Part shown: positions 1-50,878 of the stretch, piece by piece
How positions within the stretch are numbered: position 1 is the stretch's first letter
How the letters are laid out: each line of letters begins with the position of its first letter
From: Nitrospirota bacterium
GTDB taxonomy: Bacteria; Nitrospirota; Thermodesulfovibrionia; Thermodesulfovibrionales; Dissulfurispiraceae
NCBI GenBank assembly: GCA_021791055.1
Contig: JAJYXI010000017.1
Span: 1 to 50,878, forward strand
Direction of reading: 5' to 3'
Length of the DNA stretch: 50,878 nt
The notes under the pieces: model-generated
Databases searched by the model: none
What the model saw: the letters and a program-made list of their open reading frames with translations, nothing else
What the model was told of the DNA's origin: nothing
Translations under genes and position numbers: made by a program

Positions 1-20
1 CCTGTGAATAGTCGCAGTGT

Positions 21-434
21 TTGTATCGCGCCATCTATCCCCCTACTCAGCGGTGTGATTCCATCTTCAAACAAGATGAATGGTTCTATTATAAGCCTTT
101 CGGGACTTTTTCTACAGCCTCAACGAGTGAAAGGAGAGTGTATCCAAGGGAGACGACTACAGGGGTGTTAAGCTTTAAGGCCTATTTGGGAGAAAAAATT
201 GAGTATTACAAGAGCTACTTTACGGACTATTACAAGGACCCGAATTATTACAGAAATCTGTGTGGGAATGCAGAATTGATGGACAAAAGCGATGGAGGAA
301 TAGGCGTTAAAACTAAACTTCCCTTAGAAGTAGGATTTATAATGGAATTTGCGGACTACGGTACACAGATAGCAATGGTAAGATGGGTTGCACGGCAGAA
401 TGACTATTATAGGATAGGCCTTATGTATGTATAA
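21..434 (+). CDS. PilZ-like domain protein, possibly 5'-truncated
   Basis: The C-terminal half (roughly residues 80-137) has the pattern of a PilZ domain: GGIGVKTKLPLEVG, then a hydrophobic strand and VRWVARQNDYYRIGL, which matches the family's 'S.GG.g..t...l..G' and 'vrWv....yriGl' signatures. PilZ domains often bind cyclic di-GMP, but the N-terminal arginine motif is not obvious here. The only start in the open frame is TTG at 21, preceded by an in-frame TAG at 9-11, with no clear ribosome-binding site. The gene may therefore really begin upstream and be frameshifted. The first 80 residues, rich in Tyr and Phe, are not recognised. Confidence 0.5.
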   Translation: MYRAIYPPTQRCDSIFKQDEWFYYKPFGTFSTASTSERRVYPRETTTGVLSFKAYLGEKIEYYKSYFTDYYKDPNYYRNLCGNAELMDKSDGGIGVKTKLPLEVGFIMEFADYGTQIAMVRWVARQNDYYRIGLMYV

Positions 435-483
435 ATTGAAAAGACTAAAATTACCTAACTATTTGGGCAACTTCTGAGTGCCT

Positions 484-501
484 CGCAAAGGTAGCTTTGC
501 G
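484..501. terminator. Hairpin between convergent genes
   Basis: CGCAAAG-GTAG-CTTTGCG is a perfect 7-bp stem with a 4-nt loop. It lies between the convergent PilZ-like gene and lolA. An A-run follows on the plus strand, which reads as a U-run upstream on the other strand. It may act as a shared terminator, though the T-tract is poor. Confidence 0.35.
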
Positions 502-522
502 CAAAAACGGAGCTTAGACTTC

Positions 523-1185
523 CTACTGCTGCAAAACATTTACCCCTTCAGGAGGGGAGAATTCAAAAAGCTTATCCTTCAGTTCGGTATTGATTTTTAC
601 ATCCTTTAGATAAATATCGATCCTGTTGGATAAAGCATCAATGATGGAGAGAGATTCTATTGGAAATTCCTCGCTGGATGTGGTGATTTCCACAGAAACT
701 ATATTGCCCATTGGTTTTTTAGGTTTCAATAGAAGTTTCTGTTCCGACTTTATCGATACATCGAATTCGTTTTTTATATTCCCGAAACCGCCCAAAAGGG
801 CTATGGGAGCCTGTCCATAGGTTGCCCTGTCGAATTTGGCCTTGAATGCCTGCTTCTCCTTTTTTTGGTAAATGATTATGTTATCTCCGTTGATGTATAC
901 AGTCTGAGGCTTGTCTCCTTTGTATTCCCATCTCATCTTTGGAGACTTTATAAAAAATTGCCCTTTGTAAGTGTCAGCCCTTTTTAAGTCTTTTATGTAA
1001 CTTTTTTGAATGAAATTTCCCCTGATGTCCTTTATATTTTCGTACGCCTTCTGGATTCTTGTGACTTCATCATCGGCAAGGCAAAAGGCTAAAGGTAAAA
1101 GGCTAAAGGTAAAGAAATAAAATAAAAATATTGTTAAGGTCTTACACCTATTGCCTCTCGCCTTATACCCTTTGCCTGTTTTCAT
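523..1185 (-). CDS. lolA: LolA, periplasmic chaperone for outer-membrane lipoproteins
   Basis: LolA carries lipoproteins released by LolCDE across the periplasm to the outer membrane. After the signal peptide the protein shows the family's opening: a helix (VTRIQKAYENIKDIRGNF), then FIQKSY, the strand GQFFIKSPKMRWEY and later DNIIIYQKKEKQ. It is 220 residues, normal for LolA. The ATG shares its A with the TAA stop of ftsK, so the two genes are translationally coupled. The signal peptide (about residues 1-37) is unusual: it is encoded almost wholly by an inverted repeat (see the repeat entry inside this gene). The mature part looks intact and functional. Confidence 0.9.
   Translation of the reverse strand: MKTGKGYKARGNRCKTLTIFLFYFFTFSLLPLAFCLADDEVTRIQKAYENIKDIRGNFIQKSYIKDLKRADTYKGQFFIKSPKMRWEYKGDKPQTVYINGDNIIIYQKKEKQAFKAKFDRATYGQAPIALLGGFGNIKNEFDVSIKSEQKLLLKPKKPMGNIVSVEITTSSEEFPIESLSIIDALSNRIDIYLKDVKINTELKDKLFEFSPPEGVNVLQQ
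1080..1176. repeat. Heptad hairpin element coding the LolA signal peptide
   Basis: The left arm at 1080-1114 is a tandem of 7-nt units (AGGCTAA / AGGTAAA). The right arm at 1141-1176 is its imperfect reverse complement, with an A/T-rich loop of about 26 nt. Read on the minus strand, the right arm gives the basic n-region (GKGYKARGNRCK), the loop gives IFLFYFF and the left arm gives TFSLLPLAFCLA. Confidence 0.75.
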
Positions 1186-3272
1186 TATCTTCTCCCCAGA
1201 AAATCCCTCGGCTTTCCTGCGCCCTTCGGCGGGCCCACAAGGCCGTCTTCCTCGAGGAGTTCCATCATCCGTGCTGCCCTGTTATAGCCGATTTTAAATC
1301 TCCTCTGAATAGACGAAATGGAGACCTCACCAATAGATTCTGCAAACTCGATCACCCTCTGATACATCTCGTCCCTTTCTCCCGAGATGTCTATTCCCTT
1401 TTCCTGTTCATCGGCAACAACAATAATATTTTCAAAGGATGAATAGTCAGGCATTCCCTGCGATTTTACGAATTCTGTTACTGATTTAACCTCTGCATCG
1501 CTTACATATGCGCCGTGTATTCTCATGATTTTAACGCCCGGTACCATGAAGAGCATATCGCCCATTCCCAAAAGCTGTTCTGCTCCCTGAGAGTCGAGGA
1601 TGGTTCTGGAATCTATTTTTGATGTTACCTGAAAAGATATCCTTGCAGGGAAGTTCGCTTTTATAAGTCCTGTAATGACATCAACCGAGGGTCTCTGTGT
1701 TGCGAGGATAAGATGGATGCCTGAGGCCCTTGCCATCTGTGCAAGTCTTGCGATGGCATTTTCGACATCGCTCGGTGCCGTGAACATAAGGTCGGCAAGC
1801 TCATCAATAAATACAACGATGTATGGAAGTCTCTCAGATTCCGATACCTGCCTGTTATAGTTTTCTATGTTCCGCGCTCCCTTTTCAGCAAGGAGTCTGT
1901 ATCTCCGCTCCATCTCATAGACGACCTTTTTTAGCGCATCGGAGGCCTCTTTCGGACTTGTTATTACAGGCGACATCAGATGAGGTATATCGCTGTATGC
2001 GGATAATTCGAGAAGCTTCGGATCAACCATCAGCATCTTGACCTCATCAGGTGTAGCCTTATAAAGAAGGCTCATTATCATGGCATTTATCGATACACTC
2101 TTGCCCGAGCCTGTTGCGCCTGCAACGAGGAGGTGAGGCATCTTTGCGAGGTCTGTAACCACAGGATTGCCGAATATGTCTTTTCCAAGTGCGAGGGTAA
2201 GAAGGGAAGGACCCCTCTGGAAGATTTCTGATGAGAGCATCTCTTTCAGAGAAACGGTTGCGCGCTCATTGTTCGGCACTTCTATGCCTATGGTTGCCTT
2301 GCCTGCAATGGGATATACCCTGATGCTCGGCGCACGGAGGGCGAGGGCGAGGTCATCGGAGAGAGAGACTATCCTGTTTATCTTTACCCCTGCTGCAGGC
2401 TCAAACTCATACATTGTCACCACAGGTCCGGGATGGGCCTGCTTTATCTTTCCGTTAACTCCGAAGTCGGAGAGCTTCTTTTCCAGACCTGATGCCGCTG
2501 CATTTAACTCTTCTTTTGCCGGCCCTGATACTCCTTCGGAATCTTTTAAGAAGTCCAGAGGAGGCAGATTGTAGCCGCTTGGGTCTCTCCTTGCCGGTTT
2601 TTCCCTCGTGATTTTTTGTGCAGGTGCGGTCTTAATCTGCACTTCTCGATTTTTAGGCTCGCTGATGATTATGCCTGAATCGTATTCTTCAGAGGTATAT
2701 CCTTCCTTGATCTCTTTTCTCTTTTTCCTGTCCATGAGATACGAAAATGGCGAGACAGGACTCATGAGGATTATGGAAACAATAATGATGGTGATGCTCA
2801 GTATATATGCGCCGATGCTCGAAAGCAGGCCTTCAAAGAAACCGGATAAAAAGAGGCCTATGAGTCCGCCGGGCGGGTCGATTTTCAATGATATTGTTTT
2901 TGATACGAGTTGAATTAACATTGATAAAGACGGTAAGAAGAGCAGTGCGCCGAGAACATGCATTCTGTTTTTCTCTTTCCCGAGTATTTTTCTGATTCCG
3001 TAAATGACAAGGAGTGCAGGAATTAAAATGCCGGAAAAGCCTATGGAAGAAAAGATTGCATCAGATATGTACGCCCCAACAATCCCGCCGTAGTTTTTTG
3101 GCGGCGTGCTCGAAAATGTGAGAAGGGACTTATCCCATTTGTCATAGGTAAAAATGGATACGGCAAGGTATAATCCTCCCAGGATTGAAATAACGCCTGC
3201 TATCTCCATCAGGCGTTTGCTTCTGCTGGTAGAAACGCTGTCAAGCTCTTTCTGCATGTCTGATTTTACCAT
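1185..3272 (-). CDS. ftsK: DNA translocase FtsK/SpoIIIE
   Basis: Septal, ATP-driven DNA pump that moves chromosome termini into daughter cells and links to XerCD dimer resolution. Seen: four or so membrane helices in the first 180 residues, a short linker, an alpha/beta motor with Walker A GATGSGKS (about residue 385) and Walker B VVFIDELADLM, and a C-terminal winged-helix gamma domain (SIQRRFKIGYNRAARMMELLEEDG) that reads KOPS sites. At 695 residues it is a short-linker form, closer to SpoIIIE than to E. coli FtsK. It lies 5 nt downstream of uppP and overlaps lolA by one base, suggesting one operon. Confidence 0.96.
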   Translation of the reverse strand: MVKSDMQKELDSVSTSRSKRLMEIAGVISILGGLYLAVSIFTYDKWDKSLLTFSSTPPKNYGGIVGAYISDAIFSSIGFSGILIPALLVIYGIRKILGKEKNRMHVLGALLFLPSLSMLIQLVSKTISLKIDPPGGLIGLFLSGFFEGLLSSIGAYILSITIIIVSIILMSPVSPFSYLMDRKKRKEIKEGYTSEEYDSGIIISEPKNREVQIKTAPAQKITREKPARRDPSGYNLPPLDFLKDSEGVSGPAKEELNAAASGLEKKLSDFGVNGKIKQAHPGPVVTMYEFEPAAGVKINRIVSLSDDLALALRAPSIRVYPIAGKATIGIEVPNNERATVSLKEMLSSEIFQRGPSLLTLALGKDIFGNPVVTDLAKMPHLLVAGATGSGKSVSINAMIMSLLYKATPDEVKMLMVDPKLLELSAYSDIPHLMSPVITSPKEASDALKKVVYEMERRYRLLAEKGARNIENYNRQVSESERLPYIVVFIDELADLMFTAPSDVENAIARLAQMARASGIHLILATQRPSVDVITGLIKANFPARISFQVTSKIDSRTILDSQGAEQLLGMGDMLFMVPGVKIMRIHGAYVSDAEVKSVTEFVKSQGMPDYSSFENIIVVADEQEKGIDISGERDEMYQRVIEFAESIGEVSISSIQRRFKIGYNRAARMMELLEEDGLVGPPKGAGKPRDFLGRR

Positions 3273-3277
3273 TTTCC

Positions 3278-4069
3278 CTACAGATAATAAAAAAGTATAA
3301 CGATTCCGAAGATGATGCGGTATATTGCAAAGGAGTTGAAGGTATGCCTTGTAACGAATCCTAAAAACGCCTTTATAACAAGCAGTGCAGAGAAAAAGGA
3401 GACGAAGAAGCCGGCCGCAAAAGTAGGTATATCGTTTGTGTTTAGGCTATGAATGCTTTTCAATAGATCGTATGATGTTGCAGCAAACATGGTCGGTATT
3501 GCGAGGAAGAAGGAAAACTCGGTGGCTGCTTTCCGCTCCAAACCGAAGCACATGGCGCCCATTATTGTTGCGCCTGCCCTTGAGACCCCCGGAAAGAGGG
3601 ACAGTGTCTGTGCCAGACCGATGCCCAATGCCCGTTTAAGAGAGACCTCATCCGTATCCATGACAACAGGGTTTCTGACAGTCCTTTCAATAATAAGTAT
3701 GGCAATGCCGCCGGATATGAGTGCGAAAGCAACGGTTAGAGGGTTAAATAGATAATGCTTTATAAGAGAGTGTGTCAGAAGCCCAAGAAATGCAGCAGGC
3801 AGAAATGCTATCAAAAGGTTTAATAAAAACCGGTTTGCCCTCTTCGTGCCGATCCCCTTTATGGACGATAATACCCTCTTGCGATACATCCATACCACGG
3901 CAAGGATCGCTCCTAACTGTATGAATATCTCAAAGGTCTTTGCCTTATCACCTGCAAAACCGAGCATGCCCCCTGCAAGGATCAGGTGACCTGTTGAAGA
4001 TACGGGCAAAAATTCGGTAATGCCCTCTACCACACCCAGTATTATTGCCTTAAATACTTCTATATCCAA
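3278..4069 (-). CDS. uppP: Undecaprenyl-diphosphatase
   Basis: Membrane enzyme that dephosphorylates undecaprenyl diphosphate to recycle the lipid carrier for peptidoglycan and O-antigen; it is linked to bacitracin resistance. Both family signatures are present: EGITEFLPVSSTGHLIL near residues 16-32 and PGVSRAGATIMGAM near residue 160. The protein is 263 residues with about eight hydrophobic helices, the usual UppP size. It lies between the receiver-TPR gene (11 nt away) and ftsK (5 nt away) on the same strand, so it is probably co-transcribed. Confidence 0.95.
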   Translation of the reverse strand: MDIEVFKAIILGVVEGITEFLPVSSTGHLILAGGMLGFAGDKAKTFEIFIQLGAILAVVWMYRKRVLSSIKGIGTKRANRFLLNLLIAFLPAAFLGLLTHSLIKHYLFNPLTVAFALISGGIAILIIERTVRNPVVMDTDEVSLKRALGIGLAQTLSLFPGVSRAGATIMGAMCFGLERKAATEFSFFLAIPTMFAATSYDLLKSIHSLNTNDIPTFAAGFFVSFFSALLVIKAFLGFVTRHTFNSFAIYRIIFGIVILFYYL

Positions 4070-4080
4070 AGTGCCCTGTC

Positions 4081-5262
4081 TTAAATATCAAATTTGTCTT
4101 TTTCAGCAAGCGCCTTGAGGTCTGCTGTTATTTCCTTTGAGAAGGGGTTTAGCTCCCATGCCTTTTTGATAGCCTCAACCGCCTTATCCTTAATACCCAT
4201 TTCCAGAAAAGTTTTCCCCATGCTGTAATATGCAGATGCATTATTGGGATTTATCTTAAGGATTTCTTTATATATATCTATTGCCTGTTCAGGCTGGCCT
4301 GTTCTCCTGTATGCTTCTGCAAGGCTTTGCATTATGGATGTGTCTGAAGGATTCTTTTTATACGCCTTGCTGAGTATTTCCAGCGCCTTTTCATTTTCGT
4401 TCTTCGACAGATACATCTCTCCGAACAAATGCCCTGATGTGGAAACATCCTGCCTGACATCGGATACGGCATCCTTTAATATATTCTCCGCCCTCTCTGT
4501 CTCTCCTGCCTTGTTGTAAAGCTTACTCAGTGTAATGAGCCTATCTGTATTTGAAGAGCTTATGTTATGGGCTGATTCGTAATACTTAATCGCAGACTGC
4601 ATGTCTCCCATGTCTTCATAAATCTTTCCGATGGCATCGTATGCCTTTACAAAAAGCGGTTTTTTTGCAATGGACTCTTTGAAAAATTCAATCGCCTTGT
4701 CCGTCTCTCCTTTTGCAAGGGATAGCTGCCCAAGGTTGTAAATGATTGTTGGAGCATCGGGTGCTATCTCCGATGCCTTTTTGATCTCATCTTCTGCCGA
4801 CTGTAAGTCCCTGCCCTCCAAATATTGCTGGAACTTTTTCAGATGTGTCTCAAGGGAAGAAGGCTTGAACTTTTTGGTCAATACCGCTGCTATTTTATCT
4901 TCCAGAGTCGCCATTACGAAAGGTTTTATGATATATCCTGCCCCCCCTTCTTCCGCAGCCCTCGCCACCGTATGTTTCCTTATCTCTGCTGTAACGAATA
5001 TGAAAATCATGTCACTGTATTTCTTATTTTCTTTTACAGTTTTGAATAGTTCAAGCCCTGTCATTTCAGGCATGTTAATGTCGCAGATAACGAGGTCTAT
5101 TTTTGATGTTTGAATAATGGTAAAGGCCTCTTTCCCATCCACTGCAGTGATGATGCTTTTGAAGCCCATCCTCGTCAGCATATTGCTGACTGTTTTACGC
5201 ATGGACGACTCATCATCAACAACAAGGCAGCTTATTTTCAGATATTCCATCGGGATTGCCAT
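4081..5262 (-). CDS. Response regulator: receiver domain plus TPR repeats
   Basis: Residues 8-130 form a CheY-like receiver: acidic pair D16-D17, phospho-acceptor D61 in LVICDINMPEMTG, the Thr of FIFVTAE and the Lys of YIIKPF. Residues 140-390 are about seven tetratricopeptide repeats (for example AIEFFKESIAKKPLFVKAYDAIGKIYEDMG), a protein-protein interaction scaffold. There is no DNA-binding or enzymatic output, so the signal probably passes through a partner protein. Its ATG overlaps the stop of the kinase gene by one base, which makes the kinase its likely phosphodonor. The target is unknown. Confidence 0.85.
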   Translation of the reverse strand: MAIPMEYLKISCLVVDDESSMRKTVSNMLTRMGFKSIITAVDGKEAFTIIQTSKIDLVICDINMPEMTGLELFKTVKENKKYSDMIFIFVTAEIRKHTVARAAEEGGAGYIIKPFVMATLEDKIAAVLTKKFKPSSLETHLKKFQQYLEGRDLQSAEDEIKKASEIAPDAPTIIYNLGQLSLAKGETDKAIEFFKESIAKKPLFVKAYDAIGKIYEDMGDMQSAIKYYESAHNISSSNTDRLITLSKLYNKAGETERAENILKDAVSDVRQDVSTSGHLFGEMYLSKNENEKALEILSKAYKKNPSDTSIMQSLAEAYRRTGQPEQAIDIYKEILKINPNNASAYYSMGKTFLEMGIKDKAVEAIKKAWELNPFSKEITADLKALAEKDKFDI

Positions 5263-6506
5263 CAGATGATTCCCTCCTTTAGTGTTTCAGGGAGTGTAAA
5301 TATAAATTTTGCGCCGCCATCTCCGGAGTCTTCAACCCAGATATTCCCGCCGTGTGCATTTACCACAAGCTTGCAAAATGTCAGCCCTAATCCGGTACTT
5401 GTCTTTCTTTGTTTGGTCTCCCCTTCCATCTGGAAAAATTTGTCAAATATCCTGTCCTTCATCTCATCCGGGACGCCCTTGCCCCGATCTGCTATGCTGA
5501 TTACGGTTTCTTTTTTATTTTCATGATATTGAATTGTTAAACTAATCCTTCCCCTATCAGGGGAATGCTCTATAGCATTCCTCAATAGATTCGTAATTAC
5601 CCTTCCTATAAGATTTTCGTCTATATAACAAATGTGAGAATTTCCTTCCACTGCCAGCTCGATATTTCTGCGCGATAAGACATTTTTAAGGGATGTTATT
5701 TCCCTTTTTGACAAGGTGTAGATATCTGTCTCTTCCCTGTATATCCTTATCTTCCCTTCTTCTAACTTCAGTACATCGAGAATGTTCATGACCATATTTT
5801 GCATCTTATATACATCTTCAGCAGCAAGGTTGACATACTCAAACTGCTGTGGTGTAAGCGGTTCATAGTTCAGCATGTCTAAGTTAGCCATAATTGTGGT
5901 GATCGGTCCTTTAAGGTCGTGGACTATAAAACTTGTGAGGCTTGTCTTTAACTCATCCAGTTCTACAAGTTGTTTGTTTGCACTTTCAAGCTGCTTCACT
6001 TTTTTTTCCAGCAGCTCCTTTGTTTGCTCGGCATAAATGTAAGGTGCCAGATGTTGAGCTATATCGGTTGCTATAACCTCTTGTTCTATGGTAAAGGGTC
6101 TGCCTCCTTCCGAATCAGTGAGATTTATTACACCAAGCTTTTTATCAAAGTATTTAATTGGAACACTGAGGGAGTCTTCCGAAGAGTACTGAGAAAATTC
6201 CAGAGGTTTGAAAAATGACCGTCTTTTTCCATCAGAATGAAACGGTTCATCGTCTATCAATGCTCGTGTTGCAATTGTGACATCGCACAGTTTTCTCTTA
6301 AGGCCGATTATCTCCGGATTTGTTGATGCCTTTACCTCCAGCGTCAGGTCTTCCGGACTGACTATCATTATGGAGCATCTTTTGACCTTCAGGAGTTCTG
6401 TAAGGATATTAACCACTTTCTGCAGTTTCTCATCAAATGTAATGTCCTGCTGTAAAAGGGTCTTGCCGATTTTAGATTTTTCGCCTGTATTGTATGACAT
6501 GGTCAT
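5262..6506 (-). CDS. GAF-domain sensor histidine kinase
   Basis: Soluble kinase with no membrane helix. A GAF-type sensor spans about residues 20-160, followed by a coiled coil (QTKELLEKKVKQLESANKQL), a HisKA dimerisation domain with H-box FIVHDLKGPITTI (His196), and HATPase_c with N-box NLLRNAIEHS, G1 ADRGKGVP and G2 STGLGLTFCK. It autophosphorylates and should phosphorylate the adjacent receiver-TPR protein. The start overlaps the rimO stop by 4 nt, so it is expressed from the rimO side. The GAF ligand cannot be told from sequence. Confidence 0.88.
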   Translation of the reverse strand: MTMSYNTGEKSKIGKTLLQQDITFDEKLQKVVNILTELLKVKRCSIMIVSPEDLTLEVKASTNPEIIGLKRKLCDVTIATRALIDDEPFHSDGKRRSFFKPLEFSQYSSEDSLSVPIKYFDKKLGVINLTDSEGGRPFTIEQEVIATDIAQHLAPYIYAEQTKELLEKKVKQLESANKQLVELDELKTSLTSFIVHDLKGPITTIMANLDMLNYEPLTPQQFEYVNLAAEDVYKMQNMVMNILDVLKLEEGKIRIYREETDIYTLSKREITSLKNVLSRRNIELAVEGNSHICYIDENLIGRVITNLLRNAIEHSPDRGRISLTIQYHENKKETVISIADRGKGVPDEMKDRIFDKFFQMEGETKQRKTSTGLGLTFCKLVVNAHGGNIWVEDSGDGGAKFIFTLPETLKEGII

Positions 6507-7900
6507 AGTATAACACCCTTCAAGTCGTAATCAAAGGCATCCACGATCGCAACAGTTACAAGGTCACCTACTTTTACAGTAGGCAGTAAGGAGTAAGCAG
6601 TAGGCACTTTTTGCTCATTATTTTTTCTACTGCTTACTGCATAGTGCTTAGTGCCTACTTCAATGATCACCACTCCGTCTATCTCAGGTGCATGGGAATA
6701 AAGCCTTGCAATGGCTATATCCCCATCAATTTCATCAATTATAGCCTCATATTTTTTGCCAAGCAACTCTCTGTTTTTCTCGAGCGAGATTGCTGCCTGT
6801 CTTTGCATCATCTCATCAAGCCTTCTGTCTTTAGTCTTCTCGGGCACCTGTCCTTTGATCGTTGATGAAGGCGTTCCTTCCTCTTTTGAATACTTAAAGA
6901 CGCCGAGCCTGTCGAACCTAATTTCTTCTATGAAATCCACAAGTCCATGAAAATCTTCTTCTGTCTCGCCCGGGAATCCGACAATAAAAGTAGTCCTGAG
7001 CGCAACTCCGGGGATAGTGCGTCTGAGGTTTCTTATCAGCTTTATGTATTCCTTTCTTGATCCCCTTCTCCCCATTAGCCTCAATATCTTATCCTCTGAA
7101 TGCTGGAGAGGTATGTCGAGGTATTTCTGTATTTTATCCTCGGTGGCTATAAACTCAAGCAGTTCATTACTTATTTCTGTTGGATAAAGATAAAGGAGGC
7201 GAATTCGGAAATCCCCATCTATGGATGCCAAATCCTTTAGTAAAGATACAAGGGTATATCCCTTTAATTCTTTTCCATAGTTAGTAATATCCTGTGCCAC
7301 GAGTATCAATTCTCTGATGCCCTTCTGTATATATTCCTCTGCCTCTCTCAATATCTGTTCCGGCGGAATGCTCCTGAACTTTCCTCTTATGGATGGTATT
7401 ACGCAGAAGGTGCATTTCTTATCACAGCCCTCGGCTATTTTGAGATAGGCATAGGACGAGGCGATAGGCGATGGGCGATGGGCAACAGGCATTTTGGTAT
7501 TCCCTATCGCCTCTCGCCTATAGCCTATAGCCAAATCCTTACAGTATTCAATTATGTTGCTATCTTCTCCAACTCCAAAGATAGCGTCTATTTCAGGGAT
7601 CTCTTTCAAAAGTTCATCCCTGTATCTTTGTGCAAGGCAGCCGAATACAATAATCTTCGCCCTTTTGCCTTTCATCCTGGCAAGTCTGAGTATCTCTTCT
7701 ATGGACTCTTCCTTTGCATCCCTTATAAAGCCGCATGTGTTTACGAGGATAATATCCGCATCATTTGCATCATCCACATGGACAAAGCCCTCTGATGCAA
7801 ATCTTCTTGCCAAATGTCCTGAATCAACAACATTTTTCGGACAGCCGAGGGTTGTGATGTTAATTTTAGTCAATTTGTTTCTCACCAGGTGTTTATTCAT
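6503..7900 (-). CDS. rimO: Ribosomal protein S12 methylthiotransferase RimO, with two in-frame repeat inserts
   Basis: Radical-SAM enzyme that methylthiolates the conserved aspartate of ribosomal protein S12. Domains in order: N-terminal UPF0004 domain (TLGCPKNVVDSGHLARRF, NTCGFI, FGCLAQRY), radical SAM core with GCDKKCTFCVIPSIRG, and a C-terminal TRAM domain. At 465 residues it is longer than usual. Two stretches that do not fit the family are coded by hairpin repeats: about residues 122-148, between the N-terminal domain and the SAM core, and about residues 412-441, inside the TRAM domain. Both keep the frame and leave catalytic cysteines intact, so the enzyme is probably active. Confidence 0.93.
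   Translation of the reverse strand: MNKHLVRNKLTKINITTLGCPKNVVDSGHLARRFASEGFVHVDDANDADIILVNTCGFIRDAKEESIEEILRLARMKGKRAKIIVFGCLAQRYRDELLKEIPEIDAIFGVGEDSNIIEYCKDLAIGYRREAIGNTKMPVAHRPSPIASSYAYLKIAEGCDKKCTFCVIPSIRGKFRSIPPEQILREAEEYIQKGIRELILVAQDITNYGKELKGYTLVSLLKDLASIDGDFRIRLLYLYPTEISNELLEFIATEDKIQKYLDIPLQHSEDKILRLMGRRGSRKEYIKLIRNLRRTIPGVALRTTFIVGFPGETEEDFHGLVDFIEEIRFDRLGVFKYSKEEGTPSSTIKGQVPEKTKDRRLDEMMQRQAAISLEKNRELLGKKYEAIIDEIDGDIAIARLYSHAPEIDGVVIIEVGTKHYAVSSRKNNEQKVPTAYSLLPTVKVGDLVTVAIVDAFDYDLKGVIL
6578..6660. repeat. Heptad hairpin element inside rimO (TRAM domain)
   Basis: Left arm 6578-6606 is AGTAGGC / AGTAAGG / AGTAAGC / AGTAGGC. Right arm 6627-6660 is its imperfect reverse complement. 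The insert is in frame and codes about 28 extra residues between EVG and VKVGDLVTV of RimO. Confidence 0.75.
7460..7532. repeat. Heptad hairpin element inside rimO (interdomain linker)
   Basis: Left arm 7460-7490 is built from AGGCGAT / GGGCGAT / GGGCAAC units; right arm 7503-7532 is the imperfect reverse complement. It codes the extra linker that precedes ASSYAYLKIAEGC in RimO. Confidence 0.75.
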
Positions 7901-8013
7901 TTCATTGAAGTAGAATTATTTATAATAACATGAATCCGCTAACTCACACACCCACCTACCGAAAGGCAATGGTATGTTGCGGGCAAGGTAATGTTGAGAT
8001 TAAGAAAAGGTAA

Positions 8014-8160
8014 AAAATTGACCCTCTGAGAATCAAAAGCCTCCTTGCAGACATTCTCATAGCCGTATCTGCAAGAGACATCGGAGCGGTTTTGATTACA
8101 AGGAACGAGAAGGATTTCAAGCTGATAAGAGAAGTATTGGATTTTAAGTACATACCTTGA
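8014..8160 (+). pseudogene. Remnant of a PIN-domain (VapC-like) toxin gene
   Basis: A 48-codon open stretch lacking a start codes LLADILIAVSARDIGAVLIT and then RNEKDF and LDFKYIP before a stop. That is the C-terminal third of a VapC-type PIN ribonuclease, with the D-I-L-I-A and T-R-N-x-x-D-F signatures. The N-terminal catalytic acidic residue region and any antitoxin are gone, and an in-frame stop lies at 8011-8013. It sits between two minus-strand operons, where a toxin gene decaying after loss of its antitoxin would be unconstrained. Confidence 0.6.
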
Positions 8161-8171
8161 TAGCTTTTGTT

Positions 8172-8603
8172 TTAGTCCTGCCTGCTTCTCAATACTGCCT
8201 GATAGATTATGATATAGCCTGCTATTGCTGACAGAAGACCGAGTAGGGTGGTTCCAAAGACAAAGGGCAATAAAAGATGGCTCATTTCGTTTAATAGATA
8301 GTTAAAACTTATATTGTTCCAGTCGATAGCCGGTATTATCTTCTTTATACCCAGCAATTTTGCGCCGAACCATGTTGCAAAGGTGTATATAGGCACAATA
8401 GTCCATGGATTGGTGATATAAACACCAATGATGGTTACAAACTTATTCAGCCTGAAAATCCATGCAGCAGCAATTCCCAGTACCGTGTGAAGTCCTAATA
8501 TCGGAGACATGCCGATAAAGACGCCTACTGCAAAGGATATGGCTATCTTTTTTGGAGAATCCTTGATGCTGAAAATTGCTGCTAACTTATCCCGAAGTGC
8601 CAA
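8172..8603 (-). CDS. DUF2062 small membrane protein
   Basis: A 143-residue protein with three or four hydrophobic helices. The segments AVGVFIGMSPILGLHTVLGI and IGVYITNPWTIVPIYTFATW are typical of DUF2062. The biochemical function is unknown; relatives are often near cell-envelope or polysaccharide genes. Its start overlaps the end of thiL by 17 nt, so it is the last gene of the galU-hsp20-lon-thiL run. Confidence 0.8.
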   Translation of the reverse strand: MALRDKLAAIFSIKDSPKKIAISFAVGVFIGMSPILGLHTVLGIAAAWIFRLNKFVTIIGVYITNPWTIVPIYTFATWFGAKLLGIKKIIPAIDWNNISFNYLLNEMSHLLLPFVFGTTLLGLLSAIAGYIIIYQAVLRSRQD

Positions 8604-9696
8604 AGTGCTGGTACCCCTCTGTCTTTAAGGCAGATTCCCTGCCTGTTTTATCTATAACAACTCTGTCCTTTTCGATGATTTCACCTATGCAGGTTATTTT
8701 TACCCCCCCCGTCCCCCCCTTACTAAGGGGGGGATAGAGGGGGGGTATATCTTTTAGTAAGGATGGAATAGGGGAGGTCGGTGGCGCTGTGAATAAGAGT
8801 TCGTAGTCCTCACCGCCTGATGTTGCGAGGTGTAAAGGGTCTAAGCCCATAATCTCAGCCGCTTTTGTTGTCTCTTCAGATACGGGTATCCTGTCGAGAT
8901 AAACCCTTGCGCCAACATTGCTTTCATCGCATACCCTGCACAGGTCAAGAAATAAGCCGTCGCTTATGTCTATCATGGATGTGGCATAATTCACAAAATT
9001 ACTTGAATCTCTCGCAACAGGCATGAGATGCCTTTTGATTAAAGGCTCTGCAATATTCCAATCGATAACTTGAGAGGTTGAGAGGTTGAGAGGTTGAGAG
9101 GTTAAGATTTCTTTGCTCCAGACTTCAGACCCCAAACTTTTAACGCTATCTCTTGCACCAGCAGTGAGCCTCTTCAGTATCTCCAGTCCGCATGCAGAAC
9201 CGCCTACAGTGCCTGTTACATAAATCTTGTCGCCGACAGATGCCCCTCTTCTTGTAACGATTTTATCTCCTGTGCCGATTATTGTAGCAGAAAGAACCAT
9301 GTCGTTTTCTGCTGCACACAAGTCTCCGCCGGCCAGATTTAGTCCATAAATATCCATTGCACCGGAAATCCCTTCATACATTTTCCAGAAAATTTGTTCG
9401 TCAGCATCTTTTTTCATTGCTATATTCAGGAATAGATACTTTGGTTTGCCGCCCATTGCAAAAATATCACTCACATTGACGGATACCAATTTAAAGCCAA
9501 GATGGAAAGGGGAGGTAAAGCTCAAATCAAAATGAATCCCCTCGTTCATCATATCCGTTGTGACAAGGATTTTTTCTTGAGGGGCTATTACAGCAGCATC
9601 ATCGCCGATGCCGACCATGATGCTGCTGTCTGTGGAGCTAAACCTTTTTCTTACTTCTTGTAGAAGTTTTAACTCTCCTATTTGACGGAGTTTCAT
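8587..9696 (-). CDS. thiL: Thiamine-monophosphate kinase, with two repeat-derived inserts
   Basis: Phosphorylates thiamine monophosphate to the diphosphate cofactor. The N terminus [15 protein letters not shown] and GIGDDAAVI, then [19 protein letters not shown] and [11 protein letters not shown], are ThiL signatures. At 369 residues it is 40 or so longer than usual. The excess lies in two repeat-coded stretches: about residues 197-209 (an 8-nt unit repeated four times) and about residues 308-331 (a G/C-rich palindrome coding [12 protein letters not shown]). The start fits the family and lies 59 nt inside the 3' end of lon. Confidence 0.92.
8701..8747. repeat. G/C-rich palindrome inside thiL
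   Basis: A near-perfect palindrome centred on 8723, with arms 8701-8722 and 8724-8747 made of C-runs and G-runs around CCTTACTAAGG. It codes [14 protein letters not shown] in ThiL. The long homopolymers could also attract sequencing error, but the frame is kept. Confidence 0.7.
9070..9106. repeat. 8-nt tandem repeat inside thiL
   Basis: TTGAGAGG occurs four times in a row, followed by TTAAG. On the coding strand it gives [13 protein letters not shown]. It is a single arm, with only a weak partner arm in the adjoining 40 nt. Confidence 0.8.
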
Positions 9697-12169
9697 TTTT
9701 TATGCCTGGCTTTACCTTTAAGCTTTTTATGCTGCGAATGTTCTTGTTATTTGCCGGCGAGGCTGCCATGGCCTTAGCTTTAGTAACCTCTACCTTCTTA
9801 ACCTTTGCGCCCTTCTTATCTCCACTGATGGCTGTTTTCAAAACATCATCCATTGTTTCAGCGAGAATGAAGTTCATGCCTTCCTTAACATATTTCGGAA
9901 GGTCTTCCAAATCCTTTTTATTCCTGTGAGGTATTACTACTGTCTTTATTCCCATTCTTTTGGCAGCAAGGGTCTTTTCCTTAAGCCCTCCTATTGGAAG
10001 AACCCTGCCTCTCAGTGTCACCTCTCCGGTCATGGCAACATCTTTTCTCACAGGCTTTCCGGTGAGTGCTGAGGCTATTGCAGTTGCCATTGTTATGCCT
10101 GCAGAAGGCCCGTCTTTTGGAATGGCGCCTGCAGGAACATGGATATGCAGGTCAACATTAGAGAATGTGTCTTCCCCTATATTGAGGAGCTTTGCCTTTG
10201 ACCTCACATAGCTCAAGGCAGCCTGTGCGGATTCTTTCATCACATCGCCAAGCTGACCCGTAAGAGTGAGACTTCCTTTCCCTTTCATCATTGTCGCTTC
10301 CACATATATAACATCACCGCCAGCTTCGGTCCATGCAAGACCCGTAGAGACTCCAATCTCATCCTTTTTCATCTCTTCTTCAGGGAGATATTTGGGGACG
10401 CCGAGGTATTTCTGAACATTGCCTCCGGTAATATCGAATTTCTTTGCCTTTCCCTCGGCAACCTGCTTTGCTACTTTTCTGCAGAGGTTGGCGATCTCAC
10501 GCTCAAGGTTTCTGACCCCTGCCTCCCTTGTATAATGAGATATTATCTGCTGGACAGCAGATTCGTTTATCATTAGCGTTTTTGTGGTTATTCCGTGCTC
10601 TTCAAGCTGCTTTGGTACAAGGTATTTTTTTGCTATCTCCAGCTTTTCTTCTTCTGTATACCCTGAAAGATACAATATCTCCATCCTGTCCCTTAGTGGG
10701 CCCGGTATAGTGTCGGCAAGGTTTCCTGTTGTTATGAACATGACATTTGACAGGTCAAAGGGCACTGCCAGATAGTGGTCCATAAATGAGTTATTCTGCT
10801 CGGGATCGAGAACCTCAAGAAGTGCAGAGGATGGGTCTCCCCTGAAGTCCATACCTATTTTGTCTATCTCATCAAGCATGAACACCGGATTGTTTGTTCC
10901 TGCCTGTTTTATTCCCTGTATTATCCTTCCTGGAAGCGCGCCCACATATGTCCTTCTGTGTCCCCTTATCTCTGCCTCATCGCGAACACCGCCGAGGGAC
11001 ATCCTCACGAATTCCCTTCCGAGAGAGCGGGCTATGGAACGGCCGAGGGATGTCTTTCCGACGCCGGGAGGGCCGATAAAACATAAAATTGGGCCTTTCA
11101 TCTTTTCTTTTAATTTCCTTACGCTGAGATATTCGAGTATCCTCTCCTTAACTTTTTCGAGGTCATAGTGGTCTTCATTTAAGACCTTCTCTGCCACCTT
11201 TATATCGAGCTGGTCTTTTGTGCCCTTAGACCACGGAAGCTCTGTGAGCCATTCGAGGTATGTCCTAATTGTTCCTGCCTCTGCGCTGTCAGGATGCATT
11301 TTTTCAAGACGCTTTGACTGCTTTTCAGCCTCTTTCATAACCTTCTCAGGCATCTTTGCTTCTTCTATCTTTTTCTTAAACTCCCTTATCTCTTCTGCAC
11401 GCTCGTCTATTTCTCCCAATTCCCTCTGTATCGCCTTAAGCTGCTCACGCAGGAAATACTCCCTCTGGGTCTTGTCTATCTCTCCCCTTGCCTCTGTCTG
11501 TATTTTCTGCTGTATTGTTAATAATTGTATTTCCCGTGTCATTATTTCGCTTATCTTTTTCAGCCTTCCGATGGGATCCGACATCTCAAGGATTTCCTGG
11601 GCCTGCTCTGTCTTCAATCCGAGGTTGGATGCTATGAGATCGGCAAGCCTTCCGGGATCATCGATATTTTCTATAACAACCATCACATCAGGCAGCATGG
11701 TCTTTCCAAGGGATACTGCCTTGTCCATCTGCTCTTTGACATTCCTTATTAATGCCTCATTCTCAAGGGTCATTTCCACGGGTTTTTCTTCTGCTATCTT
11801 TTCTATCTCAGCCATGAAGAAGGGTTCCTGCTGGGAGAACTTCAAAACTTTTGCTTTATTTAATCCCTGAGCGAGTATCTTCACCCTTCCGTCAGGCAAC
11901 TTCAGCATCCTCATGATCATGCAGACTGTTCCCATGGAATAGAGGTCGTCCGGCGAGGGCGTCTCGATATTCAGGTCTTTCTGTGTGAGGAGTAGTATCA
12001 TCCTGTTTGTATTCAAAGAATGGTCGATGGCCTTTATCGATACATCCCTTCCCACAAAGAGCGGCAGTATCATGTAAGGGAAAACAACAATATCTCTTGC
12101 TGGAAGTACAGGCAATGTATCGGGAATCTCTATCTGGTCTTTATCGTTATTCTTAGTGGCTTCGGTCAT
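9638..12169 (-). CDS. lon: ATP-dependent protease Lon
   Basis: Cytosolic AAA+ serine protease that removes damaged and regulatory proteins. Seen: N-terminal substrate-binding domain ([20 protein letters not shown]), a coiled-coil region (about 190-290), AAA+ module with Walker [10 protein letters not shown] and Walker [11 protein letters not shown], and the protease domain with the catalytic Ser in [11 protein letters not shown] and the Lys in [10 protein letters not shown]. At 843 residues it is slightly longer than usual because of a basic C-terminal tail that overlaps thiL by 59 nt. The ribosome-binding site GGAGGGAG lies just upstream. Adjacent to hsp20, which suits a proteostasis role. 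Confidence 0.97.
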
Positions 12170-12198
12170 TTATATCTCCCTCCGTTGTATGCCAATAG

Positions 12199-12579
12199 CT
12201 ATTTTTTTTCGATTTTAATTTTTATCAGTTTGCCTTTCAATTTCGGGAACCTAACAGTCATAACTCCATTTGCATAAAATGCATTCCCTGTCATTGTATT
12301 AACATGGACAGGAATCTTCAACACACGCCTGAAGTTCTTTATGCCTCTTTCCATGCATAGGTATTTAAACTCTCCCGAAATTGATTCATCATTACCCTTA
12401 TCCCGGATACCCTCAATTATAAGCAAATCCTCATAGACCCTTATAGATACATCTGCCGGGTCTATCCCGGGCATGTCAACCTCAAACACGAGGTCGTCAT
12501 CGGTCTCATAAAGGTCTATCAGCGGACCTTCGCAGGTTCCCACCTCGTAAAAAAATAAACCCTTCAAGACGCTCTTCAT
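12199..12579 (-). CDS. Small heat-shock protein, Hsp20/alpha-crystallin family
   Basis: ATP-independent holdase chaperone. The alpha-crystallin domain spans most of its 126 residues: DLVFEVDMPGIDPADVSIRV, DLLIIEG, FRRVLKIPVHV and ANGVMTVRFPK. The C-terminal I-x-I motif appears as IKIKI. It overlaps the 3' end of galU by 4 nt and precedes lon by 29 nt, consistent with co-expression of chaperone and protease. Confidence 0.9.
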   Translation of the reverse strand: MKSVLKGLFFYEVGTCEGPLIDLYETDDDLVFEVDMPGIDPADVSIRVYEDLLIIEGIRDKGNDESISGEFKYLCMERGIKNFRRVLKIPVHVNTMTGNAFYANGVMTVRFPKLKGKLIKIKIEKK

Positions 12580-13448
12580 CTTAATTTTTCAATTTTCTCA
12601 ATAAGATACTTCTTAAAGTCGCCTGACAATTCCCTGTTTTTAAGGGCGAAGTCAACAGTCGCCTTTAAATAACCCAATTTATCGCCAGCATCGTATCTCT
12701 TGCCTTTTATCAGGTAGCCATAAATAGGCGTTTTCTTTACAAGGCTTTTCAGTGCGTCGGTAAGCTGGATTTCCCCGCCGGCTCCTGGCTTCTGCTTCTC
12801 AAGGATATTAAATATTTCAGGTGTCAGAATGTATCTTCCTATTATAGCTAAATTTGACGGCGATTTCTCAGGTTTCGGCTTTTCTACGAGATTATTAATC
12901 CTGTACATATTGCCTTCCTGTCTGCCGTCAATAATACCGTAACGATTAACCTCTGACCTCGGAACCTCTTCAAGCGCAATCACAGGACACTTCTTTTTTT
13001 CGTAAATTTTAATCATCTCCTGCAGCAGAGGATACTCGGGGTCTATAACATCGTCGCTCAGTATTACCACAAACGGCTCATTTTTTACGAATGGCTTGGC
13101 GCAAAGTATTGCATGACCGAGTCCCATAGGAACTCTCTGCCGTATATATGCAAGATTTATATGATTGAGTTTATTGAGCTCTTTTAGTATTTTCTCCTTC
13201 CCTGATGTCCTGAGTTTTTCTTCAAGCCTGTATGCGGTGTCAAAATGGTCTTCGATCGCCCTTTTGTATTTCCCTGTGATAATAATAAAGTCCTCTATGC
13301 CGCATGATATGGACTCCTCCACAGCATACTGGATCAGTGGCTTGTCAACTATCGGAAGCATCTCTTTTGGCGATGCCTTTGTAGCCGGTAAAAATCTCGT
13401 GCCGAGACCTGCTGCAGGGAGTATAGCCTTTTTAATTGTTGTTTTCAT
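12576..13448 (-). CDS. galU: UTP-glucose-1-phosphate uridylyltransferase
   Basis: Makes UDP-glucose for surface polysaccharides. The nucleotidyltransferase signature KKAILPAAGLGTRFLPATK opens the protein, followed by KEMLPIVDKPLIQYAVEE, VVILSDDVI and the GalU-type VEKPKPEKSPSNLAIIGRY. At 290 residues it is typical. First gene of the minus-strand run into hsp20-lon-thiL. Its upstream leader holds one arm of a heptad repeat next to the tRNA-Leu gene. Confidence 0.95.
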   Translation of the reverse strand: MKTTIKKAILPAAGLGTRFLPATKASPKEMLPIVDKPLIQYAVEESISCGIEDFIIITGKYKRAIEDHFDTAYRLEEKLRTSGKEKILKELNKLNHINLAYIRQRVPMGLGHAILCAKPFVKNEPFVVILSDDVIDPEYPLLQEMIKIYEKKKCPVIALEEVPRSEVNRYGIIDGRQEGNMYRINNLVEKPKPEKSPSNLAIIGRYILTPEIFNILEKQKPGAGGEIQLTDALKSLVKKTPIYGYLIKGKRYDAGDKLGYLKATVDFALKNRELSGDFKKYLIEKIEKLR

Positions 13449-13451
13449 ATC

Positions 13452-13476
13452 TCTCTTACTTCCTACTTATTACTTA
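13452..13476. repeat. Single heptad-repeat arm upstream of galU
   Basis: On the minus strand this reads AGTAATA / AGTAGGA / AGTAAGA, the same type of 7-nt tandem as the hairpin arms elsewhere, here without a partner arm. It lies between the tRNA-Leu gene and the galU start, so it would be part of the galU leader. Confidence 0.5.
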
Positions 13477-13481
13477 AACTA

Positions 13482-13569
13482 TGGTGCCGGAGACGAGACT
13501 CGAACTCGTACAGGTCAGAGACCCGAGGGATTTTAAGTCCCTTGCGTCTACCAATTCCGCCACTCCGGC
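13482..13569 (-). tRNA. tRNA-Leu (anticodon UAA)
   Basis: The minus strand begins GCCGGAGTGGCGGAATTGG and ends with encoded CCA. The acceptor stem GCCGGAG pairs with CTCCGGC. The D-loop contains the GGTAGACGC typical of leucine tRNA. Anticodon stem AGGGA/TCCCT encloses CTTAAAA, giving anticodon TAA. The long variable arm and GTTCGAGTC T-arm complete a class II tRNA of 88 nt. Confidence 0.97.
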
Positions 13570-13608
13570 ATCCTCATAAGATACTAAAAAACAGCTTGAA
13601 AGTGCAAC

Positions 13609-14262
13609 TTAACCTTGAATAATCCTGCATTCAGACATAATGAGCATGATGTCACCAAGCCTCTCGGCCTGCGACATGTCATGGGTGGTAATAACGATGG
13701 TGGATTTGTCTTGTCTTTTCATATTTAAAATGATATTTTCTATTATTCCTGTGTTCTCCCTATCGACCGAGGCTGTTGGTTCGTCAAGAAAGAGTATCTC
13801 AGGCTCTATGGCCATTGCCCTCGCTATGCCGAGCCTCTGAGTTTCACCGCTGGAAAGAGTGAGGGCATTCTGATTTTTTTTGTGCATAAGTCCGACAAAG
13901 TCCAGTGCCTTGTTAACCCTTTCTTCCATTTCTTTCCCTTTTATTCCCCTGATTTTTAATCCATAAGCCGCATTCTTGAAGACAGTGGTGTTGAACACTC
14001 CGACTTTAGGCAATACAAGGGTCATCCTGCGTTTCAGTTCTGTGTCTTTCTTAACAATATCACTGCCGGAGAGATAATTAATCTCTCCCCTATCAGGCGG
14101 TTCAAGAAGGGCGCATATTCTCAAAAGTGTGGATTTGCCGCTGCCATTTGGCCCTGTCAACACATAGACACTGTCCCTGTCAAATGAAAACGAGCAGTCT
14201 TTCAGGACGGGCTTTCCATTGTAGCTTTTATAGATATCGGATATGCTTAATATCAGACCCAT
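13609..14262 (-). CDS. tupC: Tungstate ABC transporter, ATP-binding protein
   Basis: ATPase of the importer encoded by the three adjacent genes. Walker A GPNGSGKSTLL, signature LSSGETQRLGIARAMA, Walker B ILFLDEPTAS and switch His in VITTHDM are all present. At 217 residues it is a minimal ABC subunit, without the regulatory domain of ModC, which fits TupC. It abuts tupB with no gap. The assignment rests mainly on the neighbouring permease and binding protein. Confidence 0.85.
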   Translation of the reverse strand: MGLILSISDIYKSYNGKPVLKDCSFSFDRDSVYVLTGPNGSGKSTLLRICALLEPPDRGEINYLSGSDIVKKDTELKRRMTLVLPKVGVFNTTVFKNAAYGLKIRGIKGKEMEERVNKALDFVGLMHKKNQNALTLSSGETQRLGIARAMAIEPEILFLDEPTASVDRENTGIIENIILNMKRQDKSTIVITTHDMSQAERLGDIMLIMSECRIIQG

Positions 14263-14964
14263 CTATTCTTTAACCATGCCTTTCTTCTGAATAAAATGAA
14301 GGACTGCATTTATAAGCAGTGAGATGGTTAAGAGTATTATTCCCAGTGCAAGGGCGAGTTCGAAATTCCCCTTGTCTGTTTCGAGGGCAATGGTGGTTGT
14401 CATAACCCTTGTATAACCAGCAATGTTTCCACCCACAATGAGTATTGCGCCCACTTCTGCCATAACCCTCCCAAATGCTGCGATAACACCCGACATTATT
14501 CCGTATCTTGCCTCTTTTATTATTGTAATTGTTGTTTGAAAGGGTGTTGCGCCAAGGGTCATTGATGCCTGCTTGATTATTGGGTCAACCCCGACAATGG
14601 CCGAATGGCAAAGGGATACCACAATGGGAAACGCAAGAATTGTCTGTGCAATGACCATTGCTGATGGAGTATAAAGAAGCCCCATAAATCCGAGAGGTCC
14701 GCTCCTTGACAGCATGATGTAAACGAAGAGACCGACAACAACAGGCGGAAGACCCATAAATGTATTCATGAGGCTTATGATGAATCCCTTTGCAGGAAAT
14801 TTTTTTGAACCGAGGATGGCAGACAGGGGAATGCCGATAACAGCCGAAACCAAGAGGGCTGAGCCTGAGACCTTAAGGGATAAAAATATAATGCCCAAAA
14901 GCTCTGCATCAAGATTAAAAATAAGTATAAATGCTTTTCTGAACCCCTCTATTATTGAATCCAT
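14263..14964 (-). CDS. tupB: Tungstate ABC transporter, permease
   Basis: Integral membrane subunit with about five hydrophobic helices in 233 residues and a binding-protein-dependent transport motif (EARYGIMSGVIAAFGRVMAE, with the EAA-type E..G.......GRV pattern). It resembles TupB permeases such as the WtpB/ModB relatives. It would form the channel with tupC and receive substrate from TupA. The gap to tupA is occupied by a 173-nt inverted-repeat element, so the operon is split by an insertion. Confidence 0.85.
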   Translation of the reverse strand: MDSIIEGFRKAFILIFNLDAELLGIIFLSLKVSGSALLVSAVIGIPLSAILGSKKFPAKGFIISLMNTFMGLPPVVVGLFVYIMLSRSGPLGFMGLLYTPSAMVIAQTILAFPIVVSLCHSAIVGVDPIIKQASMTLGATPFQTTITIIKEARYGIMSGVIAAFGRVMAEVGAILIVGGNIAGYTRVMTTTIALETDKGNFELALALGIILLTISLLINAVLHFIQKKGMVKE

Positions 14965-14979
14965 AGTGATTAAAACATT

Positions 14980-15152
14980 TATTTGCAGGAGTGTAAAGCT
15001 AACCTTCGCAAAATAATTAGTCCTTTGTGCTTAATTATGCATAAAACAGAATATAAAGTCTTTCTCGGTGCAAAGGTAGGGGGCAGGGCGTTACCTGTCC
15101 CCACTGAGAACCCAGAATTTTGCTTCAAGTCAGCTTTACACTCCTGCAAATA
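14980..15152. mobile_element. 173-nt MITE-like element with 21-bp perfect terminal inverted repeats
   Basis: The ends 14980-15000 and 15132-15152 are perfect reverse complements (core TTTGCAGGAGTGTAAAGCT). Between them lies about 130 nt without a gene, including a nested hairpin: TTCTCGGTG pairs with CACTGAGAA, enclosing a GGGGGCAGG/CCTGTCCCC stem (about 15060-15112). It fills the tupA-tupB gap. No clear target-site duplication was seen. It could be a non-autonomous transposon or a large structured intercistronic RNA. Confidence 0.55.
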
Positions 15153-15153
15153 T

Positions 15154-15972
15154 TTATTTTGCATTAGGGATAAACAACTGATTTCCATGCTTATCCTTAA
15201 ATGACGCAATGGTATGTTGTCCCTCCTTTGATATAAGCCAGCTTATGAACTCCATAGACTCTTTGTATTGTACATGTTTATGCTTCTGAGGATTCACTGC
15301 CATTACTCCGTACTGATTGAACAATACAGGGTCGCCCTCAAGAACAATTATCATCTCAAGCCTGTCCTTATCCTTTGTCGCAAGCCATGTGCCTCTGTCT
15401 GTAAGTGTATATGCACGCTTTTCATTTGCAATCCTCTGGGTCTTCTCCATTCCTTGTCCCACTTCAAGATACCATTTCTGTCCTTTAGGCTCAATGCCTG
15501 CCTTCTTCCAGAGCGATAATTCCTTTGTATGAGTTCCTGATTTATCTCCTCTCGATACAAAGGAATAATGGCTTCCCGCGATTTTTTTGAAAGCCTCTGT
15601 TGCCGACTTTATGCCCTTTATCTTTAAAGGGTCATTTGCAGGTCCGATAATGACAAAGTCGTTGTACATGACATCATGACGATTGACAAAATATCCTTCA
15701 TCCACAGCCTTCAATTCCTGCTCCTTTGCATGGACAAAGACCACATCGGCATCGCCTCTCTTGCCTATCTCGATGGCAGCGCCTGTTCCAACTGCAACAA
15801 CATCAACCTTTATCCCTGTCTTTTTCTCGAAGATAGGAAGGATGTAATCGAATAATCCCGAATTCTGCGTGCTTGTAGTTGATGCACAGCGGATTCTGGT
15901 TTCTGCAGATATGGTCGAAACAATAAATACCGATAAAACCAGCATTAATAGAAAAAATCCTTTAAGTTTCAT
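15154..15972 (-). CDS. tupA: Tungstate ABC transporter, periplasmic binding protein
   Basis: Captures tungstate for delivery to TupB; tungsten is a cofactor of some aldehyde oxidoreductases and formate dehydrogenases in anaerobes. It has an ordinary signal peptide (residues 1-23, cleavage near TISA), then RCASTTSTQNSGLFDYILP and GTGAAIEIGKRGDADVVFVH, the TupA pattern. Length 272 is typical. The ribosome-binding site GGAGG lies 5 nt before the ATG. Molybdate specificity is not excluded by sequence alone. Confidence 0.9.
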   Translation of the reverse strand: MKLKGFFLLMLVLSVFIVSTISAETRIRCASTTSTQNSGLFDYILPIFEKKTGIKVDVVAVGTGAAIEIGKRGDADVVFVHAKEQELKAVDEGYFVNRHDVMYNDFVIIGPANDPLKIKGIKSATEAFKKIAGSHYSFVSRGDKSGTHTKELSLWKKAGIEPKGQKWYLEVGQGMEKTQRIANEKRAYTLTDRGTWLATKDKDRLEMIIVLEGDPVLFNQYGVMAVNPQKHKHVQYKESMEFISWLISKEGQHTIASFKDKHGNQLFIPNAK

Positions 15973-15994
15973 GTTGCCTCCTTATCGAGAGTAT

Positions 15995-16022
15995 GATTTA
16001 TCTCATTTGTGCACAGTGTCAA
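15995..16022 (-). promoter_or_regulatory. Candidate promoter of tupA
   Basis: On the minus strand, a perfect TTGACA (16017-16022) is followed after 16 nt by TAAATC (15995-16000), 23 nt upstream of the tupA start. The divergent YwiC-like gene shares this short intergenic region. A TTTG-N10-CAAA dyad overlaps the -35 box and could be a regulator site. The -10 match is weak. Confidence 0.4.
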
Positions 16023-16055
16023 AATCGATTAATATTATACAAATATACGAGGAAT

Positions 16056-16745
16056 ATGAAAAAGTATATTCTCAAGGAATACGGTTCATGGAGCGTGATG
16101 GTTATGGCCTATCTCGCAGGCATCCTTGCCGGAGGTGTATTTAACCTTAATGCCATTTTATCACTTCTCGCACTATCTCTATTTATCAATTCAAAACAGT
16201 CATTTACATTGTGGATCCGTCATGTTGATCCGGTAAGATCATCAATGCTCTTCATTATTCAGATCGTCCTTGCTTCACTCATGTTGGCAGGAATTCTTGG
16301 AGAGGAAATTTTTAGACTGCTTCCTTATATCCTGATACCCGCTGCTTATGTATTGCTTCTGTATTTTGCAGGCGAGCATGCGATTATGACCGAGATCTTC
16401 GGTTTTGCCCTCCTAACGTTTTCATCCCTCATTGCAAAATTTGTCACTACAAATATGATTGACAACAGGTTATATATAGCTGTAGCAGTCTTCTTTACAG
16501 CAAGCGTTTTCAAGGTAAAACTTCAGTTAAAAAGAAAATTGCCTGAAAGGTTTCTCATGGCTTTTTATATCATTTTTGCACTCCTCGTTTATCGTGTGAT
16601 AAAAGTGCCGATTGTCGTCCTCCTGCCGCTAATCGATAATGTGATATTCTCCTTCACCCTTTATAAGATAAAGTTAAAGGCCACAGGCTGGCTTGAGGTA
16701 ATAAAAGGCATGGCCTTCCTTGTGCATATAGCTCTTTTTTCATAG
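16056..16745 (+). CDS. YwiC-like integral membrane protein
   Basis: A 229-residue, mostly hydrophobic protein with about eight membrane helices. The opening KKYILKEYGSWSVMVMAYLAGILAGG follows the YwiC-like family pattern 'KEhG.W.m...p...g'. Function unknown. The start at 16056 is chosen because AGGA precedes it at good spacing; an upstream in-frame ATG at 15993 lacks one and would add a non-hydrophobic leader. It is divergent from tupA. Confidence 0.65.
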   Translation: MKKYILKEYGSWSVMVMAYLAGILAGGVFNLNAILSLLALSLFINSKQSFTLWIRHVDPVRSSMLFIIQIVLASLMLAGILGEEIFRLLPYILIPAAYVLLLYFAGEHAIMTEIFGFALLTFSSLIAKFVTTNMIDNRLYIAVAVFFTASVFKVKLQLKRKLPERFLMAFYIIFALLVYRVIKVPIVVLLPLIDNVIFSFTLYKIKLKATGWLEVIKGMAFLVHIALFS

Positions 16746-16768
16746 CTAAAATTTTCTTCCGTAAAGAA

Positions 16769-16937
16769 TACATGCAGGGCATGCTGAAAAAAGCCTTTAC
16801 AAAGTGTCATCTTTCATGTATGCCAAAGATACCCAGTGCTTTATCCAAATAGTGAGCAATGTTGTAGATGACGGATTCAAGACTATGTAATCTAATGTTC
16901 CGAAGTGCAAAGTCTTTTTCAGCACACCCTACATGTA
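16769..16937. repeat. Imperfect 31-nt inverted repeat, about 170 nt apart
   Basis: Left arm 16769-16800 and right arm 16907-16937 share TACATG.AGGG..TGCTGAAAAA as reverse complements with scattered mismatches. This resembles the ends of a decayed small mobile element. Most of the 300-nt gap between the YwiC-like gene and tetR consists of this repeat and what it encloses. Confidence 0.5.
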
Positions 16938-16974
16938 TTTCATGATGTTTGATTGCTGATTTAAGTCTTGACAA
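16807..16974 (-). pseudogene. Possible degraded short coding sequence, unrecognised
   Basis: An open stretch on the minus strand ends in TGA at 16807-16809 and codes about 56 residues, including HVGCAEKDFALRNIRLHSLE and NIAHYLDKALGIFG. The composition looks protein-like (amphipathic, no low complexity), but there is only a TTG start and no ribosome-binding site. It overlaps the inverted repeat and may be the tail of a transposase or another lost gene. I do not recognise the family. Confidence 0.25.
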
Positions 16975-16996
16975 CCGGATATGTTTTATCTATCAT
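16968..16996 (+). promoter_or_regulatory. Promoter of the tetR-tolC-RND operon
   Basis: TTGACA at 16968-16973, a 17-nt spacer, and TATCAT at 16991-16996 form a near-consensus sigma-70 promoter. It lies about 50 nt upstream of tetR and overlaps the operator dyad, as expected for autorepression. Confidence 0.7.
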
Positions 16997-17014
16997 GTAA
17001 GTTAGCACTTACAT
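16995..17014 (+). promoter_or_regulatory. Probable TetR-family operator
   Basis: ATGTAAGT-TAGC-ACTTACAT is a perfect dyad with 8-bp arms, starting in the -10 box and covering the likely transcription start of the tetR-led operon. Repressor binding here would block the polymerase. Confidence 0.65.
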
Positions 17015-17048
17015 TCTACAGCTAAAGGGGTAGAGATAGGGATTTTTA

Positions 17049-17648
17049 ATGGACAATTCAAAGGGCACACGATCCACGAAGGATAAGATTCTCGAAACGG
17101 CATTAAAGCTCTTTTCTCAGAAAGGCTATCTCGGCGCCACCACAAAGGAGATCGCAAAGGAGGCGGGGATAGCCGAGGTCACACTATTCAGGCACTTTCC
17201 CTCAAAGGAAAACCTCTTTGAAGAAGTTATAAATACCCATTCATTTCTGCCTGCCTTAAAAGAACTGATGCCTGAAATAGCAACGATGTCATACGAAAAG
17301 GCACTAACTGTAATTGCAAAAAGATTTTTAGAGACACTCTCGTCAAGAAAAGACCTGATACAGATAATGCATTCGGAAATGCAAAGATATCCCGAGAAAA
17401 TCCATAAGATCTATCATGCATTTATCGATGAGATATTTAAGATTCTTGCATCTTATTTTGCCGAGATGCAGAAAAAGAAGATTCTTAAAGGCTTTGATAC
17501 AGAGTTCGGTGCAAGGGCATTTTTAGGCATGTTTTTTTCATATTTTAATGTCCATGAAATGATGATGCATAAAAAATATAGGCATCTGGATAAAGATACA
17601 ACGATAAAGGAATTTGTGAAGATTTTTGTGAGAGGAACAAAGAAATGA
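17049..17648 (+). CDS. TetR/AcrR-family transcriptional repressor
   Basis: The N-terminal helix-turn-helix is clear at residues 10-55: ILETALKLFSQKGYLGATTK, then EIAKEAGIAEVTLFRHFPSK. The helical C-terminal ligand-binding domain is variable, as usual. At 199 residues the length is normal. It precedes tolC with a 4-nt overlap and shares its promoter, so it most likely represses itself and the downstream RND pump, releasing DNA when a pump substrate binds. The effector is unknown. Confidence 0.9.
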   Translation: MDNSKGTRSTKDKILETALKLFSQKGYLGATTKEIAKEAGIAEVTLFRHFPSKENLFEEVINTHSFLPALKELMPEIATMSYEKALTVIAKRFLETLSSRKDLIQIMHSEMQRYPEKIHKIYHAFIDEIFKILASYFAEMQKKKILKGFDTEFGARAFLGMFFSYFNVHEMMMHKKYRHLDKDTTIKEFVKIFVRGTKK

Positions 17649-18967
17649 AAATACATAGAGGGATAGTTATTGCATCAATCATGGCTGCGTTTTTGTCATA
17701 CAGCAATATCTATGCAGCCAACGAGTATTCACTTGAAGACCTTTACAGGATTGCCCTTGAACAGTCCGAGAGGATAAAGATATCTGAAGAAGACCTCTAT
17801 ATTGCAGAGAGGGGCAAAGACAAGGCCGTCTCGGTGCTGTTTCCAAAACTTTCCGCATTCGGAAGCTATACAAGATATGATAAAGACAAATTTTCATCCA
17901 CAGGCGCTGTTATTCAGCCGGAAGATTCCACATCATGGGGACTAAGGCTTGACCAGTCCCTCTCCTTGAGCGGCAGGGAGATTACTGCCTTTAAAATCTC
18001 AAAAGAATATATCGAAAAGAGCAAATATGACCTTCATGCAGTGAAGGAGGCATATATTTTCAATGTTGCCTCGACCTATTATGATGTCCTGCGGACAAAG
18101 AAGGCTGTTGAAATTGCAAAGAGCAATTTTGATCGGCTGACAAAACACAGGGACGCAGCAGCAATAAGACTTAAAGTCGGTGAGGTGACAAAAACAGACC
18201 TGCTCAGGGCAGAGGCAGAGTTGTCGGGCGCCCGTGCGGAACTGGTGAAATCTGAAAATAATCTTAAGCTGACAAAGGCAGTCCTTGCAAGGGTTGCCGG
18301 ACTAAGCGGAGATTACGATGTTAAGGAGACAGCAGGCAGCAAACAGGATACAGTAGATAACCTTGATTCCTTTAAGCAGACAGCTTTTGCAGAAAGGGCA
18401 GAGCTAAAGGTCGTGGAACTGCAGAAGAAGATTGCAGAAGAACAGGTCGGATATTCTAAAGGCGCATACTGGCCGACGCTTTCCATAGAAGGCGTATATA
18501 CAAAGAAAGATGAAAATCCTGCCTCTACATTTCTGAATAAAGAAAGCATATACGGGGGTATTAAGTTGAACTTCCCTTTCTTTGAAGGAGGTTTGAGAAA
18601 GGCTGAAGTGGCAGAGGCAGAAGCAAAAAAGAGACAGTCCGGACTCGTCTATGATGACTTAAAAAAGACGATAGGCATCGAAGTTGAAAATGCCTATCTT
18701 GATTTTCAGACACAGAAGGGGGTTTTGAAGTCCCTTGAAGACCAGTTGGCATTTGCAAGGGATAATTACAATTCTGTCTCAAGGCAATACCAGTTCGGCC
18801 TTGCCAACAGCATTGATGTCATCGATGCAAACACATTGCTTATCACATCGGAAAGGCAGTTGGCAGATGCGGCTTACAACTATCAGCTTGCCCTGATCAG
18901 ACTTCAGCGTGTTACCGGACAAATGTTAAAAACAGCGGCAGCGAAGGCTCAAGGAGGACAACATTGA
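17645..18967 (+). CDS. TolC-family outer-membrane efflux protein
   Basis: Trimeric outer-membrane channel for the tripartite pump. Signal peptide at residues 1-25 (ending IYAA). Two OEP repeats follow, each with long amphipathic helices such as LTKHRDAAAIRLKVGEVTKT, DLLRAEAEL and QFGLANSIDVIDANTLL. At 440 residues it is typical. It overlaps tetR and the adaptor gene by 4 nt each, so it is translated as part of the RND operon. This is one of three TolC-type genes within 9 kb. Confidence 0.9.
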   Translation: MKIHRGIVIASIMAAFLSYSNIYAANEYSLEDLYRIALEQSERIKISEEDLYIAERGKDKAVSVLFPKLSAFGSYTRYDKDKFSSTGAVIQPEDSTSWGLRLDQSLSLSGREITAFKISKEYIEKSKYDLHAVKEAYIFNVASTYYDVLRTKKAVEIAKSNFDRLTKHRDAAAIRLKVGEVTKTDLLRAEAELSGARAELVKSENNLKLTKAVLARVAGLSGDYDVKETAGSKQDTVDNLDSFKQTAFAERAELKVVELQKKIAEEQVGYSKGAYWPTLSIEGVYTKKDENPASTFLNKESIYGGIKLNFPFFEGGLRKAEVAEAEAKKRQSGLVYDDLKKTIGIEVENAYLDFQTQKGVLKSLEDQLAFARDNYNSVSRQYQFGLANSIDVIDANTLLITSERQLADAAYNYQLALIRLQRVTGQMLKTAAAKAQGGQH

Positions 18968-20082
18968 TGCGAAAGTTTTTCTCATCTGCAATTCTTCTGC
19001 TTTTTTGCACTGTTTTTTTATTTCTTACAGCATGTCAGGGCAGAGATACATCTTCGAAAAAACCAAAATCGGCTCCTGCTGTGCCTGTAAGTGTAAGTAC
19101 CGCAGTCCAAAGAGATGTTCCTATAGAGTTGCGTGCCATCGGCAATGTCGAGGCATATTCCACTGTATCGTTGAAATCCCGTGTGGATGGGCAGCTTTCC
19201 GCAGTTTATTTTCAGGAAGGCAGGGATGTAAAAAAAGGTGAACTCCTGTTTTTAATAGACCCCCGTCCATTCGAAGAGGCAGTAAGACAGGCAGAGGCAA
19301 ACCTCACGAGAGATGTTGTTCAGGCAGACAATGCCGGAATGGATGCGCAGCGCTATGCCGAACTCTTCAGAGAGGAATTAGTATCGAAACAGCAGTACGA
19401 CAAGATAAAAACCAACTACGAGGCGTTTAAGGCAATAGTGAAGGCTGACAAGGCAGCGCTTGAAAACGCCAAATTACAACTACAATACTGCTATCTGCGC
19501 TCTGCCATGGATGGACGGATAGGAAGCATCCTTGTCAATCAGGGCAATATGATAAAGGCTAACGATACTGTCATGGCTGTTATTAATCAGATCAGTCCAA
19601 TATATGTGAGCTTCTCTGTACCGGAACAGGAACTAACGAAGATTAAAAAAGCCATGTCTGCCAAAAAATTAAAGACAGAGGCGATTATTCAGGGGTCGGA
19701 AACTTACTCTGCTATTGGAGAACTCACTTTTATAAACAATGCTGTGGACCCGGCAACCGGAACTATAATGCTGAAAGCAACTTTTTCGAATAAAGATAAA
19801 ATGTTGTGGCCCGGACAGTTTGTTAATGTATCGCTTACACTCGGCATTCAACATAATGCAGTTATTATTCCACATCAGGCTGTCCAGACAGGGCAGGAAG
19901 GGCAGTATGTATTTGTCGTAAGGTCCGACAACACAGTAGAGCTAAGACCTGTTGTTACAGGCATCAGACGCGATCAGGAAATTACGGTTGAAAAGGGACT
20001 TCAGTCCGGAGAGGTCGTTGTCACCGACGGTCAACTAAGACTCGTTGCAGGGGCTAAAGCAGAGATAAAAAAAGACAGATGA
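18964..20082 (+). CDS. RND efflux periplasmic adaptor (membrane fusion protein), lipoprotein
   Basis: Links the inner-membrane RND pump to TolC. Lipoprotein signal with lipobox LTAC (Cys24). Lipoyl half-motifs (VSLKSRVDGQLSAVYFQEG and LRSAMDGRIGSILVNQGNMI) flank a coiled-coil hairpin, then beta-barrel and membrane-proximal domains (GQFVNVSLTLG, VQTGQEGQYVFVV). It is 372 residues, an AcrA/MexA-like size. Overlaps its neighbours by 4 nt on both sides. Confidence 0.92.
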   Translation: MMRKFFSSAILLLFCTVFLFLTACQGRDTSSKKPKSAPAVPVSVSTAVQRDVPIELRAIGNVEAYSTVSLKSRVDGQLSAVYFQEGRDVKKGELLFLIDPRPFEEAVRQAEANLTRDVVQADNAGMDAQRYAELFREELVSKQQYDKIKTNYEAFKAIVKADKAALENAKLQLQYCYLRSAMDGRIGSILVNQGNMIKANDTVMAVINQISPIYVSFSVPEQELTKIKKAMSAKKLKTEAIIQGSETYSAIGELTFINNAVDPATGTIMLKATFSNKDKMLWPGQFVNVSLTLGIQHNAVIIPHQAVQTGQEGQYVFVVRSDNTVELRPVVTGIRRDQEITVEKGLQSGEVVVTDGQLRLVAGAKAEIKKDR

Positions 20083-23000
20083 ATATATCCGATACCTTCA
20101 TAAAACGGCCTGTTGCAACAACTCTCATCATGCTGGGGATACTCGTCTTCGGCATCATGGGCTATCGCAACCTGCCTGTGAGCGATTTGCCTAATGTGGA
20201 TTTCCCGACACTGCTTGTCACAGCCAGCCTCCCGGGTGCAAGTCCGGAAACCATGGCATCTGCGGTGGCAACACCTCTGGAAAAACAATTCTCCACAATA
20301 GCCGGTCTCGATTCCATGACATCGGTCAATGCGCTTGGAATAACACAGATTACGCTTCAGTTCGACCTGAGCAGAAATATAGACGCAGCAGCCCAGGATG
20401 TTCAGGCAATGATAGCAAAGGCAGCATCCCAGCTTCCGGCAGGAATGCCGAGTCCGCCGATATACCAGAAGGTAAATCCGGCAGACCAGCCTATACTTTA
20501 TTTCGCCCTCACATCTCCAACGCTGCCGCTTTACAGCCTCAATGAGTATGCGGATACATTGATTGCACAGCGCGTCTCGATGGTCAGTGGTGTGGCTCAG
20601 GTGCAGATATTCGGGCCTCAGAAATACGCTGTGAGGGTTCGGGTTGATCCAAAGGCTATTGCGAGCAGGAAAATCGGGATAGATGATGTAGAAAAGTCAA
20701 TAAGAAGCGGTAATGTTAATCTGCCCACAGGCACACTTTATGGGACTCACAGGTTATATACAGTTCAGGCAACAGGCCAGTTAACCACTGCCGCTCAATA
20801 CGGGCCTCTTATAGTTGCCTATCGCAACGGCTCTCCGGTGAGGCTTCAGGATATAGCGGCAGTTGCCGATGGGGTCGAAAACAACAAGGTGGCTGCGTGG
20901 TACGGCACTAATAATGTTTTACAAAGAGCGATAGTCCTCGCAATACAGAAACAGCCGGGCACCAACACGGTGGAGGTGGCAACTGCAGTCAAAGAGCTCA
21001 CATCTACCCTGAAAAAACAGCTCCCGGCCTCTGTTTCGATGCAGATACTTTACGATCGCTCTGTATCTATTCGTGATTCGGTGAACGATGTCAAATTCAC
21101 CCTGATGCTGACAGTCTTTTTAGTTATTCTCGTTATATTCCTGTTTTTGCGCAATCTGTCGGCTACGCTCATACCGGCAATGGCCCTGCCTTTTTCAATC
21201 GTTGGAACCTTTGCAGTAATGTATTTTATGGGCTACAGCCTCGACAATCTCTCCCTTATGGCATTAACCCTCTCGGTGGGCTTTTTAGTTGACGATGCCA
21301 TTGTCATGCTCGAAAATATCGTCAGGCATATGGAAAAGGGAGAAAGGCCGATGGATGCGGCATTTAAAGGCTCAAAGGAGATTGGTTTTACGATACTGTC
21401 CATGACAATCTCTCTTGTTGCAGTCTTTATCCCCGTGCTTTTTATGGGAGGCATAATAGGACGGCTTTTTCACGAGTTTTCTGTAACCATCAGCGCTGCT
21501 ATTTTAATATCGGGGATTGTCTCTCTTACACTTACGCCCATGATGAGCAGCCGTTTTATAAGACCTGCTGCAGAGGTCAAACACAACCGCCTTTATCTGG
21601 CATCGGAGAGGTTTTTTGAATGGATGCTTAATCTCTATAAAGCGACTCTATCATGGGCGCTGAGGCATCGTTTGTCGATAATTGCAGTCTCTGGCATAGT
21701 AATGATTTTGACCGTCTTTCTATTTATAAGGATGCCAAAGGGTTTTTTGCCCGATGAGGATAAGGGGATGGTTTTTGTAGTTACAGAGGCTGCGCAGGGC
21801 GTTTCTTTTGACGATATGGTGAGGCACCAGAAGGCGCTTGCAGGGATTGTGCAGAAAGAGCCTTATGTGGAAGGATTCATGTCAGCAGTCGGGCCCGGAC
21901 CGGGCTCTCCAAGCACCAACAATGGACGGATGTTTATGCACCTTAAACCCCGTTCCGAGCGTGACATGAGTGTGGATGAATTTATAGAGCATTTAAGGCC
22001 AAAATTGGCATCGGTGCCAGGGATAAGGGCATTTCTTCAAAATCCGCCAACCATTCGTATAGGAGGACAGCTTACAAAGAGCCTTTATCAGTTTACCCTG
22101 AAGGGCTCTGATACCAGGGAGCTTTATCATTACTCCCAGATGCTCGAAGACAGGATGCGCGCGCTGCCAATGCTTCAGGATGTAACAAGCGACCTTCAGA
22201 TAAAAAACCCGCAATTGAATATAGAGATTGACAGAGACAGGGCAGAGTCATTGGGCGTCACCGCAGAACAGATAGAAAATGCCCTCTGGAATGCCTATGG
22301 CTCAAGATGGATATCTACAATTTATGCGCCTAACAACCAGTATCAGGTTATCATTGAAGTAAAGCCGGAGTATCAGATGGACCCTTCTGCGATTTCGATG
22401 CTGTATGTGCGTTCTTCAAAAGGGCAGTTAGTTCCGATCAATGCAGTAGCACGATTAAGTCAGGGGCTTGGCCCCATGACAGTCAATCACTCAGGGCAAC
22501 TGCCTTCTGTAACCATCTCCTTTAATTTAAAGCCGGGCGTATCTCTCGGCGATGCTGTCTCGGCAATAGATAAGCTTTCGCGTTCTACACTGCCCGGCTC
22601 GATAACAACAAGTTTTCAGGGGGCTGCCCAGGCGTTTCAGTCCTCTCTCAAGGGATTGGGTCTTTTGCTGATTATGGCTGTGTTTGTAATATACATGGTG
22701 CTTGGAATACTCTATGAAAGCTTCATACATCCTGTAACAATACTTTCAGCCCTTCCATTTGCCGGTTTTGGCGCCCTTGTAACATTAATGCTCTTTGGGG
22801 TTGATTTGAATATCTACTCCTTTGTTGGAATTATACTGCTTATAGGACTTGTTAAAAAGAATGGAATAATGATGATTGATTTTGCACTGGATGCTCAGAG
22901 GGAAAGGAATAAGAATGCAATTGATGCCATTTATGAGGCATGTATCATAAGATTCAGACCTATCATGATGACAACCATGGCAGCGCTCCTCGGCGCATTG

Positions 23001-23183
23001 CCGATCGCCATCGGTTTTGGCGCAGGCGCAGAGGCCCGTCGTCCACTGGGTCTTACAGTTGTCGGCGGACTGTTGTTTTCGCAGATGCTCACACTTTATG
23101 TTACTCCTGTTGTTTATGTGTATATGGATAGATTGCAGGGGAGGCTTATGAAAAAGTCAAAAGTCAGGAGTCAGGGAGGCTAA
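20079..23183 (+). CDS. RND multidrug efflux transporter (HAE1 family)
   Basis: Proton-driven inner-membrane pump. 1034 residues with twelve predicted helices and two large periplasmic loops. Seen: N-terminal FIKRPVATTLIMLGILVFG, TM4 with LALTLSVGFLVDDAIVMLEN (the Asp relay), TM6 region SLTLTPMMSSRF, and the second-half GIILLIGLVKKNGIMMIDFA. The subfamily resembles MdtB/MdtC-type exporters. The last residues (KKSKVRSQGG) are coded by AGTCAGG heptad repeats, so the C terminus has been replaced or extended by a repeat arm. Confidence 0.95.
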   Translation: MNISDTFIKRPVATTLIMLGILVFGIMGYRNLPVSDLPNVDFPTLLVTASLPGASPETMASAVATPLEKQFSTIAGLDSMTSVNALGITQITLQFDLSRNIDAAAQDVQAMIAKAASQLPAGMPSPPIYQKVNPADQPILYFALTSPTLPLYSLNEYADTLIAQRVSMVSGVAQVQIFGPQKYAVRVRVDPKAIASRKIGIDDVEKSIRSGNVNLPTGTLYGTHRLYTVQATGQLTTAAQYGPLIVAYRNGSPVRLQDIAAVADGVENNKVAAWYGTNNVLQRAIVLAIQKQPGTNTVEVATAVKELTSTLKKQLPASVSMQILYDRSVSIRDSVNDVKFTLMLTVFLVILVIFLFLRNLSATLIPAMALPFSIVGTFAVMYFMGYSLDNLSLMALTLSVGFLVDDAIVMLENIVRHMEKGERPMDAAFKGSKEIGFTILSMTISLVAVFIPVLFMGGIIGRLFHEFSVTISAAILISGIVSLTLTPMMSSRFIRPAAEVKHNRLYLASERFFEWMLNLYKATLSWALRHRLSIIAVSGIVMILTVFLFIRMPKGFLPDEDKGMVFVVTEAAQGVSFDDMVRHQKALAGIVQKEPYVEGFMSAVGPGPGSPSTNNGRMFMHLKPRSERDMSVDEFIEHLRPKLASVPGIRAFLQNPPTIRIGGQLTKSLYQFTLKGSDTRELYHYSQMLEDRMRALPMLQDVTSDLQIKNPQLNIEIDRDRAESLGVTAEQIENALWNAYGSRWISTIYAPNNQYQVIIEVKPEYQMDPSAISMLYVRSSKGQLVPINAVARLSQGLGPMTVNHSGQLPSVTISFNLKPGVSLGDAVSAIDKLSRSTLPGSITTSFQGAAQAFQSSLKGLGLLLIMAVFVIYMVLGILYESFIHPVTILSALPFAGFGALVTLMLFGVDLNIYSFVGIILLIGLVKKNGIMMIDFALDAQRERNKNAIDAIYEACIIRFRPIMMTTMAALLGALPIAIGFGAGAEARRPLGLTVVGGLLFSQMLTLYVTPVVYVYMDRLQGRLMKKSKVRSQGG
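23155..23175. repeat. Single heptad-repeat arm at the 3' end of the RND gene
   Basis: AGTCAAA / AGTCAGG / AGTCAGG, three 7-nt units that code the last residues of the RND pump. A further, different array begins 38 nt later in the next gene. Confidence 0.6.
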
Positions 23184-23184
23184 T

Positions 23185-24351
23185 ATGCAGAGGTTATTTC
23201 CAATCATAATAGCAGAGCAACAGTGCAGCAGAGCGGCAGTGCGACAGCCATACTATTTACTGCTTATTATTTGCTGTTTGTTGTTTGTGCTTATTATTCC
23301 ATTTGAATCGGATGCAGAGGAAGTAATAAAAAAGGGTGAAATGCTCGATCTCCAGAGATGCATCGGGATCGCAATAAAAAGGCATCCAAACATTATTGCT
23401 GCCATGAGTACAGTGGATGTGAATCAGAGCAGGATCGGACAGGCACAGGCAAATTATTATCCGCAGTTGAACTGGTCATCAGGCTACAGCAGATACTCTC
23501 CTGTTTCCAGAACCACAAGCCGCTCCTTTGATGAATACACGAGCAGCGCCACACTCAAGCAGAATATCTATGACTTCGGCAAAACCGCAACGCAGGTGGA
23601 TATACAGAGACTGAATCTAAATTCGTCCCGCTTGGACCTTGAGAATACATCAGAACAATTAATCATTAATGTCAAACAGGCATACTATGGACTGCTGCTG
23701 GCAAAAAGGAACAGGGATGTAGCCCTGGAGACCGTTAAACAATTTGAGCAGCACCTCGAACAGGCCAGAGGATTTTATGAAGTCGGCACAAAACCGAAAT
23801 TCGATGTGACAAAGGCAGAGGTGGACCGGAGCAATGCTAAATTAAACCTGATAAAGGCAGAAAATGCATTAAGGATAGCAAAGGTGAACCTCAACAACAC
23901 CCTCGGTCTGCCTGAGGCGCCCGAATATGAGATCGAGGATAATCTTCTCTTCAAGAAATACGAGATACCCCTTGAAGGTGCGATCAAAAGGGCATATGAA
24001 AACAGGCCCGACCTTAAATCAATAATTACAAAAAAGAATGCAGCAGAATCCTCTATAGAACTTGCAAAGAAAGGCTATTATCCAACATTATCGGGCAATG
24101 CAGATTACAACTGGGCAGGAGAAACATTCCCCCTCAACCATGGATGGGATGTGGGTGTGACCGTCACATTTCCAATATTCAGCGGATTTTTAACAAAATA
24201 CCAGGTAAATGAAGCAAGGTCAAATCTGAATGTTTTAAAGGCAAATGAAGAGGCGTTAAGGCAGGGCATATTCCTTGAGGTTCAACAGGCATATCTGGTG
24301 CTAATCTTGAGAAGGCCGAGGCATCCCTTGTCGATGCACAGAGGACAATGA
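23185..24351 (+). pseudogene. TolC-family protein, C-terminally truncated by a deletion junction
   Basis: Signal peptide (about 1-46), then TolC/OEP helices: LDLQRCIGIAIKRHPNIIAA, TLKQNIYDFGKTATQVDIQR, GFYEVGTKPKFDVTKAEVDR and ALRQGIFLEVQQAYL. At residue 370 or so the family match stops dead near 24297, and the frame runs out in LRRPRHPLSMHRGQ. From the same point, another frame reads as a MacA-like adaptor. About 50 C-terminal residues, including the last helix, are missing, so the channel is unlikely to fold. The signal peptide is coded by a hairpin repeat. Confidence 0.8.
23213..23290. repeat. Octad/heptad hairpin element coding a TolC-type signal peptide
   Basis: Left arm 23213-23247 is CAGAGCAA / CAGTGCAG / CAGAGCGG / CAGTGCGA. 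Right arm 23259-23290 is a looser reverse complement (TACTGCTTATTATTTGCTG...). The left arm gives EQQCSRAAVRQ and the right arm gives LLLIICCLLFVL. Confidence 0.6.
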
Positions 24352-24983
24352 ATAGAAACAGGGAACTCTTCTCAAGGAATCTCATTGCAAGGAGTGAACT
24401 TGACACCTCAGAGACGAATTATGAAACGGCAAAGGCACAGGTAAGTGCATCAAAGGCGCAGGTTTCCCAGGCAGAGGCAGCACTGAAGAATGCAGAGACT
24501 AATCTCAGATACACGAGGATATTATCACCTGTGGACGGTATTGTCATATCAAGGAATGTGGATGTAGGGCAGACCGTTGCAGCAACCTTCCAGACACCGA
24601 CCCTTTTTACCATTGCACAGGACCTCACAAAGATGCAGATTGATACGAATGTGGATGAGGCAGATATCATGCTTGTCTCTGTTACAGAGAGAACGAGAGA
24701 AATAGGGATAAGGATGGCTGTTGGTGCAAAGACATGGGACATAAGGCTTCAGTTTATTATTGAGGCACTTACATTATCATTAATTGGCGGTATTACAGGT
24801 ATCATTATAGGGATAGCAGGTTCAAAGATACTATCAATGCTTGCAGGATGGCCCACAATCGTTTCGCCCCTTTCAATCCTGCTCGCATTTGGTTTCTCCG
24901 GATTGGTTGGGATATTCTTCGGCTTTTATCCGGCATACAAGGCATCACTTCTTAACCCAATAGAGGCACTGAGGTATGAGTGA
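24300..24983 (+). pseudogene. MacA'-'MacB fusion remnant of a collapsed ABC efflux operon
   Basis: The frame open from 24300 (first ATG at 24348) begins with the middle of a MacA-like adaptor: ANLEKAEASLVDAQRTMNR, a coiled coil, then LRYTRILSPVDGIVISRNVD and DTNVDEADI. At about 24666 it passes without a break into the C-terminal FtsX domain of MacB: MLVSVTERTREIGIRMAVGA, two or three membrane helices, and FYPAYKASLLNPIEALRYE. The MacB ATPase and first membrane helix, the MacA N terminus and C terminus, and the end of the preceding TolC are all missing. The order tolC-macA-macB is preserved, as after two collinear deletions. Confidence 0.8.
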
Positions 24984-24997
24984 AGGAAGCTTTAGGG

Positions 24998-26326
24998 ATG
25001 CCTAACATGAAAAGAATTTTTATCATGCTGTGCGCGTTTGTAATCGTCTTTATCCCTTTCAGAAAATCCCTTGCCGGTGATACTGCAGACCGTATAACCC
25101 TTTCCGAAGGACTGAAGATTGCGACAGAAAACAACAGGCTTGTAAAGATCGCATTCAGTGAGAGGGATATATCGTATGAGGATACAATTATTTCACGATC
25201 GAAACTCCTGCCGAATATCAATGCGAACATGAGCCAGACCTTTCTGTCCCGCCAGCCCGGAGCGCACATGGGTACGCAGCAGGTTTATACATCGGAGAGA
25301 AGCTATTTATCATACGGCATCAATGCATATCAGAGAATATTTTCATTCGGAGCAGACAGTTCGCAGTATGAGGCATCAAAAACATTCTTTGACGCAAAAA
25401 AACTCAATGTGGATTTGATGAGAAATATTGTTGCCCTTGACTTTATAAATGCCTATTTCGATGCCCTCGAATCAGAAAAGATGATAGCAGTCGCCCAAAA
25501 AGAGGTTGAACGACTTGAATCACATCTGAATGTTGCCCGCAATTTATTTAATGAAGGCGTCATTACAAAGAATGACCTGCTTCAGGCAGAGGTAAGGCTT
25601 TCTGATGCAAGGCAGCGGCTTTTGACCTTCAAGAACACAAGGGCAATCAATGCATCGAGGATAAACAACATACTGTCGAGACCTTTAAATTCCCGGGTCA
25701 TTATTGAGGATGTGCCTGTTAATGCAGTTCCAGTAAAAAAGACGCTGACACTCGACAATGCATGGATAATCGCAGAAAAACAGCGAGTTGAGTTGGGCAT
25801 CATTGACCGTGAAGTCAAGGCCACAGAGTTTGAGGAGACGGTAAAGAAGGCGGATTACCTCCCCAGATTCTTTGCGCAGGGTGGGTATAATTATACAGAA
25901 AACCGCTATCAACTCCATGAAGACAACTGGTCTTTAATCGTCGGAGCAAACATGAATATCTTCAGCGCAGGGGCGACAAAGGCAGAGGTGTCGAAGGTTA
26001 AATACAAGAAAGAGCGGCTCCTTGAACAGAGGAATAAGCTTGCTGATGACATAAAACTCGAAGTGGAAAAGAATTATCGGGACATGAAAAATGCTGCTGA
26101 AAAAATTAATGTAACAAAGGATGCCGTTGGTCAGGCCGAGGAGAATCTGAGGATTAATAAGATCAGATATGAAGAAGGCATTGGCACTGCAACCGATGTG
26201 CTGGACGCAATAACGCTCCTTACAACTGCAGAGACGAATTATTACAGGGCAATGTATGAATTTAAAAGGGCTGAGGCTGGTTTTATGTATTCCGTAGGCC
26301 GGGATATGGTATCCGCATATAAGTAA
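24998..26326 (+). CDS. TolC-family outer-membrane efflux protein
   Basis: Third outer-membrane factor of the cluster. Signal peptide MKRIFIMLCAFVIVFIPF... ending SLAG, then OEP repeats (ITLSEGLKIATENNRLVKIA, LFNEGVITKNDLLQAEVRLS, YEEGIGTATDVLDAITLL). About 440 residues and intact. The ATG at 24998 is preferred: AAGGAA precedes it by 9 nt. An upstream GTG at 24980 overlaps the previous stop. It precedes the emrAB-like pair and may serve as their outer-membrane partner, or be the survivor of the collapsed mac operon. Confidence 0.88.
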   Translation: MPNMKRIFIMLCAFVIVFIPFRKSLAGDTADRITLSEGLKIATENNRLVKIAFSERDISYEDTIISRSKLLPNINANMSQTFLSRQPGAHMGTQQVYTSERSYLSYGINAYQRIFSFGADSSQYEASKTFFDAKKLNVDLMRNIVALDFINAYFDALESEKMIAVAQKEVERLESHLNVARNLFNEGVITKNDLLQAEVRLSDARQRLLTFKNTRAINASRINNILSRPLNSRVIIEDVPVNAVPVKKTLTLDNAWIIAEKQRVELGIIDREVKATEFEETVKKADYLPRFFAQGGYNYTENRYQLHEDNWSLIVGANMNIFSAGATKAEVSKVKYKKERLLEQRNKLADDIKLEVEKNYRDMKNAAEKINVTKDAVGQAEENLRINKIRYEEGIGTATDVLDAITLLTTAETNYYRAMYEFKRAEAGFMYSVGRDMVSAYK

Positions 26327-26391
26327 CTAAAGGCTTTTCGGCACACCTGCTATCCATGTGATGCGAAAGAATCGCTCAATTTAGGCGATAT

Positions 26392-27492
26392 ATGGAGGTT
26401 TTTATGGACGAAGTAAAGACAAGCAACAACAAAAGAAAGAAAATCGCAATCATCATTTTCAGCGCCATTGTTCTGATAGGTGCGGCAACCCTGTATTTTT
26501 ATCTAAGCTATAAGGCTGCACACATTACCACTGATGATGCCTTTGTTGAGGGCAATATACACACAATTGCGTCTAAGGTTCCCGGCACTGTGAAAATGAT
26601 TTATGTAAAAGACAATCAGCCTGTTAAAAAAGGAGACCTTCTGTTGGAAATAGACCCGGCAGATTTTGATGTGAAAGTAAAAGAAGCTGCAGCAGGCCTT
26701 GATGCAGAAAAGAACAGGCTTTTTGAGGCTGAGAAAAAGATAGAGGTAGCAAAAAGAAAATTATCAGAACTTGAGGCTGCTGTTGAGACAGCAAAGGCGA
26801 ATCTGCAGCTTCAGGAGGCAAATCTGAGACAGGCAGAAAGGGACATAAAGAGGGCTGAAGCGCTTTTCAATAAGGATGCAATTTCCAAAGAGAGGTATGA
26901 GAAGACAAAGACAGCCTATGAGGTGTCTAATGCACAGCTCAAGGCTGCCAAAGAGCAGTTGAGGCAGGCAGAGAAGGCTGTCGAGACCCAGAGGACAGTG
27001 ATAAGACAGGTCGAGACCGAGAGGTCAGTTCTGCAATCTTCAATACGACAGAGGGAGGCAATACTGGAAGCAGCTCGGCTAAATTACGGATACACAAAGA
27101 TTTATGCGCCTTCCGATGGATATGTCACCAAAAAATCTGTGGAAATCGGCAACCAGATACAGGCTGGGCAGCCTTTGATGGCTGTCGTTGCACTGGACAG
27201 TATATACGTCATTGCCAACTACAAGGAAACACAACTGCAAAAGATAAAGCCGGGACAGAGCGTGAAAATAAAGGTGGACACATATCCCGGAAAGACGTTC
27301 ATGGGAAAAGTCGAAAGCATAATGGCAGGTACGGGTGCGTCATTCTCCCTTTTTCCTCCTGAGAATGCCACAGGAAATTATGTGAAGGTAGTTCAGAGGA
27401 TACCTGTAAAGATATTGCTCGATAAGGATACGGATCGTGAGCGTATATTGAGAGTCGGGATGTCTGTAGTGCCGACGGTGATTATGGAGTAA
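26392..27492 (+). CDS. emrA: EmrA/HlyD-type efflux adaptor
   Basis: Single-pass inner-membrane adaptor. One helix at about residues 20-37, then the family motif ITTDDAFVEGNIHTIASKVP, a lipoyl-like domain, a long coiled coil (about 95-225, rich in EAE/KAK heptads), the return LNYGYTKIYAPSDGYVTKKS, and a beta-barrel domain (LQKIKPGQSVKIKVDTYPG). At 366 residues it is normal for EmrA. It lies 44 nt before the MFS gene, forming an EmrAB-type pair. Confidence 0.88.
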   Translation: MEVFMDEVKTSNNKRKKIAIIIFSAIVLIGAATLYFYLSYKAAHITTDDAFVEGNIHTIASKVPGTVKMIYVKDNQPVKKGDLLLEIDPADFDVKVKEAAAGLDAEKNRLFEAEKKIEVAKRKLSELEAAVETAKANLQLQEANLRQAERDIKRAEALFNKDAISKERYEKTKTAYEVSNAQLKAAKEQLRQAEKAVETQRTVIRQVETERSVLQSSIRQREAILEAARLNYGYTKIYAPSDGYVTKKSVEIGNQIQAGQPLMAVVALDSIYVIANYKETQLQKIKPGQSVKIKVDTYPGKTFMGKVESIMAGTGASFSLFPPENATGNYVKVVQRIPVKILLDKDTDRERILRVGMSVVPTVIME

Positions 27493-27536
27493 CAATCAGT
27501 ATAAATGTGATATGGTAGCGAGATTATATTTGAACT

Positions 27537-29066
27537 ATGAATAAATGGCTCGTTGCAATAACCGTGATGCTCCCCACCCTCATCGAGATTGTGGACACTT
27601 CTGTTGTCAATGTTGCCCTCGACCATATCAGGGGAAGCCTCTCTTCAGGCATAGATGAATCCACATGGACAATTACATCCTATCTTGTGTCCAACGCAAT
27701 CATAATCCCGATGACAGGCTGGTTGAGCAGGGTATTCGGAAGAAAGAGGTATCTGATATTTTCCATAACATTATTTACAATCAGCTCATTTTTATGCGGC
27801 TCTGCATGGAGTCTCAAGAGTCTCGTTTTTTTCAGGATTCTTCAAGGAATCGGCGGCGGGGCGCTTCAGCCCATCTCGCAATCAATACTCCTTGAGACAT
27901 TTCCGCCCCGTCAGCATGGCATGGCAATGGCTATTTTTGGAGTCGGGATAATGTTCGGGCCCATCATCGGCCCTCTCTTAGGAGGCTGGATTACAGACAA
28001 CTGGTCATGGCACTGGATATTCTATATAAATGTCCCCATCGGCATAATTTCTATCCTGCTGGTAATGTTCTTTATCGTAGACCCTCCATATATGAAGAGG
28101 ATGAAGATGAAGATAGACTACTGGGGGCTTGCATTCCTCGCCATTGGCCTCGGATGCCTCCAGATAGTCCTCGATAAGGGTGAGCGGGAAGACTGGTTCC
28201 AATCCGGATTTATCGTAACACTGAGCATAATATCGGTTATCTCACTAATACTTTTTATAATTGTGGAGATGTTTGCAGAGCATCCCATTGTAAATCTCAA
28301 GGCATTTAAAAGCATCTCATTCAGCACAGGGAATATCGTAATGTTTTTTGGGTTCTTCAATCTCTTTGCGAGCATTGTCCTGCTTCCCATATATCTCCAG
28401 ACACTTATGGGATATACCGCAACCCTTGCCGGACTAGTGCTTGGCCCGGGCGGCATTGCAACAATGGTAACCCTTATTATTACAGGCAGACTGATAAACA
28501 AAGTCAATCCCAAAGGAATTCTGGCCTTTGGAATTATCGTCTGTGCCTATGCAACATATCTCATGTCGCAGTTTAATCTTTACGCCGATTTTTATACTGT
28601 GTCATGGCCGAGGATTGTCTTGGGAGTCGGCATGGGGTTCTTCTTTATTCCCCTTACAACATTGACCATGTCAGGCATTAAAAAAGAGGAGATGGGGAAT
28701 GCCACTGCCATATATAATCTTTTAAGGAATTTAGGAGGTAGTTTCGGGGTTGCCTTTGTAACCACAACACTTTCAAGGCGTGCCCAGTTTCATCAGTTCC
28801 GTCTTGTAGAATACCTGACCCCATTTGATACAGCTTATCAGTTTGCATCAAATCAAACAAAGCAGATATTGGAGTACAGAGGTGTTGGAAGCTCTATATC
28901 AGAATACGGTGGTCTCAATGCGATTTATGAGCAGTTCATAAGGCAGGCATCAATGATGTCATTCAACGATGCCTTTTATCTTACAAGTATTATAATGATA
29001 TGCATTCTTCCCCTTGTTCTTTTAATGAAAAGGGGCAAGGTCAGTGCGCCATCCGAAATGCATTAA
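27537..29066 (+). CDS. emrB: EmrB-type MFS multidrug transporter (DHA2, 14 helices)
   Basis: Proton-coupled drug exporter. 509 residues with about fourteen hydrophobic helices. DHA2 motifs: TSVVNVALDHIRGSL and STWTITSYLVSNAIIIPMTG in TM1-2, motif A GWLSRVFGRKR, and motif C GVGIMFGPIIGPLLGGWITD. It follows the EmrA-like adaptor and probably works with it and a TolC channel. There is no obvious ribosome-binding site before the ATG. Confidence 0.92.
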   Translation: MNKWLVAITVMLPTLIEIVDTSVVNVALDHIRGSLSSGIDESTWTITSYLVSNAIIIPMTGWLSRVFGRKRYLIFSITLFTISSFLCGSAWSLKSLVFFRILQGIGGGALQPISQSILLETFPPRQHGMAMAIFGVGIMFGPIIGPLLGGWITDNWSWHWIFYINVPIGIISILLVMFFIVDPPYMKRMKMKIDYWGLAFLAIGLGCLQIVLDKGEREDWFQSGFIVTLSIISVISLILFIIVEMFAEHPIVNLKAFKSISFSTGNIVMFFGFFNLFASIVLLPIYLQTLMGYTATLAGLVLGPGGIATMVTLIITGRLINKVNPKGILAFGIIVCAYATYLMSQFNLYADFYTVSWPRIVLGVGMGFFFIPLTTLTMSGIKKEEMGNATAIYNLLRNLGGSFGVAFVTTTLSRRAQFHQFRLVEYLTPFDTAYQFASNQTKQILEYRGVGSSISEYGGLNAIYEQFIRQASMMSFNDAFYLTSIIMICILPLVLLMKRGKVSAPSEMH

Positions 29067-29084
29067 TATGCTATAATCATCCTT

Positions 29085-29831
29085 ATGAAAGATATAAAAC
29101 TTGAAGAACTAAATCCTGTTGTCTCAAACATAATAATGCCTTTCGTCGAGGACATTCTCAAGGGATATGATGAAAATATACATTCAATTCATATTGTTGG
29201 AAGCGCTGTAACACCTGATTTTAATGAAAAGACATCCGACATAAACTCCGTAATTATTCTTAGCGAAATAAATCTTAACTTTGTTGAATTCCTTGCCCCT
29301 TTTGGTAAAAGATACGGCAAACACAGAATTGCCGCTCCTTTGATTATGACGCCTGAATATATACAGGGCTCCCTCGATGTCTTCCCCATAGAGTTTCACG
29401 ATTTCAGGCTGATCCACAAAACTGTTGTGGGAGAGGATGTATTAAGCGGGTTGCAGATTAAGAGGGAATACCTGAGGCTTCAATGCGAACGTGAGGCAAA
29501 AACAAAGCTTATAGGTCTCAGGCAGGGTTATATCTCTTCCAGCGGCGACAAAGAACTTATTGCCACACTCCTTGTAAGGTCATTTACCGGCTGCATCCCC
29601 CTTTTCAGGGCAATTATTCATTTGCTCGGCAAAGAACCTCCTATTATAAGGCATGATGTAATTGAAACATTTCAAGGGATTGCTGCAGCGGATTCGGATA
29701 TCTTTGAAAAATTGATGCTGCTCAGGAATAAACAAATCAAGCCTTCAAGGGAAGAGCTTAATTCTATCTTTGAGCAGTATTACCGGGCCATTGAAAGAAT
29801 AGTTAAGATTATAGATGAACTCCAGTCGTAA
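29085..29831 (+). CDS. Nucleotidyltransferase-fold protein, function unknown
   Basis: A 248-residue protein whose N-terminal half has the Pol-beta-like nucleotidyltransferase outline: IHIVGSAVTPDFNEKTSDIN matches the 'GS.....D....SDiD' motif, but the second metal-binding acid is Asn (SDIN), so catalysis is doubtful. The C-terminal half is helical, as in aminoglycoside-type nucleotidyltransferases. A perfect TATAAT at 29072-29077 ends 7 nt before the ATG, which could give a leaderless mRNA. The start of the next gene overlaps it by 17 nt. Confidence 0.5.
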   Translation: MKDIKLEELNPVVSNIIMPFVEDILKGYDENIHSIHIVGSAVTPDFNEKTSDINSVIILSEINLNFVEFLAPFGKRYGKHRIAAPLIMTPEYIQGSLDVFPIEFHDFRLIHKTVVGEDVLSGLQIKREYLRLQCEREAKTKLIGLRQGYISSSGDKELIATLLVRSFTGCIPLFRAIIHLLGKEPPIIRHDVIETFQGIAAADSDIFEKLMLLRNKQIKPSREELNSIFEQYYRAIERIVKIIDELQS

Positions 29832-30654
29832 GCCAAAGGCAGAAGTTAAGAGGTTGAGAGGTTTAGAGGATGAGAATTCCCTGTCTTTATTATTTTTTTT
29901 CTTAACCTCTTATCTTCTCATCTTCTTATCTTCTGTTTCTTTTGCCGCTACTCCTGAACCTCCTTCCACGCCGCCCAATTATGTGGTTGATCTTGCCGGA
30001 ATTATCAGAGACGATGCAGAGGCACAACTAAACTCATACCTGAGAGAGCTTGAGCAAAAGACCACGGCACAGGTCGTTGTCCTTACAATTCAAAGCCTTG
30101 ACGGAGAAGACATTGCAGGATTTTCCATAAGAATGGCTGAGAAATGGAAGCTTGGTCAGAAAGGGAAGGATAATGGCTTGCTTATAACTGTAGCCCTACA
30201 AGACAGAAAATACCGCTTTGAGACAGGATATGGACTTGAAGGTATTCTGCCCGACAGCCTTGTAGGCTCCATAGGAAGGCAATACCTTGTACCGTATTTC
30301 AAAAAGGGTGATTATAGTACAGGTATATTTAATACAACACTTGCAACGGTTCGAATTATATCTGCCAGCGAAGGTGTTGAGATAACAGGGATGCCTGAAA
30401 TAAAGGTAAAAGGCAAAAGGGTAAAGGGAATCGGGCTTTTTGATGCTATAATAGTCTTTGCTGTTTTTGCAGTAGTCGTTTATTTATTTATAAGACATCC
30501 GAGGCTCCTTCTCTTGCTCCTGTTCAGTTCTTCCATGGGAGGCAGAAGGGGCGGATGGTCAGGAGGCGGAGGCTTTGGTGGAGGCGGTTTTGGTGGAGGC
30601 GGCGGTGGCGGCGGAGGAGGATTTGGAGGCGGCGGTGCATCAGGAGAATGGTAA
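29815..30654 (+). CDS. TPM-domain membrane protein (YgcG family)
   Basis: Signal peptide (about 1-43, ending VSFAA), a TPM_phosphatase domain (about 50-190: YVVDLAGIIRDDAEAQLNSY, TTAQVVVLTIQSLDGEDIAG, RKYRFETGYGLEGILPDS), one transmembrane helix near 212-230 and a Gly-rich tail ending GGGGASGEW. This is the YgcG layout, often paired with lemA as here (32 nt downstream). Function unclear; proposed roles concern the envelope. The signal peptide is coded by a hairpin repeat, and a second arm codes KVKGKRVKG before the helix. Confidence 0.88.
   Translation: MNSSRKPKAEVKRLRGLEDENSLSLLFFFLTSYLLIFLSSVSFAATPEPPSTPPNYVVDLAGIIRDDAEAQLNSYLRELEQKTTAQVVVLTIQSLDGEDIAGFSIRMAEKWKLGQKGKDNGLLITVALQDRKYRFETGYGLEGILPDSLVGSIGRQYLVPYFKKGDYSTGIFNTTLATVRIISASEGVEITGMPEIKVKGKRVKGIGLFDAIIVFAVFAVVVYLFIRHPRLLLLLLFSSSMGGRRGGWSGGGGFGGGGFGGGGGGGGGGFGGGGASGEW
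29841..29934. repeat. Octad hairpin element coding the TPM-protein signal peptide
   Basis: Left arm 29841-29876 is GTTAAGAG / GTTGAGAG / GTTTAGAG / GATGAGAA. Right arm 29899-29934 is its reverse complement with few mismatches. The left arm gives the charged n-region (EVKRLRGLEDEN) and the right arm gives LTSYLLIFLSS. Confidence 0.8.
30404..30430. repeat. Single heptad-repeat arm inside the TPM gene
   Basis: AGGTAAA / AGGCAAA / AGGGTAA, the same units as in the lolA element. In frame, it codes KVKGKRVKG just before the transmembrane helix, where basic residues would hold the inside of the membrane. No partner arm nearby. Confidence 0.6.
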
Positions 30655-30686
30655 TATTTAAAATATAAAAATAAAGGAGGTTTCTA

Positions 30687-31262
30687 ATGAGTAACGGACT
30701 AAAGATAGCATTGGCAATTGTCGGCGTTATTGTACTAATCGGCATTGTGCTTGCCGGATGGGGTATAGGTCAGTACAACAGGGTGATTTCCATGGACGAA
30801 CAGGTGAAGGCTCAGTGGGCACAGGTGGAAAACCAGTTGAAGAGAAGGTATGACCTGATTCCCAACCTTGTGGAGACAGTAAAAGGATATGCAAAACACG
30901 AAAAGGAGATATTTGAAAACATCGCTGAGGCAAGGACTAAGTATTTTCAGGCAAAAACCACAAAGGACAAAATTCAGGCATCCAATGCACTTGAAGGTGT
31001 ATTGTCAAGGCTTCTTGTGCTAAGAGAAACCTATCCTCAGTTAAAGGCGAATGAGAATTTTTTGAAACTGCAAGACAGCCTCGAGGGAACAGAAAACAGG
31101 ATATCTGTTGAGAGAAAGAGATACAACGAGGCTGTTCAGACAATAAACACATACAGAAGGACTGTCTTCGGAAGGGTCTTCTCTGCAATAGCAGGCGTTG
31201 GAGAGGCAGCATATTATGAAATTCCGGCTGCTGAAAAAGAGGCACCAAAGGTGAAATTTTAA
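30687..31262 (+). CDS. lemA: LemA family protein
   Basis: One N-terminal membrane helix (IALAIVGVIVLIGIVLAGWG), then a helical domain with the family's QYNRVISMDEQVKAQWAQVE, QLKRRYDLIPNLVETVKGYA and ENRISVERKRYNEAVQTINT. 191 residues, typical. A strong ribosome-binding site AAAGGAGG lies 8 nt before the start. The lemA/TPM pairing is common in bacteria, but no firm biochemical role is known. A strong terminator-like hairpin follows the stop. Confidence 0.93.
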   Translation: MSNGLKIALAIVGVIVLIGIVLAGWGIGQYNRVISMDEQVKAQWAQVENQLKRRYDLIPNLVETVKGYAKHEKEIFENIAEARTKYFQAKTTKDKIQASNALEGVLSRLLVLRETYPQLKANENFLKLQDSLEGTENRISVERKRYNEAVQTINTYRRTVFGRVFSAIAGVGEAAYYEIPAAEKEAPKVKF

Positions 31263-31265
31263 GAG

Positions 31266-31302
31266 CAAAAGGGGGACAATGTCCCCCTTTTGAAATTCCC
31301 CT
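31266..31302. repeat. G-rich palindrome after lemA, terminator-like; copy 1
   Basis: Arms 31266-31277 and 31281-31292 pair perfectly (12 bp, CAAAAGGGGGAC with GTCCCCCTTTTG) around a 3-nt loop, followed by GAAATTCCCC. A reverse-orientation copy with the same flank lies inside mobA (41427-41466). It probably ends the TPM-lemA transcript. Confidence 0.75.
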
Positions 31303-31331
31303 CAACTATTTTATAAAATACAGAAGTTACT

Positions 31332-33812
31332 ATGCCCAATAAAATAGATATACCTGTTACGGGAATGACATGCGCTGCATGCACTGCTGCCATTGAAAGG
31401 GCACTGCCAAAAATAGAGGGAATAAAAGGTGTTGTAGTAAATTTCCCTGCAGAGAGGGCTGCTGTTGAATTTGCTGACCCTAAAAATCCCGTCCAATTGC
31501 AGACCATTATTGATAGCATTAAGGACGAAGGCTACGGCGTTTCCACAATAAAAGTGGAGTTCGCAGTAAAGGGAATGACCTGTGCAGCGTGTGTTGGAGC
31601 AGTGGAAAGGGCTTTGAAAGAACTCTATGGAGTTCTTACTGTTACTGTCAATCTCGCAGCAGAAAAGGCTTCTGTCGAATATATCCCTACCATAGTCGGG
31701 TTTGAAGACTTTAGAAGGATAATAAAAGAGGCAGGTTATTCTGCAGAGCAGATAACAGAAGAATTTGTTGATAGAGAGCGTGAGCAGAGGGAAAGGGAGT
31801 TTCAGGCATTAAAGAGACAATTCATTGTTAGCGCAATGCTTGCGGCACCGATTATCATCGGAAGCATGCTCACAATTCCTGTATTATCAAACTGGTATCT
31901 ATTATTCCTCCTTGCAACGCCTGTACAGTTCTGGAGCGGAATGAGGTTTCACAAGGCTGCCCTTTCAGCCCTCAGACACCGCACGACAAATATGAATACG
32001 CTTATAAGCGTTGGAACAACATCGGCTTATGTCTATAGTCTCGCTGCCACATTTATGCCGCAGTTGTTTTTCAAAGGCGGAGTAACTCCCCATATATATT
32101 TCGATACATCTGCAACCATAATAACCCTTATCCTTTTGGGAAAGCTGCTTGAAGCACGGGCTAAGGGTAAGACATCAGAGGCCATAAGAAAACTCATGGG
32201 GTTACAGGCAAAGACAGCCTCTGTTTTAAGGGATAGCGCTGAAAAAGAGGTTCCAATAGAAGAGGTAATGGTCGGCGATATTGTCATTGTGAGGCCCGGC
32301 GGGAGGATTCCTGTGGACGGTGAGGTTATTGCTGGCTACTCAACAGTTGACGAGTCAATGCTTACAGGAGAAAGCCTGCCTGTAGAAAAATCTTCAGGAG
32401 ATAAGATATTCGGGGGAACTGTAAACAAGGCGGGCAGCTTTAAGCTCAGGGCATTGAGGATTGGCAAAGAGACAGCCCTTGCGCAGATAATAAGGCTTGT
32501 TGAAGAGGCTCAGGGAAGCAAGGCGCCAATACAGAGGCTTGCTGATAAAGTCGCATCCATATTCGTTCCCACCGTAATAGGGATCTCAGTGGTCACCTTC
32601 TTTGTATGGTTTATATTTGGTCCCAAGCCATCAGTTACCCTCGCATTGATGAATTTCATCGCAGTGCTTATCATAGCCTGTCCCTGCGCATTGGGCCTTG
32701 CAACGCCGACTGCGATAATGGTTGGAACAGGAAAGGGAGCAGAGAAAGGGATACTCATAAGGGATGCAGAGGCGCTGGAATTGTCTCATAAGATTGAGGC
32801 TGTGATATTGGACAAGACAGGAACGATAACCAAAGGCGAGCCCGAGGTTGTTGATATTACGGGGGTTAATGGCACATCCCCTGATGCCATTCTTCAGATT
32901 GCTGCATCGGCAGAAAAACTTTCGGAACATCCCCTCGGGCAGGCAATAGTAAGGAAGGCAATTGATAAGAATATTAAGATTTATGAACCTGCCGAGTTTG
33001 TAGCAATACCGGGTGGCGGAATAAAAGCGAAAATCAGGAGTCAAGAGTTAAGAGTTAAGAGTCAAGAACCCCCGGAACTCCGAACTCCTAACTCTGAACT
33101 CTATTTAGATGTTTTTATAGGCAACGAAGGCATGATGCAGAAGGAAGGCATAAATATATCGCCGGCGAAGATGTTGTCTGATAAAATATCATCAAAAGCG
33201 AAGACCCCTGTGTTTATGGCTGTGAACAACGAGATTAAAGCAGTCTTCTCAATCGCCGATACAATAAAGGAAGGATCTGCAGAGGCAATAGAAGCGCTTA
33301 AATCCATGGGAATAGAAGTCGTGATGCTTACCGGTGATCATCAGAATACCGCTCATGCAATCGCAAGGGAGGTTGGTATTGAAAGGTTCTTTGCCGAGGT
33401 TCTGCCTGACCAGAAGGTTGAGGCTGTAAGGAGGATAAAGTCAGAAGGCAAGATAACTGCCATGGTCGGCGATGGGATTAATGATGCACCGGCCCTTGCA
33501 GAAGCCGATGTGGGGATTGCAATAGGCACAGGTACAGATATAGCCATCGAGGCATCGGATATAACATTAATAAAAGGCAATCTGAAAAGCGTTGTTGATG
33601 CCATAAGGTTAAGCAAACTTACTATTAGGACAATTAAGCAGAATTTATTCTGGGCATTCTTTTATAATGTAGTGGGTATTCCGGTTGCAGCAGGCCTGCT
33701 TTATCCATTTGGAGGCCCGCTGCTTAACCCGATGATTGCTTCAGCAGCGATGGCATTCAGCTCTGTTTCTGTTGTTAGTAATTCTTTAAGACTGCGAAAG
33801 AAAACTATTTAA
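31332..33812 (+). CDS. copA: Copper-translocating P1B-type ATPase, with a repeat insert
   Basis: Exports Cu(I). Two N-terminal metal-binding domains, each with GMTCAAC (Cys14/17 and Cys84/87), eight membrane helices, the TGE actuator motif ([11 protein letters not shown]), the CPC metal site [13 protein letters not shown], the phosphorylation motif [10 protein letters not shown], the nucleotide-domain HP motif (SEHPLGQA) and [16 protein letters not shown]. 826 residues. Between GGGIKAKI and DVFIG in the nucleotide-binding domain, about 27 residues are coded by a hairpin repeat. The preceding TATAAAAT box and the absence of a ribosome-binding site suggest its own promoter. Confidence 0.95.
33036..33102. 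repeat. Heptad hairpin element inside copA
   Basis: Left arm 33036-33068 uses AGAGTTA / AGAGTCA units; right arm 33074-33102 (AACTCCG / AACTCCT / AACTCTG) is the reverse complement. In frame, it codes [20 protein letters not shown] in the nucleotide-binding domain of CopA. Confidence 0.8.
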
Positions 33813-33826
33813 GCGGAGAGTAATTA

Positions 33827-34945
33827 ATGCAAAGAACGGTTTATGTAGCAGACGATGTTCCTACCAATATCGAGCTTGTCGAGGCTGTCTTTAGGAATGA
33901 TTCAAATATTGTTATCAGAAAGGCAGGAGATGGAAAGGAGCTTCTTGAGTCCATGGAAAAGGACGGCCTTCCTGATCTAATAGTCCTTGACCTTATGATG
34001 CCTGTGATGGACGGCTTTGATGTCCTGAAGAAATTAAAGGATGAGAGAGAAAGGAATTATTTTCCCATTATTGTCCTGTCAGCCCTTACAGACAAGCAAA
34101 GCATCATAAATGCCCTGTCTCTTGGAGCTGACGACTATGTGACAAAGCCCTTTTTCGTAGAAGAGCTTAAGGCCAGAGTTTATAACATGCTGAAGCTTAA
34201 GGAGAGGGATGAATTCTTAAATACATCCCTCGATGTTATGGAGTCGAATCTTTTAGAAAAGCTACAGATGTTAGAGCATACTCAGCTTGAGATTATAATA
34301 AGGCTCGGTAAGGCATCCGAATTCAGGGACGACGAGACAGGAAGGCATATCGAGAGGATATCCGATTATGTGAATTTGATAGCCGAAGAGATCGGCATGA
34401 ACCACGAACAGAGCATGATGATGAGGTATGCATCGCCAATGCATGATGTCGGAAAGATAGGCATACCGGACGGAGTGCTTCTTAAGCCGGGGAAATTAAC
34501 AGAAGACGAATTCAAGATAATAAAGCTGCACACAGTCATAGGCGGCAAGATCCTCAGCGGGACAACACTTCCTCTCCTCGAACTTGCCAGAGAGATCGCA
34601 TTAAGCCATCACGAAAGGTGGGACGGCAACGGCTATCCCCTCGGATTAAAAGAAAAGGATATTCCAAGATCAGGAAGGATAGTGGCTATTACAGATGTAT
34701 TTGATGCCCTCACATCAGACAGGATATATAAGGCTGCATGGCCTATCGAAAAGGCATTGGATTATATAAAAGACCAGAGAGGAAAACAATTCGACCCTGA
34801 TGTGGTTGATGCATTTTTCAATGTTGTGGACAATATAATACAGATTAAAAAGGCAAAGGCTGATGCAGTCACGGTCAAGCCTATAATTCAGCAAATCATC
34901 GACGGCGATGTCAGCATCGAAGAGTTAGTGGAGCGGTGGAGATAA
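33827..34945 (+). CDS. Response regulator with HD-GYP cyclic di-GMP phosphodiesterase domain
   Basis: Receiver at residues 1-120 (D9-D10, phospho-acceptor D55 in LIVLDLMMPVMDG, Lys in VTKPF), a linker helix, then an HD-GYP domain at about 150-350 with HDVGKIGIPDGVLLKPG, HHERWDGNGYPLGL and DVFDALTSDRIYK. It should hydrolyse cyclic di-GMP when phosphorylated. The cognate kinase is not adjacent. Its last 10 nt overlap the GTG start of the RNase J gene. Confidence 0.92.
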   Translation: MQRTVYVADDVPTNIELVEAVFRNDSNIVIRKAGDGKELLESMEKDGLPDLIVLDLMMPVMDGFDVLKKLKDERERNYFPIIVLSALTDKQSIINALSLGADDYVTKPFFVEELKARVYNMLKLKERDEFLNTSLDVMESNLLEKLQMLEHTQLEIIIRLGKASEFRDDETGRHIERISDYVNLIAEEIGMNHEQSMMMRYASPMHDVGKIGIPDGVLLKPGKLTEDEFKIIKLHTVIGGKILSGTTLPLLELAREIALSHHERWDGNGYPLGLKEKDIPRSGRIVAITDVFDALTSDRIYKAAWPIEKALDYIKDQRGKQFDPDVVDAFFNVVDNIIQIKKAKADAVTVKPIIQQIIDGDVSIEELVERWR

Positions 34946-36594
34946 ATTCCCTTCTCGTAATCCCCCTCGGAGGGCTTGATGAAATCGGTCTGAATATGAC
35001 CGTTTTTCAGTACTCCGATGACCTTATCGTAGTTGATGCAGGTCTTATGTTTCCCGAAGAAGATATGCTCGGTGTGGACTTTGTCATACCTGACTTTTCC
35101 TACATCCTCGAAAACAGGGAAAAGGTAAGGGGAATAGTTCTTACTCATGGGCATGAAGACCATACAGGAGCATTGCCATTTTTACTGAAGGAAATGAATG
35201 TGCCTGTTTACGGTACACCGTTAACACTTGCGCTTGTTAGAGAAAAATTAAGAGAGCACAACATAACCGACATACCCCTTATCCCCATCAGGCCGAGAGA
35301 TACCATTACCCTCGGCGCTTTTAATATAGAATTTATGAGGGTTACGCACAGCATAGTGGACGGAGTTGGTCTTGCAATAAATACACCTCTTGGAAATATT
35401 ATCCATACAGGCGATTTTAAGCTTGACCCGACACCTGTTGACGGAGAGTTGATGGATTTTCATAAATTCTCAGAGTACGGAGAGAAAGGAACGCTGTTGA
35501 TGCTATCCGACAGCACCAATGCGGAAAAGGGAGGATTCACATTCTCAGAAAAAGAGGTAAGAAGGGCCTTTGAAGACATATTCTCAAAGAAAAAGGGAAG
35601 GATAATTATAGCTACATTTGCATCGAATATACACCGCATCCAGCAGGTAATCGATGTGGCGCTGCAGTACGGAAGACGCATAATAATGTGCGGCAAAAGC
35701 ATGGTAGCCAATTCACAGATTGCCCTTGACCTCGGTTATCTGAAGATGCCCGAAAACACATGGGTGAGGCTCGAAAACCTGAAAGACCTGCCTGACGATA
35801 AAGTGGTGATAATAACCACAGGAAGTCAGGGAGAGCCTATGAGCGTCCTTTCGAGGATTGCCATAGACGAGCACAAACATATAAGAATAAAAGAGGGAGA
35901 CACGGTTATCCTCTCGGCAAAGATGATTCCCGGCAATGAGCGTTCTATAGGGAGAATAATAAACCACCTTATGAGGAGAGGGGCTGATGTAATATACGAA
36001 AAGGTCTCCGAGATACATGTATCGGGACATGCCTCAAAGGAAGAATTGAAACTCATGATCAACCTTGTGAAACCAAAATATTTTATGCCTATACACGGGG
36101 AATACAGGCATCTGAAATATCATGCAAAATTGGCTGAAAAGTCAGGGGTGCTGCCTGAAAATATATTTATTATGGAAGACGGCGCAGTCCTCGAGATAAC
36201 AGGGACAGGCGCATCGAAAAATGGAAAGATAAACTCAGGAAGAATATTTATTGACGGCAAGGGAATCGGCGGTGTTGAAGGCATGGTGCTTAGGGACAGG
36301 AAGAGGCTTGCGCATGACGGGATAGTAATTGTGCTTGTGGGCATAGAGAAGCTCACGAAGAAAATCGTCTCGGGGCCTGAGATAATATCGAGGGGGTTTA
36401 TTTTTGAGGATGCATCGCAGGATATAATAAATGAGGTCAGGGATCTGATGAATAATACGCTGACGGGTCTCGAAGATGATATAATCTCCGATATCAGCCT
36501 TATTCAGGCAAAGTTAAGGTCTACGCTCAAAAAATATCTGAGAAACACAATGGACAGAAAGCCCATGATAATGCCGATAATAATGGAAGTATGA
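34936..36594 (+). CDS. rnj: Ribonuclease J
   Basis: Metallo-beta-lactamase/beta-CASP nuclease with endo- and 5'-exonuclease activity in mRNA decay and rRNA maturation. Metal motif THGHEDHTGALPF, then IHTGDFKLDPTP, beta-CASP motifs (SDSTNAEKGGFTFSE, IIATFASNIHRIQQVID, GSQGEP) and HVSGHA. C-terminal domain present; 552 residues, typical. The GTG start is inside the end of the HD-GYP gene, suggesting coupled translation. Confidence 0.95.
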   Translation: MEINSLLVIPLGGLDEIGLNMTVFQYSDDLIVVDAGLMFPEEDMLGVDFVIPDFSYILENREKVRGIVLTHGHEDHTGALPFLLKEMNVPVYGTPLTLALVREKLREHNITDIPLIPIRPRDTITLGAFNIEFMRVTHSIVDGVGLAINTPLGNIIHTGDFKLDPTPVDGELMDFHKFSEYGEKGTLLMLSDSTNAEKGGFTFSEKEVRRAFEDIFSKKKGRIIIATFASNIHRIQQVIDVALQYGRRIIMCGKSMVANSQIALDLGYLKMPENTWVRLENLKDLPDDKVVIITTGSQGEPMSVLSRIAIDEHKHIRIKEGDTVILSAKMIPGNERSIGRIINHLMRRGADVIYEKVSEIHVSGHASKEELKLMINLVKPKYFMPIHGEYRHLKYHAKLAEKSGVLPENIFIMEDGAVLEITGTGASKNGKINSGRIFIDGKGIGGVEGMVLRDRKRLAHDGIVIVLVGIEKLTKKIVSGPEIISRGFIFEDASQDIINEVRDLMNNTLTGLEDDIISDISLIQAKLRSTLKKYLRNTMDRKPMIMPIIMEV

Positions 36595-37428
36595 ATGAGA
36601 AAAATTCCATATCTCCACATAATTTTATTTATCGTAACTTTTTTAACAACTCTTACTGCCGGCGCATTACAGAAGGGTGTGAGCATATTCAGAGAGCCGG
36701 GAAGGATAATAGAAGGTTTGCCTTTTGCTGGCACATTGATGACAATTCTTCTGTGCCATGAATTATCCCACTACATTGCATCAAAAAAGCATCACACAAA
36801 GGCGACCCTTCCGTATTTTATCCCTGCTCCATCAATAATAGGCACATTCGGCGCATTCATAAAAATGAAATCACCCATAATCACCAGAAAGGCGCTTATT
36901 GATATAGGCGCATCAGGTCCTATATCAGGTTTTATTGTCTCTGTAATAGCCTGCATTGTCGGCCTCAGCATGTCGGAGATTGTTTCGGTGTCAAGCACCG
37001 AAGGAGCATTGAGCCTTGGAGATTCCATTTTGTTTTCTTTTTTATCCAGAGCGATATTAGGAGCTGCCCCTGACCATTACGATATTCTCCTTCATCCTGT
37101 TGCCTTTGCAGGATGGATTGGTCTTTTTGTTACATCGCTGAATCTTATTCCTGTCGGTCAGCTTGACGGAGGGCATATAGCCTTTGCAATTATGGGCGAA
37201 AGGCACAGGTATGTATCCATAGTCCTTGTCGTTATACTCGCAATACTGGGAATCTTTTACTGGGAGGGATGGGCATTATGGGCAGTGCTGATGCTTGTCC
37301 TCGGCATCAAACACCCTCCTGTGCTTTACTGGGAAGTCCCGCTCGACCCGAAGAGAAGGGTTGTCGGAATCCTCACTTTTATAATCTTCATAATCACATT
37401 CATACCGTCGCCGTTTAAACTGTTGTAA
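36595..37428 (+). CDS. Site-2-protease-type membrane metalloprotease (M50)
   Basis: Intramembrane zinc protease fold with about six helices in 277 residues. The zinc motif HExxH is HELSH (LLCHELSHYIASKKH), and the third ligand is in NLIPVGQLDGGHIAFAI. It lacks the PDZ domain of RseP, resembling the short SpoIVFB/Rip-like or YdiL-type branch. It begins directly after the RNase J stop and overlaps the next gene by one base, so it belongs to the same operon. Substrate unknown. Confidence 0.85.
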   Translation: MRKIPYLHIILFIVTFLTTLTAGALQKGVSIFREPGRIIEGLPFAGTLMTILLCHELSHYIASKKHHTKATLPYFIPAPSIIGTFGAFIKMKSPIITRKALIDIGASGPISGFIVSVIACIVGLSMSEIVSVSSTEGALSLGDSILFSFLSRAILGAAPDHYDILLHPVAFAGWIGLFVTSLNLIPVGQLDGGHIAFAIMGERHRYVSIVLVVILAILGIFYWEGWALWAVLMLVLGIKHPPVLYWEVPLDPKRRVVGILTFIIFIITFIPSPFKLL

Positions 37429-38237
37429 TGAGATTCATCGAGATCACAAGCCCTGCAAACCCCATAATTAAGGAAGCCTTAAAGATAAAGGAGAAGCACG
37501 CCAGATACAGGCATGAGGTGTTTTTGATAGAAGGCCCGCATCTGATGGAAATGGCAGCAGCATCTCCTGCCGTTGATATTAAAAGGGTATTTTTTACGGA
37601 AGACTTCTCAACAAAAAAAGAAGGCCAGCGGTTTTTAAGACAGCTTTCTAAAAAAGAAGTTCAGTTAATAGAAACATCAGGACATATCCTCTCAAAACTC
37701 ACGGATACCGAGACACCTCAGGGAATTGTGGCTATTGTATCCTGTAAAGCAATAGTCTTGGCTGAAATCAGTTTCAAAGGAATCCCTTTTATTGTCGTCT
37801 GTGACGGTATTCAGGACCCCGGAAATCTTGGTACAATTATCAGAGCGTCTGATGCAGCAGGCGCTGATGCGGTGGTAATCCTTCCCGGGACATGCGATGC
37901 CTTTATGCAAAAGACTATAAGGGCGACTGCAGGGAGTTTATTTAACATGCCTATCGTCTATTCCGAACCAGAAGCTCTATTCAATTATCTTGATTCAAAA
38001 AGTATTGCGCTGTACGCAGCAGATGTTCGTGCACAGGTGTCAATTTATGAATCTGACCTTAAACAGCCAGCAGCCATTGCCTTTGGAAATGAAGCGCATG
38101 GTGTCAGCGAATTATTGCTTAAAAGGGCAAAAGGTTTGAAAATTCCTATTTTGGGCAAGGCGGAGAGCCTGAATGTTGCTATGGCAGCGTCTGTGTGCCT
38201 GTATGAGATAGTGAGGCAGAGAATGTTTTTGGATTAA
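37428..38237 (+). CDS. SpoU/TrmH-family RNA methyltransferase
   Basis: 2'-O-ribose methylase of rRNA or tRNA. The N-terminal substrate-binding domain (ITSPANPIIKEALKIKEKHA, VFLIEGPHLMEMA) resembles RlmB/TsnR-type enzymes. The SPOUT knot motifs are present: VVCDGIQDPGNLGTIIRASD, AIAFGNEAHGVSELLL and PILGKAESLNVAMAASVCLY. 269 residues. The exact modified position cannot be given. Confidence 0.9.
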   Translation: MRFIEITSPANPIIKEALKIKEKHARYRHEVFLIEGPHLMEMAAASPAVDIKRVFFTEDFSTKKEGQRFLRQLSKKEVQLIETSGHILSKLTDTETPQGIVAIVSCKAIVLAEISFKGIPFIVVCDGIQDPGNLGTIIRASDAAGADAVVILPGTCDAFMQKTIRATAGSLFNMPIVYSEPEALFNYLDSKSIALYAADVRAQVSIYESDLKQPAAIAFGNEAHGVSELLLKRAKGLKIPILGKAESLNVAMAASVCLYEIVRQRMFLD

Positions 38238-38301
38238 CATTTTTCAGCATAATTGGTTATACTAACTTATATTAAAAATAGAATCGAAAGGAGAGTTTCA
38301 T

Positions 38302-38745
38302 ATGCAGGTTATTCTTAAAGAGGATGTTAAAGATTTAGGTCACATAGGGGATTTGGTCAATGTCAAGGAGGGATATGCGAGGAATTTTCTGATACCAAAG
38401 GGGCTTGCTGTAGAGGCAAATCCTAAAAATCTCAAGGCACTGGAGCACGAAAAGAGAAAGATACAGGAACTCGTAAAGAAGGCAAAGACTGCTGCCGAGG
38501 AGCTCGCATCAAAGGTCTCAGGAACAACCGTTACAATAAAGGCCAAGGCAGGAGAGGAGGATAGGCTTTTCGGCTCTGTCACTGTCATGGATATTGCGGA
38601 TGCTCTGAAAAAAGAAGGCATGGATATTGACAAAAAGAAGATTGTAATGGAAGAACCCATAAAGAGGCTTGGCAATTATACGGTTAGTGTGAAGATACAT
38701 TCAGAGGTTTCAGCACAGCTCAATGTTCAGGTAGTAAGTGAGTAA
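38302..38745 (+). CDS. rplI: 50S ribosomal protein L9
   Basis: Structural protein of the large subunit. Starts [20 protein letters not shown] and contains [19 protein letters not shown], the L9 signature, plus a long connecting helix and a C-terminal domain ([16 protein letters not shown]). 147 residues. Ribosome-binding site AAGGAGAG. The stop codon is part of the first repeat unit of a hairpin element that fills the gap to dnaB; rplI-dnaB is a classical neighbour pair. Confidence 0.96.
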
Positions 38746-38841
38746 ATGAGTAAATGGGTAAAAGAGTAGATGAGTAAATTAGAAAAAATTGATTAAAATT
38801 TTAAAATCTCATCAACTCATATACTCATGTACTCATTAACC
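38740..38841. repeat. Octad hairpin element between rplI and dnaB
   Basis: Left arm 38740-38780 has five 8-nt units (GAGTAAAT, GAGTAAAT, GGGTAAAA, GAGTAGAT, GAGTAAAT). Right arm 38808-38841 is their imperfect reverse complement (CTCATCAA...CTCATTAA). It contains the rplI stop and ends 5 nt before the dnaB ribosome-binding site. No gene in it. Confidence 0.8.
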
Positions 38842-38856
38842 TAATTTGGAGGACCA

Positions 38857-40251
38857 TTGAGAGAGATTGATTTAAGTCCAAAAGATATGCCAAGAGATAT
38901 GATAGACAAACTGCCTCCCCAGAATATAGAAGCAGAGCAGTCTGTCCTTGGCGCCATCATACTCGATAACGAAGCACTGTCGAAGTCTCTCGAGGTGCTC
39001 AGTCCAGATGACTTCTACAAAGATACCCACAGGCGGCTGTACAATGCAATGCTTGGGCTTTTTGAGAAGAACGAGCCGATAGACATTGTGACCCTGACGG
39101 ATTATCTGAGAAAAAAAGACGAGCTTGAGGCAGTAGGCGGTATTTCTTATCTTTCATATCTTGCAAATACAATCCCGACATCAGCAAATATACGGTATCA
39201 CGCAAAGATAGTCAGGGAAAAGGCCCTGCTGAGGTCATTGATACAGACAGCTACCCACATTACTTCAAGGGTTTATGAGGACAGCCTTGATGCAGATGAA
39301 ATGGTTGATTACGCAGAGAAGATGATATTCGACATTGCGGACAAGAGGACAAAGACCTCTTTTGCAAGTCTGAAGGATGTTATTAAGGACACCTTCAAGA
39401 TGATAGAGCATCTCTATGATAAAAAAGAGGCCATTACAGGCGTTCCTTCGGGCTTTAAGGACATTGACGAATTGACATCAGGATTTCAGCCCAGTGATTT
39501 GATAATCATCGGCGGCAGGCCCGGTATGGGCAAGACCGCATTTGCGCTTAATATAGCCCAGCATGTGGCCATTGATTTGAAAGAGCCTGTGGCAGTATTC
39601 AGCCTTGAGATGTCAAAGGAACAGCTTGCCATGAGAATGCTTTGTGCAGAAAGCATGGTTGATGCCTCCCATGTTAGAAAGGGTTTTATAAGCAAACAGG
39701 ACTGGCCGAAGCTGACAAATGCTGCAGGAAGGCTTGCCGATGCCCCAATATTTATAGACGACTCCTCTGCCATTACAGTGCTTGAGGTTCGTGCAAAGGC
39801 AAGGAGACTTAAGATGGAGCATGGAGGACTGAGCCTTGTTGTGGTTGACTACCTCCAGCTCATGAGGAGCAGGGGAAATTTTGAGCGCAGGGAGCAGGAG
39901 ATATCAGAGATATCGAGGTCTTTAAAGGCACTTGCAAAGGAGTTAAGGGTGCCTGTTGTTGCATTGAGCCAGTTAAACAGGGCTGTTGAACAGAGGGGCG
40001 AGAAAAAACCCACCCTTGCCGACCTCAGGGAATCAGGGGCAATAGAGCAGGATGCTGATGTGATTATGTTCATTTACAGGGATGAGATCTATAATAAAAA
40101 CAATCCATCTAATAAAGGCAAGGCAGAGGTCATTCTTGCAAAACAGAGGAACGGGCCTACAGGCACGGTTAATCTTACATACCTTGCAGACAGCACGAGG
40201 TTTGTTGATTTTGCGAACATGTCCTACGAATCTGAAGAGGAAGTTTATTGA
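38857..40251 (+). CDS. dnaB: Replicative DNA helicase DnaB
   Basis: Hexameric fork helicase. N-terminal domain (PPQNIEAEQSVLGAIILDNE), then a RecA-like motor with Walker A GGRPGMGKTAFALNIA, FSLEMSKEQLAMRML, Walker B LVVVDYLQLM and DLRESGAIEQDADVIMFIYR. 464 residues, no intein. The TTG start at 38857 is supported by GGAGGA 5 nt upstream; an internal ATG at 38887 is less well placed. Confidence 0.96.
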   Translation: MREIDLSPKDMPRDMIDKLPPQNIEAEQSVLGAIILDNEALSKSLEVLSPDDFYKDTHRRLYNAMLGLFEKNEPIDIVTLTDYLRKKDELEAVGGISYLSYLANTIPTSANIRYHAKIVREKALLRSLIQTATHITSRVYEDSLDADEMVDYAEKMIFDIADKRTKTSFASLKDVIKDTFKMIEHLYDKKEAITGVPSGFKDIDELTSGFQPSDLIIIGGRPGMGKTAFALNIAQHVAIDLKEPVAVFSLEMSKEQLAMRMLCAESMVDASHVRKGFISKQDWPKLTNAAGRLADAPIFIDDSSAITVLEVRAKARRLKMEHGGLSLVVVDYLQLMRSRGNFERREQEISEISRSLKALAKELRVPVVALSQLNRAVEQRGEKKPTLADLRESGAIEQDADVIMFIYRDEIYNKNNPSNKGKAEVILAKQRNGPTGTVNLTYLADSTRFVDFANMSYESEEEVY

Positions 40252-41054
40252 TGAAGAGGTCAGCGGCAGTAGCTGGGCAATTTTATTACGGCACTGCATC
40301 GAGACTGAAAAACCAGGTAGCCCAGTATATTATTGAAGGTGCAGTAAAAGAGAAGGCCATAGGCGTTATATCACCCCATGCCGGATTGATGTACTCAGGC
40401 CATGTTGCAGGCGCTGTATATTCCTCAATACAATTCCCAAAAACCTTTATCCTCATAGGTCCGAATCATACAGGGCTTGGTGCAAATGTATCCATGATGG
40501 TTTCAGGTCAGTGGGAGATCCCAACAGGGACATTCCCCATTGATAATGATCTCGCCGGAAAGATATTGCAGAAAGCGCCTTATGTATCAGAAGATGTACA
40601 GGCACATATATTTGAGCATTCCCTTGAGGTGCAACTGCCGTTTATAGCCTATTTTTCGGACAGTGTTAAGATTGTTCCAATAACCGTGATGAGTGCTTCG
40701 CTTCAGGAATGCAAGAAGATTGGAGAAGGGATTGCAGATTCTATAAAAGAAATTGGTTATGATGTGGTTATAGTGGCAAGCTCTGATATGAGTCATTATG
40801 AACCTGACGATGTTGCGAAGAGGCTCGATAGCCTTGCCATTAATGAGATGCTTAACCTAAGTCCAGAGGGCTTATATAATATTGTTCACAAGGAAAGAAT
40901 CTCCATGTGCGGTTTCCTGCCTGCAACCATAATGCTTTATGCTGCAAAGGCATTGGGCGCTAAGGAGGCAAGGCTTGTAAAATATGCCACATCAGGCGAT
41001 GTGAGCGGAGATTATGAGCATGTTGTAGGATATGCCGGAGTGATAGTTAAGTGA
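40248..41054 (+). CDS. amrB: AmmeMemoRadiSam system protein B (MEMO1-like)
   Basis: MEMO family, related to class III dioxygenases. Family segments: RSAAVAGQFYYGTASRLKNQ, VISPHAGLMYSGHVAGAVY, LIGPNHTGLGANVSMMVSG, EHSLEVQLPFIAYF and ASSDMSHYEPDDVAKRLD. 268 residues. Usually found with an AMMECR1 protein and a radical SAM enzyme; those partners are not in this window. Overlaps the dnaB stop and the next gene's start by 4 nt each. Confidence 0.9.
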   Translation: MMKRSAAVAGQFYYGTASRLKNQVAQYIIEGAVKEKAIGVISPHAGLMYSGHVAGAVYSSIQFPKTFILIGPNHTGLGANVSMMVSGQWEIPTGTFPIDNDLAGKILQKAPYVSEDVQAHIFEHSLEVQLPFIAYFSDSVKIVPITVMSASLQECKKIGEGIADSIKEIGYDVVIVASSDMSHYEPDDVAKRLDSLAINEMLNLSPEGLYNIVHKERISMCGFLPATIMLYAAKALGAKEARLVKYATSGDVSGDYEHVVGYAGVIVK

Positions 41055-41737
41055 GTAGCCAGAAGTCAGAAGTCAGAAGTGCAGTTATTTTAGCCGGCGG
41101 TGAGAATCGAAGATTTCCTACCATCAAGAGTTTTATAAAAGTTAATGATTCCTCAATTATCGAGAAAAATATTGCCTTACTGAAAGAGATGTTTGATGAG
41201 GTATTTATCAGCAGCAATATGCCAGAGATATATTTTTATCTTGGAGCGCCACTAATAGGTGATGTTCTTCCATCAAGAGGGCCTATGTCCGGAATATATT
41301 CGTCACTAATTAATGCAAGAGGAGACACTGTTTTTGTTGTAGCCTGCGACATGCCGTTTGTGAAAAAAGAGGTTATTTCTTTTATTTGTAAAAAGCACGC
41401 GGAATCGCTGAATTCTAAATCTATTCGGGGGGAATTTCAAAGGGGGGACACAATGTCCCCCCTTTGCCCTGATGCCACAATCCCGATATATAACAAAGAA
41501 CCACAGCCCCTGTTCGGTGTATACTGTAAGACAATTTTGCCTTATCTTGAGGATTGTGTGCTGAATGATAAGACATCAATGAAGCGTCTGTTAAGTGAAA
41601 TTAACACTAATTTTATAGAAGAGTCTGATATAATGACAATAGACCCTGAAGGCAGGTCATTTGTTAATATAAATACGATGGAAGACTATGAAAAAATAGC
41701 TCATGGCTCATGGCTGGCTCATAGTAGAAAACTATGA
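41051..41737 (+). CDS. mobA: Molybdenum cofactor guanylyltransferase MobA, with repeat-derived segments
   Basis: Adds GMP to molybdopterin to make the bis-MGD cofactor. VILAGGENRRFPTIKSFIKV is the nucleotide-binding signature (slightly divergent from LAGG.s.RmG.dK), with VVACDMPFVKKE as the metal site and PLFGVYCKTILPYLEDC near the end. 228 residues. Three segments are coded by repeats: the N terminus (SQKSEVRS), about residues 125-138 by a G-rich palindrome, and the C terminus (AHGSWLAHSRKL). Activity is probable but not certain. Confidence 0.8.
   Translation: MSSQKSEVRSAVILAGGENRRFPTIKSFIKVNDSSIIEKNIALLKEMFDEVFISSNMPEIYFYLGAPLIGDVLPSRGPMSGIYSSLINARGDTVFVVACDMPFVKKEVISFICKKHAESLNSKSIRGEFQRGDTMSPLCPDATIPIYNKEPQPLFGVYCKTILPYLEDCVLNDKTSMKRLLSEINTNFIEESDIMTIDPEGRSFVNINTMEDYEKIAHGSWLAHSRKL
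41061..41081. repeat. Single heptad-repeat arm at the mobA start
   Basis: AGAAGTC / AGAAGTC / AGAAGTG codes QKSEVRS at the N terminus of MobA, directly before the nucleotide-binding motif. The same unit recurs inside alr. Confidence 0.65.
41427..41466. repeat. G-rich palindrome inside mobA; copy 2
   Basis: Arms 41438-41450 and 41454-41466 pair perfectly over 13 bp (CAAAGGGGGGACA with its complement), preceded by GGGGGGAATTT. It is the reverse-orientation twin of the element after lemA. In frame, it codes RGEFQRGDTMSPLCP. Confidence 0.75.
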
Positions 41738-41747
41738 GCTATGAGCC
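41699..41747. repeat. Heptad hairpin element at the mobA 3' end
   Basis: GCTCATG / GCTCATG / GCTGGCTCATAGT (41699-41725) pairs with AACTATGAGCTATGAGCC (41730-41747). It codes the last residues of MobA and its stop, and ends 4 nt before the tatA ribosome-binding site. Confidence 0.7.
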
Positions 41748-41763
41748 AATAAGGAGGTAATTT

Positions 41764-41976
41764 ATGTTTGGTCTTGGAATGCAGGAGCTGATAATAATAT
41801 TGGTAATCGTTCTTATCCTGTTTGGCGCTAAGAGATTGCCTGAGCTTGCAGGGGGTATAGGTAAGGCGATTAAGAGCTTTAAAAAAGGAGTGTCCGAGCC
41901 TGACGAGATAGATGTGACCCCTAAAAAGACAGTCTCAGAAGGCAAGGAAGAGGCTAAGGAAGAGAAAAAGGCGTAA
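41764..41976 (+). CDS. tatA: Sec-independent translocase protein TatA
   Basis: Pore-forming component of the Tat exporter for folded proteins. One membrane helix ([20 protein letters not shown]), the FG hinge, an amphipathic helix ([20 protein letters not shown]) and a charged tail. 70 residues, right for TatA/E. Strong ribosome-binding site AAGGAGGT. Neighbouring mobA makes sense: many Tat substrates carry the molybdenum cofactor. Confidence 0.94.
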
Positions 41977-41983
41977 GATAAAG

Positions 41984-43090
41984 GTGAACAGAGGTGCCAT
42001 TGCTGAAATAGATTTAAATTCTATTTCCAATAATCTCAGGGTTATAAAAGACCTGTCCAATAACCGTCCTGTAATAGCCGTTGTAAAGGCAGATGCCTAT
42101 GGGCATGGCGCTGTGGATATTTCGAGAAAACTGGTCAATGAAGTGGATTATCTCGCAGTAGCCTTTACAGGAGAGGCAAGGGAATTAAGGGATTCAGGCA
42201 TAAATATTCCCATCATTGTGCTTTTTGATCCTGATGCAGCGGATATTTTCAAATATAATCTCATCCCTGTGATTGGAGATAAAAAAACAGCCATTACCTT
42301 ATCTAAAGAGGCAGAGAAAAATAACAGAAATGTCAGCGTGCATGTTAAGGTTGATACAGGAATGGGAAGGCTGGGTTTTACAGAAAATACGACCAAAGAG
42401 ATATTGGAAATTGCGAATCTAAGAGGCATAAGCATTGATGGTGTAATGAGCCATTTTTCCGAGGCAGATTTATTAGATACATCCTTTGCCATGATGCAGA
42501 TTAACAGATTTAATGCTATTAAGGCTGAACTGTTAAATAACGGCCTGAATGTAAGGCTTTTTCATATAGCCAACAGCGCTGCTGTTGCGACACTGCCTGA
42601 ATCCCGTTTTGATGCAGTAAGGCCAGGATTGATGTTGTATGGATACTCGCCAATACAGAAGACAGAAGTCAGAAGTCAGAAGTCAGAACTAATTCCTGCA
42701 ATGACCGTTAAAGCAAAAATATTAGCCTTGAGAAGACTCCCGACAGACACTCCCATAAGCTACGGCAGGACTTTTATTACAAAGCGTGACAGCCTTATAG
42801 GTGTTATACCGATTGGTTATGCCGATGGCTTCAGCAGACGGTTCTCAAACAATGCTGAAGTGCTTGTAAGTGGTAAAAAAGTCCCTGTGGTCGGCCGTGT
42901 TTGTATGGACCTGACAATGATTGATTTAACAGATGTAGAACATGTGGAAGAAGGAGATGAAGCTATCATTATCGGAAGGCAGGGGAATGAATCTATTGAT
43001 GCAGCCGAGCTTGCATTAAGGGCAGATACGATCCCCTATGAAATATTAACATCTCTTGGAAATATGGCGAAAAGGGTTTATAATAGCTGA
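41984..43090 (+). CDS. alr: Alanine racemase, with a repeat insert
   Basis: PLP enzyme making D-alanine for peptidoglycan. The PLP-lysine motif AVVKADAYGHGAVDISRKL, DTGMGRLGF, AVRPGLMLYGYSP, and the second catalytic region with PISYGRTFITKR and the Tyr in IPIGYADGFSRRF are all present. 368 residues. The start is GTG. About residues 225-236 (QKTEVRSQKSEL) are coded by five AGAAGTC-type heptads at the junction to the C-terminal beta domain; no catalytic residue is affected. Confidence 0.93.
   Translation: MNRGAIAEIDLNSISNNLRVIKDLSNNRPVIAVVKADAYGHGAVDISRKLVNEVDYLAVAFTGEARELRDSGINIPIIVLFDPDAADIFKYNLIPVIGDKKTAITLSKEAEKNNRNVSVHVKVDTGMGRLGFTENTTKEILEIANLRGISIDGVMSHFSEADLLDTSFAMMQINRFNAIKAELLNNGLNVRLFHIANSAAVATLPESRFDAVRPGLMLYGYSPIQKTEVRSQKSELIPAMTVKAKILALRRLPTDTPISYGRTFITKRDSLIGVIPIGYADGFSRRFSNNAEVLVSGKKVPVVGRVCMDLTMIDLTDVEHVEEGDEAIIIGRQGNESIDAAELALRADTIPYEILTSLGNMAKRVYNS
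42657..42691. repeat. Heptad tandem repeat inside alr
   Basis: AGAAGAC, AGAAGTC three times, then AGAACTA: five 7-nt units, 35 nt, single arm. It codes QKTEVRSQKSEL at an interdomain surface loop of the racemase. Confidence 0.8.
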
Positions 43091-43121
43091 GATGGAAAAC
43101 TTGAAAGGAGGTGAAGGACTG

Positions 43122-43520
43122 ATGGTGAGGATTCCTTTTATGAGAGAGGTTGCATGGTGTCTTGTCTTTGCAATGTTTATTATCGGTATTGCCCCAAAGG
43201 TCGAGGCAGGTTTTGCTCCGTCAGAGGCGATTGCCCTTGCTCAGGTTGACAGGGCTGCAGACATGGACAGGATACAGAAGGTTCTTGAGACAAAGATGAT
43301 TAAGGACAGGCTCGAAAAGTTAGGCTTTACTCAGGATGAGATTAATAGCCGCCTTGCGCAGCTCAGCGACCAGCAGATGCACCAGCTTGCCCTCCAGCTT
43401 GATGACCTGAAGGTCGGAAAGGACGATGGCCTCGGTATTATTATTGCTCTCCTTGTAATAGCGATACTGGTTGTAATCTTATTGCAGTTGACAGGTCATA
43501 GGGTCGTAGTGACGAAATAG
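43122..43520 (+). CDS. PA2779-family small exported protein
   Basis: Probable N-terminal signal (MREVAWCLVFAMFIIGIAPK, ending VEAG), a helical mid-region with DRAADMDRIQKVLETKMIKD, RLEKLGFTQDEINSRLAQLS and DQQMHQLALQLDDL, and a C-terminal membrane helix (GIIIALLVIAILVVILLQL). This is the PA2779 pattern. The ATG at 43122 is chosen because AAAGGAGG lies 9 nt upstream; an earlier in-frame start would overlap alr. It leads a module with the C39 peptidase and TPR lipoprotein, a grouping known from other bacteria but not explained. Confidence 0.8.
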   Translation: MVRIPFMREVAWCLVFAMFIIGIAPKVEAGFAPSEAIALAQVDRAADMDRIQKVLETKMIKDRLEKLGFTQDEINSRLAQLSDQQMHQLALQLDDLKVGKDDGLGIIIALLVIAILVVILLQLTGHRVVVTK

Positions 43521-43530
43521 ATATTAAAAA

Positions 43531-43613
43531 GGCAAAAGGCTATGGGCAAGAGGCAAGAGGGAAAAAACGGACAAAAGACATCGAATAATTATCCATTGCC
43601 TGTAGCCTTTTGC
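43531..43613. repeat. Heptad hairpin element coding the C39-protein signal peptide
   Basis: Left arm 43531-43560 is GGCAAAA / GGCTATG / GGCAAGA / GGCAAGA. Right arm 43593-43613 is its reverse complement. The ATG lies inside the left arm. The left arm gives MGKRQEGK and the right arm gives PLPVAFC. Confidence 0.75.
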
Positions 43614-44174
43614 ATATTGACTGTTATATTTTTTATTCTCTGTTCTTGCTCGACGGTTTCCGTTCAGTTTAATTCAGAGCCCATACTCATTAATAAAGTT
43701 CCATTCTATCCTCAGGAGGATTATCAGTGCGGGCCTGCATCCCTTGCAGGGGTGTTGAATTACTGGGGCATTACCGTTTCGCCTGATGATGTGGCAAAGG
43801 ATATATACAGCGAATCTGCAAGGGGAACGCTTAACATGGATATGGTGATTTATGCCAATAAAAAGGGCTTGTATGCATTGCAGTACATTGGAGGCTGGGA
43901 TGACCTTAAAAAAAAGATAAACAATAAATATCCATTGATTGTTCTTGTGGATTACGGTTTTTCCGTATATCAGGCAAATCATTTTATGGTTGTTGTCGGT
44001 TATAATGATGACGGCGTTGTTGTTAATTCGGGCAAGACGGAGCATATGTTTATTGATAAGGAGAAATTTCTAAAGGCATGGAAAAGGACGAATTTTTGGA
44101 CATTGCTGATAAAAAAGGAGTCAGCAGTCAGTTTACAAGACCCTGTGGGCAGTCAGCAGTCAGAAGAAAAATAA
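43542..44174 (+). CDS. C39-like cysteine peptidase lipoprotein (PA2778 family)
   Basis: Lipoprotein signal with lipobox ILCSC near residue 32. Then a papain-like C39 fold: catalytic Cys in DYQCGPASLAGVLNYWGI, catalytic His in QANHFMVVVGYNDDG and NSGKTEHMFIDKEKFLKAW. C39 domains usually cleave double-glycine leaders; the free-standing lipoprotein form's substrate is unknown. 210 residues. Its last 20 residues (ESAVSLQDPVGSQQSEEK) come from a repeat array that also codes, in another frame, the N-terminal region of the next gene. Confidence 0.82.
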   Translation: MGKRQEGKNGQKTSNNYPLPVAFCILTVIFFILCSCSTVSVQFNSEPILINKVPFYPQEDYQCGPASLAGVLNYWGITVSPDDVAKDIYSESARGTLNMDMVIYANKKGLYALQYIGGWDDLKKKINNKYPLIVLVDYGFSVYQANHFMVVVGYNDDGVVVNSGKTEHMFIDKEKFLKAWKRTNFWTLLIKKESAVSLQDPVGSQQSEEK

Positions 44175-44659
44175 AAAGATTTTTTATTGTATTCTGTGTT
44201 CTGTATTCTATATTTTTAACATCATGTTCTTTGCCTCGCATAATTATCCTCGACGACCCGCTGACCCCTGAAGAACATATAAACCTTGGCGTTGCGTATG
44301 AGAAAAAGGGAGAAGTTGATAATGCCATCGAGGAGTTCAAAAAGGCATCGAAGAAACTCCCCGTTGCTTATCTCTATCTGGGCAATGCATATATGCAGAA
44401 AGGTAATCTCGATGAAGCGGAGAAATATTATAAAAAGGCAATAAAAAAACAGCCCGACCTTGCCGATGCCTATAACAACCTTGCATGGCTTTATTATAAT
44501 AAGGCTAAAGGCTCAGGGCTAACGGCTGAAGATATAAATGAAATCCTTAAAGAAGCGGAAAGGCTTGCCCTGAAGGCGCTGGAACTGAACCCTTCAAATG
44601 AGAACTATAAAGATACTCTCAATAAGCTTAGAGAATTAAAATCTAAAAATGGGCTATAA
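44078..44659 (+). CDS. TPR-repeat lipoprotein
   Basis: Lipobox LTSC follows a basic n-region (RRKIKRF) and hydrophobic FFIVFCVLYSIFL. Then come about three tetratricopeptide repeats: HINLGVAYEKKGEVDNAIEE, YLYLGNAYMQKGNLDEAEKY and LADAYNNLAWLYYNKAKG. 193 residues from the ATG at 44078, but the 97-nt overlap with the C39 gene and the unusually long n-region make the TTG at 44096 an alternative. Probably works with the C39 and PA2779-type proteins. Confidence 0.75.
   Translation: MEKDEFLDIADKKGVSSQFTRPCGQSAVRRKIKRFFIVFCVLYSIFLTSCSLPRIIILDDPLTPEEHINLGVAYEKKGEVDNAIEEFKKASKKLPVAYLYLGNAYMQKGNLDEAEKYYKKAIKKQPDLADAYNNLAWLYYNKAKGSGLTAEDINEILKEAERLALKALELNPSNENYKDTLNKLRELKSKNGL
44120..44212. repeat. 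Heptad repeat/hairpin across the C39-TPR gene junction
   Basis: Units CAGTCAG / CAGTCAG recur at 44120-44132 and 44150-44168. A looser right arm (ATTCTGTGTTCTGTATTCTA, 44191-44210) has the same unit length. It codes the C terminus of the C39 protein and, in a second frame, the signal peptide of the TPR lipoprotein. Confidence 0.5.
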
Positions 44660-44694
44660 TGTTTTACTTATAATTTTTCAAGGAGGATTTTTAT

Positions 44695-45885
44695 ATGCTT
44701 GCTGAGAGGGTGAAAAAGATTAAGCCTTCACCGACCCTTGCCATGGATGCAAAGGCAAAGGCATTGAAGGCACAGGGTTTGGACATTGTGAATTTCGGTG
44801 TTGGAGAGCCTGATTTCGACACCCCTGAACATGTGAAAGAGGCTGCAATAAAGGCAATAAAAGATGGCTTCACAAAATATACCCCTGTGGGAGGAATAGA
44901 CGAGCTTAAAGAAGCTGTTGTCGAAAAGCTCAAAAAAGATAACAACCTCGAATATTCAAAAGAAGAGATAATCGTCTCCTGCGGCGCAAAGCACAGCCTT
45001 TATAACATTGCACAGGCCCTTTATGGACCGGGAGATGAGGTGATAATCCCATCTCCATACTGGGTATCTTATCCTGATCAGGTATTGCTGAATGACGCCG
45101 TGCCTGTATTTGCAAAGACATACGAAGAAGACAGTTTTATGTTGAAGCCGGATGTCCTTGAATCAAAGATTACAAAAAAGACAAAGGCAATAATACTCAA
45201 TTCCCCCTCAAATCCCACAGGTCTTACCTACGATAAAAAGACCCTTGAGGCTATTGCAGAAATAGCCCTTAAACATAATGTCTACATAATCTCGGACGAG
45301 ATATACGAAAAGCTGGTCTATGACGGCATTGAGTTCATCAGCATTGCTTCGCTGGGTAAGGAGATAAAGGATAAGACCATTGTTGTTAACGGTCTTTCAA
45401 AATCCCATGCCATGACCGGATGGAGGATCGGCTATGCAGCAGGGCCGAAGGATATTATAAAGGCAATGACAAATATCCAGAGTCAATCCACATCAAATCC
45501 TACATCTATTGCCCAGAAGGCAGCAGTTGCTGCATTGACAGGGCCTCAGGATTTCATATCGGTGATGCATGCAGAATTCGACAAGAGGAGGAAGTTCCTC
45601 GTTGAAGGGCTTAATTCCATAGAAGGAGTGAGATGTCTGAAGCCCACAGGCGCATTCTACGCATTTCCAAATGTTTCAAGGCTCTACGGCAAAAAGACAG
45701 GTACAAGGCAGATAAACTCTTCCATTGATATGGCGATGTATCTGCTTGAGGATGCAAATGTGGCGCTTGTGCATGGAGAGGCATTCGGAGATGACAACTA
45801 TATCAGGATTTCATATGCCACATCCATGGAGAATATAAAGAAGGGATTGGAGAGGATAAAGGAGGCTGTATCAAGGCTTAGCTGA
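44695..45885 (+). CDS. Aspartate aminotransferase-type PLP enzyme (class I)
   Basis: Fold-type I aminotransferase, 396 residues. NFGVGEPDFDTPEHVKEAA opens the family pattern. SNPTGLTYDKKTLEAIAEIA contains the Asn of the active site, and VNGLSKSHAMTGWRIGY holds the PLP lysine. The C-terminal Arg is in DDNYIRISYATS. This is the thermostable-type AspAT found in many bacteria, acting on aspartate or possibly prephenate or kynurenine-like substrates. Strong ribosome-binding site AAGGAGGA; TATAAT at 44654-44659 may be its promoter. Confidence 0.92.
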   Translation: MLAERVKKIKPSPTLAMDAKAKALKAQGLDIVNFGVGEPDFDTPEHVKEAAIKAIKDGFTKYTPVGGIDELKEAVVEKLKKDNNLEYSKEEIIVSCGAKHSLYNIAQALYGPGDEVIIPSPYWVSYPDQVLLNDAVPVFAKTYEEDSFMLKPDVLESKITKKTKAIILNSPSNPTGLTYDKKTLEAIAEIALKHNVYIISDEIYEKLVYDGIEFISIASLGKEIKDKTIVVNGLSKSHAMTGWRIGYAAGPKDIIKAMTNIQSQSTSNPTSIAQKAAVAALTGPQDFISVMHAEFDKRRKFLVEGLNSIEGVRCLKPTGAFYAFPNVSRLYGKKTGTRQINSSIDMAMYLLEDANVALVHGEAFGDDNYIRISYATSMENIKKGLERIKEAVSRLS

Positions 45886-46074
45886 CTATTTGATTATATG
45901 GAGCTATGCTCAATTTAAAGCATTAAGACAGATGGAGTTGAAGGGGGCTGAAAGGTAAAGAGAGGATTGTGAGGGGAAGGAGGGAGAATGGGAACAAGAA
46001 CCCAGAAGAGAATTAAAGAACAAAGGCGTGAGCCTCTCCGGTCTTTTCTGGTCTCGTGTTAAGGGCAAAATATT
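45886..46074. other. Non-coding junction before the accessory block
   Basis: 189 nt with no gene, no clear terminator and no repeat array. It contains a purine-rich run (about 45950-46020) and a small AGGC-GTGA-GCCT dyad near 46024. Codon habits change across it: arginine is mostly AGG/AGA to the left, while CGT/CGA/CGC become common to the right, suggesting the boundary of transferred DNA. Confidence 0.4.
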
Positions 46075-47763
46075 ATGAAAGAATCTGTTGGTAATACTGC
46101 TCTCAACAAAAAGAGCTATGGAGTGTACTATACCCCTCCCGCAGTCAGCCGTATATTATGTAATTGGGCTATCCATTCTCCCAAGGATAATATTTTAGAA
46201 CCTAGTTTTGGTGGGTGTGGCTTTCTTGAGGCCTCAAAGGAAAGACTTGCTGCTCTCGACAATCGAAGGCCGAATAATAGACTCTTTGGTTGCGACATTG
46301 ATAAGAATGCATTTAATCATCTTTATGAAAAAATTGGCCCCAGTGATTTAAACGGGCGTTTTTTCCTGTCAGACTTTCTACGAATAAAACCTGCTGATTT
46401 TCTCGTGAATAAATTTGAGGTTATCATTGGTAATCCTCCTTATGTTGCCCATCATAATATGTCCAGAGAGCAAAAAGATGATGCGATAAAGCTTATTAAA
46501 TCAGAAGGCTTTGCCCTTCAAGGAAGAGCAAGTCTTTGGGCATATTTTGTATTACATAGCCTTCAGTTTCTTAAGGACGGTGGACGAATGGCATGGATAT
46601 TGCCAGTTAGTTTCCTTTACGCCGATTACTCAACCTCGGTAAAGACTGTCCTCGAAGCTGGGTTTAGCCGTTTGCTGGTTATTTCTTCACATAAACGCCT
46701 TTTTTTATCAGAAGGCACGGATGAAGATACTATAATCTTATTAGCTGAAGGTTGGAGCGGAGGACCTGCACAGAAAGGGGTAGAAATATATTTTGCTAAT
46801 GATGTGATTCATGATCTCGATAAGATAGTTGAAGCTTGGTCTATAAGGAAACTGGATACCTCATCACTTAAGGATCGAAGCGGCTACTCTTTACTTTCAA
46901 AAAATGTTTTAAATATCTATAAATCTCTCTTGGTTGATAAGCAGACTATGCGGCTGGGAGATATTGCTGAAATTCTGATTGGCATGGTAACAGGTGATAA
47001 TAAATTCTTTATTGTCAACCAAAAGATATCTAAAGAACTAAAACTTGCTCACAGTGCTACAAAATTTGTTTTGACAAAATTCAATATGGTACACGGGATG
47101 AGATTAGAACATTACGACTTTGAAAAGGCGAGAGAGGATAATGTTCGCTGTTTACTGGTAAACACAAATAATATGCGAAGCAACGGGTCTTTGTATCGCT
47201 ATATAGCAAGTTATCCAGAAGAGAAGCGAAAGAATAATAAAACATTTAAGACAAGAGCGATCTGGCATAAACCCGATGATGGTCGAATACCGGATGCTTT
47301 TTTCCCATACATGCACCATACTGGGCCGAGGATTGTGCTAAATGATGTTGGGGTAAATTGTACAAACAATATCCATAGACTCTACTTTAAATCCGGATAT
47401 GATAACACTCAAAAACAACTCCTCTGCATTTCTATGCTTACCAGTTTTAGTCAACTTTCTGCTGAATTGTCAGGCCGTTCTTATGGGTCAGGGGTTTTGA
47501 AGCATGAACCGTCAGAAGCAAAGAATATTGCTTTAATAATGCCACAGCGATACCGCCCTCGTGATGTTGAGGAGACTTTTAGAAGGATTGATAGTTTTCT
47601 GCGAAAGGGATTATATGATGAGGCAAGATCAGCGGCAAATTTCTTTGTGCTGAAAGAGGTTACAAAAAAATACGGTAAAGAAATAATTGGAGCTTTCGAA
47701 AAAGAGCTTGTCCGTATGAGAGCAAGAAGGTATAGTACAGTTAAAGATAAAGCACAAGCATGA
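46075..47763 (+). CDS. N6-adenine DNA methyltransferase (Eco57I/type II-like)
   Basis: SAM-dependent adenine methylase. N-terminal GVYYTPPAVSRILCNWA, motif I NILEPSFGGCGFLEA (residues 39-53), acidic motif II GCDID (72-76), and catalytic NPPY at 120-123 in VIIGNPPYVAHHNM. A target-recognition-like region follows (RLGDIAEILIGMVTGDNKFF). 562 residues. No nuclease motif is fused to it. Its stop overlaps the start of the GHKL-kinase gene (ATGA), so the two are co-translated. Probably marks self DNA for the system encoded downstream. Confidence 0.88.
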   Translation: MKESVGNTALNKKSYGVYYTPPAVSRILCNWAIHSPKDNILEPSFGGCGFLEASKERLAALDNRRPNNRLFGCDIDKNAFNHLYEKIGPSDLNGRFFLSDFLRIKPADFLVNKFEVIIGNPPYVAHHNMSREQKDDAIKLIKSEGFALQGRASLWAYFVLHSLQFLKDGGRMAWILPVSFLYADYSTSVKTVLEAGFSRLLVISSHKRLFLSEGTDEDTIILLAEGWSGGPAQKGVEIYFANDVIHDLDKIVEAWSIRKLDTSSLKDRSGYSLLSKNVLNIYKSLLVDKQTMRLGDIAEILIGMVTGDNKFFIVNQKISKELKLAHSATKFVLTKFNMVHGMRLEHYDFEKAREDNVRCLLVNTNNMRSNGSLYRYIASYPEEKRKNNKTFKTRAIWHKPDDGRIPDAFFPYMHHTGPRIVLNDVGVNCTNNIHRLYFKSGYDNTQKQLLCISMLTSFSQLSAELSGRSYGSGVLKHEPSEAKNIALIMPQRYRPRDVEETFRRIDSFLRKGLYDEARSAANFFVLKEVTKKYGKEIIGAFEKELVRMRARRYSTVKDKAQA

Positions 47764-50033
47764 ATCAAGAAGATAAAATAAACGAACTTCGAGAGAAATT
47801 GCTCCATGTCTTGAACGAGGAGCGAATCGATTATGAGGCGATTTTAGGATTATCGTCGCAATTGGTCCGTCTTGATCCGGAATTTGTAAGATTCTCAGTA
47901 GATGCTGCTCATATCAGCAAGCTGGGACGAGAGCTTGTAGGACGACAGGAGACTGCTGTATCTGAACTCGTAAAGAATGCATACGATGCAGATGCTCGGG
48001 TAGTCGAACTAATTTTTGAGGATACGGATTTGCCGGGCGGACGTTTATTTATAGTTGATGACGGACATGGCATGACAAGGGACGAACTTATAAACGGCTT
48101 CATGAGAATCTCCACCACTGATAAGATCCATAATCCCATATCTCGGTTGTATAAACGGCAACGTGCCGGTCGTAAAGGAATCGGTCGCTTTGCGTCGCAG
48201 CGGCTTGGGAACAAACTCACGCTTATAACTAAGACTGAAGACACTACAGATGCGTTGCGCGTTGATATCGATTGGGATGTCTTTCTTCCAGATAAAGAAA
48301 TTGCAGAAATCAGAAGCAAAATTGATACTGCCACTTTCTCAAAAGAGCACGGTACGCTGCTCAAAATCGAGAACCTAAGAGACGCTTGGACAGATGCACA
48401 GATACGCAGGGTTTACCGCTATGTCTCCGACCTGATACAGCCATTCCCCTTATCTAAGGAACTGAAGGCCAAAAAGAACGATCCGGGCTTTGCTATTAAA
48501 TTTTACAGAAAAATAGGGAATGAGCTTTATGTAGTCGCCGATGAAGAGACTATGATTTTCAACTATGCCCTGGCTGTTATTGATGGACAAGTTGATGGTC
48601 AAGGCCACGGCAAATGGTCAGTCTCATCTGATCGATATAACTTTAAAGAAGAAAACATACCTATTGGACCAGATAGAGATAGGCTTGACAGCGAATATAA
48701 TCATCTTCGTAATGTTAAGTTTAAAGCCCATTATTTTATTTTCTTGTCAGACCTCATACCAGGACAGCAACTTGCGAGAATACAAGAGTTAGCCAAAACA
48801 AAAGGAGGGATGAGATTATACAGAAATGGTTTTAGAGTTTTGCCTTACGGAGAACCCTATGATGACTGGCTTAGACTTGATGCATCATCTGCAGTCCGTG
48901 AGATTATACCACCGCACGCAAATAAGAATTTTTTTGGATTCGTAGAAGTGTATGATCCTCACGGTGAATGGTTTGAAGAAACCTCAAGCCGTGAAGGACT
49001 TATAGAAAACGACTCGCTAAGAGAATTAGTGGAATTCATGCATCAATCCTTAAAAGCTGCTGTCTTAAGAATAGCGTCTGTTAGAGATCGAAAGCAGACC
49101 CCCGGACAGCGGGATTGGGAATCTAAGAGTAAACCGTCAAAACAGCTTAGAGATGTTGCTAAGCAATTAAAAGCCAAGGATGGTGCCGGCAAAGAAGAAC
49201 ATGGAGGAAAAGACGTTGCCACGAAACTTGAATCGATAGCCGATGAACAGGAGAGGATTGAAAAGGAATATCTCCAAGAGATTGCCATGCTCCGGGTGCT
49301 CGCCAGTTTTGGATTGACCATCGGTCAGTTTACCCATGAAATCAGGCATTACAATACGGCATTACGAGCCGACTGCAAGAACATTGCAACTTTCTTGGCA
49401 AACGATAGGGAAGCTAAAACTATTTCTGATCGCATGGAGGCCAACCTGAACACGCTAAAGTCCTATACTGCCTACTTTGATAAAACTGTTGCTGATAATA
49501 TTTCACGAGAATTGAGGCCTCAAGAGCTCAGAGATGTAATTAATGCCTTCATAACAGCTACACGCCAGATTGCACATCGTTCAGGCATTGAGCTTATTGA
49601 TCCAGAAATAGATGACTATGATTTATATACTCGCCCTATGCATCCGTCTGAATGGGCGTCAATTCTCTTTAACCTTTTTACAAACGCGAAGAAAGCGATT
49701 GACCGTAGTGGTGCTGAGGATGGAAAAATCTTTATTCGTGCTGGACGTGAAGACGAAAGAATCTATCTGGAGTTTGCTGATAATGGGGCCGGCATAGCAC
49801 CGGAAATAGAAGATAGAATTTTTGACGCCTTTTTCTCAACAACAACCCCTGCCGGTTCTCTTGCTGATGAAACCGATGAGATCATAGGTACAGGGTTAGG
49901 CCTTAAAATAGTTAAGGACATAGTGGAAAGTGCCGGCGGATCAATATCACTTGTGACACCACCTGAAAGCTATAAGACTTGCTTCAGAATCGATTTGCCT
50001 GAAGCCAAAGAGGAGGAAACGATAGATGATTAA
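47760..50033 (+). CDS. Double-GHKL protein: MORC/Hsp90-like ATPase module fused to a histidine kinase
   Basis: 757 soluble residues in two halves. Residues 45-430: a GHKL ATPase with N-box ELVKNAYDAD (69-78), G1 VDDGHGM (99-105), G2 GRKGIGRFA (137-145), then an S5-like transducer region with MRLYRNGFRV (351-360) and EETSSREGLIEN, the pattern of MORC/MutL-related GHKL proteins found with restriction-modification genes. Residues 455-515: coiled coil. Residues 516-750: dimerisation helix with H-box FTHEIRH (His526), second N-box NLFTNAKKA (638-646), ADNGAGIAPE and GTGLGLKIVK. All motifs of a working kinase are present. It overlaps the methylase by 4 nt and the receiver gene by 8 nt. Confidence 0.85.
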   Translation: MNQEDKINELREKLLHVLNEERIDYEAILGLSSQLVRLDPEFVRFSVDAAHISKLGRELVGRQETAVSELVKNAYDADARVVELIFEDTDLPGGRLFIVDDGHGMTRDELINGFMRISTTDKIHNPISRLYKRQRAGRKGIGRFASQRLGNKLTLITKTEDTTDALRVDIDWDVFLPDKEIAEIRSKIDTATFSKEHGTLLKIENLRDAWTDAQIRRVYRYVSDLIQPFPLSKELKAKKNDPGFAIKFYRKIGNELYVVADEETMIFNYALAVIDGQVDGQGHGKWSVSSDRYNFKEENIPIGPDRDRLDSEYNHLRNVKFKAHYFIFLSDLIPGQQLARIQELAKTKGGMRLYRNGFRVLPYGEPYDDWLRLDASSAVREIIPPHANKNFFGFVEVYDPHGEWFEETSSREGLIENDSLRELVEFMHQSLKAAVLRIASVRDRKQTPGQRDWESKSKPSKQLRDVAKQLKAKDGAGKEEHGGKDVATKLESIADEQERIEKEYLQEIAMLRVLASFGLTIGQFTHEIRHYNTALRADCKNIATFLANDREAKTISDRMEANLNTLKSYTAYFDKTVADNISRELRPQELRDVINAFITATRQIAHRSGIELIDPEIDDYDLYTRPMHPSEWASILFNLFTNAKKAIDRSGAEDGKIFIRAGREDERIYLEFADNGAGIAPEIEDRIFDAFFSTTTPAGSLADETDEIIGTGLGLKIVKDIVESAGGSISLVTPPESYKTCFRIDLPEAKEEETIDD

Positions 50034-50757
50034 ATATCTATGCATAGATGATGAAGGAGCGGAGGTAATAAATCCTATACTGGCGAACCTATCGACTGCT
50101 CATAATGATTTGAACATTGTTCATGAACGACCAAAAAACTTTTCTGATCAGATAGAAGAATTGCAAGCTACGATGGGGCAGCAAAAATATCACGGTCTAA
50201 TATTAGATTTACGTCTTGATATGTTCAAGAGCCCTGAAGGTGAAAAAGCAAACTATCGGGCATTTGCGCTGGCACAGGAAATTCGGACTCGAGTAACTGA
50301 GGGCAAACTTAATGATTTTCCAATTGTTTTGTGTTCTGTACATACAAGAATCCGTAGATCATATGCGAGTGATGATACAAGTCATGATCTCTACGATGCT
50401 GTATATGAAAAAGAAAACATTCCTGATAACGCTGCTGTAATCGCCAATGAACTGGTTTCTCTCGTGAAGGGATACAGGTTCATTAGAAAACAGTTAGACG
50501 GTAGTCGGCCACCTTTTTACAAAATGATTTTAGCGGATAGTGAGGCTGGCAATGCTCTTAATCCTTCTGTATTAAGCATGTTCGATAAAAAACGGCCGGT
50601 TCATGAGTATGCCCGCTTTATCCTGAACGAATTGATAAGAATACCGAGTCCTTTAATTGACGAAAGAATATTGGTGGCAAGGTTAGGTATAGATATTAAA
50701 AAATCAACCGATTGGGAAAAGTTAAAATCGGCATTGTCTCGTTTGTCAGCTTATTGA
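50026..50757 (+). CDS. Receiver-domain protein, probably truncated by an IS end
   Basis: Residues 1-140 are receiver-like: acidic pocket D8-D9, phospho-acceptor D61 in LILDLRLD, the Ser of VLCSVHTR, and the Lys of VYEKEN. The later region (RPPFYKMILADSEAGNALNP, DKKRPVHEYARFILNELIRI) is an unrecognised helical output domain. The frame ends at TGA 50755-50757, which coincides with the likely terminal TGA of an IS3-type inverted repeat, so the natural C terminus is probably missing. The 8-nt overlap with the kinase gene marks it as its cognate regulator. Confidence 0.75.
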   Translation: MIKYLCIDDEGAEVINPILANLSTAHNDLNIVHERPKNFSDQIEELQATMGQQKYHGLILDLRLDMFKSPEGEKANYRAFALAQEIRTRVTEGKLNDFPIVLCSVHTRIRRSYASDDTSHDLYDAVYEKENIPDNAAVIANELVSLVKGYRFIRKQLDGSRPPFYKMILADSEAGNALNPSVLSMFDKKRPVHEYARFILNELIRIPSPLIDERILVARLGIDIKKSTDWEKLKSALSRLSAY

Positions 50758-50878
50758 GGTCGGATGTCAATAGTGGATACCAATTCACTCATGCTGCAAT
50801 CCTCGTTTGATAAAACTTTTTCTCATAAGCAACTGGCGCTAAATACCCCAGCTTTGCCTGTTTCCTCTGCCGATTGTA
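50755..50878 (-). mobile_element. IS3-family insertion sequence, right end (runs off the window)
   Basis: The end from 50755 (TGAGGTCGG..., then CAATAGTGGA) resembles the terminal repeat of IS3-group elements, which start with 5'-TG and contain an AATAGTGGACAC-like block. Immediately inside lies the 3' end of a transposase gene on the minus strand. Only about 124 nt are in the window. Confidence 0.7.
50789..50878 (-). CDS. IS3-family transposase (OrfB), C-terminal fragment
   Basis: The minus strand reads YNRQRKQAKLGYLAPVAYEK and then KFYQTRIAA before TGA at 50789-50791. This is the typical C-terminal tail of an IS3 OrfB DDE transposase ('YN..R....LgylsP..fe'). The rest of the gene lies beyond the window edge. 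Confidence 0.85.
   Translation of the reverse strand, partial: YNRQRKQAKLGYLAPVAYEKKFYQTRIAA

Follow-up and report, generated by a model that had tools for sequence, protein, structure and literature searches.

Paired heptamer arrays in rimO and a genome-wide class of short coding arrays in a Nitrospirota bacterium

The short tandemly repeated repetitive sequences of cyanobacteria are tandem arrays of heptanucleotides, and we know of no coding, paired and polar arrangement for them. Rickettsia palindromic elements form hairpins, sit in frame within genes and are conserved in sequence. REP/REPIN sequences are associated with RAYT and are not heptameric arrays. They are dispersed hairpins in the parts of two reports drawn on here (PMC3733652, PMC3116915). 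Heptamer arrays are on record for Xanthomonas (GGGAATC) and Nostoc (GGGGA(C/T)T), with one unit family per organism studied (Rehm et al. 2015, PMC4692102). The part of that paper used here describes the Xanthomonas arrays as mostly of four units with heterogeneous copies, 89-93% of them intergenic, gives 70 and 75 as the numbers of convergent inverted pairs in two genomes of this genus, and mentions Calothrix heptanucleotides (PMC4692102); by our reading, "convergent" means there that the G-rich arm comes first. In Beggiatoaceae, TAACTGA direct repeats have one unit, are dispersed and mostly lie in intergenic DNA just upstream of starts, with one indirect repeat only and, within ORFs, a location mainly at protein ends, as far as the cited part of the report goes (MacGregor 2015, PMC4679880). 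Mammalian interstitial telomeric repeats have been placed at double-strand breaks in the portions of two papers considered (PMC7215372, PMC2246262). The bacterial heptamer excess is known and unexplained, and is treated as mainly intergenic DNA in the cited parts of PMC4692102 and PMC4679880.

Here, we report on rimO in a stretch of 50,878 nt from a Nitrospirota genome (GenBank contig JAJYXI010000017.1; hereafter the window). This gene is an ordinary example of a real, genome-wide class, which we describe with high confidence as imperfect tandem arrays with units of 7 or 8 nt; they are short (mostly 22-50 nt) and stand singly or in inverted pairs. Compared with the cited descriptions of Xanthomonas and Nostoc, the arrays of the window's genome (G000) and its family are alike in having 7-nt units and convergent inverted pairs, but they comprise many units, both 7- and 8-mers, and lie in genes in 113 of 134 cases, so a mainly intergenic placement does not carry over. 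With the Beggiatoaceae repeats, as described in the part cited, they share dispersed heptamer direct repeats, some of them in ORFs. Unlike Rickettsia palindromic elements, as commonly characterized, they have units that differ by locus rather than one conserved element; unlike REP/REPIN, they persist in genomes where no Y1 transposase was found (G011, G029). The mammalian telomeric repeats, as presented in the portions considered, are alike in the model only, i.e., short arrays at repaired breaks, and are eukaryotic, of one hexamer and dependent on telomerase. Among the open-licence papers searched, we found no coding heptamer arrays in Nitrospirota, and neither a purine-to-pyrimidine order of pairs nor a match of orientation with protein chemistry was found tied to heptamer repeats. 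New here are mostly genic arrays at divergent sites, the order of their pairs with the purine-rich arm first (R>Y), and an orientation matched to protein chemistry; such arrays may be a little-explained way in which bacteria write new protein segments.

The two array pairs of rimO

The gene for ribosomal protein S12 methylthiotransferase occupies positions 6503..7900 on the minus strand, with a frame open over 465 aa. In a profile search the product scores 475.8 bits against the equivalog TIGR01125 (cut-off 356.95), which places it in RimO, and the best solved match of its model in Foldseek is T. maritima RimO (4jc0). Six cysteines (C19, C55, C87, C158, C162 and C165), which we take to be the three MTTase and three radical SAM cluster cysteines, are invariant among 20 aligned sequences including that of the window; a claim made in an earlier note on this DNA, that the catalytic cysteines are kept, agrees with this if those presumed roles are right.

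Site 1 consists of an arm that is purine-rich on the plus strand at 7459..7485 (AGGCGAT heptamers; on the gene strand, the 3' pyrimidine-rich arm) and an arm that is pyrimidine-rich on the plus strand at 7500..7532 (on the gene strand, the 5' purine-rich arm). The lag-7 array spans 7459-7532, the inverted arms at 7459-7485 and 7500-7526 are 81% complementary, and together they correspond to about residues 122-146, the linker between the MTTase and radical SAM domains. Site 2 has its arm that is purine-rich on the plus strand (AGTAGGC/AGTAAGC) at 6577..6606 and its arm that is pyrimidine-rich on the plus strand (ACTGCTT) at 6628..6659, with lag-7 arrays at 6577-6606 and 6628-6654 and 83% complementarity between the inverted arms at 6578-6606 and 6631-6659; the two correspond to about residues 415-441, a loop of the TRAM domain. 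The fold of the gene-strand RNA beats all 200 of 200 dinucleotide shuffles at both sites (7445-7540, z -6.85; 6570-6670, z -3.90). The mean pLDDT of the AlphaFold2 model is 84.2, and its stretches of at least 3 residues below 50 are 1-6, 127-145 and 416-438, the latter two being the array segments. As the sole internal stretches of this kind, both segments are predicted to be disordered loops. The earlier note had placed one in-frame hairpin between domains and one in the TRAM domain, with the units AGGCGAT and AGTAAGC, and had asked whether both segments fall in surface loops; the two hairpins are present in the open frame, they sit where it put them, and the predicted disorder fits a location in loops.

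The same note had described both as inserts of roughly 27-30 residues, which stands in part. At site 2 the TRAM domain is longer by about 23 residues, with 84 RimO residues aligned to 61 positions of the TRAM_2 profile (PF18693), and the site 2 segment is 102 nt in G000 versus less than 80 nt in 24 of 29 family orthologues. Only this site adds length in RimO. The unit at site 2 varies by genome: AGTAAGC in G000, ACAGAAT in G006, AGAAGCC in G007, AGCAGTC in G012 and a CAGAGGA-like unit in G023; long loops with no array detected occur in G014 (102 nt) and G015 (117 nt). At site 1 the linker is of ordinary length, since that of the array-free T. maritima RimO 4jc0 is only about 2 residues shorter in the alignment, and we rejected the idea of 27-30 extra residues there. 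In length, site 1 thus aligns with ordinary RimO sequences and site 2 does not; one hairpin fills the MTTase-radical SAM linker and the other extends the TRAM loop.

The site 1 linker is variable in all 29 family orthologues. Its segment is 105 nt in six of them, five of which have AGGC-type sequence in common: G000, G006 and G007 of genus g1, and G011 and G013 of genus g5. This distribution over two genera makes the site 1 array old, so the notion of two independent recent hits in rimO fails, and a recent independent insertion at site 1 was rejected on that ground and on the ordinary length of the linker. A different, 8-nt array stands there instead in G012 (g5) and G030, as judged by eye and, for G012, also by orthologue comparison.

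Distribution of the arrays and their place in genes

The window holds arrays in several other genes. Period-7 arrays lie in the hydrophobic, signal-peptide-like N-terminus of LolA (1078..1109, minus strand) and the hydrophobic N-terminus of a TPR protein (44179..44214, plus strand), and period-7 paired arrays lie in a copper P-type ATPase (33034..33102, plus strand). AGAAGTC arrays are found in alanine racemase (42655..42688, plus strand) and at the N-terminus of a MobA-like nucleotidyltransferase (41060..41080, plus strand; NTP_transf_3, under the MobA equivalog cut-off). At the N-terminus of a TPM-domain protein, paired period-8 arrays encode a charged stretch followed by a hydrophobic one (29841..29934, plus strand), and another such pair covers the end of the gene at 38302-38745 and runs past it (38733..38836, plus strand). 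The thiL gene has a period-8 array (AACCTCTC on the gene strand) at 9070..9107 on the minus strand and, in a second loop at 8701..8747 on the same strand, a C7/G7 palindromic repeat. Compared by eye, this second loop differs in content by genome: G000 and G011 have the C7/G7 palindrome, G007 has heptamers of AGAGTTC, G006 has AAATTCG, and G008 has a decayed form.

G000 comprises 2.55 Mb in 87 contigs, of which we sampled 451 kb, i.e., the window plus 20 stretches of 20 kb. A first lag scan gave 64 period-7 arrays (45 at another threshold) and 24 period-8 arrays, with none in a shuffled copy; the other periods from 2 to 13 gave 1-5 each (0-1 shuffled), one count in each being an N run. A revised scan that ignored N and split arrays differently gave 68 period-7 and 27 period-8 arrays; among the other periods from 3 to 15, the harmonic 14 gave 34 and the rest 0-4 each. 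Period 7 stands far above the other periods, as expected of a heptameric repeat, and period 8 stands out too; extrapolation gives roughly 380 period-7 and 150 period-8 arrays in the genome. Allowing up to 2 mismatches, AGGCGATAGGCGAT has 88 matches in G000 against 15 for its reversed control, and AGAAGTC x3 has 58 (overlaps counted) against 0. The fragmentation of this draft into 87 contigs might raise the suspicion of an assembly artefact; we give that hardly any credence, because G008, a single contig of 2.37 Mb, has arrays of like kind, near units recur at the same site in congeners, and the frames stay open.

A stricter scan over about 1.41 Mb from 27 family genomes (leaving out G001, G005, G020 and G030, and covering G009 by only 6 kb) yielded 134 arrays, a frequency that bears out the earlier note in that such arrays are common. 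They occurred in the samples of genera g1, g5, g10, g11 and g15, with one in g13 and none in the samples of g2, g3, g4, g6, g7, g8, g12 and g14. A second sample of 398 kb, fetched later and not random (its contigs from G006, G023 and G013 were known from earlier match lists), added 33 period-7 and 14 period-8 arrays; period 14 gave 19, and every other period gave 1 to 5. In the genomes of g1 and g5, AGGCRATAGGCRAT is clearly more frequent than its control, and in G030 it is not (16 vs 16). Within the phylum, AGAAGTC x3 is patchy: 52 of 245 Nitrospirota genomes have matches when up to 2 mismatches are allowed.

The arrays are narrow in length and diverse in unit. All 37 period-7 arrays of score at least 15 in G000 span 25-49 nt, 24 of them 31-34 nt, and the 47 arrays of the second sample span 22-62 nt. 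There are 22 distinct units among those 37, none of them GGGAATC or GGGGA(C/T)T, and 78 among the 134 family arrays (top 25 units listed); AAGTCAG recurs in 12 arrays at unlinked loci. Purine richness holds as a rule for the units only weakly, since 66% of them have at least 5 of 7 purines on one strand, modestly above the 51% of random genomic words. Ordinary microsatellite slippage, in which 7-mers would expand locally wherever proteins tolerate it and shared units would go back to shared seeds and codon usage, could draw on the bacterial heptamer excess, tentatively credited in the cited part of PMC4692102, after earlier work, to the stretch of DNA within the active site of the polymerase, and on the position of the arrays in variable loops. 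We regard it as quite improbable: the narrow lengths and the recurrence of AAGTCAG speak against it, and it predicts neither paired opposite arms nor their polarity.

With genes called by a simple script of our own, 58 of the 68 period-7 and 12 of the 27 period-8 arrays in G000 lie more than 90% inside genes; at a coding fraction of 0.89, this means that period-7 arrays do not avoid genes and that period-8 arrays somewhat do. In the family scan, 113 of 134 arrays lie more than 90% in called genes, 13 at gene edges and 8 in intergenic DNA, and in the second sample 38 of 47 are in genes. Most of the arrays fall in open reading frames, at about the rate expected of random placement.

Orthologues passing our filters were available for 52 of 115 coding array loci (63 were dropped), giving 563 array/orthologue comparisons that are not independent, because one locus enters several. 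Identity in the array regions is 0.325 with gaps in 84%, versus 0.717 and 11% at control positions in the same gene pairs (n = 4962). When the other genome is array-rich, the orthologous region has an array in 182 of 291 comparisons (random regions, 37 of 4000), and when it is array-poor, in 12 of 272 (random regions, 5 of 4000); please note that we set this split ourselves from the family scan and put G016 and G025 among the poor despite traces. Within genus g1, 64 comparisons gave 28 near units, 24 other units and 12 without an array. The arrays occupy protein segments that vary between orthologues, and sister species often have a different unit in the same loop. Relative to array-poor orthologues, net length changes by a mean of +1.5 aa and a median of +1; of 32 loci, 17 are longer and 14 are shorter. 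On these figures we rejected clean insertion as the general rule, and the arrays mostly take over loop sequence with little length gained, which goes against the view in the earlier note that selection acts on frame and position only.

These results also bear on the idea that the arrays are a family of mobile repeats akin to REP/REPIN, MITEs or Rickettsia palindromic elements, which a transposase would move and genes would tolerate. The dispersed units (as with AGGCGATAGGCGAT), the patchy AGAAGTC x3 and the C7/G7 palindromes in the same loops as arrays would suit such a family. A near-zero net length change would not, nor would 78 units among 134 arrays, i.e., the lack of a constant element. 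A search of 31 family genomes for Y1 transposase (PF01797) gave four matches in G000 and no match in array-bearing G011 (98% complete) and G029 (66%), which also counts against it, and we consider such an origin quite unlikely.

Inverted pairs and the origin of the arrays

An inverted partner lies within 100 nt of 25 of the 134 arrays, versus 1 of 134 in the control. With a looser array score, 27 inverted pairs are R>Y and one is Y>R. Random inverted repeats, sought from 19,999 random 21-mers, gave 15 R>Y and 4 Y>R, and part of the polarity could be general in these genomes. Among neighbouring arrays of any unit, a score of 10 gave 26 RY, 1 YR, 1 RR, 2 YY and 4 ambiguous cases, and a score of 12 gave 17 RY, 1 RR, 1 YY and 2 ambiguous ones. 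All eight inverted pairs of the second sample are R>Y, one of which had been seen beforehand by position; its adjacent arrays (6 RY, 2 YY, 1 RR) show the order more weakly than the first sample does. In the complete AGGC list, neighbours within 120 nt are convergent in seven cases and divergent in none, as seen by eye, and three of the seven are also among the scored inverted pairs. A strict gapped AGAAGTC-pair pattern was found in R>Y order at 3 places in 3 of 52 genomes and never in Y>R order, which is very few; one of the three is the G000 pair in L148. The purine-to-pyrimidine order constrains any model of origin.

One possible source of such pairs is fold-back or template-switch copying, in which a slippage array on the nascent strand would snap back and be copied, with no break and no special enzyme. 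The unit is alike or near in both arms in 19 of 26 RY pairs, and over 26 hand-listed pairs a best register of arm identity exists (0.78, versus 0.68 in the other in-phase registers); moreover, no special gene is called for, and the enzyme correlates that we tried were all negative. However, in 7 of the 26 RY pairs the units of the two arms differ at more than 2 positions and the order is still R>Y (five look like different families and two are borderline); one of the seven consists of two different arrays that flank a C7/G7 palindrome in L147 at 5190-5300. In addition, the best-register identity of 0.78 is not above the 0.80 found within arms. Fold-back also leaves the dispersed sharing of units between loci unaccounted for, and we hold it to be doubtful.

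We tentatively favour repeat addition at broken DNA ends, which is a guess, chosen as the best fit to the polarity, the unequal arms and the near-zero change in length. At a DNA break, the 3' ends would be lengthened by a purine-rich 7- or 8-nt repeat and then joined to each other, with local sequence being lost. Such joining may yield single arrays, purine-to-pyrimidine pairs and pairs whose arms are unequal, and may leave loop length almost unchanged.

As to the enzymes, a reverse transcriptase domain (RVT_1), which a telomerase-like addition of repeats would call for, had no match in array-bearing G006, G011, G012 (88% complete), G013, G023 and G029 (66%), where divergent enzymes are possible. 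Ku is present in 3 of 31 family genomes (G000, G006 and G009), so that classical NHEJ is not needed; the 6 kb sample of G009 has no array. MutS_III is present in 30 of 31 genomes, including all those classed as array-rich, the one miss being G005. RAYT, reverse transcriptase, Ku and loss of MutS were each rejected as the cause, as none of them tracks the arrays. Separately, 78 units among 134 arrays fit poorly with a single RNA template.

Array orientation and peptide chemistry

The 113 coding arrays divide into 61 that are purine-rich on the coding strand, with a mean KD of -1.43, and 52 that are pyrimidine-rich, with a mean of +0.57; base composition correlates with hydropathy at rho -0.83 (-0.77 in the second sample). 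Since 7 and 8 are not multiples of 3, all three phases are read, and array composition sets the chemistry of the peptide: a purine-rich strand gives hydrophilic peptides (QKSEVRSQKSE) and a pyrimidine-rich strand hydrophobic ones (LLPLAFCL). The correlation comes largely from the genetic code, and its biological part is where each array type survives. Selection on frame and position only, as had been supposed, does not match arrays whose composition tracks hydropathy and place. We infer that an array survives if it preserves the frame, contains no stop and suits its site, with hydrophilic arrays in loops and hydrophobic ones in signal-peptide-like N-termini. The array chemistry shows how disordered loops and hydrophobic N-termini can both come from a single DNA process.

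This may be carried further. It is conceivable, if unlikely, that some Nitrospirota have an unrecognised break-healing activity that writes purine-rich 7- or 8-nt repeats on 3' ends, and that the scars, joined head to head as purine-to-pyrimidine pairs, supply loops, hydrophobic cores and whole signal peptides. Break-healing of this kind would be a bacterial counterpart of telomere-style healing. Its scars would be a standing source of charged disordered loops (purine arm) and hydrophobic cores (pyrimidine arm), and a single hairpin, when read through, would give a signal peptide with its charged n-region followed by the core. Many of the variable linkers and signal peptides of these lineages would then be repeat scars.

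The first 40 codons contain 30 of the 113 arrays (26.5%; expected 11.5%), 19 of which are pyrimidine-rich (odds ratio 2.6, p 0.033), and 10 of 38 arrays in the second sample (4.6 expected). Twenty-five genes, some of them mutual orthologues, have an array within their first 45 codons, and a hydrophobic N-terminal stretch, called by a hydropathy rule alone, is present in 20 of these, versus 261 of 791 genes generally. Both arms were detected in five N-terminal genes, two of them mutual orthologues, and in all five the charged stretch comes first and the hydrophobic one second; judged from the sequence, one hairpin there encodes a segment that resembles a signal peptide's n-region and core.

Arrays in the alanine racemase and efflux genes

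The AGAAGTC array of the alanine racemase gene occupies an identical position in the genome studied here (G000, 42655-42688) and in the related family genome G023 (sampled stretch L196:13642-13674), which belongs to a different genus; at the same site G008, a congener of G000, has unrelated sequence. A period-8 array lies at codons 9-20 of the outer membrane efflux gene (OEP, TolC-like; 23213-23247), and the corresponding OEP/TolC-like gene of G008 is without this array and has a shorter N-terminus.

Palindromes in thiL, RimO and a composite locus

Within thiL, a C7/G7 palindromic repeat (8701-8747) is in frame and encodes a stretch of 14 residues, and the thiL of G011 carries a C7/G7 palindromic repeat resembling it. 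The same thiL loop holds heptamer arrays in G006 and G007, and a decayed array in G008. In the RimO TRAM loop of G030 and G009 (L033 and L022), we observed by eye a near-perfect, non-heptameric palindrome in place of an array. A composite locus was found at L147:5190-5300, where a C7/G7 palindrome is located between two heptamer arrays with differing units, both flanking arrays being contained in one called gene.

Base composition of hairpin spacers

The spacers between paired arms are AT-rich, with a mean G+C of 0.30 versus 0.39 for the outer flanks (26 hand-listed pairs from the window and sampled stretches L135-L154, L160, L163, and L207; very short spacers were excluded from the mean).
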